From Zygnema cylindricum (taxonomy: Eukaryota; Streptophyta; Zygnematophyceae; Zygnematales; Zygnemataceae), in the NCBI GenBank assembly GCA_037447655.1, contig JBBHKE010002410.1, positions 67,501 to 131,500 of the forward strand: 64,000 nucleotides of DNA, written 5' to 3'. Below, one piece after another: positions 1 to 64,000 of the stretch. The first letter of the stretch is position 1. Every line of letters begins with the position of its first letter. The notes under the pieces are model-generated. The model did not search any database and was not told the DNA's origin. It worked only from the letters and a program-made list of their open reading frames with translations. A program made the position numbers and the translations under genes.

Positions 1-194
1 ACCTGGTGGCGGCCTTGGAGGTCTTGGAGGGGGGCTTGGAGGACTGGAAGGTGGTAATGCACATTTTTTATTGACAACGATATAACCATCGTTACAATAA
101 CACAAACCGACACAATTTTCATTGTAGCATTTGGAATTGTTGGGACACTTTTTGGAAGCACATGGATCGCATGGTGGTGGTGGTGCTATTGCTC
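1..194 (-). CDS. Next module exon of the same Cys-rich/Pro-rich gene, cut by the window edge
   Basis: After a CAG acceptor the minus strand reads GAIAPPPPPCDPCASKKCP, then NSKCYN, CYCNDGY and a Pro-rich tail (PPSSPPSPPPRPP). It joins the upstream exon (826-1236) in phase: the leftover G plus GA gives Gly. The Cys pattern CxPCxxxxCPxNSKCYN..C...CYCNxGYxVxNxxC is shared by both exons, while the hinges differ in length and composition. The exon continues beyond base 1. The ~630 bp between the two exons is intron with no other coding signal. Confidence 0.58.
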
Positions 195-825
195 CTGTTC
201 AAAAACGGACAATCGAAGAGCAAAAACGGAACGGAACCGAATGATTAGCATAGAAAGCAAATACATGCTGTGAATATGCATTCATCCTGTTTGACTTAGA
301 ATTGTCGTTTGAATATTCTCCAATATGTCAACGACATTGTGTATATTACATACAATGTTTAACATCAATGACACCACCTCTCCCTTTATTAAAATGAAGA
401 TCACATTGCCTTCAGATCCATGTTATGGTGGCTAAGTTTGTTGGTAAATTTGAATGGGCACAAACACACCTTCAAGTTTATGCCACTTTACACTACTGAC
501 GGTGATTAAGTTTAATATAGAGTCAAAACCAAGACAAAGAGCCCAACAAAGTCCTGTTGTTCTCACATCCAAATTTACAATTCAGAGTTGAAACGGACAC
601 AAAGAACTCCTCAATTTCATAATGTTTCCAACATCCACACCAATGGCGATGATGAAGTTTACAACATTGAGTTGAAATCAGCACAAGAAACCCATCAAGT
701 TCACAATTTTCCAATACACACCAGAAATGATAATTAAATTCACAATATCAGACATGAACCTGTCAAGTTGACATTGTTTCCTAATCCACACGAATATTTG
801 TTAATAAAGACTATTGCTTTCTTAC

Positions 826-1236
826 CTCCTGATGGTGGAAGACGATTCAGAGGACTTGGAGGAGGATTCGGAGGCCTCCTTAAAACTGGAGAACTTGGGG
901 GAAATTTGGAAGGAGGATTCAAAGAACTTGGAGGTCTCGGAGCATTCGGAGAAGCTGGAGGTGTTGTTGGAGAAGTCAAAGATTTTGGAGGCGGATTCTG
1001 TACCTTCGGAGGACTTGGAAAAGTCGTTCGTTGTGGAGGAGGACTTGGAGGTTTGAACATAGGTGGACTCAACTTTGGTGGATTTGGCGCTAGAATCGGT
1101 ACACATTGTCCGTTGCTGACCATGTAACCGTTGTTACAATAACATATGGGATCGCAACTTTTGTTGTAACATTTGGAGTTTGTAGGACACATGATGTATT
1201 GACATGGATTGCAAGATTCTGGTGGTGCCGATGTTG
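826..1236 (-). CDS. Exon of a modular Cys-rich/Pro-rich (extensin-like) protein
   Basis: Read on the minus strand, this exon opens after an acceptor (GTACAG) and ends at a GTAAGA donor. It is 411 bp, an exact multiple of three, and both splice junctions are in phase 1/2. The first ~45 residues hold eight or so cysteines in an EGF/TIL-like spacing (motifs CNPCQYIMCP, NSKCYN, CYCNNGY). About 85 residues of Pro-rich hinge follow (repeats of PPSPPP, PPNPPP). Extensin-like hinges of this kind usually sit in the cell wall, so an extracellular wall protein is inferred. The next exon downstream (1-194) repeats the same module in the same phase, which argues for exon duplication. First and last exons, and any signal peptide, were not found. 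The domain family is unnamed; EGF-like and TIL-like are both possible. Confidence 0.62.
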
Positions 1237-2467
1237 CTGTACGGAAGTACAAAAAAAACAAAAGTCAAAAGTATAAAATAAGGGAAAACAAATAGGGATG
1301 AGAGTGCAATCGGAACGGGAGCCTTAGCTGGCTTACAAATTAAATAAAAAAGACAATAGTTAAGAAAAAGCACAGTCAGGAAGCACACATGCAGGTATCA
1401 TTCTTATCGAAGAAACCGTTAGTTTTGGAGGAAAATGGTTTTGGAGTGGAAAACATACCATACATGATTTGGGTACAACTATTGCTAGCCATCTTATAAA
1501 TTTATTTACCACACAGTTAATCCTTTCATATGAAAACGTGTTGCATATGATTTTATTTTTCAATTTACATACAGCCTAAACCCCAGTATGGCTTTTGGAC
1601 CATAGGCTGGGGACAAATTTGGATACAAGGATTGGCAACTATTATTATGTTCTACAATAATTATGAGCCACATCTTGTTGATAACTTTTTTTAGTGAATT
1701 GGTCAAGGTACAAAACATCACTTAATCGGATAACTCACTTATAGTCCAACAACATTGTACGGACATTGGTCTGGATTAAACATCGAACATCTCTTTAAAA
1801 CGAAGTATTTTTATGCTTGCGATAAATGCTATTACTCGTTGACACGATTCTAAAGGTAATGCGGAAGCCCCGTAGTCTTTGTAAAATTTAGCAATTTGAT
1901 TCAACAGTCGTTAACATCCAAGTGGAAACACAAGTTTTTTTTTTGACATCATTGGTGAAGACCTATTTAAACAATCTCCTCCAAAATTGAAGGGATTTTA
2001 CGTTGTTAAAGGAAGATTTTTTTATTGGTCCTAAGTGGCCAAATGTCTCCTATTAAAAAAGATATCCCCTGTCAGTTAGGGTTTGCCAATGTGGGCTTAC
2101 AATGGTGGACGCACCTATAAACTTATGAAAAAAAATAAAAATCACACATTGTATTCACAGCAATAAATCCATGTCTTCCATGTCTTCCTCAGAAAGTACT
2201 ACGGAGATGTGTTTAGAATGGCAAACCAGAAAAAGACCAGATAAAAATACCAAACCGATGTCAAAAACGGAGATATAAACACCGAACCCACTTACTATAG
2301 CAATTCATTCTTATTTTTTGAAGAAGTTATCGGGTTTATTTAGTTTTCTTTATTTAGAAAAACTGCTAGTCTCTTGAATTTCAACGTTCAAAATACAATT
2401 TTATGATTTTTGATCCATTCCCCGTTCGGTTAAACCGATGCCAAAAAACGTAAAAAAAAAAACTCAC
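1237..2467. other. No recognised gene
   Basis: AT-rich sequence upstream of the Cys/Pro-rich exons and downstream of the gene at 2468-3614. The short open frames here have no recognisable motif. It may contain first exons of the left gene and a last exon of the right gene, but neither could be placed. Confidence 0.4.
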
Positions 2468-3614
2468 CAGGGCCACATTCCACAGAGAGAATCGCTTTCT
2501 CGGATCCGTTAAAAGACCTGCGAAATTCCCCAAACTCAAGGACCAAAAGTCAAACCCTAACCCTAATTCCTGACACAACCTAGCCTCCTCCTCCTCATTC
2601 TCCTCCTGACCCTAAACCTAATTCCTGAAACAAAAACCTCAAATTATTTCACCTCGACAATTCCATCCTATCCAATTCCCGCTGCGCACTCACCCATACC
2701 AAACATCCGCATAATCATATCTCGTCGGATCTGTCACTCCACCAGGAATCTCCCAATACGTGCCATTTCCCGCACATCCCGATTTGTATCGGTATGTAAT
2801 ACGGCCGCAAATCGCGTGGTTTGGATTCCCATCGCGTGCGTTCCACTGAATCCGAATCGAGCCGATACTCCCGCGGAAAGGAGTCGGGAGGTCGTAGCAT
2901 CCTCTGGGCGGCGTTGGCGCGTAGTAAGTGGCGTAGCTCCCGGAATAATCTCGGCCCGTCCAAAATGTTAGCCACGTGCCGATCGTAAGGCTGCTAGTCG
3001 CGCTCGTTTTTCGGTTCGCCGGACCTACGAAACGGCGGCGCGAAATGAAACAAAAAATTAGGGTTCAGAAACGGGAGCGGCTACGGTACGGTACGGTAAG
3101 GCGGTATTTCAGTACGAACATGTTGTAATTCGTCTCGCAGTCGTACATCTAACTTTTACGGATGCCTAACAAAAAACGCTTAACTTTTATGTCCCGACAG
3201 CGAAACAGGTTGTACTCTGTTCGCAGTGGGATTCCGCCCTCGGGGAACTGAGTCCACAGTAAATACTAAATAGAATTGCTGCTCGACTGGAGAGCAGCTA
3301 CGGAACGGCGACCTGGCATGGAAAGTGAGTTAGGGTTTGAATGCAAGGGGAAGATGGAGTTTGGACATAGAAGTGATGTGTAGTTCTGTACCTGCTTGTC
3401 CGGATTTTTGTACGGACGGCACTGGAAGTGGCGCAGTTGGAAGATGAGCGACTGCTCCGGCAGGAATATCGGAAGGAGGGGTAAAGGTTCCTTTAGGAGA
3501 GGGAGGAGAGCCTCCCTCTGCCGCTGCACTTAACGAAAATATGGAGAAGAGAAGGATACATGCAGCGTACAGGAGAGCGATAATGTGAGGGAAGGACTTA
3601 AGCCGTGAGGCCAT
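2468..3614 (-). CDS. Secreted protein with a possible beta/gamma-crystallin-like domain (partial model)
   Basis: Exon 1 (3614-3392) begins with a signal peptide: MASRLKSF, then a hydrophobic IIALLYAACILLFSIF core and an SAAAEG cleavage region, followed by a Pro/Ser/Ala-rich stretch. It ends at a CAG|GTACAG donor. A large exon (2990-2694) encodes LTIGTWLTFWTGRDYSGSYA, then CYDLP, GSIGSIRI, ICGRITYRYKSGC and YWEIPGGV, and ends at GG|GTGAGT. A 50-bp exon (2517-2468; GCAG acceptor, CTG|GTGAGT donor) joins it in phase and reads GSFNGSEKAILSVECGP. The YSG...CxxLP...SIRI pattern recalls the beta/gamma-crystallin or I36 inhibitor fold, but that is an inference from motif spacing. Phases of exon 1 and the 2990 exon do not match, so a middle exon (candidate within 3104-3280) is missing from the model. 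The 3' end is also unresolved. Confidence 0.55.
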
Positions 3615-4396
3615 GGCTGCATATAGAATAGGTGATTTACTTATTTTGGTTTACGGTATCAGAAGAGGACGAACTGGCGAAAAATCTAAAGGTGGCAGTC
3701 GCTTTTGTAGGCAAAAAGAACATCCGCGGGCTGTAGAGGATCTGTACGGAATTGGCTCGACGGAGCCAGATAAAATTCGTGGTATAATAAGACAAAATGT
3801 AACAGATGTCGTTTCAAAGAAATCAGCGTGTACAGGTGTAGGTCAACGAAAGTCCAAGTGGCTTTCATCTCTTTTTCTCGCTTTTCTCCGTTTGTCCTGA
3901 TGCGATAGATTTGTCAACATGCCACATAGAAAAGTAACGTTTCACGTGCGTCATCCATTTGATGCCTATCTGTCATGTGTCCGTACATGAATTGACGAGC
4001 AATTGAAAACTTAACCCAAACTGACCAAACCCACGGAGAAGACGTCACGGTTTCCATCAAACCTATTGGTCCTGCATTCCATTTCGTTGCAATCGGCCAA
4101 TTGCAGGGGAAAGTCCAGAATCCCATTTAGAAATGTTTGACGGCGACGGAAGGGAAAAAGGCCTTTCGCGGTACCGTACAAGACGGACGACGTGCCCGCC
4201 CGCGGCCCTGCGTTTCATTTAGTGACGTCATCGAATCTAAAGATGTAACCGACGTGAAAGAAGTTTTGACAGTAACGGCGAAAAACGATCACGGCAACCT
4301 CTACGCCTACGGCTATGTGCCCATGCAACTTGGACATTCTGCCAAACCCGGGTACAAGACAAAATGATGCAAAAAAGGAATTAAGACCGAAACCTT
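3615..4396. other. Intergenic, no gene seen
   Basis: Upstream of the secreted-protein gene. Small open frames on both strands have no family signature. Promoter elements for the minus gene presumably lie in the first few hundred bases, but nothing specific was identified. Confidence 0.4.
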
Positions 4397-4689
4397 TGCG
4401 TGGTTCACACTTGAAAAATGGGAAAACGGTATGATATGAAAACGGTACTTTTTTTTGTCCACCGTGAACTGGCACGTGACGCTAGCCTACGTCAACTAGC
4501 GTGTCGTGATACGAGCCACTTGCCCGTACGAAAAAGGAAACGCTTTGCGGGCATGATATGTACGACGCCTTCCAAAACAAATTGTACTGCCACGCAAGCG
4601 TTTGTACAGACCGCAAATAAACCCGGAGTAACTTGTAACAAGCCCAAAAAAAAAACCACGGGCGCCCGAAAAAAAAAACTTAGTTTCAG

Positions 4690-6540
4690 TTCAGTTTTTA
4701 GTATAAAATAAGTATTAAGAACGTTATTGTAAAATTAGTATTGGAACAGTTATAAGTGTGTATAATTAGTATTGGTACAGTTTTTAGTATGTTTTATTGG
4801 TATTAGTACAATTTGTCTCTATAATTTGAGTTACTAAAATTATTAGTAATGTATAATGAGTATTAGTATTATTATTAATCTGTATAATCGGTATTAAGAC
4901 AATTATAACTCTAAACAATTAGTGTTTGTGTAATTAGTATTAGAACAGTTATTAGTTTGTATAATTAGTCTTAACAAATTTTAGTTTTTGTAATTAGCGT
5001 GAACACAGTTATTAGTCTATATAATTAGTATTAGCGCACTTCTAATACTGCATAATTAGTATAGCGACAATTTTTAGTTATGTATAATTAGTATTAGGAC
5101 AATCGTTATAAAATAATTACTTCTACAATTATTCGTCCGCGTAATTAGTATTAACTCGGTTTTTGTCTCTATAATTAGTATAAATAGTATAAGTACAGTT
5201 ATTAATATGTAGAATATATATTAGTACAGTAATGAGTTAGTGTAATCAGTATTTGTACAATTATTAGTCTGTATAATTAGTATTAGCACAGTTACTATTA
5301 CGTATAACTAGTACTGGTATGCTTATTTGTATAAATAATTAGTATAGGTACTGTTACTAGTCTTTATAATTGGTGCTAATACAGTTATTACTTTGTGTAA
5401 TTAGTGTCAGTGCAGTTATTAGTAATGTAGAATTAGTGTTGGTACAATGGTTAGTAATATAAAATGAGCAGTTTCAAGTAATGTATACTTGGTATTAGTC
5501 CTACTATTCGTCTGTATCATTAGTACTTATTAGTCTGTATAATTAGTAATACTATAGTTATTAGCATGTACAATTCGTACCAATACAGTTTTTAGTATGT
5601 ATAATTATGTTAGCATGGTTATTAGTATATACAATTAATATATCAACACAGTTATTTGTCTCTATAATTAGTATTAGCACATTATGAGTTCATGCAATTG
5701 GTATAAGTACATTTTGTATACTAAGTATTTTTGCAGTTATTAGTCTGTATAATTAGTGGTAGTACAATTATTATTTAATTAGTATAAGTGCTCATAGCTA
5801 GGATACATTAAATGTCCTAATACTAATTAAACATTACTAATAATTATACTAACACTAACTATACAGACTAATAACTCTACGAATCCTAACTACACCGACT
5901 AATAAGTGTACCATCACTGATTATACAAACTCATAACTGGACTCATATTAAGTATACAGACTAATAGTTGTACTCATACTTATTATGAATACTTATAACT
6001 ATAATGATACTGACTATACTTACTAATACAAGTATTATTACTAATTATGCATTACTAATAACTATCCTAATATTAATTCTACATTACTAATAAACACACT
6101 AATCCTAATAATAATCCTAATTATGCAGAATACAAAGGATTTTAATACTTAATATATAAGTTAAGCACTTTATTACTACTAGATATGCAGGTTAAGCACT
6201 ATATTAATACCAAATATAAAAACTAACAATTGTTTTAATAAATAATCATACAGACCGCTAATTGTACTTATACTACATATTCATACTAATTATTCGTGTA
6301 TTATCTGTATTAGTCTAGCTATTAGTACGTATAATCAGTATTAGTAAATTTATTAGTATGTGAGTACACTTATGAGTTTGTATCATTAGTTTTGGTACAA
6401 TTATTATTTATAAAATTAGTATTAGTACAGTTATAATTTTGTATAATAAGTGTTAGTACAAGTTTTAGTATGTATATTTAGTGTTTTATAGTTAGTAATT
6501 TGTATAACCAGTATTGGTTCAATTATTAATCTGTATAATT
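4690..6540. repeat. Degenerate AT-rich satellite, unit about 31 bp, with inverted segments
   Basis: Loose copies of a unit like GTATAATTAGTATTAGTACA plus GTTATTAGTCT run head to tail from ~4690 to ~5790. The complementary orientation (ACTAATAACT, TACTAATTA) runs from ~5800 to ~6260. The forward orientation resumes from ~6290, continuing past the MITE to ~7290. Copies are diverged and spacing is irregular. No coding potential. Confidence 0.75.
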
Positions 6541-6541
6541 A

Positions 6542-7203
6542 CACCGTCGATCGTGTTTAGCGTGTTGAACACTCATTCGACGCCCCTAAGTTTTGAGGGT
6601 TTTACTTAAAATAGGTTAAATGATACAAATTTTTATTGTACGCTAATTTCGAGAAGAACAATTAGTGTACACCATTTTAATTTATGTATTTTTTTATTAG
6701 TGTGGAATATGGAAGGTGTCGTTGCGTATAAAAATGTACTTTTTCATTATACAAGTACGGATATTTTAATAAAATATTTGCTATCACGCGGAAAATTGCC
6801 CTGTGAATTAAAGTAAAAACGCGTTTGCCAAAAATATACCCAAATGGGAGTTAATCCTAAATAGGATACAATCACGATTCGGTGTACGATTTAAAAGATT
6901 GCGTACTTGTACCTGTTTTAGTGTACATTTATTTGTCGCGTATTGCCTACACCCTAAAAAACCGAAATTAGAGTTAGGAATTAATTAGAGTGAAAGTATG
7001 CAACAGTGTACGAATTTTCAGAGTTTATGCTTTTACCTATTTTACTGTGAATATCCTCTCGACAAATCAGCTGTACCCATATTGGCGTTCGTTGAAAAAT
7101 TAGTGCTTTTTTTTCGAAATTTTTCTAAGTCAAAACTAGTGTACATGACACTAAGTTATTCTACACTCTAATAATTTCTACACGCTAAATACGATCGACG
7201 GTG
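6542..7203. mobile_element. TA-flanked MITE (CACCG... terminal inverted repeats), 662 bp
   Basis: It starts CACCGTCGATCGTGTTTAGC and ends with the near-exact inverse (GCTAAATACGATCGACGGTG), flanked by TA on both sides (6540-6541 and 7204-7205). The satellite pattern resumes directly after it, so it inserted into the satellite. TA duplications and lack of coding sequence fit a Tc1/mariner-related (Stowaway-type) non-autonomous element. The ends resemble those of other MITEs in the window. Confidence 0.78.
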
Positions 7204-7678
7204 TAGTGTTAGTACAGTTATTAATAGTGTTTAATTAGTATTAACACGGTTATTAGTATTAGAAGTTTAGAACATTTATTAGTTTGTATTATTATTTTTT
7301 TTCCATCAGTATTTTTTTTTTTTTTTACATTACATGTTCTCTTATTTGATTGGTCGTCTAGTTTGTTCATAAGTTTGCGAGGTAAAAATATCTTGTACGG
7401 TTTACGTCCGTGCGCTTCGTTTCGTAATTCTTCAAAAACGAAAAAGTGCATTCCGAACATGATGTCCGATGGCGGACGGCAGTTGCTGTTCGGTATTCGC
7501 AGCTGTCAACTTTTGACGCTTAAAACTGCATTTTTTTTCCGCCGCTACGCTCCAAAACGGTCGAAACCGACCGTCCCAACCGTCACCGCCGCGTTTTTTT
7601 GTCATTTTATGAAATTTGGCGTACGGATCCCAAAATTTATGACATCGTTTTCCCATTTTTCCAAGTGTGAACCACGCA

Positions 7679-8585
7679 CTTGAAGAACCTTATCTTCCAT
7701 ATCCGGTAGCATCTGCCACCGTTAGACAGATATCTCCGAAATGTTTACTATGGCTTCGAGATTATGGAACACCTCTTCCATCTAAGTCACCACGAGTCTT
7801 TAATCCAACGATTGTAAAGCTTTTTTATGGGGCCTAATTAGAATAGACTACTTCCTCCCCAACTCTTTTTTCTTATTCAACTTCAAACAAGTGCACGAGA
7901 GGTTGGAAATTCAAGTATGGCTTACATCTCATGGACACACGCATTTATTGTTCAATTAAAACACAACACTATTTGCCCACTGATAATGAAATAGGCAAAG
8001 GTTAAACCATTGTTATTGCTTAACAGATCCCTTTAAAAACAAGGGTCGTTGTGTCTTCTTCTTAAACATCATCAGTATGGAAGTTTCACTAAGTAGACAT
8101 TAATACCAACTATTCACACTTACAAGTCCAACCACCTAAATAAAAACCATGTACAAGGTCATCCTCCATACATCTACGATTTGCCATGCGAAATTGACCC
8201 GTAATCCCTCATGTTGAGAGTAAATAAACTATTAGTACTTGCATACCAGAAATAAAGTATTAAAAAGCATAAATGTCAAACCCATTTGTAATGAGAACTT
8301 TCAAACACTATATCTCGCACGACACTACTCCAACTGCTTAACCTGATGGTTATCATGACTAATTTAAGGACCCTCAGTCAAACATCTTCTTTTTCTCAAA
8401 AGCGCCAACGTAACTTAGTGCAGTGGTTTTCAAAATCTCCCCTTATTAAGCGGTTCCCAACTTAATATTCCGTATCGTTCATATTGCCCAAAACCTCCTC
8501 AAATCCTTCAATTTCGTACTTCACAACGACTTTTGGTATTTCATCGACTAGTTCATTCCCCCAGATGCAAACATCATGCCTAGCC
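7679..8585. other. Intergenic, no gene seen
   Basis: AT-rich sequence with no recognisable coding frame, RNA or repeat structure. A TRIM begins at its right end. Confidence 0.4.
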
Positions 8586-8680
8586 TGTTGACGTACGAAA
8601 AGTGTACCGCTCGATACCCGGAATTGTGGTAATATCAACACCAAAACCTATATAAAATTGGAACCACCAGCGTAACATCT

Positions 8681-8752
8681 GAGCTGGTGGTACAGTGGTT
8701 AGTAAATTCACAGCTAAAGTGAAAGGTCCCACGTTCAAATCCTGGCCGGCTC
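8681..8752 (+). ncRNA. tRNA-like sequence in 5' LTR of TRIM copy 1
   Basis: The acceptor stem GAGCTGG/CCGGCTC pairs over seven positions (one G-U). The A-box region reads TGGTACAGTGG and the B box is CGTTCAAATCC (first base off). The anticodon stem TTCAC/GTGAA is perfect, with a 7-nt loop AGCTAAA. Position 33 is G, not the universal U, so a charged translational tRNA is unlikely. It is best read as a tRNA-derived Pol III promoter within the LTR. Confidence 0.7.
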
Positions 8753-8969
8753 ATCAATCTCTTTATTGGGATCGTTCATTCTATCCCCCGATTCTACGAA
8801 TCTTAACATGGTATGAGAGGTAGGGGGACTAGGTTTACATGGACAATTATGACCGGCTACCTCTCGAGGGGGGGTGTTGACTTACAAAAAGTGTACCGCT
8901 CGATACCCAGAATTGTGGTAATATCCACACTAAAACCTATATAAAATTGGACCCACCAACGTAACATCT

Positions 8970-9037
8970 GAGCTGGTGGTACAGTGGTTAGTACATTCAC
9001 ACCTAAAGTGAAAGGTCCCAGGTATCTTGGCCGGCTC
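8970..9037 (+). ncRNA. Degraded tRNA-like sequence in 3' LTR of TRIM copy 1
   Basis: Same layout as the 5' LTR copy (GAGCTGG...CCGGCTC), but the T-loop/B-box region has lost several bases (AGGTATCTTGG), so the B box is gone. The A box (TGGTACAGTGG) remains. Confidence 0.6.
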
Positions 9038-9267
9038 ATCAATCTCTTTATTGGGATCGTTCATTCAATCCCCCGATTCTAGGAATCTTAACACAGCCTC
9101 CACACACTATACGCACACCAAAACGTTTAGAGTCCTTTTAAAAGACACACACGGTTGCTTTCGTAAGCACTCTACTAATTTTGACACCTTTTCATTAGAA
9201 AAAAAGCTTCATCATTTAATCTCTTAAGATGGGAAGAAACAACATTGATCGATTTTTAGGTTGTATC

Positions 9268-9957
9268 TGATAGGATTTACAATTGTTGAATCTACCTTGC
9301 CGTAATGTTGGTTCGTAGTTAGTGTGGTTTAGATTTGGTCGCGCGTCTGTTTGATTTTGAACTCCGTTCGTCACTTCGCATATTTTGGTTTTGTTTCGTT
9401 TAGTTTGATTTGGTATTTTGTGCATATACGTTTCACGAGTACAAGATTAGATTTAATTTGATTTATTTTGTTTCGTTTAAGTTCTAGTACCGTACGTCGA
9501 GAAGTTTCGTTTCGCGCGACGTACATCTAGTTGTTTCGTTTCGCGTAAAATAAGTTTGTCGTACAAAACTTTGTCAGTTTCGTTTCTAGTAGTTTCATTT
9601 TGCGTTGTACCATATTTGCGTCTAAGTACATTGGGACGCTTCTAGAAATAGTGTTCTAGATTATTTACGTGGCTAAGTTAAAAAGCCATCGTGTAAGTGT
9701 GGTATAATTAATTAGAAAGAAAATTATAAAGAGATAATCACGAATCAATCGAGAGTCAATTAAGGAAAAATGTTAGTATAATGTTTGAGTAAAGGATTGA
9801 GTTAATATGAGTTTATTTTATTGAGTATTCAGTTTGCCTCTAACTTGGATTATGAGTTTTCAATGTGTTATCATGTTTGATTTGATTTTAATTTCGCTTT
9901 CGCATTAAGACATTTATGTAATTGTGAGCGCATTCCGATTGACTCTTATTCCTGTCA
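9268..9957 (+). repeat. 5' LTR of the 9-14 kb Copia
   Basis: 690 bp, with ends TGATAG and CTGTCA. Matches the 3' LTR over the GTTAGTGTGGTT region and the terminal CGCATTCCGATTGACTCTTA block, with scattered indels. Confidence 0.85.
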
Positions 9958-10094
9958 ATTGGTATCGGAGCACTATTTATTTAGATTGGAGTTAAGAATT
10001 GATTAAAAGTTTATAAGTGATAGTGGAGGAATACTCCACAAAGAGAGAAGACATTGAAGTCACTTTTGGAGTTGGAGAATCGGAGAAGCTATCA

Positions 10095-11082
10095 ATGGCG
10101 AAGGAGAGTCTCACAATTCAGTTTGATCCAGCGACTATGGAGGAGCTTTAGGAATTTCTAAAGGCAAAAAGTGAAGGTCAATCATTTGGTAAAACTCATA
10201 CCTTTGGTGGCAATTCAGATGATGAGAGTTCTAAGAAGAAAAAAAAAGGGCAAAATGAAAGTACATTTTTAATAATGATGATGAGTCACATTCAGATGAA
10301 GAATCAAATTATAAGGTGTCTTTTAAGACTATCAGGTTAAATGGAAATAATCATCATGTATGGAAGAAATATATTCAACGAACCTTTACTCCAAAGAAAT
10401 TGTGGAAAATACTTACAGGAGAAGAGAAAAAACCAGTAGATGCAAAAGGAAGGAAAAAGTGGGATGTTAAAGATATGGCAGCTATGACAGCATTACTTCA
10501 GAGTAGTAGTAGTTCAGTTCACGAGGATATGTTAACTCATGATACCGCTCATGCTTGTTGGACTCATCTACAAAATTTGTATGAGAAAGGATTCGCACCT
10601 AAGTCTAATTATGTATTTCAAGACTTTTTTCAGTTTAGGATGAAGAGTAATGAGTCGATTGATGATACTCTAAAAATATTTAATGTTTTCATAGAACCGT
10701 TGAATAGCGCAGGAAAGTTTCCTCCTGAAGATGAAAAAGTATTTCTGTTTCTAAATGGGTTACCATCTAAGTTCGATGTCACAGTAGAAGTTATAAGATC
10801 TATAGAGGATCCTGCTTTTGATTTTGCTATTAATTTTCTAAAAGGTGCAGAGAAGAGTAAAGAGAAAGATAGTAGAGGATTTGGAAAAAGTAATGTAAAC
10901 CTCACAGACATGTTTGATGTATATTCTCTACGTGGTAGTGGACGTAGAGGAAGGTTTAGATCAAGAGTGGGTAGAAACAATTTTCAGTATTTATGATTTG
11001 GAAAGGGTTACAACGATCAAGGTGATGTAAGTCATGATATTTGTTATAAGTGTAAAAAGGAAGGACATGTAGCTATTAGCTG
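10095..11082 (+). pseudogene. gag: Copia gag (capsid and zinc knuckle), broken
   Basis: A likely start at 10095 (MAKESLTIQFDP) is followed by an in-frame stop near 10150 and a frameshift before 10316. A 226-residue open stretch (10316-10996) carries the Copia Gag core: KTIRLNGNNHHVWKKYIQ near its start, HACWTHLQNLYEKG, and LNGLPSKFDVTVEVIRS. After another stop, a CCHC knuckle (CYKCKKEGHVAISC) is encoded at 11041-11082. Gag would package element RNA in cytoplasmic particles; this copy cannot make a full protein. Confidence 0.85.
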
Positions 11083-11458
11083 TTTAGATAGGGAAAAGCA
11101 ATGCAATATTTATTGGAAATAGGGACATATGAGTGCTCAGTGTTTTCAACTAAATAGAGGAGGGTCATCTTACTACTCGAAAAGAGGAGGATCATCTTTA
11201 CTACTCGGAAAGAGAAACAGGTCGAAGTAGACAACGAGGACGAGGTCGTGGAAGATTTGGACAATCACGTGGAGGAGGCCATCAAATCCACTATTCAGAT
11301 TTTCATGACGATCAAGGCGATAAGTCTCTAAATTTTTCTATGATGATGAAAGAAGATGGAAATGTTGTTCTCAATTCTGCAAATTCTGCATGTGGGAGTT
11401 AAAGTTTTAAAGACTGGATAGTTGATTTAGGAGCAACTCATCATGTTTGTAGTGTTCT

Positions 11459-11605
11459 TAGTTTGTTTACAGATTTGTGAAAGCTTACAGTTCCTAAGAC
11501 TATTACGGTAGCTAGTGGACATGTTGTCCTGATTAGTTTGTTTACAGATTTGAGAAAGCTTACAGTTCCTAAGACTATTACGGTAGCTAGTGGACATGTT
11601 GTCCC
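11459..11605 (+). repeat. 75-bp tandem duplication in the Copia protease region
   Basis: TAGTTTGTTTACAGATTTG begins at 11459 and again at 11534, and both copies run through GACATGTTGTCC. The second copy restores an open frame; the first has a TGA. Confidence 0.85.
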
Positions 11606-12441
11606 AATACATACAATGGGAACTGCCAGATTAGATTTACCTGTCAAGAATGTGAAGGGTCAACTTGTTGTGAAGAAATTGAATTTGAACAATACTTTGT
11701 ATTTTCATGATGGAGTTGTAAACCTTGTTAGTGTTCCTCGGATACAAAAGAATGGTGGTGGAGTAACCTAATTTGAAAATGGAAGAATAGTTTTACAAGA
11801 TAGAGAAGGAAATAAATTTGGAGAAATTTCTATAACTGATTGTTTTCAAAGTAAGCTAAAATGGATTAGACCACAGAAAAATCAGAGTTCAGTAATTTCA
11901 ATCAATGTTGTAATTTTTGAAATAAGAGATCTAAGTTTATGGCTTCATAGACTTTGTCATACTTCACAGTCTAATATAAAATATATGATGAAAAGTGCAA
12001 CAGTAGGAGGATTAAAGAGTGTATCCAGAGAGAAAGTTCAAGGTTGTAATGGTTGTAGCAAAAGAAAACAGATTAGAAAATCTCATCCTATCAAAAATGT
12101 GAAGTATAGAGCTAGTGCTCCCCTTGAGCTTGTTCGTGTAGACTTATGTGGAGATTTCAAACCAGTAAGTGTAGGAGTTCATAAGTATATCTTTGTAATT
12201 GTGGATGATTATAGTCGAAGGAGTTGGTATATTTGTTGAAACATAAGTTAGAAGTGTTATATAAGTTTCGAGAATTTGTTGTAATGGCTAATAGAGAAAC
12301 GGATAGAAACGTAAAAGCAGTTAGATCACATAATGGAGGAGAATTTGTTGCTTTTAAAAGCTTTTGTCGCAAAAAGAGGGATTAAGCAACAATTTATGGT
12401 TGCCTATTCACCTGATTTATGGTTGCCTATTCAGCTGAATG

Positions 12442-12660
12442 TAATGGAATTACTGAGAGAAAGAATACGACACTTCAAGAGATGGTTAGGGCTATGTTAC
12501 ATAGCACTAAACATAGTGTGAGGTTTTGGGGAGAAGCTGTTCTTAGAGCAAGTCTAATGGAATTACTGAGAGAAAGAATACGACACTTCAAGGGATGGTT
12601 AGGGCTATGTTACATAGCACTAAACATAGTGTGAGGTTTTGGGGAGAAGCTGTTATTAGA
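12442..12660 (+). repeat. 113-bp tandem duplication in the Copia integrase
   Basis: TAATGGAATTACTGAGAGAA occurs at 12442 and 12555, and both copies run to GGGGAGAAGCTGTT. 113 is not a multiple of three, so the duplication shifts the frame. Confidence 0.85.
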
Positions 12661-13378
12661 GCGAATTATATTTGTAACAGAAGACTAACTCCGGTTTTTG
12701 GAGATAACACGCCTGAAGAATTGTGAAATGGCAGGATTCCATCTGTTCGACATTTGAGGATTTGGGGATGCGGAGCCACTGTCTACATCGAGAAAATTAT
12801 CGAGCGGGAAAATTGAGTCCTAGATCTTGGATGGGTTTTTTTGTTGGGTATAGTCCAAATTCAAGTCAATACAGGATTTTCAATCACGCTACTCGAATGG
12901 TTGTCGAATCAAGGAATGTGGAGTTTCGCGAAGATTTGGCGAAAGCAATGAAGTTCATAAAATATAAGGTAGAAAGTTTGGATTTTGAGGAAGAGAGCGA
13001 TTTTGAGGAGTTCAAAATTAATGACAACAGTGACAAAGAGGAGGATGAAGAAATTCCATTGAAAAAGAAGAAATCTATTAAAGTTGGTAAGAAATCTGAA
13101 TCTTCCCAATTTGATTCTGAAAGCTTGATAAGTGAGAATGGAAGTCAAAGTTCTAAGTCTAGTGAAAGATCCCTTAGCAGACAAAGAAGTGAATGTAGTT
13201 TGCCATCTGTAAGTGAGAAGGGTGAAAGAGATGATGATGTTGAAGAAGAAGTTGTTGTTAGGAGAAGTAATCGAGCGAATAAAGGAAAGGCTCCTGAGAG
13301 ATTAACCCTTCATATGAATGCTAAAGATAAGTCGGTTAATTTTATTTCAGATGCTAGATTAAATGAGTTTCTTTTATA

Positions 13379-13947
13379 GCAATTACTGAGTGAGCCTCTG
13401 AATGGGGATCCTAAGTCCTATTCAGAAGCTGTTGCATCAAGTGATTGGAATGAAAAGTGGAAACCAGCTTTTGAGAAAGAACTTAAGTCTATTATTGATA
13501 ATGGAACATTTGAAGAAGTAGTTTTACCTGAGGGAAAGAAAGCTATTGATTCTAAATGGGTATTTAAGACTAAGACGGGTGCATCAGGTGAAATTATCAA
13601 ATATAAGGCAAGATTAGCTGGTAAAGGTTTTCAGCAGAAAGAAGGTATAGATTATACAGAAACATATGCACCTGTAGTTAAGTTTGATAGTTTAAGGATG
13701 ATTTGTTATTAAGTGTATGAAGTTGTTTTCAGATAGTATGTCTAGCATTGCATTGGCTAAGAATCCAGTGTTTCATAAGAGGACTAAGCACATTAGGATT
13801 CAGTGGCATTTTGTGAGAGATTTAGTTAATGCTGGTGAGATTGAGTTCGTCTTTGTGCCAACGGGTGAAGAAGCAGCTGACATGTTAACTAAAGCTGCTA
13901 TGTATGATGTCTTTGTGAGAGGAAGGCCTAAGTTAGGATTATTTTGA
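13379..13947 (+). pseudogene. pol: Copia reverse transcriptase start fused to RNase H end
   Basis: 13379-13710 encodes the RT N-terminus ([37 protein letters not shown]), then a stop. The next frame (13717-13947) jumps directly to the RNase H tail (DSMSSIALAKNPVFHKRTKH, EEAADMLTKA). The RT palm with its YVDD motif is absent, so a large internal deletion has occurred. Confidence 0.85.
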
Positions 13948-13990
13948 GTTTGATTAAGATTCTGTGTAGATTCAACATTGAGAGGGGGAT

Positions 13991-14633
13991 TGTTAGTGCG
14001 TACAATTTTTGAATCTACGTCTACGGAATGTTAGTTCGTAGTTAGTGTGGTTCAGATTTAGTCGTGCGTTTGTCCGCAGATTTTGGTCTTGTTTCGTATA
14101 GTTTGATTTTATATTTCGTGCGTGTACGTTTCGCGTGTACACGATTTGATTTGATTTGATTTATTTTGTTTCGTTTGATTTCTAGATTAGTACTTCGGGA
14201 AGTTTCGTTTCGCGCGACGTACGTCTAGTAGTTTCGTTTCGCGTCAGTTAAGTTGTCGTACAGAACTTTGTCAGTTTTGTTTCTAGTAGTTTCATTTTGT
14301 TTTGTACCACATTTACGTCTAAGTACATTTAGACACTTCAAGAGTTAATGTTCTAGATTGTTTCTACGGCTAAGTTATAAAGCCATTGTGTGAGTTAGAT
14401 TGTATAACAATTAGGAATCAATCAAGAGTCAATTAAGGAGGAATAAATTAAGAGAAGTGTAATGTTAAAGAATTGAGTTAATATGAGTTTATGTTATTGA
14501 GTATTTAATTTCTCACTATCTTGGATTACGCGCTTTTGATGTGTTGTAATGTTTGATTTCATTTTAATATCGCTTCCGCATTAAGATATAAAAGTATTTG
14601 TGAGCGCATTCCGATTGACTCTTATTCCTATCA
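13991..14633 (+). repeat. 3' LTR of the 9-14 kb Copia
   Basis: 643 bp, preceded by a polypurine tract; starts TGTTAGTGCG and ends CTATCA. About 47 bp shorter than the 5' LTR through internal indels. Confidence 0.85.
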
Positions 14634-16086
14634 CATATAATGTCTAGCGATATGCTGATGTGTCAAGGATCAAATTTTATTTAGAAAGAGCTTTTAGTCC
14701 TCATAATATAGCTTGCTCTCATGTCGTCTTGGCTCAACCATAAGTTTAAAATCTCTTTCTATTTCTCTCCTCTCTAAAGTGATTTCTACTCTTAATCACT
14801 ATAAAATGCTAATAGTTGGTTAGAGATTTCAGGTGAGAATGTCATTGCTCTATTTTAGATTGATTTTCTCAATGATAATTATCAGTCAGAAAAATCATGT
14901 ATTACCAAAATCTTTCTCCCAAGAAAAAAGAATTTAGGACTCCATTATCAACTAGCGACTTATCCCCTCTATGGACCAGCCAGGCGATCCGTCAACAGTT
15001 TTATACTTGGACCCACCATTGATCAACCTTGACTCTTGGCTTGCAAAAGAATGTGAAAACTTTAACCACCACATAACATTCTACCGATGAAAGCTACATT
15101 TTACTAGGTAACATTTCAATTCACAAAATTGGCGTCAATCAAAATTCGACTTCACACGAGCTGCGAGTAATAAATTCGTGCTCGGAACTACAGCAATTGA
15201 TTCTGTAACCGTACAAAAAAAAGCCAAGCCAAAACTGAACAGGCAAAAAAGTGAAATTAAACAACACAACATAAATGAAACAACAATTGACACATTAAAT
15301 CTTATCACTTTCTTACATTGTTCCTACTAAACAGCTTGTTTAATTTTCATAAAAGCCCTCTATCGACCTAGTTATGACGTATATTATTTCTTCCCACCTT
15401 CAAATGTAGTTCAGATGGAGTAGTGAAGTGACACTTGCATCTACTATTCTCCTTTGACTTTGTTAAGGCTATAAGGTCAAGATTACATTGGCTATAAGGT
15501 CAAGATTACATTTGCTCTTTAAGTTTGATTATACGGTTAAGTAAGCAACACGTTGATACATGTCGTATTGTGTGTAACACAAAAAGTTCAGCGTGAGTTT
15601 TTTCCAATCTTGTTTTTAAATTTATTGCTTATTTGTACTTACGAGCAATCAGTGTTTATGAAACAACCACAAGCTCTTCCCATGAAGACTCTTTTTGTCT
15701 CTCTTTCAAACACTTCACTGTCCAATCTGGGAAAAGTAAATCACATTTGTGCCATCAATCATAAGTCAAACGAATTCGATAAAAGCATACACGTCCAAGC
15801 TATAAGGAAACATCGTATTCCACAACTTTATCGATACTACATAAAATTCATACTCTATCATTACGCATATTCACATCAGAACATTATCCACACTCGAATA
15901 AAAGGTTCTTAAGTTTCTTATGTATGTATACCTACCAAACCCAAAACTTTTGACAATTAAAACGCAAACCCGCAATATTCCCAACACCAGAACCCAACTG
16001 CAACTTCTACATGAGTAGATGAGAAACCAAACACCTAAACTGAGACACGCAAGATCTAAACCGAAAACTTAAAGAAAAACTCCTCC
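14634..16086. other. Intergenic, no gene seen
   Basis: AT-rich. A short direct repeat (GGCTATAAGGTCAAGATTAC) lies near 15469-15515. The stretch 15340-15950 resembles 23810-24290 in the same orientation, so it is probably an old dispersed repeat. Confidence 0.4.
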
Positions 16087-16915
16087 TCACTTCTTGAACT
16101 CAAAGATGTCCGAATCTTTCTTGAGCTGCTTTACCACATCGTTTCCAACTTGGAAAGTGGACCTCAAAATGTCGTTAGGAATTCCCTCTGTGAGGAAATT
16201 GAGGTATTCCGTTTTGGGATAGTCGCAACTGTAGGCCCTCACTTGCTCCGCGCGACTGTCATTATCATTCTTTACCCAGTGGAGAATCCCCGCTGGAACC
16301 AACACCACATCCCCTTTACAGAAATTCCGCTCGAGAGTCTCCCCCTTGGGAGAGACCGCTCCCACTTTAACACATCCCTTCGTGACGAGCGCCATCTCCA
16401 CCGCACTGCGAGAACCGGACATTCATGTTAGTTAGAGTCAATTTTATTTTTACTTTAAGTTGTATCTTTAAAAAACCGTAGAAAGTAAAAGACAAAGAAG
16501 AAGACCGGAGAATAAAATAAGTTGAAAAAAAAAGCGTGGGGTGAAATGAGATCAAAGTAGATAAATAGGAAAAAGTCGTAAAAATCAAAAGGGAATTGTG
16601 AGGAAGGGTTGCTTACTCGGTGTGCACGTGAGGGGTGTTCACTGAGTTCTTCTCCATTTTCACCACACTAATAGAGACGCCCTGTCCCACAGCGCCTGAA
16701 ATACGGCCCCACGTGGCATACAAGGATCCGGCAGGAGTCTCAGTTCCGCTCTCCGTTAGCCCTCGCAGCACAAAGGAAACGTTTTCTGGAACGGGGTACG
16801 GAACGGACGTGGGGGTGGAGGAAGGCACTGGGTAAGTGCCTCCCGCCGCACACCCCATCACTAGAATAGAGGCGAAGAGGAGAGATAAAGAAGACTTTCC
16901 GTCAATGAAAGCCAT
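16087..16915 (-). CDS. Germin-like (cupin) secreted protein, two exons
   Basis: Exon 1 is 16915-16617 and exon 2 is 16405-16087 (stop included). The GTAAGC donor and CGCAG acceptor join in phase 2 to give a 205-residue protein. The N-terminus MAFIDGKSSLSLLFASILVM is a signal peptide, pointing to the apoplast. Germin box 1 is formed across the splice site: HVHTDAVEMALVTKG gives HxH(x)4E(x)5G. Box 2 is KGDVVLVPAGILHWVKNDN, giving G(x)5P(x)4H(x)3N. All four metal ligands (three His, one Glu) are present, so a Mn-binding cupin barrel is expected. Germin-like proteins include oxalate oxidases and superoxide dismutases, but activity cannot be told here. The start at MAFID is chosen because the signal peptide starts there and the paralogue shares it. 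A close paralogue lies divergently at 21101-22023. Confidence 0.92.
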
Positions 16916-17020
16916 TGCTTGACTGGTTGTTGGTTGAGACTTGAGAGAAAGAGAGATTTGTGGGATAAGGAAAGATTTCGAATTTTGAAATGACATGGTA
17001 TTAATTTACGCCTTCGGCGG

Positions 17021-17180
17021 TTTTATGCGCCGAGGAACAAAATTCGGGTCACAGAGAAAAGACTGCCGCGTTGACTTTCGATGAATTCGGTCTAAATGTG
17101 CGACGCGGCGATGAATGCCGTTACGTAACGGAAAGTGGTTCCGGCGGCGTCGATTTTGACTGGTGCTTGTCACGTCACTT
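17021..17180 (-). promoter_or_regulatory. Conserved promoter block of the minus-strand germin-like gene
   Basis: On the minus strand this holds a TGACGTGACA-type element (bZIP TGACG core), a GACGCCGCCGGAA block, TTTCCGTTACGTAACGG, and a TATA-like ATAAAACCGCCG about 106-112 bp before the ATG. The same elements in the same order precede the paralogue at 21101. Confidence 0.6.
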
Positions 17181-17967
17181 TGCCAAACCTCTTTTTGTGC
17201 GCTGAACCCGTAGAAGTGCAAGGGCATACTCCCATGTGACCTAAACTTAGTCTTGCTACTTTATTTTTTAGTGAAGATTTCACGTAGTACTTTCAAAGCG
17301 TTCCGCTGTAACGCAATTTAATCGTTACTTAAAATTGTGACGGAAATAAACGTGGGTGTACTTTGTGACGGCTGTAGACGACTACAAAACTTGCGACAAT
17401 TGATGGCGTTTAAAAAAATAGCGACGGTTGGTGGCGTGTAGTTTCTTTTGACATTGTAGAAGTTTAGTGTTTGTGATATTTTGACGACACGCTCACTTAT
17501 CATAGCGTCGACGTCATTAATTATATAACTTTCTAACATGGTTTTCCGATTCTGTTTATTCGTCCTTTCTTACACTCGTTGCTATCAAAATAAGCTCAAA
17601 GGCAGTTAAAAGTAATCTTGTTTAGAGATGTTTCATTTGATATTATTATTGTCGTTTTTCATCGCACGAGATGCGAGATAGACGCGGTACTGTAGTGGGA
17701 GAGGGAGAGAGAAAGAGTCAAGTACTTCGCTTTTGTGAAATGACATCCATTGCTCGAGACCCCTCCACGGTCCCATGCACAGAAAAAACTCCGTACAAGC
17801 TGGAAATGGAGACTAGTTTTATATTTTGGTACTCCGCGTACTGCAAAATAAAATTCAAAAACATCTGACGCGTGCGACAACGTTTGCCATTCGTTCATTT
17901 TTTTTCCCTTCTCATTGTGGAGAATGGCGAAAAATTCTCCCAATATAGGGTTACGCTATGTTGTTGA
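17181..17967. other. Spacer between the divergent germin-like genes, no gene seen
   Basis: No recognisable coding frame. It is followed by a run of small transposons that make up most of the remaining spacer. Confidence 0.4.
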
Positions 17968-18342
17968 TAGTGTTTTGTATCGGTAGGCATTCGCTGATAT
18001 CTGATATGCCTCTTTTTTTACCATACCGATAATCGATATATTGGCAAGGTATATCGGTACCGCTGTTATGGCGACAAAAAACCAATAGTATATGTTTTTT
18101 ATGGCAATAACACCGGTTTGATAACTATCGGCGATAACTCTGTACTCTGGTACGGAATGGATTGTGATAAATTTTCAAAAGCCCCCTCCCCTTTGCTACA
18201 TCTTCGTAGTCATTTCGTACATTATTTGTACAATAACTCCTTACTATTTTTACGAATACATCGGTACCCCTCAACGTTCAAAAATTAATAACTATCAGTA
18301 TTTGTTTTATCGCGATAAGTTTTGACTCGATACATAACAATG
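17968..18342. mobile_element. hAT-like remnant related to 32836-33730
   Basis: The left end TAGTGTTTTGTATCGGTA and right end (inverse CATTGTTATGTATCGA) resemble the ends of the element at 32836. The interior is rich in ATCGATA-type palindromes. No target duplication is visible, and a MITE abuts the right end. Confidence 0.45.
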
Positions 18343-18344
18343 TA

Positions 18345-18556
18345 CGCCACCAATCGTTATTAGCGTGTAAGTTTTTTTAGCGTATACGAATAATTAGCGT
18401 GGTTTACGCTAATTGGGAATTTGAAAATTTTCGAAGAAATCGTCTATTCTAATTAGGAATTAGGGTTTTTTAAAATAGTGTGGATAATTATATTTGAGAA
18501 TAAAAAAAAAATCGGGACGGAATTAGCGTACACAACGCTAATAACGATTGGCGGTG
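18345..18556. mobile_element. TA-flanked MITE, 212 bp
   Basis: Ends CGCCACCAATCGTTATTAGC and the inverse of CACCGCCAATCGTTATTAGC, with TA on both sides. Same family as 31472-31687. Confidence 0.75.
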
Positions 18557-18558
18557 TA

Positions 18559-19366
18559 GTACAGTACAATTTGAATTGTTATTGTCCTTATGAACGCTAA
18601 ATCGGTGCCCCAATTTTTTTAGGGTTTTACTTGAAATAGAATTACTAACACTAAACTTTTTTTTACGTTAATTAAGGTTCTAGTGAATTATCGTTAATAG
18701 TTATTATTTATGATTTTATTGAATAGTGTGGTGTACGAACGCGTTAGTCGGTACAAAATATTACTTTGTTTAGTAGAAAAGCGAAATATGGATTAAAATA
18801 AGGGAATTGATCATGACACTTACTGTTTTGGTTGCGCACAATCACTTACGTCATTTTGTCAAAGATTGTAAGTTTGAAGTATACATTGGTACAAGGAAAG
18901 TACCGTTAAGTCAAAATTTGACGTACAATCGGTTAGACAACTTTAACTTTCAAAATATTGTTTCAACCGCTTAAAATTTTGCCGCGCTTGCGAACGTCGA
19001 CCGTCATAATAAAATCAGCAATTCACACTGTCGGCCAAGGTTTAAGATAACAAAACTACAGCAACCACTTGTAAATAAAAGTGTTGCGCACAGTCACTTT
19101 CTGTCTTTACGTGAGCTCCACGGTTAAAGCACATGTTGGATTTTAACTTAGCCGCAAAATTGAAATTTAATCGTCAAGCGTTACATTGAACTTAGACGCA
19201 AATTGAAATGAAACCTTTTAAAACTGAAGTACTATAAGTGTTGTACTTAAATATTAAAATGCACGAAACGAAATAAACTTTGTACACATAATAAAAAAGT
19301 TTAGTATTGTGTACAAAGTTTATTTTATTTCGTGTGTTTTAATATTTCCGTACAAGACTTATAGTA
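18559..19366. other. Intergenic, no gene seen
   Basis: Contains an imperfect inverted repeat around 19258-19345 (AATGCACGAAACGAAATAAA against TTATTTTATTTCGTGTGTTT), perhaps the arms of another small element. No coding signal. Confidence 0.35.
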
Positions 19367-19859
19367 CACCGCGAATCGTAATTAGAGTAAATAAATTATT
19401 AGCGTTATCAACTCTAATTTGAGTAATCAACTGTTTTCAAAAAAAAAAAAAACTCTAATTTATCAATAACTCTAATTTGGGTATGGCATACAAGATTGTA
19501 CCATTCTAAGTGAAAAAGTACAAAAAAAGATTTAACATAACCACGCACGCATATGAATGTGCGCTCTAAAAAGGGGATGAAATCGGGTCGCCAAAAATCC
19601 CGTTCGCACATATTTGTTCGACAACGTGGTCAACCGTGTGAACGTACAATTTGTGTACGATTTGTCAGATTTTGCACGATTACCTTTATTAGTGTAAACA
19701 TCTTTATGGTGAGTTTTTTTTTGGAAAAACCCAAATTAGAGTTAGTAAAAAATTAGAGTAAATGTTTTTTTTGAAAATTTTGAAATTCCCAATTAGAGGT
19801 AATAACACTATTTTTTTTTTACGCTATTTATTTCTTTACGCTAATTGCGATTCGCGGTG
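19367..19859. mobile_element. TA-flanked MITE, 493 bp
   Basis: Left end CACCGCGAATCGTAATTAGA; the right end is the inverse of CACCGCGAATCGCAATTAGC. TA duplication at 19365-19366 and 19860-19861. No coding capacity. Confidence 0.75.
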
Positions 19860-19938
19860 TAGTTGCTGAGCATAGTTAGAATTTTTTATTTTGACATCGT
19901 ACAGGATATTAAAATTCGTACACAATATTGTTCCAAAT

Positions 19939-20244
19939 CATAGTTCAAAAGTAGGCGTTTTTATGGTAGGCCTTTGGTCGGCGCCTTTATCGTAAGTTGT
20001 GTTATGGGATTTTCATGTGATCTTCTTAGAACGCTACTTTGATCAGGGTCCGTCCGATCGTCCGAATCTGACGGTGTAAGTAAAAAATTTTGGTCCGAAT
20101 GTTTTAATTGGTCCAATTTTTGGTCCAAATGTTTTAATTGGTCCGAATAGGTCCGAATACAATATGGGTCTTAAGGTCATATTTTATGTTTTGCATACAA
20201 TAGGCATATTGTATGGGACTACTTTCACCTACTTTTGAACTATG
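19939..20244. mobile_element. hAT-like small element, 306 bp
   Basis: Inverted ends CATAGTTCAAAAGTAGG and CCTACTTTTGAACTATG. Flanks TTCCAAAT and TTCCAAAC match at seven of eight bases, consistent with an 8-bp hAT-type duplication. It holds internal repeats of GGTCCGAATGTTTTAATTGG. Confidence 0.65.
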
Positions 20245-20251
20245 TTCCAAA

Positions 20252-20733
20252 CATAGTTGTTCAAATCGCGCGATTTTTTCCTTTTTTCCGATTAAAACGT
20301 TTAATTCGTGACTTTTGAATAAATCGGAAAAAAACGCGATGTACTTTCTGTCCGGTAAACTGAACGGAGAATTTACGGAAACTGTACGGTTTGCACAGTA
20401 ATTGTACGGTTTTGTACCAAAAAAGTACGAAACTTGACTAAAAGATACGTTGCACTTCGTAGTACTTTCTGTCCGGTAAACTGAACAGAAATTTAACGGG
20501 AAACGTACGAAAGTGTACCAAAAATGTACGGACTATGACGAAAAGAGACGGAAACTGTACGAAAAATGTACAAACTGCGGGATATGTAAAATTTATTTTT
20601 GTTTACATGTACGGAATAGTACGGACGAAAATTCATTAACGATTTTTACGATTTTTTCAAAAGGTTCAATGCGTTTGTTACGTATAATTCGTCGCGATTA
20701 GATCGTTCGCACGAAACGCCGTGAACAACTATG
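20252..20733. mobile_element. hAT-like non-autonomous element, 482 bp
   Basis: Starts CATAGTTGTTCAAATCGCGC and ends CGTGAACAACTATG. Perfect 8-bp target duplication GTTCCAAA (20244-20251 and 20734-20741). A second copy with its own perfect 8-bp duplication is at 31746-32208. No transposase. Confidence 0.88.
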
Positions 20734-20825
20734 GTTCCAAATGAAAGCTCAAACTTAAGGATAGCGTTCGTACACCCTTCGTACATTTTGTTCGTCGGCT
20801 TCTGCACGCCAAAGAGTACTGGCAG

Positions 20826-21009
20826 CGTGACGTGACAGGTACAGTACCCGTCGCCATCGGCGCCGCCGGAAGCAGTTTCCGTACCGTAACGGAATTTGGC
20901 TAAGCGTCGCGCGTGGCAGCCGAGCGCAGCGATTCGCCAGCATCGAAAGGTAAGCCGGCGGCCGCTGCGCGCCACCGCAATTTGCTCCCAAGGCGAATAA
21001 AACCGCCGG
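20826..21009 (+). promoter_or_regulatory. Conserved promoter block of the plus-strand germin-like gene
   Basis: GTGACGTGACAGG, GCGCCGCCGGAAGCA, TTTCCGTACCGTAACGG and AATAAAACCGCCGGAAGG occur in the same order as upstream of the minus-strand paralogue. The ATAAAA lies ~100 bp before the ATG and could be the TATA box. Conservation amid otherwise diverged spacer suggests function. Confidence 0.6.
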
Positions 21010-21100
21010 AAGGAGGAATTTGATACCATCTCACTTCAAACTTCGAAATTTTTTCCTTCTCCTACAATTCTCTCACTCTCAACCAACAACCAGACAAGCA

Positions 21101-22023
21101 ATGGCTTTCATTGACGAAAAGTCTTCTTTATCTCTCCTCTTCGCCTCCATTCTAGTGATGGGGTGTGCGGCGGGAGACACCTACTCAGTGCCTCCCTCCT
21201 CCCCCACGTCCGTTCCGTACCCCGTTCCCCAAAACGTGTCGTTTGTGCTGCGCGGACTGAAGGACAGCGGAACAGTGACGCCGGCCGGATCGCTGTTTGC
21301 CACGTGGGGCCGCCTCTCAGGCGCTGTGGGGCAGGGCGTCTCCATTGCTGAAGTGACAATGGAGAAGAACTCCGTCGACACCCCTCACGTGCACACCGAG
21401 TAGGCATCCCTTTCTCACACTCCCCTTCTAATTTTTCAAACTTTTCCCTACTTATCTACTTTGTTCTCATCACCCGCTTCGTTTTTCCTTCCACTTGTTT
21501 TTGTCTTTCGATCTGCTGTATTTACTTCCTATGGTTTTTCTTAGATACAAAGCTCTACCTTGACTTTGACTTTTAAAGTGTGTACTATATATAAGACACA
21601 TTTAGAGTGCAAAGTGCTATAAGGAACAGTGAAAAGTTTTTGTTAAGACACAAAGCTCTACGGTGACTTTGACTTTGACTGCCATGGGTGTCCGGGTCTT
21701 GCAGTGCGGCGGAGATGACTCTCATCACGAAGGGATGCATTAAAGGGGGAGTGTACACACCCAGGGGGGAGCTCATTGAGAATGTTTTGTGTAAAGGGGA
21801 TGTGGTGTTGGTTCCAGCGGGGGTTCTTCACTGGGCAAAGAATGATAATGACAGTCGCGCTAAGAAACTGAGGGCATACAGCAAGGACTTTCCCAAAACG
21901 GAATACCTCAATTTCATTGTAAAGGGAATTCCTGGCGACATTCTGATGGCCACTTTCCAAACCGGAAATGATGTGGTAAAGCAGTTCAAGAAAGATCTTG
22001 ACATCTTTGAGTTTCAGAAGTGA
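21101..22023 (+). CDS. Germin-like (cupin) secreted protein, paralogue, two exons
   Basis: Exon 1 is 21101-21399 and exon 2 is 21705-22023. The exon lengths (299 and 319 bp) are identical to those of the minus-strand paralogue. The donor is GA|GTAGGC, slightly off consensus, and the acceptor is TTGCAG. The signal peptide is MAFIDEKSSLSLLFASILVM. Box 1 spans the junction (HVHTDAAEMTLITKG) and box 2 is KGDVVLVPAGVLHWAKNDN, so all metal ligands are kept. The C-terminus DIFEFQK parallels DIFEFKK in the paralogue. The intron carries a duplicated segment (ACAAAGCTCTAC...GACTTTGACTTT at ~21545 and ~21650) enclosing TTTAGAGTGCAAAGTGCTAT. That motif recurs near 25314-25332, so the intron has taken a small insertion. 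Confidence 0.92.
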
Positions 22024-22448
22024 GGAGTACGCGTTCCTCTCCCTTGAATTCAAAGAAAAATGGGACAGGTTTTTGAATGAATCCATGGATCCACAAGCTC
22101 GAGTTAGTCAACATGTTGCCGGTTTTGATCTGGTTTACCCTGGTCTAGGTTTTCGGTTTATCATCTATGGGTAGAAAATCCAGTTGGGTTCCAGTGTGTG
22201 TCAGTGTGAGTATAGAAATTTGTAAAAGATTTTCGGTTTTGTAGGTAGAAAAACATAAGTGACTTATGAATGGTTGAATGTAGTCTGGAAAATGTAACAA
22301 TGTAGGAATGTGTGAAAAGTATATAATATCGAAATGTTGTGAAGTATGATTTTACGTTTGTAAGAAAAACCAATTGTGTTAGTGGATTGATGATGCATGC
22401 TTTTGGGAAATTTGCATTTGATTTGTAATTGATTACACAAATGCCATG
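22024..22448. other. 3' flank of the germin-like gene, no further gene
   Basis: Likely 3' UTR, then AT-rich spacer. No recognisable coding or RNA signal before the TRIM. Confidence 0.4.
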
Positions 22449-22504
22449 TGTTAAGATTCCTAGAATCGGGGGATAGAATGGACGATCCCAATGAAGGGAT
22501 TGAT

Positions 22505-22575
22505 GAGCCGGCCAGGATTTGAACCTGGGACCTTTCACTTAAGCTGCGAACGCACTACCACTGTGCCACCAGCTC
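22505..22575 (-). ncRNA. tRNA-like sequence in 3' LTR of TRIM copy 2
   Basis: 71 nt that fold as a complete cloverleaf: acceptor GAGCTGG/CCGGCTC, D arm GCAC/GTGC, anticodon stem TTCGC/GTGAA, T arm CCAGG/CCTGG with loop TTCAAAT. The A box is TGGCACAGTGG and the B box GGTTCAAATCC. The anticodon loop is AGCTTAA; read by position, the triplet is CTT, but position 33 is G instead of T. Function as a promoter seems likelier than function in translation. Confidence 0.75.
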
Positions 22576-22792
22576 GGATGTTACGCTGGTGGGTCCATTT
22601 TTATATAGGTTTTAGTGTGGTTTACACCACAATTCCGGGTACTGAGCGGTACAATTTTTGTACGTCAACACCCCCCCTCGAGAGGTAGCCGGTCATAATA
22701 GTCCATGTAAACCTGGTCCCCCTGGCTCTGATACCATGTTAAGATTCCTAGAATCGGGGGATAGAATGGACGATCCCAATGAAGGGATTGAT

Positions 22793-22863
22793 GAGCCGGC
22801 CAGGATTTGAACCTGGGACCTTTCACTTAAGCTGCGAACGCACTACCACTGTGCCACCAGCTC
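22793..22863 (-). ncRNA. tRNA-like sequence in 5' LTR of TRIM copy 2
   Basis: Identical to the 3' LTR copy over all 71 nt. Being in the 5' LTR, it is placed to drive Pol III transcription into the PBS and interior. Confidence 0.75.
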
Positions 22864-22947
22864 GGATGTTACGCTGGTGGGTCCATTTTTATATAGGTTT
22901 TAGTGTGGTTTACACCACAATTCCGGGTTTTGTACGTCAACACCATG

Positions 22948-25110
22948 TTCTTTTCCGAAATTGGACAATTTATAGAGTCTGAAGAAGTTTCAAAGTAGAG
23001 ATTAGTTTAAGAACTTAATGCAACTCAGAACGGAGTGAATCTCTTTTAGTATATGCAATACGAGCTAGTATAATGGTATGCTGTAAAATGTAAAGAACAC
23101 GTGTCATCCTGACTTGTGCTAGACTCAATAAACTCAACACAATAAGAGCACATTAGATATGATGGTCACTTCACTTTTACCTCTAACGACGACATCATTG
23201 GGTTAATAGAAGATTTTAATGAGAATTAAACTAACTGCAAGGCAAGAGGACAAGGAAGGTTTTTTGGAAAGTAGGTTGCCCTTGGGAAGTAGGTTCCAAG
23301 ACTCTCGAATTCGGACAACATTATTCAGAATTTTCTCAATGAAACATATCATTGAAGAAATTGAGACAGTCTCTTCTTTGTCTTGTCTATTCTTCGGGTA
23401 TCGCTATTTCTTTTGTCATGTCATGGCATTGTTCTCCAAAGCTCCTATATTAATTTAGTTGGTTGTTGTTAATAGAATACGGTGTTCATGTTGACATCGG
23501 AAAATCAACCATTATGGGATCCTCTTCGGAGGTGTAGGTTTGAAAGATAACCGATAGTGACTTTTGAATTGAACTGAAGCTCACGACATGGCCGCCACTC
23601 AAATTGAAAAGAAGCTAGTTGGATATGTAATTTGCTGGCTAATTCTTTTAACGTTTTACTAAATTCTTACGAATTTAAGGTTATTCTGCCTTGATGAAAG
23701 CCTGGATACATCATTGCTACGTTAAAATGTATCGACATACACTATTTTTCTCTTCTGGAGGCAAGAATACCACCTAGAATCTTTCGATTACTAAGCACCT
23801 TGTTGAATTCTCATGAAAACGCTCTATTGACCTAGCATTGAGAAACGTTGTTTCCGTTTTACCTCCAGAAATGTGATTTAGAGGGACTATTGAAGTGACA
23901 GTTACGTCTAGCATCAGCTGATTGTGTTAGCTCCAATCTAATTCATGATTACTTATGTTTTCTACATGTAGTGTATATCATTAAGTTACCTCGTATTGCA
24001 TGTACTACCACACATTGCGTGCGTTCTGTGTTATAGACTCCATTTTGTATTCGTATTCAATCAGTGTTTGTAAAACGACGAGTTGTCTCTCTTTAAAACT
24101 CCTGGAAAATATCCGTAGATGAAAGGAATATACCATTGAAGTAATCCATCACAAGCAATATCCGAATTTAATGAAAGCATACTTCCCAAAGCCATAAGCA
24201 CAAATAAACCATAAATATTTCACTTTGGGTAATCATATCGTCATCAGATAACATGACTGTTTATAGTTCATAATCACACATTTTTACGTTTCAGCATTTT
24301 CCACACTAACAATTTAACTTTCTTAAAACTTTTATGTTTGCATTACCTTTGAAATTTTAAAACCTTATTTTGAATTACGTTTCAATGATGCAGTTTTTCC
24401 ACGTACCATAGAACCCAACATAATTTTCTACACCCAAAAAAAAAGAAAAAAAAAAAAAAAAAAAAAAAAAACACCAAAAAAAATCAAAAAGATAAAAGAA
24501 ATTAACACCTACATTGAGAAAAAAACAGGTAAGAAATACAAGTTGTTTCTAGCGATTCTTTCCTAATTTCTTTTTATGGAGACGCCTTTTGCTCTCTTCT
24601 TCAATTTAAAGGCAACCATTATATTTAAACCCCTTTCTCTCTATCACTTTCTTCACTTGCCTTTATTTTAGATTTTAGCTTAAATGCATTAAACGTCGGT
24701 TAAATTTTATGAGTGGTCCCGCTATGGTTTGACAGACCTTACAGCATTTAAGAGTTTACTGTTCCTATTGGGCGATCACTGATAAGAATGTCAACTACAA
24801 ATTCTATCCAGATTTTATTTCCAGTTAGAATTAGATGTTGTTTTACATTTAAACCCTTATGAAATATGTTGGAGAAAATATTGGTTAGAAAGAAAAATCC
24901 TAACTCGATAACACTAAAGCAGAATATGGGAAAACGAATGGGAAATTAATTTTTCCGAATATTCTCGTGCGAATTCACATATACCGAATGTTTTTTTAAC
25001 AAATCAGGCGACTATAGTCCAAATATATACATTTGCGAGGACGTCAATTCCGGGGGACATGGAATCTCATGAAGGGTGTTCACTTGACTAAACGACAAAA
25101 ATGCTGACAA
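22948..25110. other. Intergenic, no gene seen
   Basis: AT-rich, with a long A-run near 24437-24470. The 23810-24290 part resembles 15340-15950. No gene or RNA recognised. Confidence 0.35.
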
Positions 25111-25230
25111 GAATCCAAGTGAAAGCAACAAATAATGTTCTAATTATCCAAGTGAAAGAGACAAATAGTGTTCTAATTATCTAAGTGAAAAAGACATAAT
25201 GTTCTAATTATCCAAGTGAAAGAGACAAAG
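25111..25230 (+). repeat. Short tandem repeat, ~33 bp unit, about four copies
   Basis: Repeats of TTCTAATTATCCAAGTGAAA followed by GAGACAAATAGTG, with small differences between copies. Confidence 0.8.
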
Positions 25231-25629
25231 ACTTCTCAATATGGATATATATGAACGGAATGCTAAGGGAATTATGTATGAAACTTTAAGTGCGCACTCT
25301 ATACAACAAACATATAGAGTGCAAAGTGCTATTGTTCAATAAAGTCATCCAGGTTCGGTTCAGGTTTGGTTGAGTTTAGTTAACCTTCATATTCTGCACC
25401 TCCATATTTTGCGGATGTGATCGCGACCGTCCGATCGTGCATATTGTAGTGCTTAGAAAACCGTATTTCCCGAGACAGTGCAGGAGAAAATTTTGGCAGC
25501 TGCGTTACTGTAGTCATATACAATTTGGCATTACTTTAGCTTGGAAGCTAACAAGAGTCCTCATCTCCAATCAACCACATTTTTCCTTTTGTTCGTGCTT
25601 TTTATTCCAAATCAAATCTCCTCTTTTAT

Positions 25630-26270
25630 CCGATGGGAGGACCATTCGGTGACTTTGCCACTTTGGAATCGTCAGCGAGTACTCCCCAAGGTAATCCTCT
25701 AAGAGCTTCTTTACTTGCTTTAGAGTCACCTAAAAGCTTTAAGAGGATCAATTATCGCTTTTCCACTTTGTTTGTTCCCTCCTGTTACTACCATCATTTT
25801 TTCAAACAACTTTCCATGAAACGCCTTTCCGTCAAATTTACTAAGTGTGTCAAACGGTGCCCTAAAGACCTTCCATTGGGGGTCCCTATACCTTTAAGAT
25901 TTCTTATTTCTACTCCTCAAGAGAACAGTAAGGCTTTAGGCTCCCCTATGATAGCCCCTCATTTTGTGAACCATTTTGTAAAGGATGCTTTGTTGGATAA
26001 AAACCCTAAAAAACCCTAAAAAACCCTTGTGAGGACTTTCAAAACCTTTGAGATTCACAAGTGGGTTCGCTATCTTAATTTGTTGTTCCGCACAACAAGA
26101 CTTGGCAAGCACATTACCTCCCACCTCCTGATTTAATGGTGATTTTAATAGCCCGAAAAGTTTACTTGCTCGTAGGCAAGTTGCTTTACCAGTCTCTCTT
26201 GGGGGTCTCAATTTGACTCCTATGGTCACCATAGCAGCAACATACCTAAGGAGTGCTTTGGTGGCATCTT
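25630..26270 (+). pseudogene. LINE-like reverse transcriptase remnant
   Basis: A 128-residue open frame (25633-26019) carries STPQGNPLRASLLAL, which resembles the non-LTR RT motif (PQGxPLxxxLF/LAL). Next come LSVKFTKC and LGSPMIAPHFVNHFVKDALL, resembling the region after the catalytic YxDD where KC and LGxPIG occur. Another piece further on (ARRQVALPVSLGGLNL, near 26155-26215) resembles the conserved LPxxxGGLGL block of plant LINE-type RTs. The catalytic motif itself is not seen, and stops separate the pieces. Non-LTR assignment rests on these motifs only. Confidence 0.5.
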
Positions 26271-27681
26271 GATCATTTCACATAATTTGGTGGACGAAAC
26301 TCGTATGTTGGCGCAATGGTCTCAAAAGCCATGGGGTTTATTACTATTTGAACAATCCTTACTGTTTGAGATTCGCTTTTACCACTTGGATATTAAGACC
26401 CAGTACCCAAGTTCTCTTTTCTGGTCATTGCAAGCCACTCGTAGGTGTAACAACCTGTCCCCGATAAGGTAGTCGTCATTGATTTGAGAACCTTCTTTAG
26501 GCGCTCCCTTACACTAAATCACTTGTCAACTTTGCTCTTGTTTGGAACCAGTGGTTGGAGCTTAGCTTCTTGCCACACCAATTTAGGCCACGCTTCGCTT
26601 GTCTTCTCCATAATTTTCTTCTCTAATTCTCCTACGCCTTCACTCGATGCACCCTTTGTTTTTAGTCAAATCCTGATGTGTTTACAGTATACCTGTGGAC
26701 GAGCATGGCGTCAATTTTCTCTATTGCTCGCATAGTTGGGAACGAGCAATGACGCTGGATGTGTTTCTTGATGCAATACTTGCAATAAGAAAGAAAGCAG
26801 GGTACACAAACAAACGCTAAATGTCATATATACTCCATGATGGAGAGTGAAGACAAATTGGCACTTAAAAGGCAAAAACAGCACTCACAAGTGCCAGAGC
26901 AGCAAAATAGAAAGGACCACAATAGGGAATTAACTTTATGTGGATAGGAATCACAACATCCATGCACAAATTTGAACAATTTTGTAACCAAGATCACTTT
27001 CTTCCCACAAAAATGGTGATCACTGGGCAATATCCCCACTAATTGCATACGTATGATTGGCCCTAAAAGCAAATTTACGAATTGCTTGTGAAATAGAACC
27101 ATAATTACCATGTCATTATTTCAAACCAATCAGTGTTTTATTACCAAATTCCACACAACAATTTCCCACAAACAACAGGCAACCAATGTTTAACTATGAT
27201 ATACGAATCAAAATACAAGGCTCTCCTTCGAGGACCATAATTCGAGAAACATATACTAATTACAGTTTTAATGTCGAACTACAAATGTTGCAAAACCCTA
27301 TTGTTTCTCTAAATAAAAAAATGTCATTATCTTCCCATGAAACAATATCGTGGTATCCATTTGAACAAAACCAATTGCATAACACTACCAAGTTACTACT
27401 AAAGCTAACGAAACAATCAAAATTCAAAAATTACTACGAAAAGTTCATGAAAACTGTACAACAGGAGGTCAATATTGATCCTTTTCCATCGCAATAATTG
27501 GCCCATGAGTGACGTCACAAGCCATATAACCTAATTAGGTTAAAAATTGAACACCATCCGATCATCTCAAAATCAGGCTCGCAAAAAGAACCCTAACTAT
27601 TTTCCCTTCTAACAAACCACTTATTATTAACAAACCCTTTCTCGAATAAACTCTTCTCAACCATAATCATCAATTTCTACA
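26271..27681. other. No recognised gene; possibly LINE tail
   Basis: The frame at 26484-26735 has no clear motif; it could be the C-terminal part of the LINE-like remnant. From ~26800 the sequence is unremarkable and probably holds the 3' end of the VTI1 transcript. Confidence 0.35.
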
Positions 27682-30600
27682 CTATCCTCGGCCCCTAAAC
27701 TTAGCATACAAAACCAAAACTATTGCAAAAAGTAAAACGGCAATAATACCGGCTAATATCCATCTATTTCGACTCATATGTCGTACCATGGAAGTCAAAA
27801 GCTGTCGACTCTTACTAATGTTCTCGTCCACCCCGTGAAGCTGCATAGTGTGAGGCCCACCATTAACAAAAATTAGAGAGTCAATATGGGAAAACTGAAA
27901 TTTGAAGAGAGACAAGGTACAATACTAAGAGAGAAAGGAGAGAGAGAGAGGGGGGGGAGGAGGAGAGAGGATGAGAAAGGGGAGAGTGAGAGGGGGAGTG
28001 ACGAAGAGGCAGGGGAGGGAGGGAGAGAGGGAGGGGGGAGGAAGGGGGAGGGAGAGAGGGAGGCGGGAGGGAGGGGGAGGGAGGGAGGGAGAGAGGGAAA
28101 GAGAGAGGGGGAGGGGGAGAGATGGGAATACAGGGAGAGAGAGTCGACATTTGTCAGAAGGACTAGGGTTGCTACCTCCAACCACATGCAGGGAATTTCC
28201 ACACTCGTAACTACGTCATTTCCATATGCTTCCACAATAATTAAGGTACCACCTTCCTCTTTACCCCTAGATGCTAACTATTGTCAACAAATGCGATACA
28301 CTTTTACTTTCCTTCCTTTCTTTTTGTACTTACCGAATCTCTCGCATGCAAAAGCGTTTGCCGTTGTTGATGGAGATCTTGTAGAATTGAAACCCCGAGC
28401 TCCTCGGTTTCCAAAAGAGCGCGACGGCCGTCACGTATTCGATCGCCCGACTCATTCAGTCTCGAGGTATTTGCAAGAACCCGAGCCCTCTGGTCCACTG
28501 AGGTCTATATGACGAAAAAAGAGAGAAAACCAGAATAAATACCGGAAGCAGTTAATAAACATTGCAGTGTTTCATCTTAATAGCTAAAGTCCTTTGCTTG
28601 CAATTAAACAAAAAAGAAACAGAAAAAAAAAATAAAAACCAGGTAGAATCGCATATTTTAACTGCAGAGCTGGTGCCCCCTGAAAGTAACCCTAAAAAAA
28701 AACCTTAAAAAATCTAAAGAACCCTCAAAAAATCTAAAGAACCCTCAAAACAGCCTACAAAACCCTGAAAAACCCCAGAAAACCCCAGAAAGGACCAGCA
28801 CTCACCGTGAGCTCGGTACCTAGACCGGACTCCAAAAGCTCGTCTCTCTCCGACGTCCCGTCAGTCGAAGCTTTCTTGAAGTCTCTTTTCAGATTGTTCA
28901 AATCGGCTTTATATTCTCGCAATTTTCCAAGGAGAGTGGCCTTTTGAGTCGGGGCTAAACTCCGAGCCTCAAGATCCATTCTCCGAATCTACAACGCCAG
29001 AAAAAGGGTACAAAAGAGTACAAAAGAAGGTCATCTAAAAGTTTTTAGGGTTTTGAAGAGTGTTTTTGAGTCAGAACCAAGCCTCAAGATCCATTCTCCG
29101 AATCTACAACACCAGAAAGCCTCATAAAAGGTATATACAGAGTAGAGCAGTTACACAGGTTTTTGACATTTTGGTTGTATAATTTTTGGGGATTCTATAG
29201 TTAAATAGCACTATTAAGGGTCTTTTACAGTTTTTAAAGTACTTAAGGATTGTTAGGGTTTTTGATTCAGCATTTCAGGGTCAATTTACTACGGTCTTAA
29301 AATAGAAGAAACAAGTAAAGTTGGGAAAGAAGGAAAAGGTTAAGAAGACGGAAGGCAACCTAATCAGTCCGATCCTGAAACACTACAAAAAAGGGAAACG
29401 GTTTTTTCATCGAACAAACGATAGCTTTTTTCAGCAACAATTTTTCCACTTTTGAGATTTTTTCCACTTCTATATCTCACTTCATATGATAACAAGTCAG
29501 AAAATTGAAAACCAATCACTTCTCAATGAAAGCTCAAGGCAGTTTAAATAACTTTTTTTGAAATATTCCTTCTTGTCTTGCAGGAGTCACATTTTCTAAT
29601 TGACACAAAATCTCACCCAAACGGTGACAAAATAAGTATCCGTTTTTCTCAATAGTTTTTCTTCACTTTCCATTACACATATGCAGATTGATCCAAAATC
29701 TAATTAGTGGTGATCATTTCCAGAAGGAAAACATCCGAATAAAAAACAGCAAAAAACAGTTTGGTTATCTTACCAGTGATTCAGCCTCCTCCAAACCTTT
29801 TTTCACCTCTTGCATTTTTTGCTTTTTTGGCTCTGTAAAGACCAAATGCAAAGAGCAAAGAAAGATATGAGACAACTTAAATACTCTTACACCATTAAAT
29901 ACCAATACTTAAATATTCTTATAGAATACTCAAAGAATACTCACTAACTATTTAAATATGCCTACAAAACAGGTCCCTTTCAAAAGGGAAAGAAAGAAAA
30001 ATAAAGACAGGAACATTATCTACATACACCAAAAACAATGCACAACAAAAGGATGTGTTTCAAGTGTGCACAAAAAAAATAAACGTCTTAATGAAAAATT
30101 GTGGCAAAAAGGCTTTTTAACTTCTAGCAAAACAATAAACATCAAGGAAAACGATACAAATAGAATCCCTAAATCATCATAATTCTTCACTGTGATACAC
30201 AAACAATACACGAAAAAAAATCTAAACAAAAACTGAAAGGCTTAAGATAGTGCTGTCTCTTGAAATAATACTGTCTCTTATATTATGTTTATATATTATA
30301 TTATATTGTAATATAGTATATTATATATTACATTATATTATCGCTTGAAAAGAGCAGGACCTTTGACAATTACTTTTAAAAAGTTTAATTAACCCAAAAA
30401 AAAACAGACTAAAGGTTAAGATCCACAAAGTGTCATTAAAAGATCAAAACCTTGACTACTTTTGGACTTTGAAATGAAAGCAAATGAAAAAAAGGATGAA
30501 AAAAGAATAGAGGAAAAGATGGGGCAAAAGTGGAAAAAAAAAAGAAAAAAGGGAAGAAATAAACGAAAAAGGAAGGAAAAAATGATATAAAAAGAAGGAA

Positions 30601-30905
30601 AAAAGACAAAAAGAAGGACAGGAGAAGGGGAAGAGCAGGAAAAAGAAGGAAAACAGAAAAGAAGGAAAAAGAGGGAAAAATAAGGGAAAAGGATGAAATA
30701 ATAATTAAAAAAAGGGAAATATAAAAAAAAAAAAAAACTTAGGTCAAAAAAAGAGGAAAAAATATGAAAAAAACATTAAAAAGAAGGGAAAACGAGTGAA
30801 AAATCTCTTGCCTCCTGTGACTAGTGCCACGTTGGCATTCTTGCGCGCGAGATTCGTGGACAGCTCGCAGTACTGCCTCTCGTAGCCCTCGAATATCTCA
30901 CTCAT
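27682..30905 (-). CDS. VTI1: VTI1-type Qb-SNARE (vesicle-soluble NSF attachment receptor)
   Basis: Five exons join in phase to a 221-residue protein, the length I recall for Arabidopsis VTI11: 30905-30812, 29832-29774, 28988-28806, 28504-28334, 27840-27682. Exon 1 starts MSEIFEGYERQYCELSTNL, the VTI1 N-terminal helix. Exon 2 has PKKQKMQEVKKGLEEAESL and exon 3 MDLEARSLAPTQK. Exon 4 gives the SNARE helix (DQRARVL, ETEELGVSILQDLHQQRQTL). Exon 5 has LHGVDENISKS and the C-terminal anchor WILAGIIAVLLFAIVLVLYA. Family members act in Golgi-to-vacuole and endosomal fusion as the Qb helix of a four-helix SNARE bundle. Intron 1 uses a GC donor (GGAG|GCAAGA) with an AG acceptor; the phase (G+AG = Glu) supports it. 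Introns 1 and 4 hold long homopurine tracts. The ATG at 30905 is the first in frame with the conserved N-terminus. Confidence 0.95.
27898..28140 (+). repeat. Homopurine GGGAGA-rich tract in VTI1 intron 4
   Basis: About 240 bp of almost pure G/A on the plus strand (pyrimidine in the sense of the gene), with irregular GGGAGG and GAGAGA units. The tract falls between the intron's acceptor (27841) and donor (28333) sides and is close to the acceptor, where it forms a very long polypyrimidine stretch in the transcript. Confidence 0.9.
30471..30790 (+). repeat. A-rich homopurine tract in VTI1 intron 1
   Basis: About 300 bp dominated by AAAAGG/GAAAAA units, nearly all purine on the plus strand, just downstream of exon 1 in gene sense. 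It becomes U/C-rich in the transcript near the GC donor. Confidence 0.85.
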
Positions 30906-31471
30906 GGCGCCTGCTTCCTGCTTTTCTTTGAAAATAAAGTAAAAAATGAAGTTACAAAGAAAATAAAAGGTAAAGACAGGAGAAGAGAGGATTCGTTCGT
31001 TCGTTCGTTTGGTGGAACGAACACAGTACAGTACAGTAGTACGGCGTGACTTAAAAGTTAAAACCGTGAGAGGAATAATAATAACAAACAAATTAGGTTA
31101 ACTTGCCTCTCAAGAATGTACACCAGCTTACTATGACCTCTTCATGTTTTTTTTTTTTTTTTTTTTTTGGCTGTTCTTTGTTCGTCTGACGCTTCCAAAA
31201 GAGGGAAACGGGACGCGCTTACCGTACAGTATCCCGGAAAATAAGCATATTAAACGGTTAAGGTACGCGTATGATATGCGGCAAAATCGGCAATACAGCA
31301 AATAGTATTGTAATCTCACAAGTTCCTGTGACTTTTCGTACATTCTGAACGCACGGTCCAGATTGCAGAAGAATCGGTCGGAAGCGCAACCGGTCGTTTC
31401 GATTTTGAAGGATTACAACTGGTGGGCAACCAGCTCTTCGCAAATATTGCTAAAATTGAAGCTGTACAGTA
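30906..31471. other. VTI1 5' UTR and promoter region
   Basis: Just upstream of the VTI1 ATG. Contains TTCG tetranucleotide repeats near 30992-31008, a CAGTA run and a 22-base T run near 31147. No TATA box chosen. Confidence 0.4.
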
Positions 31472-31687
31472 CACCGCCAATCGCTATTAGCGTTGTGTAC
31501 GCTTATCCCGTCCCGCTTTTTTTTTTTTTTATTCTCAAATAGAGTTATCCACACTATTTAAAAAAACCCTAATTCCTAATTAGAGTAATCGATTTCTTCG
31601 AAAATTTCCAAATTCCCAATTAACGTAAACCACTCTAATTATTGGTATACGCTAAAGAAACTTCTACGCTAATAGCGATTGGCGGTG
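31472..31687. mobile_element. TA-flanked MITE, 216 bp
   Basis: Ends CACCGCCAATCGCTATTAGC and its inverse, TA on both sides (31470-31471 and 31688-31689). Close relative of 18345-18556; the interior pieces (TTTTTTAAAATAGTGT, AATTAGGAATTAGGG) appear in both, in opposite orientation. Confidence 0.82.
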
Positions 31688-31718
31688 TAATGTACAGTAC
31701 GGTACACCACAGTACAGC

Positions 31719-32405
31719 ACACCGTGTATCGCTATTAGTGTTAATCAAAGTTGTTCAAATCGCGCGATTTTTTCCTTTTTTCCGATTAAAACATATAATT
31801 CGTGACTTTTCAATAAATAGGAAAAAAACGCGATGTACTTTCTGTCCAGTAAACTGAACGGATAATTTACATAAACTGTACGGTATGTTCAAAAAACTGT
31901 ACGGTGTTGTACCAAAAAAGTACGGAATTTTACTAAAAGATACGTTGCACTTCGTAGTACTTTCTGTCCGGTAAACTGAACAGGAATTTAACGGGAAACG
32001 TACGGAATTGTAACAAAATTGTGCGGAAACAGTACGGACAATTTACAAACTGCGTTATATGTAAAACTCAATTTCTTTTACATGTACGGAATTGTACAGA
32101 AGAAAATTCATTAACGATTTTAACGATTTTTTCAAAAGGTTCAATGCGTTTGTTACGTATAATTCGTCACGATTAAATCGTTCGCACGAAACGCCGTGAA
32201 CAACTATGGTGTTAATGTTTTTTTCGTCTCTTAAAACCTTTTTCCCCGTACACACGAGATCGATTGTAGATATGACGGTTTATATTGAAAGGTAAGATTC
32301 TTAACTTCCGATCGGCGGTCAAAAATTGAAAACGGAAAAGTATTTACGCAGAAAAGATGTTTAAAGTGGCAAAAAAAAAATTAACAATAATAGCGATTCA
32401 GGGTG
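31719..32405. mobile_element. CACCG-type MITE split by a hAT-like element
   Basis: The left end CACCGTGTATCGCTATTAGT is at ~31719. The right end is the inverse of CACCCTGAATCGCTATTATT, ending at ~32405. The hAT-like element 31746-32208 sits inside with a perfect GTGTTAAT duplication. The right part shares AAGATGTTTTAAGTGG-type ends with 32408-32617 and 56926-57115. Confidence 0.6.
31746..32208. mobile_element. hAT-like non-autonomous element, second copy, 463 bp
   Basis: Starts CAAAGTTGTTCAAATCGCGC and ends CGTGAACAACTATG. Perfect 8-bp target duplication GTGTTAAT (31738-31745 and 32209-32216). High similarity to 20252-20733 over its whole length. Confidence 0.88.
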
Positions 32406-32407
32406 TC

Positions 32408-32617
32408 CCACCGTGAATCGTAATTAGCGCTGATAATTTTTCTGCCACTTAAAACTTCTTTTCTCCGTACACATTGCTCCAATTTTCAATTTAAGACCGC
32501 CATTCGTAAGCTGAAATTATTACCTTTCAATCGAAACCGTCAGATCCACAATCCGACAAGTGTACGGAGAAAATGTTTTAAGAGCAAAACATTAACGTTA
32601 ATTACGATTTACGGTTG
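32408..32617. mobile_element. CACCG-type MITE, about 210 bp
   Basis: Left end CACCGTGAATCGTAATTAGC; right end is the inverse of CAACCGTAAATCGTAATTAA. The interior (CACTTAAAACTTCTTTTCTC, CCTTTCAATCGAAACCGTCA) matches 56926-57115. Confidence 0.6.
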
Positions 32618-32835
32618 TAGTACATTATCGTAATTTCATGTACTGGAGTTATTTCGAGCAACGACTACCTAACATTACAAAACTACCAAGTACAAACCAA
32701 AGTACAAATATGAAGTACAGTACAGTACAGTCTAGCTCAAACATAGAAACCTTCAAACAATATAGTTCAGCGAAAACGCGTCGTCGTCTGGGCCAATAAG
32801 GAAACATACGGTATCTATGTTGCAACTGCATTTTC

Positions 32836-33730
32836 TAATGTTGTGTATCGGTAAAAAACTTATCGCGATAACACCGCTATCGATAGTTATCAATTATCGA
32901 ACGGTCAGAGGTTCCGATATATCGGTCTGGGACCAACAAATTCCATATCCGCGATAACTTAAAAAATATGTAGTATGCATACAATAGTACTTTATAACAT
33001 ACTGTGTTATTTTATTGATTTTATATGTCGTGGCGTGCCACGTATGAAAACCTATTCCGTTACAGTTTAACTGCAATTTATTACGGTAAACGCAGCACAT
33101 AAACGTTGACCGGTTAAGTGAAAAAAAATTTTACGGCGACGTACGGAAATTTACTAAAAAACTGGTGAACATGGAACTGGAAAAGGACGGCGGACACAAA
33201 AGTACAACGGACGCAAAATAACATTCTGCGAGCCGCCGGAATCGAATGGGCGACTTGGAATGAGAAAACACAAACGGACGGGTCAGCGTGAGCGCCGGCA
33301 TCCCGGAATGGCTCTTTTGGTAGCTTTTGCCAAAAAAGCCGACAGATTGACACGTGGCAGGTCCCTAGTGGATCTCAAGGAATTAAGGGACAAAGACATG
33401 GCGTCGAATGTGAAAGGTACATCGTTTTTACTAGATCCGTATCAAAATCGTACAAATTTCATGGCGGCTACGATACTTTCTATGCTTGTACACGTCCGGA
33501 GAATATGACGTACAGTTGAGTGTACAGATAGTACTTTTATTTGTTCGGTCCGTACAGTTACCGCTGATAATTATCGTTATCGACATTATCGCCGATAAGT
33601 ACCCGATATTATCGGCTACTTATCGGCGATAAAACCGATGTCGATATATCGTACCAATATATCGATTATCGGATACCCGAAAAAAGGCCCATATCGGTTA
33701 TCGGCAAATCCTTACTGATACACAACACTA
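32836..33730. mobile_element. hAT-like element rich in ATCGATA palindromes, 895 bp
   Basis: Ends TAATGTTGTGTATCGGTAA and the inverse of TAGTGTTGTGTATCAGTAA, typical of hAT termini (TAGNG). Perfect 8-bp duplication GCATTTTC (32828-32835 and 33731-33738). Both subterminal regions are dense with TTATCGGCGATAA-like motifs that could be transposase binding sites. The middle shows no hAT transposase motif. Confidence 0.85.
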
Positions 33731-33738
33731 GCATTTTC

Positions 33739-36120
33739 AGTACTGGATGGGAAGAACCCGGGCTTGCGCTGGACGAATGTCGTTTCTATGATTCAGTTAC
33801 ACTGTTGACCTCATTCAACTGTAAACATTTGATCAGTACAGTACCGTACTGCACTGTACTGTACTATACATTACATTAAAGCGTGAATCGCTATTAGCGT
33901 TGATAACACTAATTTGGCGCCATTGACCATTGAATCCGAAATTGAATCGATAACTATTGCTTCTCCTTTACGTTAATGTTGTTATGTACGGTTTAATTTT
34001 TGCCAATTGTTATAATTGTGGCAATTTTTGAATAGCGTATTGTACGAATTGTGTTAGTCCGTACTATAGATGCTAGTTATTTCGTACAAGCGTACAGAAA
34101 AAGTGTCGTATAATGGCGTCGACAAGTGAAAGTGAGTGGCGTTGACACATAAAAACGCATTCATATTTGATTCGTGGTAATAAATACGGTGGAAAATCGC
34201 GCAAACCTGTTCTCACGTGTTCAAACATCATCTATGTGAACACGGGCTACAAGGGCTACAGTACAGTATGGGAATATGCATCCAATTTTTTGTTACATGG
34301 ATGTATTAGCGTTAATGGTTGGTTGGCGCGAGGCCATGAACCCAAAAGAGTAGTGTTGGGTATCGAGGACCATATTCCGATATTCGATATACATTGAATT
34401 TTAGATAGCCGATAATCGATATATCGATTCAAAATATCGATAATCAAAATATCGCGATGCATCGCAAACATATCGCCAATTTTATCGTATCGTCAACATA
34501 TCGAAGCATTTAAAAAAAAAAAAATCACAGTTCTCCAAAGTCACGTGCCTTCGGACAAGGTGACCGTAAATTTTTTGCCGAAAAGAAATACGGATTTTTC
34601 TTGAAAGTCAGCAGAGTGAAGGAGATCTATGAGGTACATTGACGCGGTACACTTGCGAAGTACACGTACGTAATACATAATACGCAAGTACGGACTTCCA
34701 TACGAAAATGGTCGGTTCTCAAATCTTTGACGGTATTAGAGATTTGATCGTCAACTTATAGGGAACCACTCAAATTAAAACACGTATGTAAAAACTTGTT
34801 TATAGAAGATACGCGATCTTTACCGAGGCCTCTGTAATACAAAAATTTTACTGTCCGTACTATTACAAAGACCTACTCATGTAACCATAAATAAGTAATT
34901 ACAGAATTACAAAATTTGTACTTTTTTGTCAGTTACTTTTTGTGGCGTATACCTTTAAGAGCGTTGTTCCATTAGGCGGTCTCAGTAAACGTCAAAAATT
35001 CGTTTACTGAAACGACCGTTCCATTGTGTCGAGTCAGTAACCGACATTTATTTTGCGTGGCGCATGTTGGTTGGTTCCAAGTAAGAAGCTATTCTGTCGT
35101 GCATGACAGCACAACCGTGAATGGCATGCATCACATCCCGCGTGGGTCGCTGAAAAACACCAGAAAATGAATGACCATTACATATGTACAGTATTTGTGA
35201 CCACAATCGGTGTACAAAGCATATATACTGCAAGAAATAATAAATGAATCTGCTCGAAAAACAAGCAAATTATTCCGAAAACATGGACTTAGCAAGGGAA
35301 GAAAAGACAAAACAAGCTCAGGTAAGTAAGGATGGAATTCCATATTTGCGACAGTAGCCACTAGGCCCTGAAGTCATCAATATTCCCTACAGGAGTCCAA
35401 TCAGTTTGTAAGAACCCTTCCTTAGCCGGATGAAAGAGCCGAGATAACCGGCATTCCTCCAAGGCCAGACAAGGTGAGTACCAGCCCGTGCGGTCAGCGT
35501 CCAGACAGCGAGAAAACGCCAAGTCCACAGACACAATTCACAAATCACAGCAAGTAGAAAATAGTCTGGAGGGAAACCTTGCAGGCTGGCTTGCGCCGGT
35601 AGATTAGGTAAGGTCTTAAAACAAATAAAAGGAGAAGCTCAGAGACAATTACTAGCATGAAACTATGGGTCTGAAAAAGGAAAAACCCTAACTCAAAAAC
35701 TAGCCTGTCACTAAATATTCAGGTAAAACCCTAACAGTAGAGTTCGACAAATCCTGAGAATAGTTCGACAAATCCTGAGAACAATGCTTGTCAGAAAACG
35801 ACAACCTTCCAATGTTGGATTCCCGTACTTAATTTGCAAAAGTTCCTATCTCGCCAAATGGCATTTATCCTATGCTTTCACTAATCCGTACGGAAACACT
35901 AATTCCTACATGTCTCTGAGCAGGCAGGTTTCTATGTTAAAACGCTGCCAGTTTCAAGAGACGACCGTTGCGTGGCCGCCTCAGACTACCTTACATCTAC
36001 ACCTCGAGGATAAAAACCCTCCCTAAGCTAAGCCAAAAATGATGCATGAACCTCCAAGGGTTCATGACTTCAGACACCTGTCAGGTTTGTAGCCGTTTGG
36101 ATTCCTGGCGTCTGATGCCG
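33739..36120. other. No recognised gene; fragments of small transposons
   Basis: A CACCG-type end (GCGTGAATCGCTATTAGCGT) lies at ~33882 and TATCGATA-rich sequence at 34375-34505. A Harbinger-like fragment (GTTCCATTAGGCGGTCTCAG) is at ~34968-35045. Open frames around 35.1-36.0 kb have no recognisable domain. Confidence 0.4.
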
Positions 36121-36616
36121 TACCGTCGTCCAGTTCCACACTGATTTCACATTGTGTTCGCGTGGTGCCGTACGAGAGTATAATTTGACCTTTGTCCCGT
36201 ACGAATCTCTAGTTGTACTTTCGGATATATACCTGTCACGTCACCGAAACATCAATTAGTACACGATATAATCACAATACCTGCTGACGTCTTACGGCAT
36301 GACAATTTCGATCGTGCTGATCCATACAAAATCTTTGGCAGCAAGTTGATAACGCAAAATTTGTAGTACCGTGGTCCAGTTCCACGCTGATTTCACATTG
36401 TGTTCCCGTGGTGCCGTACGAGAGTATATTTCGACCTTTGTCCCGTACGAATCTCTAGTTATACTTTCGGATATGTACCTGTCACGTCACCGAAACATCA
36501 ATTAGTACACGATATAATCACATTGCCTGCTGACGTCTTACGGCATGACAATTCCGATCGTGCTGATCCATACAAAATCTTTGGTAGCAAGTTGATAATG
36601 CAAAATTTGTAGTACC
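36121..36616 (+). repeat. 246-bp tandem duplication
   Basis: TACCGTCGTCCAGTTCCAC begins at 36121 and TACCGTGGTCCAGTTCCAC at 36367. The two copies are nearly identical through GCAAAATTTGTAGTACC, with scattered substitutions. Confidence 0.9.
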
Positions 36617-36746
36617 AGGTGTAAAAAGGACGTCATACGTAATGTACGATGATGTACGAAATGTACGGTTATGTAACAGGGAACACAACCTTCTCTAAAA
36701 TATTCCCATGGCTCTCTCCTAAATGCCTGTCTTTGACCTAAAACCT

Positions 36747-36848
36747 CCGTAGCAGCGATGCTAATCTTCATTCTCCTTTGATTTCTTCAAAATGGAACCG
36801 TAGCAGCGATGCTAATCTTCATTCTCCTTTGATTTCTTCAAAATGGAA
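36747..36848 (+). repeat. 51-bp tandem duplication
   Basis: CCGTAGCAGCGATGCTAATC starts at 36747 and 36798; both copies run through TTTCTTCAAAATGGAA. Confidence 0.9.
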
Positions 36849-37059
36849 CTGTTGCAGGCCATACTCATCGTCATTAATGAACAATAAGGTGACCAATCCG
36901 TAATTGTAATTTGTTTTTGGAAAGTCTATGTGGTGAAAAAGTTAAATTGATTTATTTACTTTGACCTAAAAAACGATTTTTTTTTTTTTTTAAGTTGACA
37001 GGGAATTGAACCAGTTTTTTTCTTGGTAACAACTTTCCCTCTAACATCCTATGTCTCCT

Positions 37060-37460
37060 TTCGTATGACTTCCTCTGTCTTACTCTGTTGCGCTTTGTCT
37101 TACTCTGTTGCGCTTTGTCTCCCTCTGTCTACCCTGTCTCCCTCTTTGTCTTACTCTGTTGCGCTTTGTCTTCCTCTGTCTACCCTGTCTCCCTCTGTCT
37201 CCTCTGTTTTCCTCTCTCCTACTGTCTCCTACAATCTCACTTTGTCTCCCCCCTATCTGTCTCTCTCTGTCTCCCTCTCCCTCTGTCTCCCTCCAAACTC
37301 CTCCCTCTGTCTCCCTCCAAACTCCCTCTGACTCTCTCTGTCTCGCTCTCTCTCCATCTTTGTTTCTCCCTCTATTTCCCTATGGTTTTTTTTGGCTCCC
37401 TTTGTCTCCCTCTATGTCTGTCTCCCCCTGTGTGTCGCCCCATGTGTCTCTTTGTCTTCC
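37060..37460 (+). repeat. Pyrimidine-rich CTCTGTCTCC tract
   Basis: About 400 bp of TCTCCCTCTGTCT-type units. The open frames across it are artefacts of composition. Followed by ATAATATA-rich sequence to ~37800. Confidence 0.85.
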
Positions 37461-37991
37461 ACTATCTATCTTTATATGTTATACAAAATAATACAATATG
37501 TAATATGTACAATATAATACACTCTAATATACAAAAGATTTTAATGTCATTTTATTATATATTGTCATACAATAGAACATGCTAATGTTATAATATGTAT
37601 AATATATATCATTTAATGTGTTGTGACATAATGTAATACAATATAAAGATGTGTCACAATAACCTAATGTAGTATAATGTATATTTTATAATATTTTATA
37701 ACTTTGTTATATAATGCATTAATACTGTTTAATATAACACAATGTAATAATCTAGTATTATACAAAGAGAATATAATATAGTATTATATCAATGCCATAT
37801 TAATGTAGTTTGTTATGTTTGTTCCCTTCTCAGGAGACCTAAATTGTGAGTACACTTAAATTGTGACTGAAATACCGTGTTTTTTTTTAGTTTTCGTGTT
37901 CGGTTGAGCTTTGAGACGTACAATGTTTTACTTCCAAAGGGGAATTCTGACCACGTTTTCCACGTTTCATTTATGTTTGTTTCTCTGTATT

Positions 37992-38150
37992 TTTCTGTCC
38001 CTCCAGTGACGAGGAGGTATATGTTGCATTGTGATTTGACTCTTGTCCCTCCAGTGACGAGGAGGTATATGTTGCATTGTGATTCGACTCTCCATTTTTC
38101 TGTCGCTCCAGTGACGAGGAGGTATATGTTGCATTGTGATTTGACTCTCC
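37992..38150 (+). repeat. Minisatellite, three copies of ~50 bp
   Basis: CTCCAGTGACGAGGAGGTAT followed by ATGTTGCATTGTGATTTGACTC occurs three times with short spacers. Confidence 0.88.
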
Positions 38151-38889
38151 ATTACTGTATAGGTGTATGGGTGGTTCGATAATCGGTGCAATTTCAGCCT
38201 CATAACATACGAGTTTGTCAAGAACCATTCTGATAAATAGTGTGGCAATGAAACACTTCTATGAAGCACTTTGATATGGGCTTAATTTGTAGGCGTCACT
38301 TGTGTTAGGATTGGGATATTCTCTTGTTGATTTGGGTTATATTTGAAGTGTTCAACATGATAGGGAACAAGGAGTTTTATATGCATTTTTTGAATGAATA
38401 ATATTTCCAAAAATAAAGTAGTTTGCGATATTTTAGCATAGGGATATATTTGTTGCAATGTTAGCAATGCTTTCCGAGTTGACACTATATATTTGAAGAA
38501 TACATAGCACGTAAGACTGTTTTTTTTTCCAGTACTATCAATGTAGGGCTTTCTTTTTTGTATACATGTAATCGCACTGCAAGTTTGAAATAAAATCAAG
38601 ATAATCAAATTACCCAAAAAAACGTACCCTCTCTCACGCTCTCTCTTTCTCTCTTCTAATGTCCTGAATTGAGTTTTTTGGGTTAAAGATAAAATTATCT
38701 GGGTTAATTTCCAATGTCAATGTTAACTTTTCGAGTGCAAATATTTGCATCATCATCTAATTTCTTATTTTTAATATTTGAAGTCAAAGTTCTAGAGTTC
38801 AAAATTTTAATTAGACATCTTTTTATAAATCAAAATTCATAACGTCATTTTTTTTATAAATATTTATTATATTTTTAATTTCTGTCCAA

Positions 38890-40080
38890 AGACCTCAACA
38901 CCAATAGCAACACCACCTGAACAGCAACAGCTGTCTTGCAACTGCACTATTACCAGCTGCACCACTAGTACCAGCTGAACAGCATCAGCTGTCTTACAAC
39001 TGCAGCAGTAGCACCATCTGAAGCAACTGAACAGTTGTAGCACCTGTCTGCCCAGCAGCTGTCTGAATAGTTACAGCAGCTGTCTGAACAGAAGCAGAAT
39101 CTATGTGCCCTGCTTGCGAGAGCTGTCTGAACAGTTGCAGCAACTGTCAGGTGTTGCCTGAACTGCAGCTGCAGTTGTCTCCCAAACAGCAGCAGCTGTG
39201 TGCCCAGAAACAGCAGCTGTGTGCCCAGCAACAGCAACTGTGTGCCCAGCAACAGCTGTGTGCCCAGCAACAGCAGATGTCTGAACAGTTGCAGGAGCTG
39301 CCCAGCAACTGTCTGAATAGTTGCAGCAGCTGTCAGGTGTTGCCTGAACTGCAGCTGCAGTTGTCTGCCCAATAGCAGCAGCTGTGTGCCCAGCAACAGC
39401 AGCTGTGTGCCCAGCAACAGCATCTGTGTGCCCAGCAACAGCAGATGTCTGAACAGTTGCAGGAGCTGCCCAGCAACTGTCTGAATAGTTGCAGCAGCTG
39501 TCAGGTGTTGCCTGAACTGCAGCTGCAGTTGTCTGCCCAACAGCAGCAGCTGTGTGCCCAGCAACAGCAGCTGTGTGCCCAGCAATAGATGTGCCCAGCA
39601 ACAGCAGATGTTTGAACAGTTGCAGGAGCTGCCCAGCAACTGTCTGCATAGTTGCAGCAGCTGTCTGAACACAAGCAGCATCTATGTGCCCAGCATGCGG
39701 CAGTTGTCTGAACAGTTGCAGTTGTCTGAACAGTTGCAGTAACTGTCAGGTGTCTGAACAGTTGCAGCAAGTGTTACGTGTTGCTTGAACAGCAGTTCCA
39801 GCTGTCTTGATGTTTGAACAGTTGCAGTTGCAGATGTCTGAACTGTTGCAGGGGCTGTCTGAACAGTTGCAGGAGCTGTCATTGCAGGAGCTGTCAGGTG
39901 CTGTCTGAAAAGTAACAGCACTTGTGTGCCCAGCAGCAAGTGTCACCTCAGCAGCTGTCTGCCCTGCAAAGAGCTGTCAGGTGCTGTCTGAAAAGTAACA
40001 GCACTTGTGTGCCCAGCAGCAAGTGTCACCTCAGCAGCTGTCTGCCCTGCAAAGTAGCAGTAAACAACAACAACAGCTGG
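38890..40080 (+). repeat. CAG/CTG-rich higher-order minisatellite
   Basis: A 1.2 kb array of short blocks such as GCCCAGCAACAGCAGCTGTG, CTGAACAGTTGCAGGAGCTG and GTTGCCTGAACTGCAGCTGC. The blocks recur in a fixed order of ~150-190 bp at ~39130, ~39290 and ~39460, then scramble. Several frames stay open because of triplet composition; on the plus strand they read Gln/Leu/Cys-rich peptides (QQQLCAQ repeats). No start context, splice signal or known domain supports a gene. CAGCTG palindromes are very frequent. Confidence 0.85.
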
Positions 40081-41089
40081 TGCGCAGCAAAAGGAATAGC
40101 AACATAACAAACAAACGAACAACAACTTAACAATAACCAGTGCAGCATGAACAAGATGAAATTATGTCATATCAGAAGTGTACAACAAATTTTCCAATAA
40201 TAGATTGCGAACAAGGGTCGCAAGCCCTGTTTAGTGAAAAATTACGACATTTCACACTCGAAATTTGAAATACAAATGATAATGTATAAACACAAAAAAT
40301 ACAAAATTCACTAAATTCAGCCACCCTTCTCTATTTTCCAAGGTAAATTTCCCCTTCCTTCTTTCTTAGCTAAGCATATAAAGAGGTCAAGATGAAGGAA
40401 ACCCAAAAATAAAAAAGAAAACAATCATCATTACCCCCGATTACCGCGCTAATTCTACGCTAAATTGCAATTCAGAAAAATCCATTCACAGAAATTGGAA
40501 AGGGTTGTCGATGAAGAACACATGGGAAAAAATAAAAGTTTCTTAAATCTACAATGAAAATACATATGTGGTTTGGTTGAATGATGGATTCCATATTCAC
40601 CTCCTTATATACGCAAATGACCTATTTAAAAAAATTATTTCATTTTAGATGAGAATGGCAGCGTGGGAAACAGCGAAACCCTAAAAAAATTTCAAACCCA
40701 TAATTTATTAAAGGGGGAGCGTCACGGGAGGATGATGTCGCTGGGTGACATCGCATCCTCCCTGGCAAAAGGCATAATATGCGACGTGTACCCACCAGGT
40801 CGCACGTTCGTCGTTGAAATTGGTTCACTTTTCCACGAGGCATGCTGCTATTCCTTCAAGCGCTGAGAATTGACCTACTCCGGGTCATTTGTTGCGAACT
40901 GAAATTGTCAGACAATGGCGTATCAAATTAGGCATCCGACGGTCCACGTTTACGCCCATAAATGTGGAGAATGAAATCCCTCATTCAGTAGGCTTGTTTT
41001 TCTGACAATTTTTTTTTTTTGGTACGGCACTGTACGAAACAGTACGACTTTCAGTAAACAACGACATTTTTTCCCTAATGGAACCTCAC
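40081..41089. other. No recognised gene
   Basis: AT-rich. 40660-41089 ends in a Harbinger-like terminus (inverse of GGGTGAGGTTCCATTAGG), so part is likely another such element whose left end I could not place. Confidence 0.4.
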
Positions 41090-41712
41090 CCTGAGTCAAT
41101 GTTCCATCACGTAGAGTCTGTAAGCCACGTGTTTTAAATTGATTGGCGCCACGCAAGCTACGATGCGATATTGAATATCTTTCAGATTTTTAGCACCGGC
41201 AAACTTAACTTCCTATCTTGACTTGCCTACCATGTACCTGCGTACGAAGTAATCATACGACAAAATTTTTATATTTTTTGTGGACGCCAGTCTGTACGCC
41301 AGCTCAATTTTTGGGTTTCAGTTTTCGAATATAGCGAAAGTCCTTTGAGAGAAATAGTGTGACGAACAAAAGTTACCAAAAATAGCGTGACGAGGGAATG
41401 TTACGATATTTCGTTTTTATTTTCGGTTGTATTTTGAAAATCGCGTGTCATGTGCAAATTTTAAGATTTTTCGTTGGTTGTGCATCATGACACGTAGCTT
41501 AATCGTCCACCGTGTCACGTTTTTTTTTTCTGTATCTGCCAACCCACCTCGAAGAGGTGGGTTGGCAGTTACATAAAAAAATGAAGTGAACTCCTCGCAG
41601 ATAAACATCCGACAGCCAGTATTACCTCCAAGACCGTCGGAGAGTATCGATAAGATTCTCTGTAATGTTGTTTTTCGTAAAAAAAACAATTCGCCTGATG
41701 GAACGTCACCCT
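41090..41712. mobile_element. Harbinger-like element with central palindrome (left end eroded)
   Basis: The right end is ...GATGGAACGTCACCC followed by TTA. The left part (ATGTTCCATCACGTAGAGTC) matches the second block of 56111-56827. A 31-base inverted repeat at 41537-41567 (stem TGCCAACCCACCTC, loop GAA) occupies the same position as the palindromes of its relatives. Confidence 0.6.
41537..41567. repeat. Palindrome, 14-bp stem, 3-nt loop
   Basis: TGCCAACCCACCTC, GAA, then the exact complement. Compare 55556-55596 and 56605-56644. Confidence 0.9.
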
Positions 41713-41715
41713 TAG

Positions 41716-42393
41716 ACTATAGAAATTATTAGTATCAATAATAAATTAGTGTCATTGATTCTAATTTGTGTATCAATACCATTATGAAAAAAATGTTTAA
41801 TTGTAATTTCTCTATAACCTTGATTTAGGTATACAGAATTCGTCGTCATTACATATACGTTAAAATATGTAGAAGTACAATATTTGGCAATCCGTACCAC
41901 GTCGCGTCTTTTCATTGTAATTAATCCATAATTCTAATCTGGGTTTGCGAACGCGTTTGTCGCAAACTCGACTCCACGTTTATTCTAAGCGCAGTTTTGT
42001 ATGCAACTGACATAAGTTAACTACAATTTCCGTACGATTTTCGGTAATGAAGTATAGTTTTGTACCAGAAAGCACATTTCGTACACCATACTATTCATGA
42101 AATAAGTATGGAAATTCCATTGACGCTAATTCACAAGAACCGTAATTAACGTCACGGATAAAATAGAATCAGTCACTGTATTTTGGGTATCAATGCCAAA
42201 ATTTTGGGGCGCCGATATAGAGTACATAAGTCTTATAATGATTCACGGTGTACTATACACCATGACTCGGTATTACTACACACCGGGAATCGCTATTAGC
42301 GTAATGAAATAGATAGCGTAATGAAACAATTAGCGTTATTTACGCTAGAATTTTAGTTTTTTCCAAAAAATATTTATTCTAATTTATCATTAA
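41716..42393. other. CACCG-type MITE fragments, no gene
   Basis: 41716-42250 resembles 57435-57670 (TATAGAAATTATTAGT..., GTTTAATTGTAATTTCTC). It ends in the inverse of a CACCGTGAATCATTAT terminus. Another end (CACCGGGAATCGCTATTAGC) starts at ~42279. Confidence 0.5.
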
Positions 42394-42822
42394 GGCCACT
42401 TCTCCATCAGGCACCGACAGTAATCGTACATAAACGTTTACCGCCAGTAATATTCTGTTCACTTCTCCATCGGGTCGTGTCAGCAACGAATCTATCGTGG
42501 ACGTGCTTTAATTCGATTGGACACGTAGATTCCTGTTCTGACAGGGAGCGTCGTCAACGATTCCAAAAACAAAATGTCTAAACTCGTATCTGTACAAACA
42601 GCCGCAAAATAAAATGACGGGAATGTACAGTTTGTACGTTCCTGTTTTGTCGTTGTATCAAAACCCCCAAATCGAAACTTTGAACACAGCAGGTGCAGCA
42701 AATTCCGGTTGACGATGGATGGTGGTGGAGGTGTCACGACATGTTGAAAAGAGGTAATTAATAGTTCACTTCCCTATTTTAGTTTTGTTTTAAAGAAAGA
42801 GAGTGAGGATCAAAGGCGCGCC

Positions 42823-43857
42823 TGCAATTCTGTGTCCTCCATTGGACTACAGAATACAGGAAGCCTCTAGATAGTATTTAACTAACCCACTTCAAGCCAA
42901 AACCACTGCTGCCCAAGAAGGCAATCTGACAATTTGACTGCACCCCTGTGTAGCCTGGACTCCCCTGAGTCCGTAGAAAAAAGAATCACTGAAAAAGGCC
43001 AACCAGGCGATTAGTTATGAGGCAGTAAAAATGCCAATTTGTACAAACTCTCAAAGGGAGAGGTGACCACCTACCAAAATTTTCTAAGTCCTGATTCTCT
43101 CTAATAACTCCTATCTACTGAAGTACGGACCAATCAGATTACTGTATCGTACACAAAAGTACTACTGCCGATGTACCTTTTGTACGGCGTATGTACGACA
43201 AGGCTATTAAGTGGACGCGTGTCCGCTTTTCACTCGTCCGTACGTTCCTCGGAATTCCTATGACCGAATGTCATCTCTCCACGTGGCTCCAGGTCATGCC
43301 ACGTCACAAAACGCCAAAGTGACCACTCCGGGATTTCGGCGATGATGTGCGCCGTTGGATTTTATGCGAAACGCAATCTTAGCCGTAATAAATACTTGTG
43401 CGATATTTGTTCCGATGTCGAAATAAAATGCGCGGTATCCGTTTTGAATTAGCGTCGTACGACGTACTATATAAAACTGGATCTATGTGCGTCGTATACA
43501 GTTCCAGTTAAATGGATTTAATTCTCCCTAACTAAATATATATCTATCACATACCATAGCACTTAGCATTGGTCCTAGTCTATTAGGATAAAGCTGACCG
43601 CTACCGGTCAACTTTGACGAACCGTAGGTACCGGGATCAAATCTCTGGTCCGTCAAGTATATTTTTAGTAACCTACTAAAAATAGCTGTCTGTTGAACTA
43701 AAGGCAGCCATGGATCAACCTCTCTCTCTTACCTTCAGTGACTACAACAAGTATGGAAGCTAGAGAGCGGAGGTGGAGGCAGGCTGTCCGTCCTTTTACC
43801 TTTTATAAAAACATATTTAAACCTAGAAAATACTATAAAAATCTATAAATTTCAACA
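42823..43857 (-). repeat. 3' LTR of Copia B
   Basis: 1035 bp, TGTTGAAATT...GAATTGCA in element sense. Contains the gag AUG and first codons (MEDTELQ start), a sign that the coding start belongs to the LTR. Confidence 0.93.
43575..43652 (+). other. Antisense tRNA-like module in Copia B LTR
   Basis: The plus strand has an A-box-like ATTAGGATAAAGCTGACC and a B-box-like CCGGGATCAAATCTC about 45 bp on, antisense to the element. A second copy is at 49018-49096. Stems are imperfect. Confidence 0.45.
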
Positions 43858-43870
43858 CTCCCCTTATTTT

Positions 43871-45435
43871 CTAGTCTAATTTTAATTTTTCTTTCAACCC
43901 ACATTTTTCCCGACAATATTTTAGTTTAGGAGAGGGCACAGGTTTGGTCATCATGTCAGCCACCATTTCTTCATCAGGTCTATACACAAGATTTAAAATT
44001 TTGTTTTCAACTTTTTCTCTTACGAAGCTTAATCTTATGTCCATATGTTTTGCTTTGAAATGATGTTTTGGATTGGCTGCGATTGCGATTGCAGCTTGAT
44101 TATCGCAAAAGATTTCATGCACTCCCTCCTTCATATATCCCAGTTCTTGCAATAATGACTTCACCCACATTAGTTCTTTCACAGCAGAACAAGACGCCAT
44201 ATACTCAGCCTCCATAGTAGACTGAGCAACCACCTTTGTTGCTTACTGCTCCAACAAGATGCACCTTCCCCAACATAGAACACATCCTAGAAGTGCATCT
44301 TCTCATTGGTGCATCCCCATAACTGGCATCACTCCAAGTGGTGATATCAGTGTGCTCCCCTCCCAAATGCAACCATAATTCTCTGGTTCCAACCTGATAT
44401 CTCATGACTCTCTTGGCTGCCTCCCAGTCTCCTTCCTAGGATCATTAAGACTCCTAATGAGTACTCCAACTGCTGTCGCTATGTCCGGCCTGGTACAGTT
44501 AATAAAATAAATTAAACTTCCTACGACCTGTCTATAAGGGATAGACTTCATAAACTCTCTCTCCTCTGGACTCATCTGATCATCTAAGATCATCACTCCT
44601 CCTTCTACACTCCCATCACTTACTTTTTTCAAGTCCATGGGAGTGGTACAACTGTTAGCATTTTCCATCTGGAATTTCTCAAGCATATTACCTATTGCTT
44701 CTTTTTGAGTAAGTCTGATAATCTTCTTCCCCCTATCTCTCTCCATTTGGATCCCCAAAATATATTTTGCCTCCCCTAAATCCTTCATATCAAATCTGCC
44801 CCTAAGATCTTTCTTTAGCCTATTGATATTCTCCAAAGACTTACTTAACACAAGTAGATCATCCACATAAATTGCAATAAAAATGACACCATTCTCATCT
44901 TCAAACATATAGATAGAATGGTCAGAGCTGATCCGGTTGTATCCCAGATCGGTGAGAAACTCATCTAGTTTCTTTTTCCACTGTCGGGGAGCCTGTTTCA
45001 GTCCATATAAGGACTTTATGAGCCCGCAGACTTTGCTCTCTTCTCCTTCTTCCACAAACCCCTCGAGTTGCCTCATAAAAATTTCTTCCTCTAACTCACC
45101 ATTAAGAAAAGCAGTCTTAATATCCATCTGGTGAATTTCCATGTCTTCCGCTGCGGCCAGACTGAGGAAATCCTTACTGATGGGAACCAAACAACTGGAG
45201 CAAAGGTCTCCTCATAGTCAATCCCCTCTTTTTGGGTGAACCCCTTCGCTACCAATCGAGCCTTATACCTCTCAATTGTATTATCTGGGTTTAGTTTTAG
45301 TTTAAATACCCATTTACATCCAATAGTTTTTCTGTCTGGAGGGCAATCCGCTAGTTCCCAAGTATTTGCTTCCATGATAGAAGTCATCTCATCATTTATG
45401 GCTCTAATCCATCTTTCTTTCTCTGGACTATTCAC
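43871..45435 (-). pseudogene. pol: Copia B reverse transcriptase and RNase H, broken
   Basis: The RT N-terminus ([20 protein letters not shown], 45435-45200) shifts frame near 45190, where RFPSVRI should run into [20 protein letters not shown]. The next frame (45190-44402) holds [23 protein letters not shown] and the catalytic YVDDLLVL. A stop or shift near 44400 separates it from RNase H (44233-43871: STMEAEYMASC, FCDNQAAIAI, MDIRLSFVREK). All catalytic motifs survive, so the parent was recently active. Confidence 0.9.
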
Positions 45436-46316
45436 TTCCTCTAAGTAAGACTGAGGCTCATCTGGGTGAGATAGCTTAGTTACCTTATGGGCAGCTTATT
45501 TTTCCTGTATCCTTTTGCTGCTCGTCCTTCCTCCCTCAAACTCCAAAGCTGGAATGGATGGAAGTCTTGGATTTCTTTTCTCTGTCTCATCGGCTCCCCT
45601 GTCCATAGAAACCGGTTCTTGTCCCGCTTCTTCTATCTCCTCGAATTCCATAGGAGTATGTGAGGTTTCCGGTGAGTCTCCTGTATCTTGGATCTCCCCT
45701 GAATCTGTAATCACGGTTTCATTCATGTCCCTTTCGAGAACGACCGAATTCTCATCACTTTCGGACTCAAATCAGATCCTTATCTTCTTTGTATATTTAA
45801 AGGGGTCAAATGACTTCCCTTCATCCATGACAACTAAGTGTTTGACCAGAATGATATCTTTATTTGCTAAGTCATAGACTCTTTATCCCTTAACATCCTC
45901 ATCATATCCCACAATGTATCCAGGTTTTCCCTTAGCATCTAGTTTCCAGTTTTTCCTATCCGTGTCAAGACTGTAAACTTGGCTACCAAATACTTTAAGG
46001 TGTGAGATATCTGGTTTCCTTCCAACCCATCACTCATAAGGTGTCACTCCCTTTATAGCTGAGGTAAGGACTCTATTCTTAATGTAGTTGGCACAGTTCA
46101 TTGCTTCTGCCCAAAATCTCTTTCCTATTATCTTGTCGGCCAACATACTGCGTACACTATCTCCTAATGTTCGATTTGCCCAAAATCTCTTTCCTATTTT
46201 CTTGTCGGCCAACATACTGCGTACTCTATCTCCAAATGTTCGATTTAACCTCTCAGCTACGCCATTTTGTTTCGGGTTATATGGTACAGTTTTTTGGTGG
46301 TTCACTCCCTCATCTC
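45436..46316 (-). pseudogene. pol: Copia B integrase C-terminal half and linker, broken
   Basis: A 96-residue frame (46320-46030) encodes YNPKQNGVAERLNRTFGD and AMNCANYIKNRVLTSA, with an in-frame 69-bp duplication. It ends at TGA where relatives read YERW. Past the stop, FGSQVYSLDT, GKPGYIVGYDE and HLVVMDEGKSFDPF continue with further stops. 45726-45496 is the acidic linker that ends at the ASKRIQEK-like block before RT. Confidence 0.85.
46109..46246 (-). repeat. In-frame 69-bp duplication in Copia B integrase
   Basis: GCCCAAAATCTCTTTCCTAT occurs at 46109 and 46178 on the plus strand. The protein repeats as NRTFGDRVRSMLADKKIGKR then NRTLGDSVRSMLADKIIGKR. Copies differ at several bases, so the duplication predates this insertion. 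Confidence 0.9.
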
Positions 46317-48284
46317 TCATATATTCCTCAAACTCGTTAGAGTATATTCCCCCCCATTATCACTCCTTATCCTCTTAATGGGGGTTTCATGCAACTTCTC
46401 ACTCCAAGCTTTATATTCTTTGAAGTAAGTTGATGCTTCAGACTTTGTTTTCAGAAAGTAAACTCTAGAGTATCTAGACCAGTCATCAATTATTGTCATC
46501 ATAAACCTCTTTCCTCCAACCGAAGGTACTTTTGCAGGCCCCCAAATATCTGTGTGGACCAAATCTAACACTTTCTCTCCTCTATATGTGGCGACTTTGG
46601 GAAAGGGAAGTTTGTGAGCCTTACTTTGAGCACAACCACTACAATCATCCATCATTTCATTATCCCCAATCGGAATGCCATCTACTACCCGAAGTTTTTT
46701 CATTTCCCTTAACCTATCAAAATGCACATGCCCCAACCGCTTATGCCAAATCATCACCTTAGGAACACCAACATAGTAAGCATTCTTCTTTTCATTACTC
46801 AGGTTAAGCCTAAACATTCCTTGGCTACCCTTATCTGCTGTGAAGTAAACTTCATCCCCATACTTAGCTGTAAAGACTCCCTTTCTAGTGAAGGTATCAA
46901 ACTCTTTGTCATCTAACACAGACGTAGAGACAAGATTTTTACTCAGCTGAGGAATGTAAAGTACATCTGAGAATGTAAGTATAGAAGTCTTACCCTCCAC
47001 TAAGACTTTCAGATCTACTGATCCCACTAGATCTGTAGTAACCACTCTCCCATCACCATACTCTATCGCTATAGTAGGAATCTTTCTTAGCTTAGTTAAG
47101 AGTTCTTTATCAGGACACATATGCATGGATGCACCTGAGTCGATGATCCATCCTTCCTGTGGAGCTTCCCGAATTGCTCCAAGGGCACACTTCTGCCTCC
47201 GAGGGATCTTCTGCTCCTCCAGACTCTCGTCAAGAAGAAGCACCCCATCCTCCTCAGATGACTCATCCTCGGTTTCTCCTGACACTTTTGTAACCACAAG
47301 TGCCTTTTTCTTCCCTCCGGAAGAACCCCCTCCACGGTTTTCTTGGAGCCTCAGCTCCGACAGCTTGACACAATCTGCAATAAAGTGTCCCAGCTTTTCG
47401 CAATAATGACAAAGACCCTTTGGGGGCCTCTGTCCCCCAGAATTATCTCTTTCCCCTCTATAAGGTTTCTTCGGGTCCTTCCCCCATCGGTCCCCTTCTG
47501 TTGCTAGAGCTTGAATGCTCTTTCCTCCTCTCCTAATCTCCATTGTGTTTTCTTGCACAAGTATCATCCTGACTACTGTGTTCCATTTCCATGAACTATC
47601 AAGCATTCCCTGTACTCGATACACTATGTTTTCGAACTCATCTGGTAATTTCATGATAAGGGTGTTAACTTTCATTTTCTTTGTACCTGTCCACCCGGCA
47701 CTTTCCATTTCCATATACAAACAAGAAAGATCATTACAGTAATCTAACATCTTTCCTCCTTTGTAAGTGTAACTCAATAGCTTTTGCTCAGCCAACTGGA
47801 GCTCTTGAATAGTTCCAGCTCTATAAATTTCCACCAAACTCACCCACAACTCCTCGGCCTTGAAAATGTGAAGATGAGGGGTGGCCAAACCTTGAGTGAG
47901 GTGCCTCAGAATGAAGTTCTTGGCAGCCATGTTTACATCCTCCCACATTTGAGTATCGTTCTCCACGGTCTTCACGATTGCCGCTCCCGATACTGTGGCA
48001 ATAGGAGTGAGGGGTGTCTCCTTCCCTTTCCCCTTTTCGGACACACTGCTGTCCCCATCATCTGCCTCCTCCGCCGAGGCAGCCGTTGTTGCAGGAAACC
48101 TTACTCCCCCAAATCCTGGTGGAGTTCCTGAAGGTGGACGTTTCACTTGTCCACTGACGATACCCCAGTATCGTTTTTCACACAAAGCTCCCATCATCAT
48201 GGCTTCCCAATAGATGAACCCAGATCCATTGAAGGTGGGCACCCTAGAGGGTGGGCCCATAACCTGCAATTCTGTGTCCTCCAT
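46317..48284 (-). CDS. gag-pol: Copia B gag, protease and integrase N-terminus, 655 residues
   Basis: Opens at an AUG 20 nt inside the 5' LTR (MEDTELQVMGPPSRVPTF), so the first codons span the LTR end and the PBS. The Gag core runs to about residue 270 (FNGSGFIYWEAMMMGALCEK, LAEQKLLSYTYKGG). The intact CCHC knuckle CHYCEKLGHFIADC is near residue 297. The protease has the proper motif IIDSGASMHMC near 380. GAG-pre-integrase (WHKRLGHVHFDRL), the zinc-binding C..C (CSGCAQSKAH) and integrase core (DIWGPAKVPS, IIDDWSRYSR, SDNGGEY) follow. A 1-nt deletion just after SDNGGEYT throws the frame out. The intact Gag-protease part could still be translated. Confidence 0.93.
   Translation of the reverse strand: MEDTELQVMGPPSRVPTFNGSGFIYWEAMMMGALCEKRYWGIVSGQVKRPPSGTPPGFGGVRFPATTAASAEEADDGDSSVSEKGKGKETPLTPIATVSGAAIVKTVENDTQMWEDVNMAAKNFILRHLTQGLATPHLHIFKAEELWVSLVEIYRAGTIQELQLAEQKLLSYTYKGGKMLDYCNDLSCLYMEMESAGWTGTKKMKVNTLIMKLPDEFENIVYRVQGMLDSSWKWNTVVRMILVQENTMEIRRGGKSIQALATEGDRWGKDPKKPYRGERDNSGGQRPPKGLCHYCEKLGHFIADCVKLSELRLQENRGGGSSGGKKKALVVTKVSGETEDESSEEDGVLLLDESLEEQKIPRRQKCALGAIREAPQEGWIIDSGASMHMCPDKELLTKLRKIPTIAIEYGDGRVVTTDLVGSVDLKVLVEGKTSILTFSDVLYIPQLSKNLVSTSVLDDKEFDTFTRKGVFTAKYGDEVYFTADKGSQGMFRLNLSNEKKNAYYVGVPKVMIWHKRLGHVHFDRLREMKKLRVVDGIPIGDNEMMDDCSGCAQSKAHKLPFPKVATYRGEKVLDLVHTDIWGPAKVPSVGGKRFMMTIIDDWSRYSRVYFLKTKSEASTYFKEYKAWSEKLHETPIKRIRSDNGGEYTLTSLRNI
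48250..48264 (-). promoter_or_regulatory. Copia B primer-binding site matching the initiator tRNA-Met anticodon arm
   Basis: GGTTATGGGCCCACC directly follows the LTR end. It is the exact complement of GGUGGGCCCAUAACC, the anticodon stem-loop of plant initiator tRNA-Met (recalled sequence). In Drosophila copia a cut half-tRNA primes from the equivalent site. The same bases encode VMGP within gag. Confidence 0.85.
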
Positions 48285-49300
48285 TGGACTACAGAATACA
48301 GGAAGCCTCTAGATAGTATTTAACTAACCCACTTCAAGCCAAAACCACTGCTGCCCAAGAAGGCAATCTGACAATTTGACTGCACCCCTGTGTAGCCTGG
48401 ACTCCCCTGAGTCCGTAGAAAAAAGAATCACTGAAAAAGGCCAACCAGGCGATTAGTTATGAGGCAGTAAAAATGCCAATTTGTACAAACTCTCAAAGGG
48501 AGAGGTGACCACCTACCAAAATTTTCTAAGTCCTGATTCTCTCTAATAACTCCTATCTACTGAAGTACGGACCAATCAGATTACTGTATCGTACACAAAA
48601 GTACTACTGCCGATGTACCTTTTGTACGGCGTATGTACGACAAGGCTATTAAGTGGACGCGTGTCCGCTTTTCACTCGTCCGTACGTTCCTCGGAATTCC
48701 TATGACCGAATGTCATCTCTCCACGTGGCTCCAGGTCATGCCACGTCACAAAACGCCAAAGTGACCACTCCGGGATTTCGGCGATGATGTGCGCCGTTGG
48801 ATTTTATGCGAAACGCAATCTTAGCCGTAATAAATACTTGTGCGATATTTGTTCCGATGTCGAAATAAAATGCGCGGTATCCGTTTTGAATTAGCGTCGT
48901 ACGACGTACTATATAAAACTGGATCTATGTGCGTCGTATACAGTTCCAGTTAAATGGATTTAATTCTCCCTAACTAAATATATATCTATCACATACCATA
49001 GCACTTAGCATTGGTCCTAGTCTATTAGGATAAAGCTGACCGCTACCGGTCAACTTTGACGAACCGTAGGTACCGGGGATCAAATCTCTGGTCCGTCAAG
49101 TATATTTTTAGTAACCTACTAAAAATAGCTGTCTGTTGAACTAAAGGCAGCCATGGATCAACCTCTCTCTCTTACCTTCAGTGACTACAACAAGTATGGA
49201 AGCTAGAGAGCGGAGGTGGAGGCAGGCTGTCCGTCCTTTTACCTTTTATAAAAACATATTTAAACCTAGAAAATACTATAAAAATCTATAAATTTCAACA
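48265..49300 (-). repeat. 5' LTR of Copia B
   Basis: 1036 bp, one base longer than the 3' LTR. Ends with the gag AUG and 20 nt of coding sequence. An antisense tRNA-like module lies at 49018-49096. Confidence 0.93.
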
Positions 49301-49305
49301 GCGCC

Positions 49306-50115
49306 ATGGCTGCCGCCATATTTAGAAAGTGGCAGTTTTTGCAGATAAGGGTATTTTGGATAAAATGATGCCTAGGTCTAGATTTGAACCTGTGACCTCT
49401 AGACTTTTTATAGCCTAACGCCTTAACCATTAAGGCGTTACGAAACGATACACGTGACGGGTTTCATAAATATATAAATATTAACGAAACAGCTAATTAT
49501 CAGCAGACTAACCAAAATGAGCAATTTCTGCATGTACGCGAATCTGAACCGTGTAAAATATGTTTTGATCGGACGGCCGGCATTAAAGCCGCCACTCGAA
49601 GTGAGCTTTTCGGCGGCATACGGATATAGCGTCACGCGGTGCCACGTGGCGCCACATTATTTGATACCGGAGAAGATGGGAGGAGGAACCATGGCTTCCG
49701 ATATGACAGGTGTCACCTTGTAGACCTTGTCGTACAATAGTTGTACAATAAGTACATCGCCCATTGTACCTTCTTGTACTTTATAGTGTTCCTATTGGAC
49801 TAGGGTTTAATAGTAGGTAGTCGTGAGTAGGCAGACCGAGACTTAGTAATATTTAGGTACCTCTCTCTCTAAGAGAGCTTGTAACTATAAAGGTCATCTT
49901 TGACCAGCCATAACTTACTGCTCGGGTGAGCAAATTCAGTGATTCTTTTTGCGTTTGACTCAGGGGAGTCTTGTCCTCACAAGGGTGAGAGTGGTCAGAA
50001 TATTTGTGTGCCTGGGCGGCGCTTATTCAGCGGGAAAGTAGAAGGGGCAAATATTATCCTAGAGGCTTTACATAGGCTGCTCATTTTGTGGGTCAATGGA
50101 GGCCACAGAATTTCA
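49306..50115 (+). repeat. 5' LTR of Copia A, right-hand segment
   Basis: Continues the LTR begun at 42742-42822, from CATGGCTGCCGCCATATTTA to GGCCACAGAATTTCA, and matches 54613-55422 closely. The gag AUG (50096) is exactly 20 nt from the LTR end. It holds a long hairpin (TAACGCCTTAA, CCA, TTAAGGCGTTA at ~49413-49440). Confidence 0.93.
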
Positions 50116-50818
50116 GGTTATGGGCCCACCCTCTAGGGTGCCCATATTTGATGGATCAGACTTTCTTTATTGGGAAATGATGATGGAGGGAGAACTATTT
50201 GAGAAGCATTTATGGGGCATAGTGTCTGGACAAATTCAATGCCCACCTCCACCTGGGTTTGGAGGGACACGTTTTTCTGGCACCTCCGCCTCTACAGTTG
50301 GTAGAACAGCTGCCACCATCACCGAGGATGAAGATGAGGAAGGAGAAGAGATTGTCATGGAAGGAGAAAAGGAAAGAGTTGCAACTCAAGTAACACCATT
50401 GCCGAAGGCGATACCGGCAGCAGCACCACCAGCAACAACGACAAGGGTTCAGACCGAAAGATCAGAGTATGAAAAGTGGAACTACAAAGACAAGGTTGCT
50501 AAGCTCTTAATTCTTAAAAGTGTAGCAAAGGGCATTGCCATTCCCCTTATGCATGTCAAATCTTCATCTCAGATTTGGATATCACTAGTTAACAAATATA
50601 AGAGTGGATCATTGCAGCAGCAACAGCTGGCAGAAAATAAGATTGCAGCTTATACTTATAAGGGAGGAAGTATGGATAATTATTGCAATGATTTAGGAGC
50701 ATTGTTTGGAGAGTTAGAGAGTGCAGGTAACTCATGGTCTGAGAGACAAAGAGTGAACACATTAATGATGAAACTACCTGAAGAGTATGAGAATATCATT
50801 AACCGATTGAGGACATAG
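50096..50818 (+). pseudogene. gag: Copia A gag, N-terminal part
   Basis: 240 residues from the LTR-borne AUG (MEATEFQVMGPPSRVPIF), with the Copia Gag core (FDGSDFLYWEMMMEGELFEK, LAENKIAAYTYKGG, LMMKLPEEYENIINRL). It ends at TAG where Copia B's Gag continues (VQGMLDSSW). The rest follows in the next frame from 50848. Confidence 0.9.
50116..50130 (+). promoter_or_regulatory. Copia A primer-binding site (initiator tRNA-Met anticodon arm)
   Basis: GGTTATGGGCCCACC, immediately after the LTR and identical to the site in Copia B. It encodes VMGP in the gag frame. Confidence 0.85.
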
Positions 50819-50847
50819 GAGATAGCAATTGGAATTGGGATGACACA

Positions 50848-51780
50848 GTGGGAATGATTTTAGTGAAAGAAAGCACCATAGAGCTTAGGAGAGGGAGTCC
50901 AAGTGTTCAAGCATTGTATGCAGGAGCTGATTGGCGGAAGCGTGATGAGGAGAGAGGGAAAGATCCCTATCGAAACTTTGGTGGAAGAGGACAAGGAGGT
51001 GGCAGATTTGATAGACAAGGGAGAGGAGCTTCTCGAGGAGGATTATGTCACTTCTTCAAGAAACCGGGATACTATATGGCAGATTGTGTCAAACTTGCAG
51101 ATCTTCGACTCAAAGATGGTCAAGGAACCTCAAGGGATGGAGGAAAGGCTTTCTTCACTCAAGTTTATGATGAGGAAGTGGAAGAAAAAACCGAACCAGA
51201 AGAGGAGCTTGAGGAGCTTCTTCTTAATCTAAAAAACACTGAAAAGCATGTCGACATTCCACGGAGACAAAAGTGTGATTTTGGAGGTAAAAGGTATCCA
51301 CCCGAGGATGGATGGATCATAGACTCAAGGGCTTCAATGCATATGTGCAAAGATAAGCGGTGGTTCACTAAACTGAGAAAAATCCCAACAGTTGAGATAG
51401 AGTACGGAGATGGTAGAGTAGAAACCACAAGTCTTGTTGGAACTGTTGACTTGAAGGTTTTAGTTGATGGAAAGGCCTCAATTGTATCACTCTCAGACGT
51501 TCTTTACATTCCACAGCTTAGCAAGAACCTAGTCTCAACAGCTGTCTTAGATGAAAAGGAGTTTGAAACAGGAACTAGGAAAGGAATCTTCACAGCAAGC
51601 TTTGATAATGAGGTTTATTTCATAGCTGAGAAGGGCATTCAAGGAATGTTTAGAATTGTACTTTGCAATGAAAAGAGTGTTCTATACTCGTGTGCAAGTG
51701 AGATGATGCTTTGGCATAAAAGGTTGGGGCATGTGCATCTAGATAGATTAAAGAAAATGAAGAAAAAGGGAATAGTGTAG
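50848..51780 (+). pseudogene. pol: Copia A zinc knuckle, protease and integrase N-terminus, inactivated
   Basis: 310 residues. The knuckle is CHFFKKPGYYMADC: the second Cys is Phe and the His is Tyr, so zinc binding is lost. The protease motif is IIDSRASMHMC (Gly to Arg next to the active Asp). GAG-pre-integrase (WHKRLGHVHLDRLKKMK) is followed by a stop. Confidence 0.9.
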
Positions 51781-53102
51781 GGTATTACTTTTGAAGATGA
51801 TGAGACCTTTGATGATTATAGTGTATGTGCCCAAGGGAAGATTCATAGACTTCCATTTCCAAAGGCAACCACATATAGGAGAGAGAAAGTATTAGATATA
51901 GTTCACACTGATGTTTGGGGACATGCTAGGTATGCTTCACATGGGGGGAAGAGATGGATGTTAACTATCACAGATGATTGGTCTCGATACACGAAGGTAT
52001 ACTTTCTCAAACATAAGTCAGAGGTATTAAGATGTTTCAAAGAGTATAAAGTATGGAGTGAAAGCTACATGAAACCTCAATAAAAGAGATAAGAAGTGAT
52101 AATGGGAAAGAATACACCTCAAGGGAATTTGAAGAATATCTTAAAGAAGAAGGAATTCATCATGAGAAAACAATTCCCTATAATCCGGAACAAAATGGAG
52201 TAGCAGAAAAAGTGAATAGAATTTAGAAGATATATCCAGAAGTATGTTAAGTGACAAGAGGATAGGGCTGCAGTTTTGGGCTGAGTCTATGAACTATGCC
52301 AACTTCATCAAAAATAGAGTCCTAACTTCAGCAAATAAATAGGAAACTCCGTATGAGAGGTGGACAGGAAGAAAGCCTGATTTGTCTAGTTTGAGTGTTC
52401 GGAAGTCAAGTTTATAGTTTAGATTCCGATAAGACTAAATGGAAGTTAGAGGGAAGAGGGAAACCAGGATATCTTGTAGGATATGATGAGAGCACAAAAG
52501 GATACCGAGTGAACGACTTGAAAAAGAGAGATATAATTCTGGAAAAACACATAGTGGTGATGAATGAAGAGAAGTCCATTGATCCATTCAAATATAATAA
52601 GGAAGTCAAAATCAGATTTGAAACGGATCAGTTTTCTGACTTTGACTTTGAAAATGAAGAGAAGGAAGAGGGAGAAAAAGAAAAATCTGCAGATCTACCA
52701 AAGGAGAAGGAGGAAAGGACAACATCCGAGGCAACGCCACAATACGAAGTGGAAACCGATGAGGAACTTGATGAGACACCGGAATTGGAAGATAGGGAAG
52801 CTGAAAATTTCCCAAAACGAAACCCAAGAATGCCTTCCATACCAGCGTCCGATTTTGAAGGGGGAAGAAGAAGTAGTAAACGACTTCAAGAAAGACAAGT
52901 AAATAACCAACTCACAAAGATGTCTCACCCAGATGAACCTCAAACATACTTAGAGGCCATAAACACTCCAGAAAGTAGCCGGTGGATCACAGCTATAAAT
53001 GAAGAAATGGCCTCTATCATGGAAGCCAATACATGGGAGTTGGTAGATTGTCCACCGGACCGAAAACCGATCGGATGTAAGTGGGTGTTAAACTTAAATT
53101 AA
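51781..53102 (+). pseudogene. pol: Copia A integrase core and linker, broken
   Basis: Pieces with stops between: DDYSVCAQGKIHRLPF, DVWGHARYAS, ITDDWSRYTKVYF, then SDNGKEYTSREF and NPEQNGVAEKVN. From 52395 a 235-residue frame has FGSQVYSLDSDKTKWKLEG, GKPGYLVGYDESTKGY, an acidic linker and the start of RT (CKWVLNLN), where a lost base breaks the frame. Confidence 0.87.
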
Positions 53103-54518
53103 ACCCCGATAATACCATTGAGAGGTACAAAGCTAGGTTAGTTGCAAAAGGTTATACTCAGAAAGAGGGGATAGACTACGAAGAAACCTTTGCACCTGTA
53201 GTCAGATTTCCTTCAGTTAGAATCCTTTTAAGTATAGCCGCAGCGGAGGATATGGAAATACACCAGATGGATATTAAAACGGCCTTTTTGCACGGAGAGT
53301 TGGAAGAAGAAATTTACATAAGGCAACCGGAAGGATTCGTGGAAAGCGGGGAAGAAAGCAAGGTTTGTAAACTAATAAAATCACTCTATGGGCTTAAGCA
53401 AGCCCCACGACAATGGAATATAAAGCTAGACGAATTTCTGACCGGTTTTGGGTATATCAGAATTAGTTCACATCACTCTATATATTTATTTGAGGATGAG
53501 AATGGAGTGATATTTATTGCTATTTATGTAGATGATTTGTTGGTCTTAAGCAAGTCTTAGATAAAATTAACAAACTAAAACGAGATCTTAGAAGCAGTTT
53601 TGATATGAAAGATCTCGGCGAAGCAAAGTATATTTTGGGAATTCAAATGGAGAGAGATAGAGGGAATAGAATTATAAGACTCACTCAATAAGAGCAATCA
53701 GTAATATGCTAGAAAGTTTTCAGATGGAAAAAGCAAACGGATGTACTACTCGTATGGATTTGAAGAATGTGTTTGAGGGGAGTGAAGAGAGAGGAATATT
53801 GATCATTAATGATGAGATCGATGAGATACAAAGAAAATTTATAGAAAATATCCTTTATCGGCAGATTGTAGGCAGTTTAATTTATTTAATGAACTGTACC
53901 CGTCCGGATATAGCTGCAGCTGTAGGTGTCCTTAGTAGAAGTCTAAATGAACCAAGAAAGAGAGACTGGGAGGCTACCAAAAGGGTGATGAGGTATCTGG
54001 TGAGGACAAGGGAATTATGGTTGCATTTGGGAGGGGAGCACACTGACATCACCAACTGGAGTGATGTCAGTTATGGAGATGTGCCTTTAAGGCGGTGTAC
54101 GACTGGATATGTGTTGCAAATTAGATCCGGTGCATGTTGTTGGAGTAGCAAGCAACAAAAAGTAATTGCTCAGTCCACTATGGAGGCTGAATACATGGCT
54201 TCCTGTGCTGCCACCAAAGAATTAATGTGGGTTAAATCTCTTCTTGAAGAACTTGGGTTCATGAAGTCTGGAACTCAAAATGTTTTTTGTGATAATCAAG
54301 CTGCTATCTCTATTGCAGCTAATCCGAAACATCACTTCAAAGCTAAGTATATGGATATTAGACTGAGCTTTGTCAGAGAGAAGGTTGAAAATAAAATTAT
54401 TAAACTGGTTCATAAAACTGATAGAGAAATGATAGCAAACATGATGACAAAACCAGTGCCTTCCCCTAAGTTGATTTATTGCAGAGAAAACTGTGGATTA
54501 AAATTAAAAAGTGACTAG
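53081..54518 (+). pseudogene. pol: Copia A reverse transcriptase and RNase H, broken
   Basis: 53081-53560 encodes [51 protein letters not shown] and the YVDDLLVL catalytic motif. A stop then breaks it. After a shifted stretch, 53706-54518 carries the RT thumb and RNase H (STMEAEYMASCAATKELMWV, FCDNQAAISI, MDIRLSFVREK) ending just before the polypurine tract. Confidence 0.9.
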
Positions 54519-54531
54519 GAATTAAGGGGAG

Positions 54532-55422
54532 TGTTGAAAAGAGGTAATTAATAGTTCACTTCTCTATTTTAGTTTTACTTTAAAGAAAGAGAGTGAGGAT
54601 CAAAGGCACGCCATGGCTGCCGCCATATTTAGAAAGTGGCAGTTTTTGCAGATAAGGGTATTTTGGATAAAATGATGTTGAGGTGTAGATTTGAACCTGT
54701 GACCTCAAGACTCTTTGTAGCCTAACGCCTTAAACATTAAGGCGTTACGAAACGATACACGTGACGGGTTTCATAAATATATAAACATTAACGAAACAGC
54801 TAATTAACAGCAGACTAACCAAAATGAGCAATTTCTGCATGTACGCGAATCTGAACCGTGTAAAATATGTTTTGATCGGACGGCCGGCATTAAAGCCGCC
54901 ACTCGAAGTGAGCTTTTCGGCGGCATACGGATATAGCGTCACGCGGTGCCACGTGGCGCCACATTATTTGATACCGGAGAAGATGGGAGGAGGAACCATG
55001 GCTTCCGATATGACAGGTGTCACCTTGTAGACCTTGTCGTACAATAGTTGTACAATAAGTACATCGCCCATTGTACCTTCTTGTACTTTATAGTGTTCCT
55101 ATTGGACTAGGGTTTAATAGTAGGTAGTCGTGAGTAGGCAGACCGAGACTTAGTAATATTTAGGTACCTCTCTCTCTAAGAGAGCTTGTAACTATAAAGG
55201 TCATCTTTGACCAGCCATAACTTACTGCTCGGGTGAGCAAATTCAGTGATTCTTTTTGCGTTTGACTCAAGGGAGTCTTGTCCTCACAAGGGTGAGAGTG
55301 GTCAGAATATTTGTGTGCCTGGGCGGCGCTTATTCAGCGGGAAAGTACAAGGGGCAAATATTATCCTAGAGGCTTTACATAGGCTGCTCATTTTGTGGGT
55401 CAATGGAGGCCACAGAATTTCA
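54532..55422 (+). repeat. 3' LTR of Copia A
   Basis: 891 bp, TGTTGAAAAG...AGAATTTCA. Differs from the 5' LTR at scattered positions. It contains an antisense tRNA-like module at ~54675-54752. Confidence 0.93.
54675..54752 (-). other. Antisense tRNA-like module in Copia A LTR
   Basis: The minus strand reads GCCTTAATGTTTAAGGCGTT (A-box-like, also an 11-bp hairpin) and, ~45 bp on, CACAGGTTCAAATCT (B-box-like). It recurs in the 5' LTR at ~49380-49441, where the A region is TTAATGGTTAAGGC. Confidence 0.5.
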
Positions 55423-55555
55423 CGACACATTCTTCAACAAACTTTTTGTGGTGGTTTTCGTCGAATCTGATTCCCGCTTGTCCGAAGGCGCGCATATGTC
55501 CGATGGTGCGCGGCTCGTACGTGACTTGTCCACGCGTAAACGTTTTACACGTCCG

Positions 55556-55596
55556 GTGATTGGCTAGTGTCCTCTCTGAGGACACTAGCGAATCAC
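55556..55596. repeat. Palindrome in the interrupted Harbinger-like element
   Basis: 19-bp arms GTGATTGGCTAGTGTCCTC with one mismatch, 3-nt loop TCT. Confidence 0.9.
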
Positions 55597-56110
55597 TCGA
55601 CGAAGTGACCTTTTGCTTCGAAAATTCATAATCGAACGGTCGACGTTGTCGCCCAAAAGTTTGGAGGCGAATCTCTAATAATCTTGATTTATATATAAAA
55701 AAAAAATAACAGTACGTCCCTGTACGGCAATGAGCTGGATCTATACGGAAATGCACTTTTTCAAGTATACAACCCCACTTTTTGCCTGATGGAGGTTCAC
55801 CCTAACTCTAATTTTTAAACTGCTTCGTACTAATTGTCGGCGCATAATATCTTCACACTAAAATATGTGCATGTACGAAATTGTTCAAATCATACGTCGT
55901 CGCGTTTTTGTGACATCCGCGTCATTTTTTCCTGAGCACATTTACATGCCCGCGTGTTAGCGTAAATATTATTTCTGTATTTTTTTACTTGAAAAAATAC
56001 AAAATAATACGGATCTGACAGTCCGTACGCCACACTAATTAGAAGGGCACTATATTACAGTTATGAACCCTATTAGGTGGGGTACCTCAAATAACGTTCA
56101 GAGACATTTA

Positions 56111-56827
56111 GGGTGAAGTTCCATTAGGACATTCTGTAGTTGTACGGCCAACATTACAGAATGCTACAATTTGAACGAAGTTCCATTGCGCAGAGTCTGT
56201 AACCCACGTGTTCGAAATTGAGTGGTACCACGTAATTGAATATCGGATATTTAAAATCGTCAATGATTTTTACACCGACCAAAAATCTTCATTTGCGTAC
56301 CATGTACGTGAGTACCAGGTCATCGCGCAACACAACTATTGTACTCCTCGTAGACGCCTTGTCAAATACCACATCATTTTTTTAGGGTTCCTCTTTTTCC
56401 GCGTGATGAATGAGCGTTGCCAAAAATAGTGTGACGAATGGGCGCTAACAAAAATAGCGTGACCAAAGTACGTTACGACTTTTCGTCTGTATTTTTTGCT
56501 GGATTTTTCAATGCGTATATCGTGTGCGAAATTCTTTGATTTCCGTTGGTTGCCATTTTGACACGTATGCTCATTATCCAACGTGGCGCGGCTCAATTTT
56601 TTTTGTAATTGGTGATGTACCTCGCGAGGTACATCACCAATTACAGAAACTTTCGAAGCGAATGCTTCGCGAAAAAATATCAGCGTTGTTAACTCCCGGT
56701 CAGAATATTGGAAAGATTCTTTGTAATGTTGTTTTCCGCATAAAAACAAAATAAGAAGTACGGCGTAGTACGGAAAGGTCAGAATTTTTGTAAACTTCCT
56801 CACTTTTCGTGTAACGAAACTTCACCC
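56111..56827. mobile_element. Harbinger-like non-autonomous element, 717 bp
   Basis: Ends GGGTGAAGTTCCATTAGG and the inverse of GGGTGAAGTTTCGTTAC, with TTA flanking both sides (56108-56110 and 56828-56830). It shares the block CAGAGTCTGTAACCCACGTG and the tail GATTCTTTGTAATGTTGTTT with 41090-41712. No transposase. Confidence 0.78.
56605..56644. repeat. Perfect 40-bp palindrome
   Basis: 20-bp arm GTAATTGGTGATGTACCTCG followed directly by its complement with no loop. A second small hairpin (CGAAGCGAATGCTTCG) follows ~10 bp later. Confidence 0.95.
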
Positions 56828-56925
56828 TTAGAATGATTAATTCTATTTGGGAATTTGCGTAAAAAATCGGAGTACCCCAATAAGAGTCACGAACGCTAAT
56901 AGCGATTCACAGTGTAGCGTCAATG

Positions 56926-57115
56926 TTTTTTTCGCCACTTAAAACATATTTTCTCCGTACACATTTGTTGGATTTTCAATTTGAGATTGCCAATCGGAAG
57001 CTGAAAATGTTACCTTTCAATCGCAACCGTCAGATTCACAATCCAACAGCTGTGTATGGAGAAAAGATGTTTTAAGTGGTGAAAAAAACATTTACACTAA
57101 TAGCGATTCACTGTG
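56926..57115. mobile_element. CACCG-type MITE fragments
   Basis: The interior matches 32408-32617 (CCTTTCAATCGCAACCGTCA, ACATATTTTCTCCGTACACA). The right end is the inverse of CACAGTGAATCGCTATTAGT. Left end not clear. Confidence 0.5.
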
Positions 57116-57790
57116 TACTCTAGCTGTGTCATAACAAGCTCGATTTAAAAAAAATAAATTCATGTGGATGTTTTCGAGATCCTTACAATGAGGCGATCAA
57201 TTTACACAACTTGTCGAAGTGGATGCTAGAGTGAAACGTGTGTCATGTGTGTCAGAGGTGGCAAAAGTCAAAACTTTAGATACTCGAAACCGACAATTTT
57301 TTTTTTCAAAATCTGAACACCCGATACCCGCCCGTACTCGAATATGTACAAAATAAATGGTACATCTCCCTCGTACCTTCCACGATACCAAGAGTAGACA
57401 GTAAAATAATGTTGGATAGTATAGACAGTACACCGTGAATCGTTATTAGCGTATAGAAATTATTAGTGCTAATAATGAATTAGTGTCATTAACACTAATT
57501 TGTGAATCAATCCCATTGTCAAAAAAATGTTTAATTGTAATTTCTCCATAACGCTGATTTAGATCTACAGGATCCACCGTCATTACATATATGTTAAAAC
57601 AGGTAGAAGTATAATATCTGACAATCCATACCACGTCACGTCCTTCCAGTGTAATAAATCCAAAATTCTAATTTGGGTTTGTGGATAAGTAACCATTACG
57701 TCGTTCATAACTATGCAGTAAAATAGGTACGAGAAAAAATCGTCGAAAAGTATGGGTTTATGTCCTTTCACCCTAGTTTTTTCAGGACAC
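57116..57790. other. No gene; MITE-related sequence
   Basis: 57428-57670 starts with CACCGTGAATCGTTATTAGC and matches 41716-41940. No coding signal. Confidence 0.4.
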
Positions 57791-58829
57791 TGTAGAAATT
57801 CATGGTTTTTCTGTGAAGTATTTTCTAAGTCTAAATTGTGTAAAATAATATGCAGGAAACCAACAAAGGCAGCCAGCCTTTTCCACCTCTCTCAAGTCCC
57901 CACTCTTGTCGCAATCACTGAAGACTGGAGAGGGAATCAGAGCCATGGTTGCCTATGCTGTTCCACAAAGACAGGGAGCAGTCCAAGTTAGAGTTACCAA
58001 AATGGTTGGATGAGCCCAAGATTTGATCTTGGTACCTATTATCCTTCAGAGCAGCCAATAGCCGTTAGCGTTGTCCTATAGGCTAAGAATTGTGTTGAGA
58101 TATATAGGGCGTGATAGCTACTTAAACACTATCTTGTAGACCAATCCATTTAACTGAGAGAATAGACTTGACTCAGTTGGACAAATAGTGTGAACTAAGA
58201 TATTGCACAAAACAAATGTTCCGCACGTTTGTTTCAACAGCTAATATTAAAAGCCGGTTTGGATCAAAAGGTCAACGTGGGAGCCGACATAGCGGAATGG
58301 TCGCATTGGCGGTTTTCGGTTACCTCATCACCAAGTGATATCTGGCGCTACCTCAATGGCTTGCGGCATTTCTGGAGCACACCAAAACAAGTCTGGATAT
58401 GACAAGCTTCAAGTTTTTGGCCATGCCTTACAGTGGCTGTACAGATGGTACTCCGACCCAAGAACCTTTATGTACTGTACAGTTGCTTGATTTGTGCCGT
58501 ACATCAGTAGAAGGAGGTTTAAGACTTAGTCAAAACTTAGGTAGCCGTCTCTCTCACAGAGTGCATCTGTATTTACATACCATCTTTGGCCAGCCATAAC
58601 TTACTGCTTAGGGGAACAAATTGCCTAATTTCCTGATCAAATTGCCTTATTGCCTTATTTTTTTCTGGCAGACTCAAGGGAGTCTTGCCTTCACTTGGCT
58701 GAAGTCAAATTAGTCATTTGTCTGTCAGGGTGGCAGACATTATTCATCAAACACAAGTGGGTCAGTGCTATCTTAGAGGCTTGGTGTGAGCTGCCTACTT
58801 TGAGAACCCATGGAGGTCTCAGTATTGCA
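57791..58829 (+). repeat. 5' LTR of Copia C
   Basis: 1039 bp. Contains an antisense tRNA-like module at 58015-58095 and the gag AUG at 58810, again exactly 20 nt from the LTR end. Confidence 0.85.
58015..58095 (-). other. Antisense tRNA-like module in Copia C LTR
   Basis: The minus strand has TAGCCTATAGGACAACGC (A-box-like) and a perfect 5-bp T-stem CCAAG/CTTGG closing a 7-nt loop ATCAAAT. This is the best tRNA resemblance among the Copia LTRs. The 3' LTR repeats it at ~63838-63915. Confidence 0.55.
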
Positions 58830-59220
58830 GGTTATGGGCCAACCCTCTAGGTTGCCCATCTTTAACAGAACTGTCTTTATATACTAGGAGAGTACTCTGT
58901 GCGGGAAAAGGTTTTGGGGGATATTGAGTGGACGAGTGAGGCATCCATCCCGCATGGGCATTCCTCTAGGGTTTGCAAGGACCAGGTTTACCAAAAAAGC
59001 AAATCTAGCTCCACCAGAGGAGAGTGAGGATGGGGAAAGCATTGTGATGGACAAAAGGAAAGAAAAGCAGGCAATCACAGCGATAGCAACACCTATAGGA
59101 ACCGGTTGGGCATTCGTGTCACTTGTTCGGAGGAATGAGGAAAATGATATTGATACCTAGGACTATAATAACATGGCGGCAAAACACTTCATACTTTGCC
59201 ATCTCACCCAAGGACTTGCA
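58810..59220 (+). pseudogene. gag: Copia C gag remnant
   Basis: MEVSVLQVMGQPSRLPIFNR from the LTR-borne AUG, then a stop. Further pieces include GFARTRFTKKANLAPPEESE and MAAKHFILCHLTQGLA, which match Copia B Gag (MAAKNFILRHLTQGLA). It stops abruptly at 59220, where foreign LTR sequence begins. Confidence 0.8.
58830..58844 (+). promoter_or_regulatory. Copia C primer-binding site, one base off
   Basis: GGTTATGGGCCAACC, one substitution from the Copia A/B site, directly after the LTR. Confidence 0.75.
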
Positions 59221-59524
59221 TTAGATAGAGTCTGTGAGAGAGATAGGACTTAGAAAAATTAGGAGATAGGACCCTCTCTCCCAGAGAGCTTCTGTACAAA
59301 AGGTCAACTTTGACCCTCCATAACTTACTGCTCAGGGGAGCAAATTCAAAGATTCTTTTTGCTATTTACTCAGGGGAGTCTTCCCTTCACAGGGGTGAAG
59401 GTGGTCAGAGTATTTGTGTGCCAGGGTGGCAGTTATTTTTGCTTAAACACAAAGGGGTCAAGATTATCCTAGAGGCTTCTAGGAAGCTGTCCACTCTGAG
59501 GACTTATGGAGGTCTCAGAGTTTC
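59221..59524 (+). repeat. LTR fragment (R/U5 part) of a Copia A/C relative
   Basis: Matches the ends of Copia A and C LTRs (CATAACTTACTGCTCAGGGG, TATTTGTGTGCCAGGGTGGC) and ends TATGGAGGTCTCAGAGTTTCA. Neither flank shows a clean duplication. Confidence 0.7.
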
Positions 59525-59539
59525 AAATATTTGCCCTTC

Positions 59540-60420
59540 TCACTTTCCCAAAGAATAACTACCACCCTAGTACACAAGAATTTTGACAAGCTTCACCTCT
59601 GTGAAGGCCTGACTCCCTTTAGCCGAACTCAAAAAAAATCAGTGAAATTGCTCCCTTAAGCAGTGAGTTATGTTTAGCCAAAGTTTGCCTATAAATACAG
59701 AATGGCTCTGGGAGAGAGGCTCTCCAAAGAAAAATTTTCCAAGTCCTAAAACTTCTCACAACTATCTTCTACTAAACCCTAGACCAATAAAAAGATTGTG
59801 TAGTACAAGAAGGTACAGTGGCCGAAGTACTTTGTACGACTATTGTATGAAATGGCCAACCGGTTGACGCCTGTCACCTTGGTAGCCATGGTTTCTCCTC
59901 TCGTGTTTTCCGGCGGCCAATGATATGTCGCCACATGGCATCTACGTGACACTATCTTCGATAGCTGCCAAAAGGTTAATTAAGTGTCGGCGGCGTCAAT
60001 GTCGGTCGTCTGATCGCGTTAATTTGTGCTATCAGATTCGCGTCTGTTCGTTTTCACATTAATATGTACATTGTCGTCTGTTAAATAAATGAGCCGTTAT
60101 GATACAAATTAATTAGCTATCGCACCCCATGTTTGTAACGATTCATCTACGACTCAGCGGATAGGGCGGACGGCTACTCCGTACGGGAGTATCCTGTAAG
60201 ACCTAGGATAAAATCCTGGTCTAGTTGCTTATCTTTTGCAGGAGGCTTATCTAGGATCAAATCCTGGTCTAGTTGCTTATCTTTTGCAGGAGGCTAATCC
60301 TCCAGTCTGCCTAAGGCAGCCTTGGCTTCTCTATATTCCTCAGTGACTTCGACAAGTGTGAGGACTCAATAGCATCATAGACTGTCAATAAGATAGATTT
60401 CTTAAATACCTTTTTCAACA
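59540..60420 (-). repeat. 3' LTR of Copia D
   Basis: The right boundary at 60420 is ...TTTTTCAACA on the plus strand. The left boundary is uncertain. It matches 62002-62634 (CCGGCGGCCAATGATATGTC, GCACCCCATGTTTGTAACGA). Confidence 0.75.
60150..60228 (+). other. Antisense tRNA-like module in Copia D LTR
   Basis: ACTCAGCGGATAGGGCGG is A-box-like, and the T-arm CTAGG/CCTGG closes a loop ATAAAAT. The second LTR has it at 62398-62472. Antisense to the element. Confidence 0.55.
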
Positions 60421-60432
60421 CTCCATTTATTT

Positions 60433-61985
60433 TTAATCTATCTTTTGTTTAAGCCCACACTTCTCTCTACAAAATATCAATTTAGGAGAAGGCACATGTT
60501 TAGTCATCAGGTCTACCACCATCTCCCCATCCGGTCTATATTCCAAACTAATGATTTTATTCTCTACCTTCTCTCTCACAAAACTCAGTCTGATATCCAT
60601 ATGCTTTGCTTTAAATTGATGCTTTAGATTTGATGCAATTACAATTGCAGCTTGATTATCACAAAATATCTTTGGCACTCCATTCTTAATATAGCCAAGT
60701 TCTTGAAGCAATGATTTTACCCACATCAGTTCTTTCACAACCGAACAAGAGGCCATATACTCAACCTCCATGGTGGACTTGCAATGACCTTTGGTTGCTT
60801 GCTACTCCAACAGCAAGCTCCATTCCCAACATACAAAACATACCCAGAAGTACACCTCCTCATCGAAGCATCCCCATAACTGGCATCACTCCGAGTGGTG
60901 ATGTCAGTATTATCCCGCCCCAAATGCAACCACAAATCTCTTGTTCCTACTAAATACCGCATTACCCTCTTAGCGGCTTCCCAGTCTCTCTTCTTAGGTT
61001 CATTCAAACTCCTACTCAATATTCCTACAGCTGGCGCTATATCAAGACGGGTACAATTCATAAAATATATCAAACAACCGACAACATGTCTGTACAAAAT
61101 ATTTTGCATTAACTCTCTTTCTTGCGGTCCTAACTCATCATCAAGACCACTTCCTCCCCTTCTGTACTCCCCTCATTACTTTTATTTAAATCCATTGTAG
61201 TGGTACAACTATTTGCCTTATCCATTTGGAAATTTTCAAGCATCTTTCCGATTGCCTCCTTCTGAGTTAGTCTAATTACTCTCTTCCCTCTCTCCCTCTC
61301 CATCTGAATTCCCAGAATATACTTTGCTTCCCCCAAATCCTTTATTTTGAACCAACTCTTTAGATCCTTCTTTAAAGCATTAATTTTCTCCATTGATTTA
61401 CTCAAGACAAGCAAATCACCAACATAGGTGGCAATGAAAATTATACCTTCCTCGTCCTCAAATAGATAAATCGAATTATCTAAGCTGATTCAAATGTATC
61501 CCAAACTTGTCAAAAACTCATCTAGTTTCTTGTTCCATTGGTGAGGCCCTACTTCAGTCCTTAAAGAGACTTTATCAATTTGCATATCTTGCTTTCCTCT
61601 CTTTTCTCCACAAATCTTTTTGGCTGTTGCATGAAGATCTCTTCTTCTAATTCTCCGTGTAAGAAAGCTGTTTTGATATCCATTAGATGCACTTCCATGT
61701 TTTCCGTTGCCGCCAGACTAAGTAGAATTCAAACGGAGGGAAATCTAACAACCAGAGTAAATGTCTCCTCATAGTCAATCCCTTCGTTCTGTGTGAACCC
61801 TTTTGCCACTAACTTTGATTTGTACCGCTCAATAGTGTTTTCCAGGTTGAGTTTTAGCTTAAAAACCCACTTACATCCGATCGATTTTTTGTCCGGTGGA
61901 CAGTCCACCAGTTCCCATGTATTTTTTTCCATGATAGAAGCCATTTCATCGTTGATATCCGTCATCTATCTTCTCCTTTCGGGAC
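60433..61985 (-). pseudogene. pol: Copia D reverse transcriptase and RNase H, broken
   Basis: Fragments in order: MTDINDEMASIMEKNTWELV and CKWVFKLKLNLENTIERYKS (61965-61729), a broken middle with a YVGDLLVL-like site, MLVLSKSMEKINALKKDL (61414), TRLDIAPAVGILSRSLNEPK (61109) and RNase H (60771-60433: FCDNQAAIVI, MDIRLSFVREK). Frameshifts separate each. Confidence 0.85.
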
Positions 61986-62001
61986 TATTAATTGCTTCCT
62001 A

Positions 62002-62634
62002 AACCTACTCATAGCTATCTTCTACTAAACCCCAGACCTATAGAAGACTGTATTGTACAAGAAGGTACAGTGAGCAATGTACTTCTTGTACGGCCATTGT
62101 ACGAAATGGCCTTCCGGTTGACCCTTGTCACCTTAGTAGCCATGGTTCCTCCTCCCGTGTTTTCCGGCGGCCAATGATATATCGCCACGTGGCATTTGCG
62201 TGACACTGTCTCCGATAGCCGCCAAAGGTTAGTTTTGTGTCGGTGGCGTCAATGTCGGTCGTTAGATCGCGCTAATTTGTGCGGTCCGATCCGTTCGTTT
62301 TCACATTTATATGTACATTGTCGTCCGTTAAATGAATGTGCCGTTATGATACAAATTAAATAGCCATCGCACCCCATGTGTGTAACAATTCATCTATGAC
62401 TCAACGGATACGGAAGACGGCTACTCCGTACGGCAGTATCTTGTAGGTTCTAAGATCAAATTTTGGTCTTGCTGCCTAACTTTTGCAGGAGGCTAATCCT
62501 CCTATCTGCTTGCCTCTCTCTCTTTCTAAGGCAGCCATGGCTGCTCTAGAGTCTTAAGTGACTACGACAAGTGTGAGGACTCACTAACATCATAGACGAT
62601 CAATAGATAGATATATAAAATACCTTTTTAAACA
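62002..62634 (-). repeat. Partial 5' LTR of Copia D
   Basis: Matches 59750-60420 with substitutions. It is joined directly to the RT start of Copia D at ~62000, marking an internal deletion of everything upstream in the coding region. Confidence 0.75.
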
Positions 62635-62640
62635 TGCAAG

Positions 62641-63599
62641 ACAAGTAGAAACTGAAAAGATTAATAAACTGAAAATTGATCTAAAAGGTAGATTTGAGAT
62701 GAAGGATATGGGGGAGGCAAGTTATATTTTGGGAATTCAGGTAGAGAGAGACAGAGATAGAAGGACAAACTGACTAACAAAAAAGTAGGCCATTAGGAAC
62801 ATGTTGGAAAAATTTCAGATGGACAAAGCTAATAGTTGTAAAACTCCAATGGAGCGAAAGAAGGGAAATGAGGGGAGTGTGGAAGAGGGAGTAATAATGT
62901 TGGATGATGAATTAGATCTTGAAGAGCAGAAGTTTATGCAAACTATTCCTTACAAACAAGTAGTGGGCAGCTTAATCTATTTTATGAATTGTACCTGGCC
63001 GGATTTGGCTGCAGATATAGGAGTGCTGAGTATAAGTCTAAGTGCTCCCACTAAAAAAGATTGGGAGGCAGCTAAGAGAGTCTTTAGATATCTTATAGAA
63101 ACTAGGGATCTATGGTTCCATTTGGGTGGGGACAATACTGACATCACCACTTGGAGTGATATCAGTTATGGGGATGCTCCTATGAGGAGATGTACTTCTG
63201 GATATGTGTTGTATGTGGATGATGGGGCTTGCTGCAAGAGCAGCAAACATCAAAAGTTTATTGCTTAGTCCACCATGGAGGATGAGTATATGGCCACTTG
63301 CTTTGGTGTAAAAGAATTGATGTGGGTCGTCTTTGCTTCGTGAGTTTTGCAATCTTAAAAGTGGTGTGTATAAAATCTTTTGTGATAACCAGGTAACCAT
63401 TCTCATTGCTGCCAATCTCAAACACCACTTCAAAGCCAAACACATGGATATTAGACTCGACTTTGTTAGAGAGAAAGTAGAAAACATAATGGTCAGTTTG
63501 GAATACAGACAAGATAGTGAAATAGTAGCATATATGATGACTAAACATGTACCCTCTCCTAAGATAATTTTCTATAGAGAAAAGTGTGGCCAAAAATAA
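62641..63599 (+). pseudogene. pol: Copia C reverse transcriptase thumb and RNase H, broken
   Basis: INKLKIDLKGRFEMKDMGEA and YILGIQVERDR, then a 155-residue frame (62801-63268: MNCTWPDLAADIGVLSISLS, WSDISYGDAPMRRCTSGYVL). After a stop, 63333-63599 gives FCDNQVTILIAANLKHHF and MDIRLDFVREK. Confidence 0.87.
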
Positions 63600-63623
63600 A
63601 AGGTGACTAGAAAATAAGGGGAG

Positions 63624-64000
63624 TGTAAAAATTCATGGTTTTTTGTGAAGAATTTTCTAGGTCTAAATTGAGTAAAATAAAATACAAGAAATCAACAAAG
63701 GCCATACATCTTACTCCTTTTTCAAATCCCCACACTTGTCGCAGTCACTAAAAACTGGAGAGGGAGTCAGAGCCATAACTGCCTATGCTGTTTCATAGTG
63801 CAGTCCAGGTAAGAGTTAGCAAAAAGGTTGGACGGACCCAGGATTTTATCGTGGTACCTATAATCTATCAGACTAGCCAGTAGTCGTTAGCGTTGTCTTA
63901 TAGGCTAAGAACTGTGTTGAGATATATGGGGCGTGAAAGCAACTTAAACACTAACTTGTAGATCATTTTATTTAAATAAAAGAACAGACTAGAGCATATA
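63624..64000 (+). repeat. 3' LTR of Copia C, cut by the window edge
   Basis: TGTAAAAATTCATGGTTTTT matches the 5' LTR start. It includes the antisense tRNA-like module near 63838-63915. Confidence 0.82.

Follow-up and report, generated by a model that had tools for sequence, protein, structure and literature searches.

Which polymerase transcribes a retroelement whose LTRs each contain a tRNA-like sequence, and what is that sequence for? The question is raised by a ~500-bp TRIM in the 64-kb window (the whole stretch of DNA that was analysed), for which the initial annotation gave exact coordinates, 22449..22942. The features of this focal element, with the LTRs, PBS, polypurine tract and target site duplication (TSD) on which the assignment rests, are as follows.

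22449..22942, minus strand: whole TRIM copy 1 (494 bp), with the ends TGTT...AACA
22737..22942, minus strand: 5' LTR (206 bp; 16 nt of the 3' LTR are missing)
22449..22670, minus strand: 3' LTR (222 bp)
22444..22448: TSD CCATG, from the sequence
22943..22947: TSD CCATG, from the sequence
22721..22736, minus strand: PBS TGGTATCAGAGCCAGG, complement of the 3' end of host tRNA-iMet plus CCA
22671..22679, minus strand: polypurine tract GAGGGGGGG, from the sequence
22792..22863, minus strand: tRNA-like module of the 5' LTR (ARAGORN; Rfam, 56.3 bits)
22504..22575, minus strand: tRNA-like module of the 3' LTR (ARAGORN; Rfam, 56.3 bits)
22846..22856, minus strand: A box TGGCACAGTGG of the 5' LTR (pattern match)
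22803..22813, minus strand: B box GGTTCAAATCC of the 5' LTR (pattern match)
22887..22895, minus strand: TATA box TATATAAAA of the 5' LTR, starting 32 nt before the module (from the sequence)
8586..9093, plus strand: TRIM copy 2 (508 bp), with TSD TAGCC/CAGCC and decayed modules at 8681-8753 and 8970-9038

In sense order, the focal TRIM consists of the 5' LTR, the PBS, a 66-bp interior ending in the polypurine tract, and the 3' LTR. The LTRs have TG..CA ends and differ by no substitutions and one 16-nt deletion (in the 5' LTR), both carry TATATAAAA 32 nt ahead of the module, and the flanking 5-bp TSD is perfect. Both window copies are shorter than 1000 bp, and no ORF of at least 150 aa overlaps either of them.

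Each focal LTR contains one sense-oriented cloverleaf of 72 nt, one more than the 71 nt originally reported, which matches Rfam RF00005 (tRNA; 56.3 bits, E 1.9e-9) and is labelled Lys-CTT by ARAGORN. The latter program made no calls in 2000 dinucleotide-shuffled elements or in 40 shuffled windows, and the combined A-box and B-box pattern matches only the two focal LTRs within the window. The description of the tRNA-like promoter as complete is valid for the focal copy only, because both modules of copy 2 are decayed: the 5' LTR module has lost one base pair in the D stem and another in the T stem, and the B box of the 3' LTR module is short of 4 nt. The LTRs of copy 2 diverge by 6%. The two window copies differ at 7 of 72 module sites versus 17 of 150 sites elsewhere and, by themselves, give no sign of module retention. 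Another locus, G000:C56:75364-75871, shows 99% identity to copy 2 and, given the 6% difference between the LTRs of the latter, is probably a duplicated locus. When folded in isolation, the focal module adopts the cloverleaf (z -1.9; 8 of 200 shuffles fold equally well), and when it is folded together with its leader, a non-cloverleaf structure is preferred. The leader segment 22873-22879 can pair with the acceptor/D-arm strand at 22855-22861 (minus strand; 7 bp, loop of 11), in competition with the cloverleaf.

The genome search with the LTR that had been proposed at the outset identified a dispersed family in the host assembly (353 Mb, 2689 contigs; 880 candidates on first look, 40 of them scored): the 16-mer at the module/U5 junction has 149 exact copies, compared to one for the reversed control. 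A first copy set was compiled from 30 fetched loci and window copy 2; after removal of three overlapping loci (L015, L017 and L030) and one solo LTR, it comprised 28 elements with 61 LTRs, with a bias towards the focal subfamily because the best-scoring copies were chosen. The second set consists of 12 further, previously unfetched copies that are older than those in the first. The 5-bp TSD is perfect in 19 of the 28 first-set elements (the focal one and 18 others) and retains 4 of 5 letters in two, whereas in the remaining seven either there is no TSD or the element end is misplaced; in the second set, it was found in 7 of 12 copies. The median LTR divergence (K) in the first set is 0.035, and in three of the 28 elements, the LTR pairs are identical apart from gaps. 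The family has many copies and was recently active. Two loci are tandem TRIM arrays within perfect TSDs, namely, L012 with four LTRs and L027 with three. Searches for relatives in public collections yielded no matches with four patterns against viral contigs and one against genome contigs; these collections may leave out entries close to the genome of the window. Among the host LTRs, ARAGORN calls a tRNA in 53 of 61 modules, and Rfam matches were obtained for 32 of 44 LTRs from 20 loci.

To assess constraint on the module, we contrasted two kinds of LTR difference: those within elements, which arose after insertion, and those between elements, counted only where the two LTRs of an element agree, which were present at insertion. 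In the first set (28 elements), the module shows 12 fixed and 81 within-element differences versus 33 and 92 for all of the upstream LTR (odds ratio 0.41, p 0.018), and in the second set (12 copies), 6 and 94 versus 21 and 78 (odds ratio 0.24, p 0.0018); these p values are nominal because the tests ignore the relatedness of the copies. U5 is as constrained as the module, with 7 fixed and 59 within-element differences in the first set, and 1 and 66 in the second. In the first set, within-element differences are most frequent in the B box (24/302), for which the between-element diversity is 0.027; the corresponding values for U3 are 51/1395 and 0.089. Taken alone, the A box does not stand out in the first set, and the within-element count of the B box is near average in the second (13 over 11 sites). 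Neutral decay of the A and B boxes, which the initial annotation had named as evidence against its reading, is not what these data show: in both copy sets, the module, and U5 equally, is free to decay after insertion and is constrained between insertions.

On balance, we favor the interpretation of this element as a Helenus-type TRIM ("TRIMp3"), that is, a non-coding LTR retrotransposon mobilized in trans by a Copia, with an LTR promoter that includes the intact tRNA-like module. Judging from the sequence features, Pol III transcription is the likeliest use of the module. Binding of TFIIIC to the A and B boxes, aided by the TATA box at -32, would place the Pol III start site at the 5' LTR module or immediately ahead of it; as the element lacks TTTT, the polymerase would read through the 3' LTR and stop at the first T-run in the flank. 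A Copia that uses an iMet PBS would package the resulting RNA, tRNA-iMet would prime its reverse transcription, and integration would generate a 5-bp TSD. Poly(A) would be dispensable in this model, as the 3' LTR contains a copy of R-U5 to which strong-stop DNA can jump.

The lack of a sense-strand TTTT, put forward earlier as evidence of read-through, does hold for both window copies, but it is a weak argument and is rejected as a sign of selection, given that TTTT is also missing from 452 of 1000 shuffles of the stretch that begins at the 5' module and ends with the element. This stretch is free of TTTT in 23 of 28 first-set elements and in 4 of 12 in the older set; the elements that do contain TTTT (5 of 28 and 8 of 12, respectively) count against the read-through model. 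The first TTTT past the element end lies at 80 nt in copy 1 and at 43 nt in copy 2, with a median of 45 nt for the first set, in which one copy has none. It also counts against the model that a complete cloverleaf could be cleaved by RNase P and RNase Z, with harm to the template.

A competing explanation, to which we assign a distinctly lower although appreciable probability, is that this is an ordinary Pol II TRIM, in which the TATA box sets the start at the 5' edge of the module, and a captured tRNA-like piece is retained for the R region or RNA structure, or simply by descent. The TATA box, with no fixed changes in the first set and one in the second, fits Pol II as much as Pol III, and the constraint on U5, equal to that on the module in both sets, is compatible with this scenario. 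It is harder to reconcile with the behavior of the B box in the first set, where the top within-element rate is combined with a low between-element rate, and with the presence of an intact A and B box at such a position, a match to a known class as described in the accessible part of PMC10886601.

A further, rather unlikely possibility is that the whole cloverleaf, beyond the A and B boxes, is preserved by selection acting on the RNA: as a tRNA mimic close to the 5' end of the retroelement transcript, it might serve in processing, export or packaging besides its promoter role, with the leader, complementary to the acceptor/D-arm strand, as a possible switch. Covariation, which counts in favor of the Helenus-type reading, was examined in 47 distinct modules: that of window copy 2 and 46 from a list of 48, two of which were truncated and dropped. 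Standard pairing is maintained in 96.6% of the pair cells, and in four pairs both partners are changed. None of the 500 shuffles reaches the covariation score or the number of both-side cells, a comparison in which kinship of the sequences can beat shuffles even without structure, and the number of both-side-changed pairs is equalled in 16 of 500. Stem changes covary among the host modules, but the independent events are few, because a single C-G to U-A change in one subfamily supplies 8 of the 11 both-side cells.

The source of the module was sought among host tRNAs, with 63 of 24620 candidate tRNA places scored and an incomplete set of isotypes. The focal module is most similar to tRNA-Arg(CCT) (50/73 identical positions; alignment score 25), followed by Cys (47/73; 17) and iMet (48/74, with a lower gapped score; 14). 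Parentage from Arg-CCT is provisional, given this partial coverage and the second-subfamily module, for which Cys (47/74) compares with Arg (45/73). It appears very improbable that the element acquired its module from tRNA-iMet, the primer it uses itself, in the course of reverse transcription: iMet scored best among 20 plant tRNAs, but the idea was dropped once the host genes were compared, in which iMet falls below both Arg-CCT and Cys, and the second-subfamily module scores 1 against iMet.

Nor is the module likely to be a working tRNA gene. Functional tRNAs require U33; of the 61 host LTR modules, 59, the focal one included, have G at this position, so that decoding is unlikely, and the body does not match the predicted isotype, with 55% identity between the focal module and host tRNA-Lys-CTT. 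Two genuine tRNA genes in a chance tandem duplication, which the ARAGORN and Rfam calls might bring to mind, can be dismissed given the LTR ends, PBS, polypurine tract, dispersed TSD-flanked copies and G33. Annotation calls for caution here, since LTRs can account for many of the tRNA-Lys or suppressor genes predicted in a genome of this kind.

The helper postulated under the favored Helenus-type reading can be approached through the PBS. A pattern search identified six host iMet places, with the 3' ends CTCTGATA (two places), CTTTGATA and CTCCGATA, and two additional, divergent copies. The PBS of the TRIM family occurs in three versions that correspond to the first three host iMet versions. 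It is exact over 16 nt in 16 of the 28 first-set elements and has at most one mismatch in 24 (one a tie), and none of the 28 is nearest to the fourth iMet version tested; in the second set, the respective counts are 4 and 7 of 12. The most variable of the 16 PBS positions are the two that differ among the three host versions; interior positions 22 and 37, downstream of the PBS, are equally variable. Rewriting of the PBS by the primer is a classical property of LTR retrotransposition and, if it occurs at each insertion, predicts that PBS type is independent of LTR relatedness. In this family, PBS type does not track LTR kinship: the nearest element by LTR shares the PBS type in 6 of 26 cases (two ambiguous elements were dropped, and no expectation was computed). 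The PBS seems to preserve a trace of the initiator tRNA used as primer at the respective insertion. Two Copia elements of the window bear on the identity of the helper.

9278..14633, plus strand: decayed Copia with an iMet PBS at 9960-9971, LTR-like repeats, and RT and gag domains
50116-50130: PBS GGTTATGGGCCCACC of the Copia at 49302-55422, complement of the host tRNA-iMet anticodon arm (half-tRNA primer)

The PBS of the decayed Copia corresponds exactly to the third host iMet version, which makes a Copia of this type a plausible helper; the window contained no helper with sequence in common with the TRIM. The two other Copias with a PBS that were examined have a half-tRNA-iMet site, which suggests the Osser, Bryco or Gymco-II lineages as characterized in the accessible part of PMC6317226 and, tentatively, a host outside the flowering plants. 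A protein search with Copia gag-pol retrieved 13 proteins with 21-49% identity, and the search with RT showed 40-50% identity among the best 120 of 2576 matches.

Other tRNA-like or 5S-like sequences were noted in the window and in the host. A decayed tRNA-like stretch with the B-box-like GGTTCAAATC occurs in antisense orientation within each LTR of the Copia at 49302-55422 (minus strand, 49366-49445 and 54673-54745), and neither ARAGORN nor Rfam made a call on these stretches. Weak matches to the T-arm of the module (AGGTACCA.GAT.AAATC) are present at 58001-58037 and 63838-63859 (minus strand), in LTR-like repeats at 57791-58171 and 63624-63993. At host loci L087 and L089, 5S rRNA-like sequences with modest Rfam scores are paired ~820-860 bp apart within local repeats and, by their sequence, are assigned to decayed 5S units; no rRNA linkage or PBS was found within 1.5 kb on each side of four host 5S loci. 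The focal TRIM lies ~420 nt past one member of an inverted pair of two-exon cupin-like genes (16083-17194, minus strand; 20811-22027, plus strand), and is oriented towards it. Pfam Cupin_1 is detected in the second exon, and a protein search with a cupin exon gave no match.

Among known systems, tRNA-derived SINEs share a tRNA-like head carrying A and B boxes. The TRIM described here has, in addition, LTRs, a PBS, a polypurine tract and 5-bp TSDs, which imply integrase-type insertion, unlike that of a SINE. With Cassandra, according to the accessible parts of PMC7215508 and PMC10853983, it shares the status of a plant TRIM, an LTR that contains sequence of a Pol III gene, the PBS TGGTATCAGAGC, and tandem arrays. 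The LTR of Cassandra contains 5S rRNA sequence, whereas that of the present element contains a tRNA (Rfam), and an Rfam search of the 64-kb window detected no 5S rRNA. The accessible part of Gao 2016 (PMC4717578) reports TRIMs for the flowering plants that were studied, for Selaginella and for three algae, but none for Physcomitrella; that text uses none of the terms "tRNA gene", "tRNA-like", "Pol III" or "polymerase III".

The suggestion that this kind of element had not been described is not supported: the tRNA-bearing class was named Helenus in 2024 by Kojima (PMC10886601), the sole paper returned, by abstract, in a literature search for tRNA-bearing TRIMs with subscription papers outside its scope. 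As presented in the accessible part of that paper, Helenus occurs in fungi, animals and one plant, Selaginella moellendorffii being the only one listed; is grouped with Cassandra and Ajax as TRIMp3; and was proposed from consensus sequences, with its Pol III promoter unproven. The present plant family was active recently and makes this Pol III question directly testable, owing to copies with identical LTRs, the measurable contrast between post-insertion decay and between-insertion constraint, and a PBS that seems to record the primer. The features held in common, again following the accessible description, are a length below 1000 bp, two LTRs, the non-coding character, a PBS and polypurine tract at the interior ends, the presence in each LTR of a tRNA-like sequence that includes A and B boxes and is unlikely to be a working tRNA, and a 5-bp TSD (in the fungal and plant families). 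Helenus-1_SMo has an LTR of 120 bp and an interior of 85 bp, compared to 206-222 bp and 66 bp here, a comparison made by description only. The TRIM family appears to be a new and well-preserved representative of Helenus in plants.
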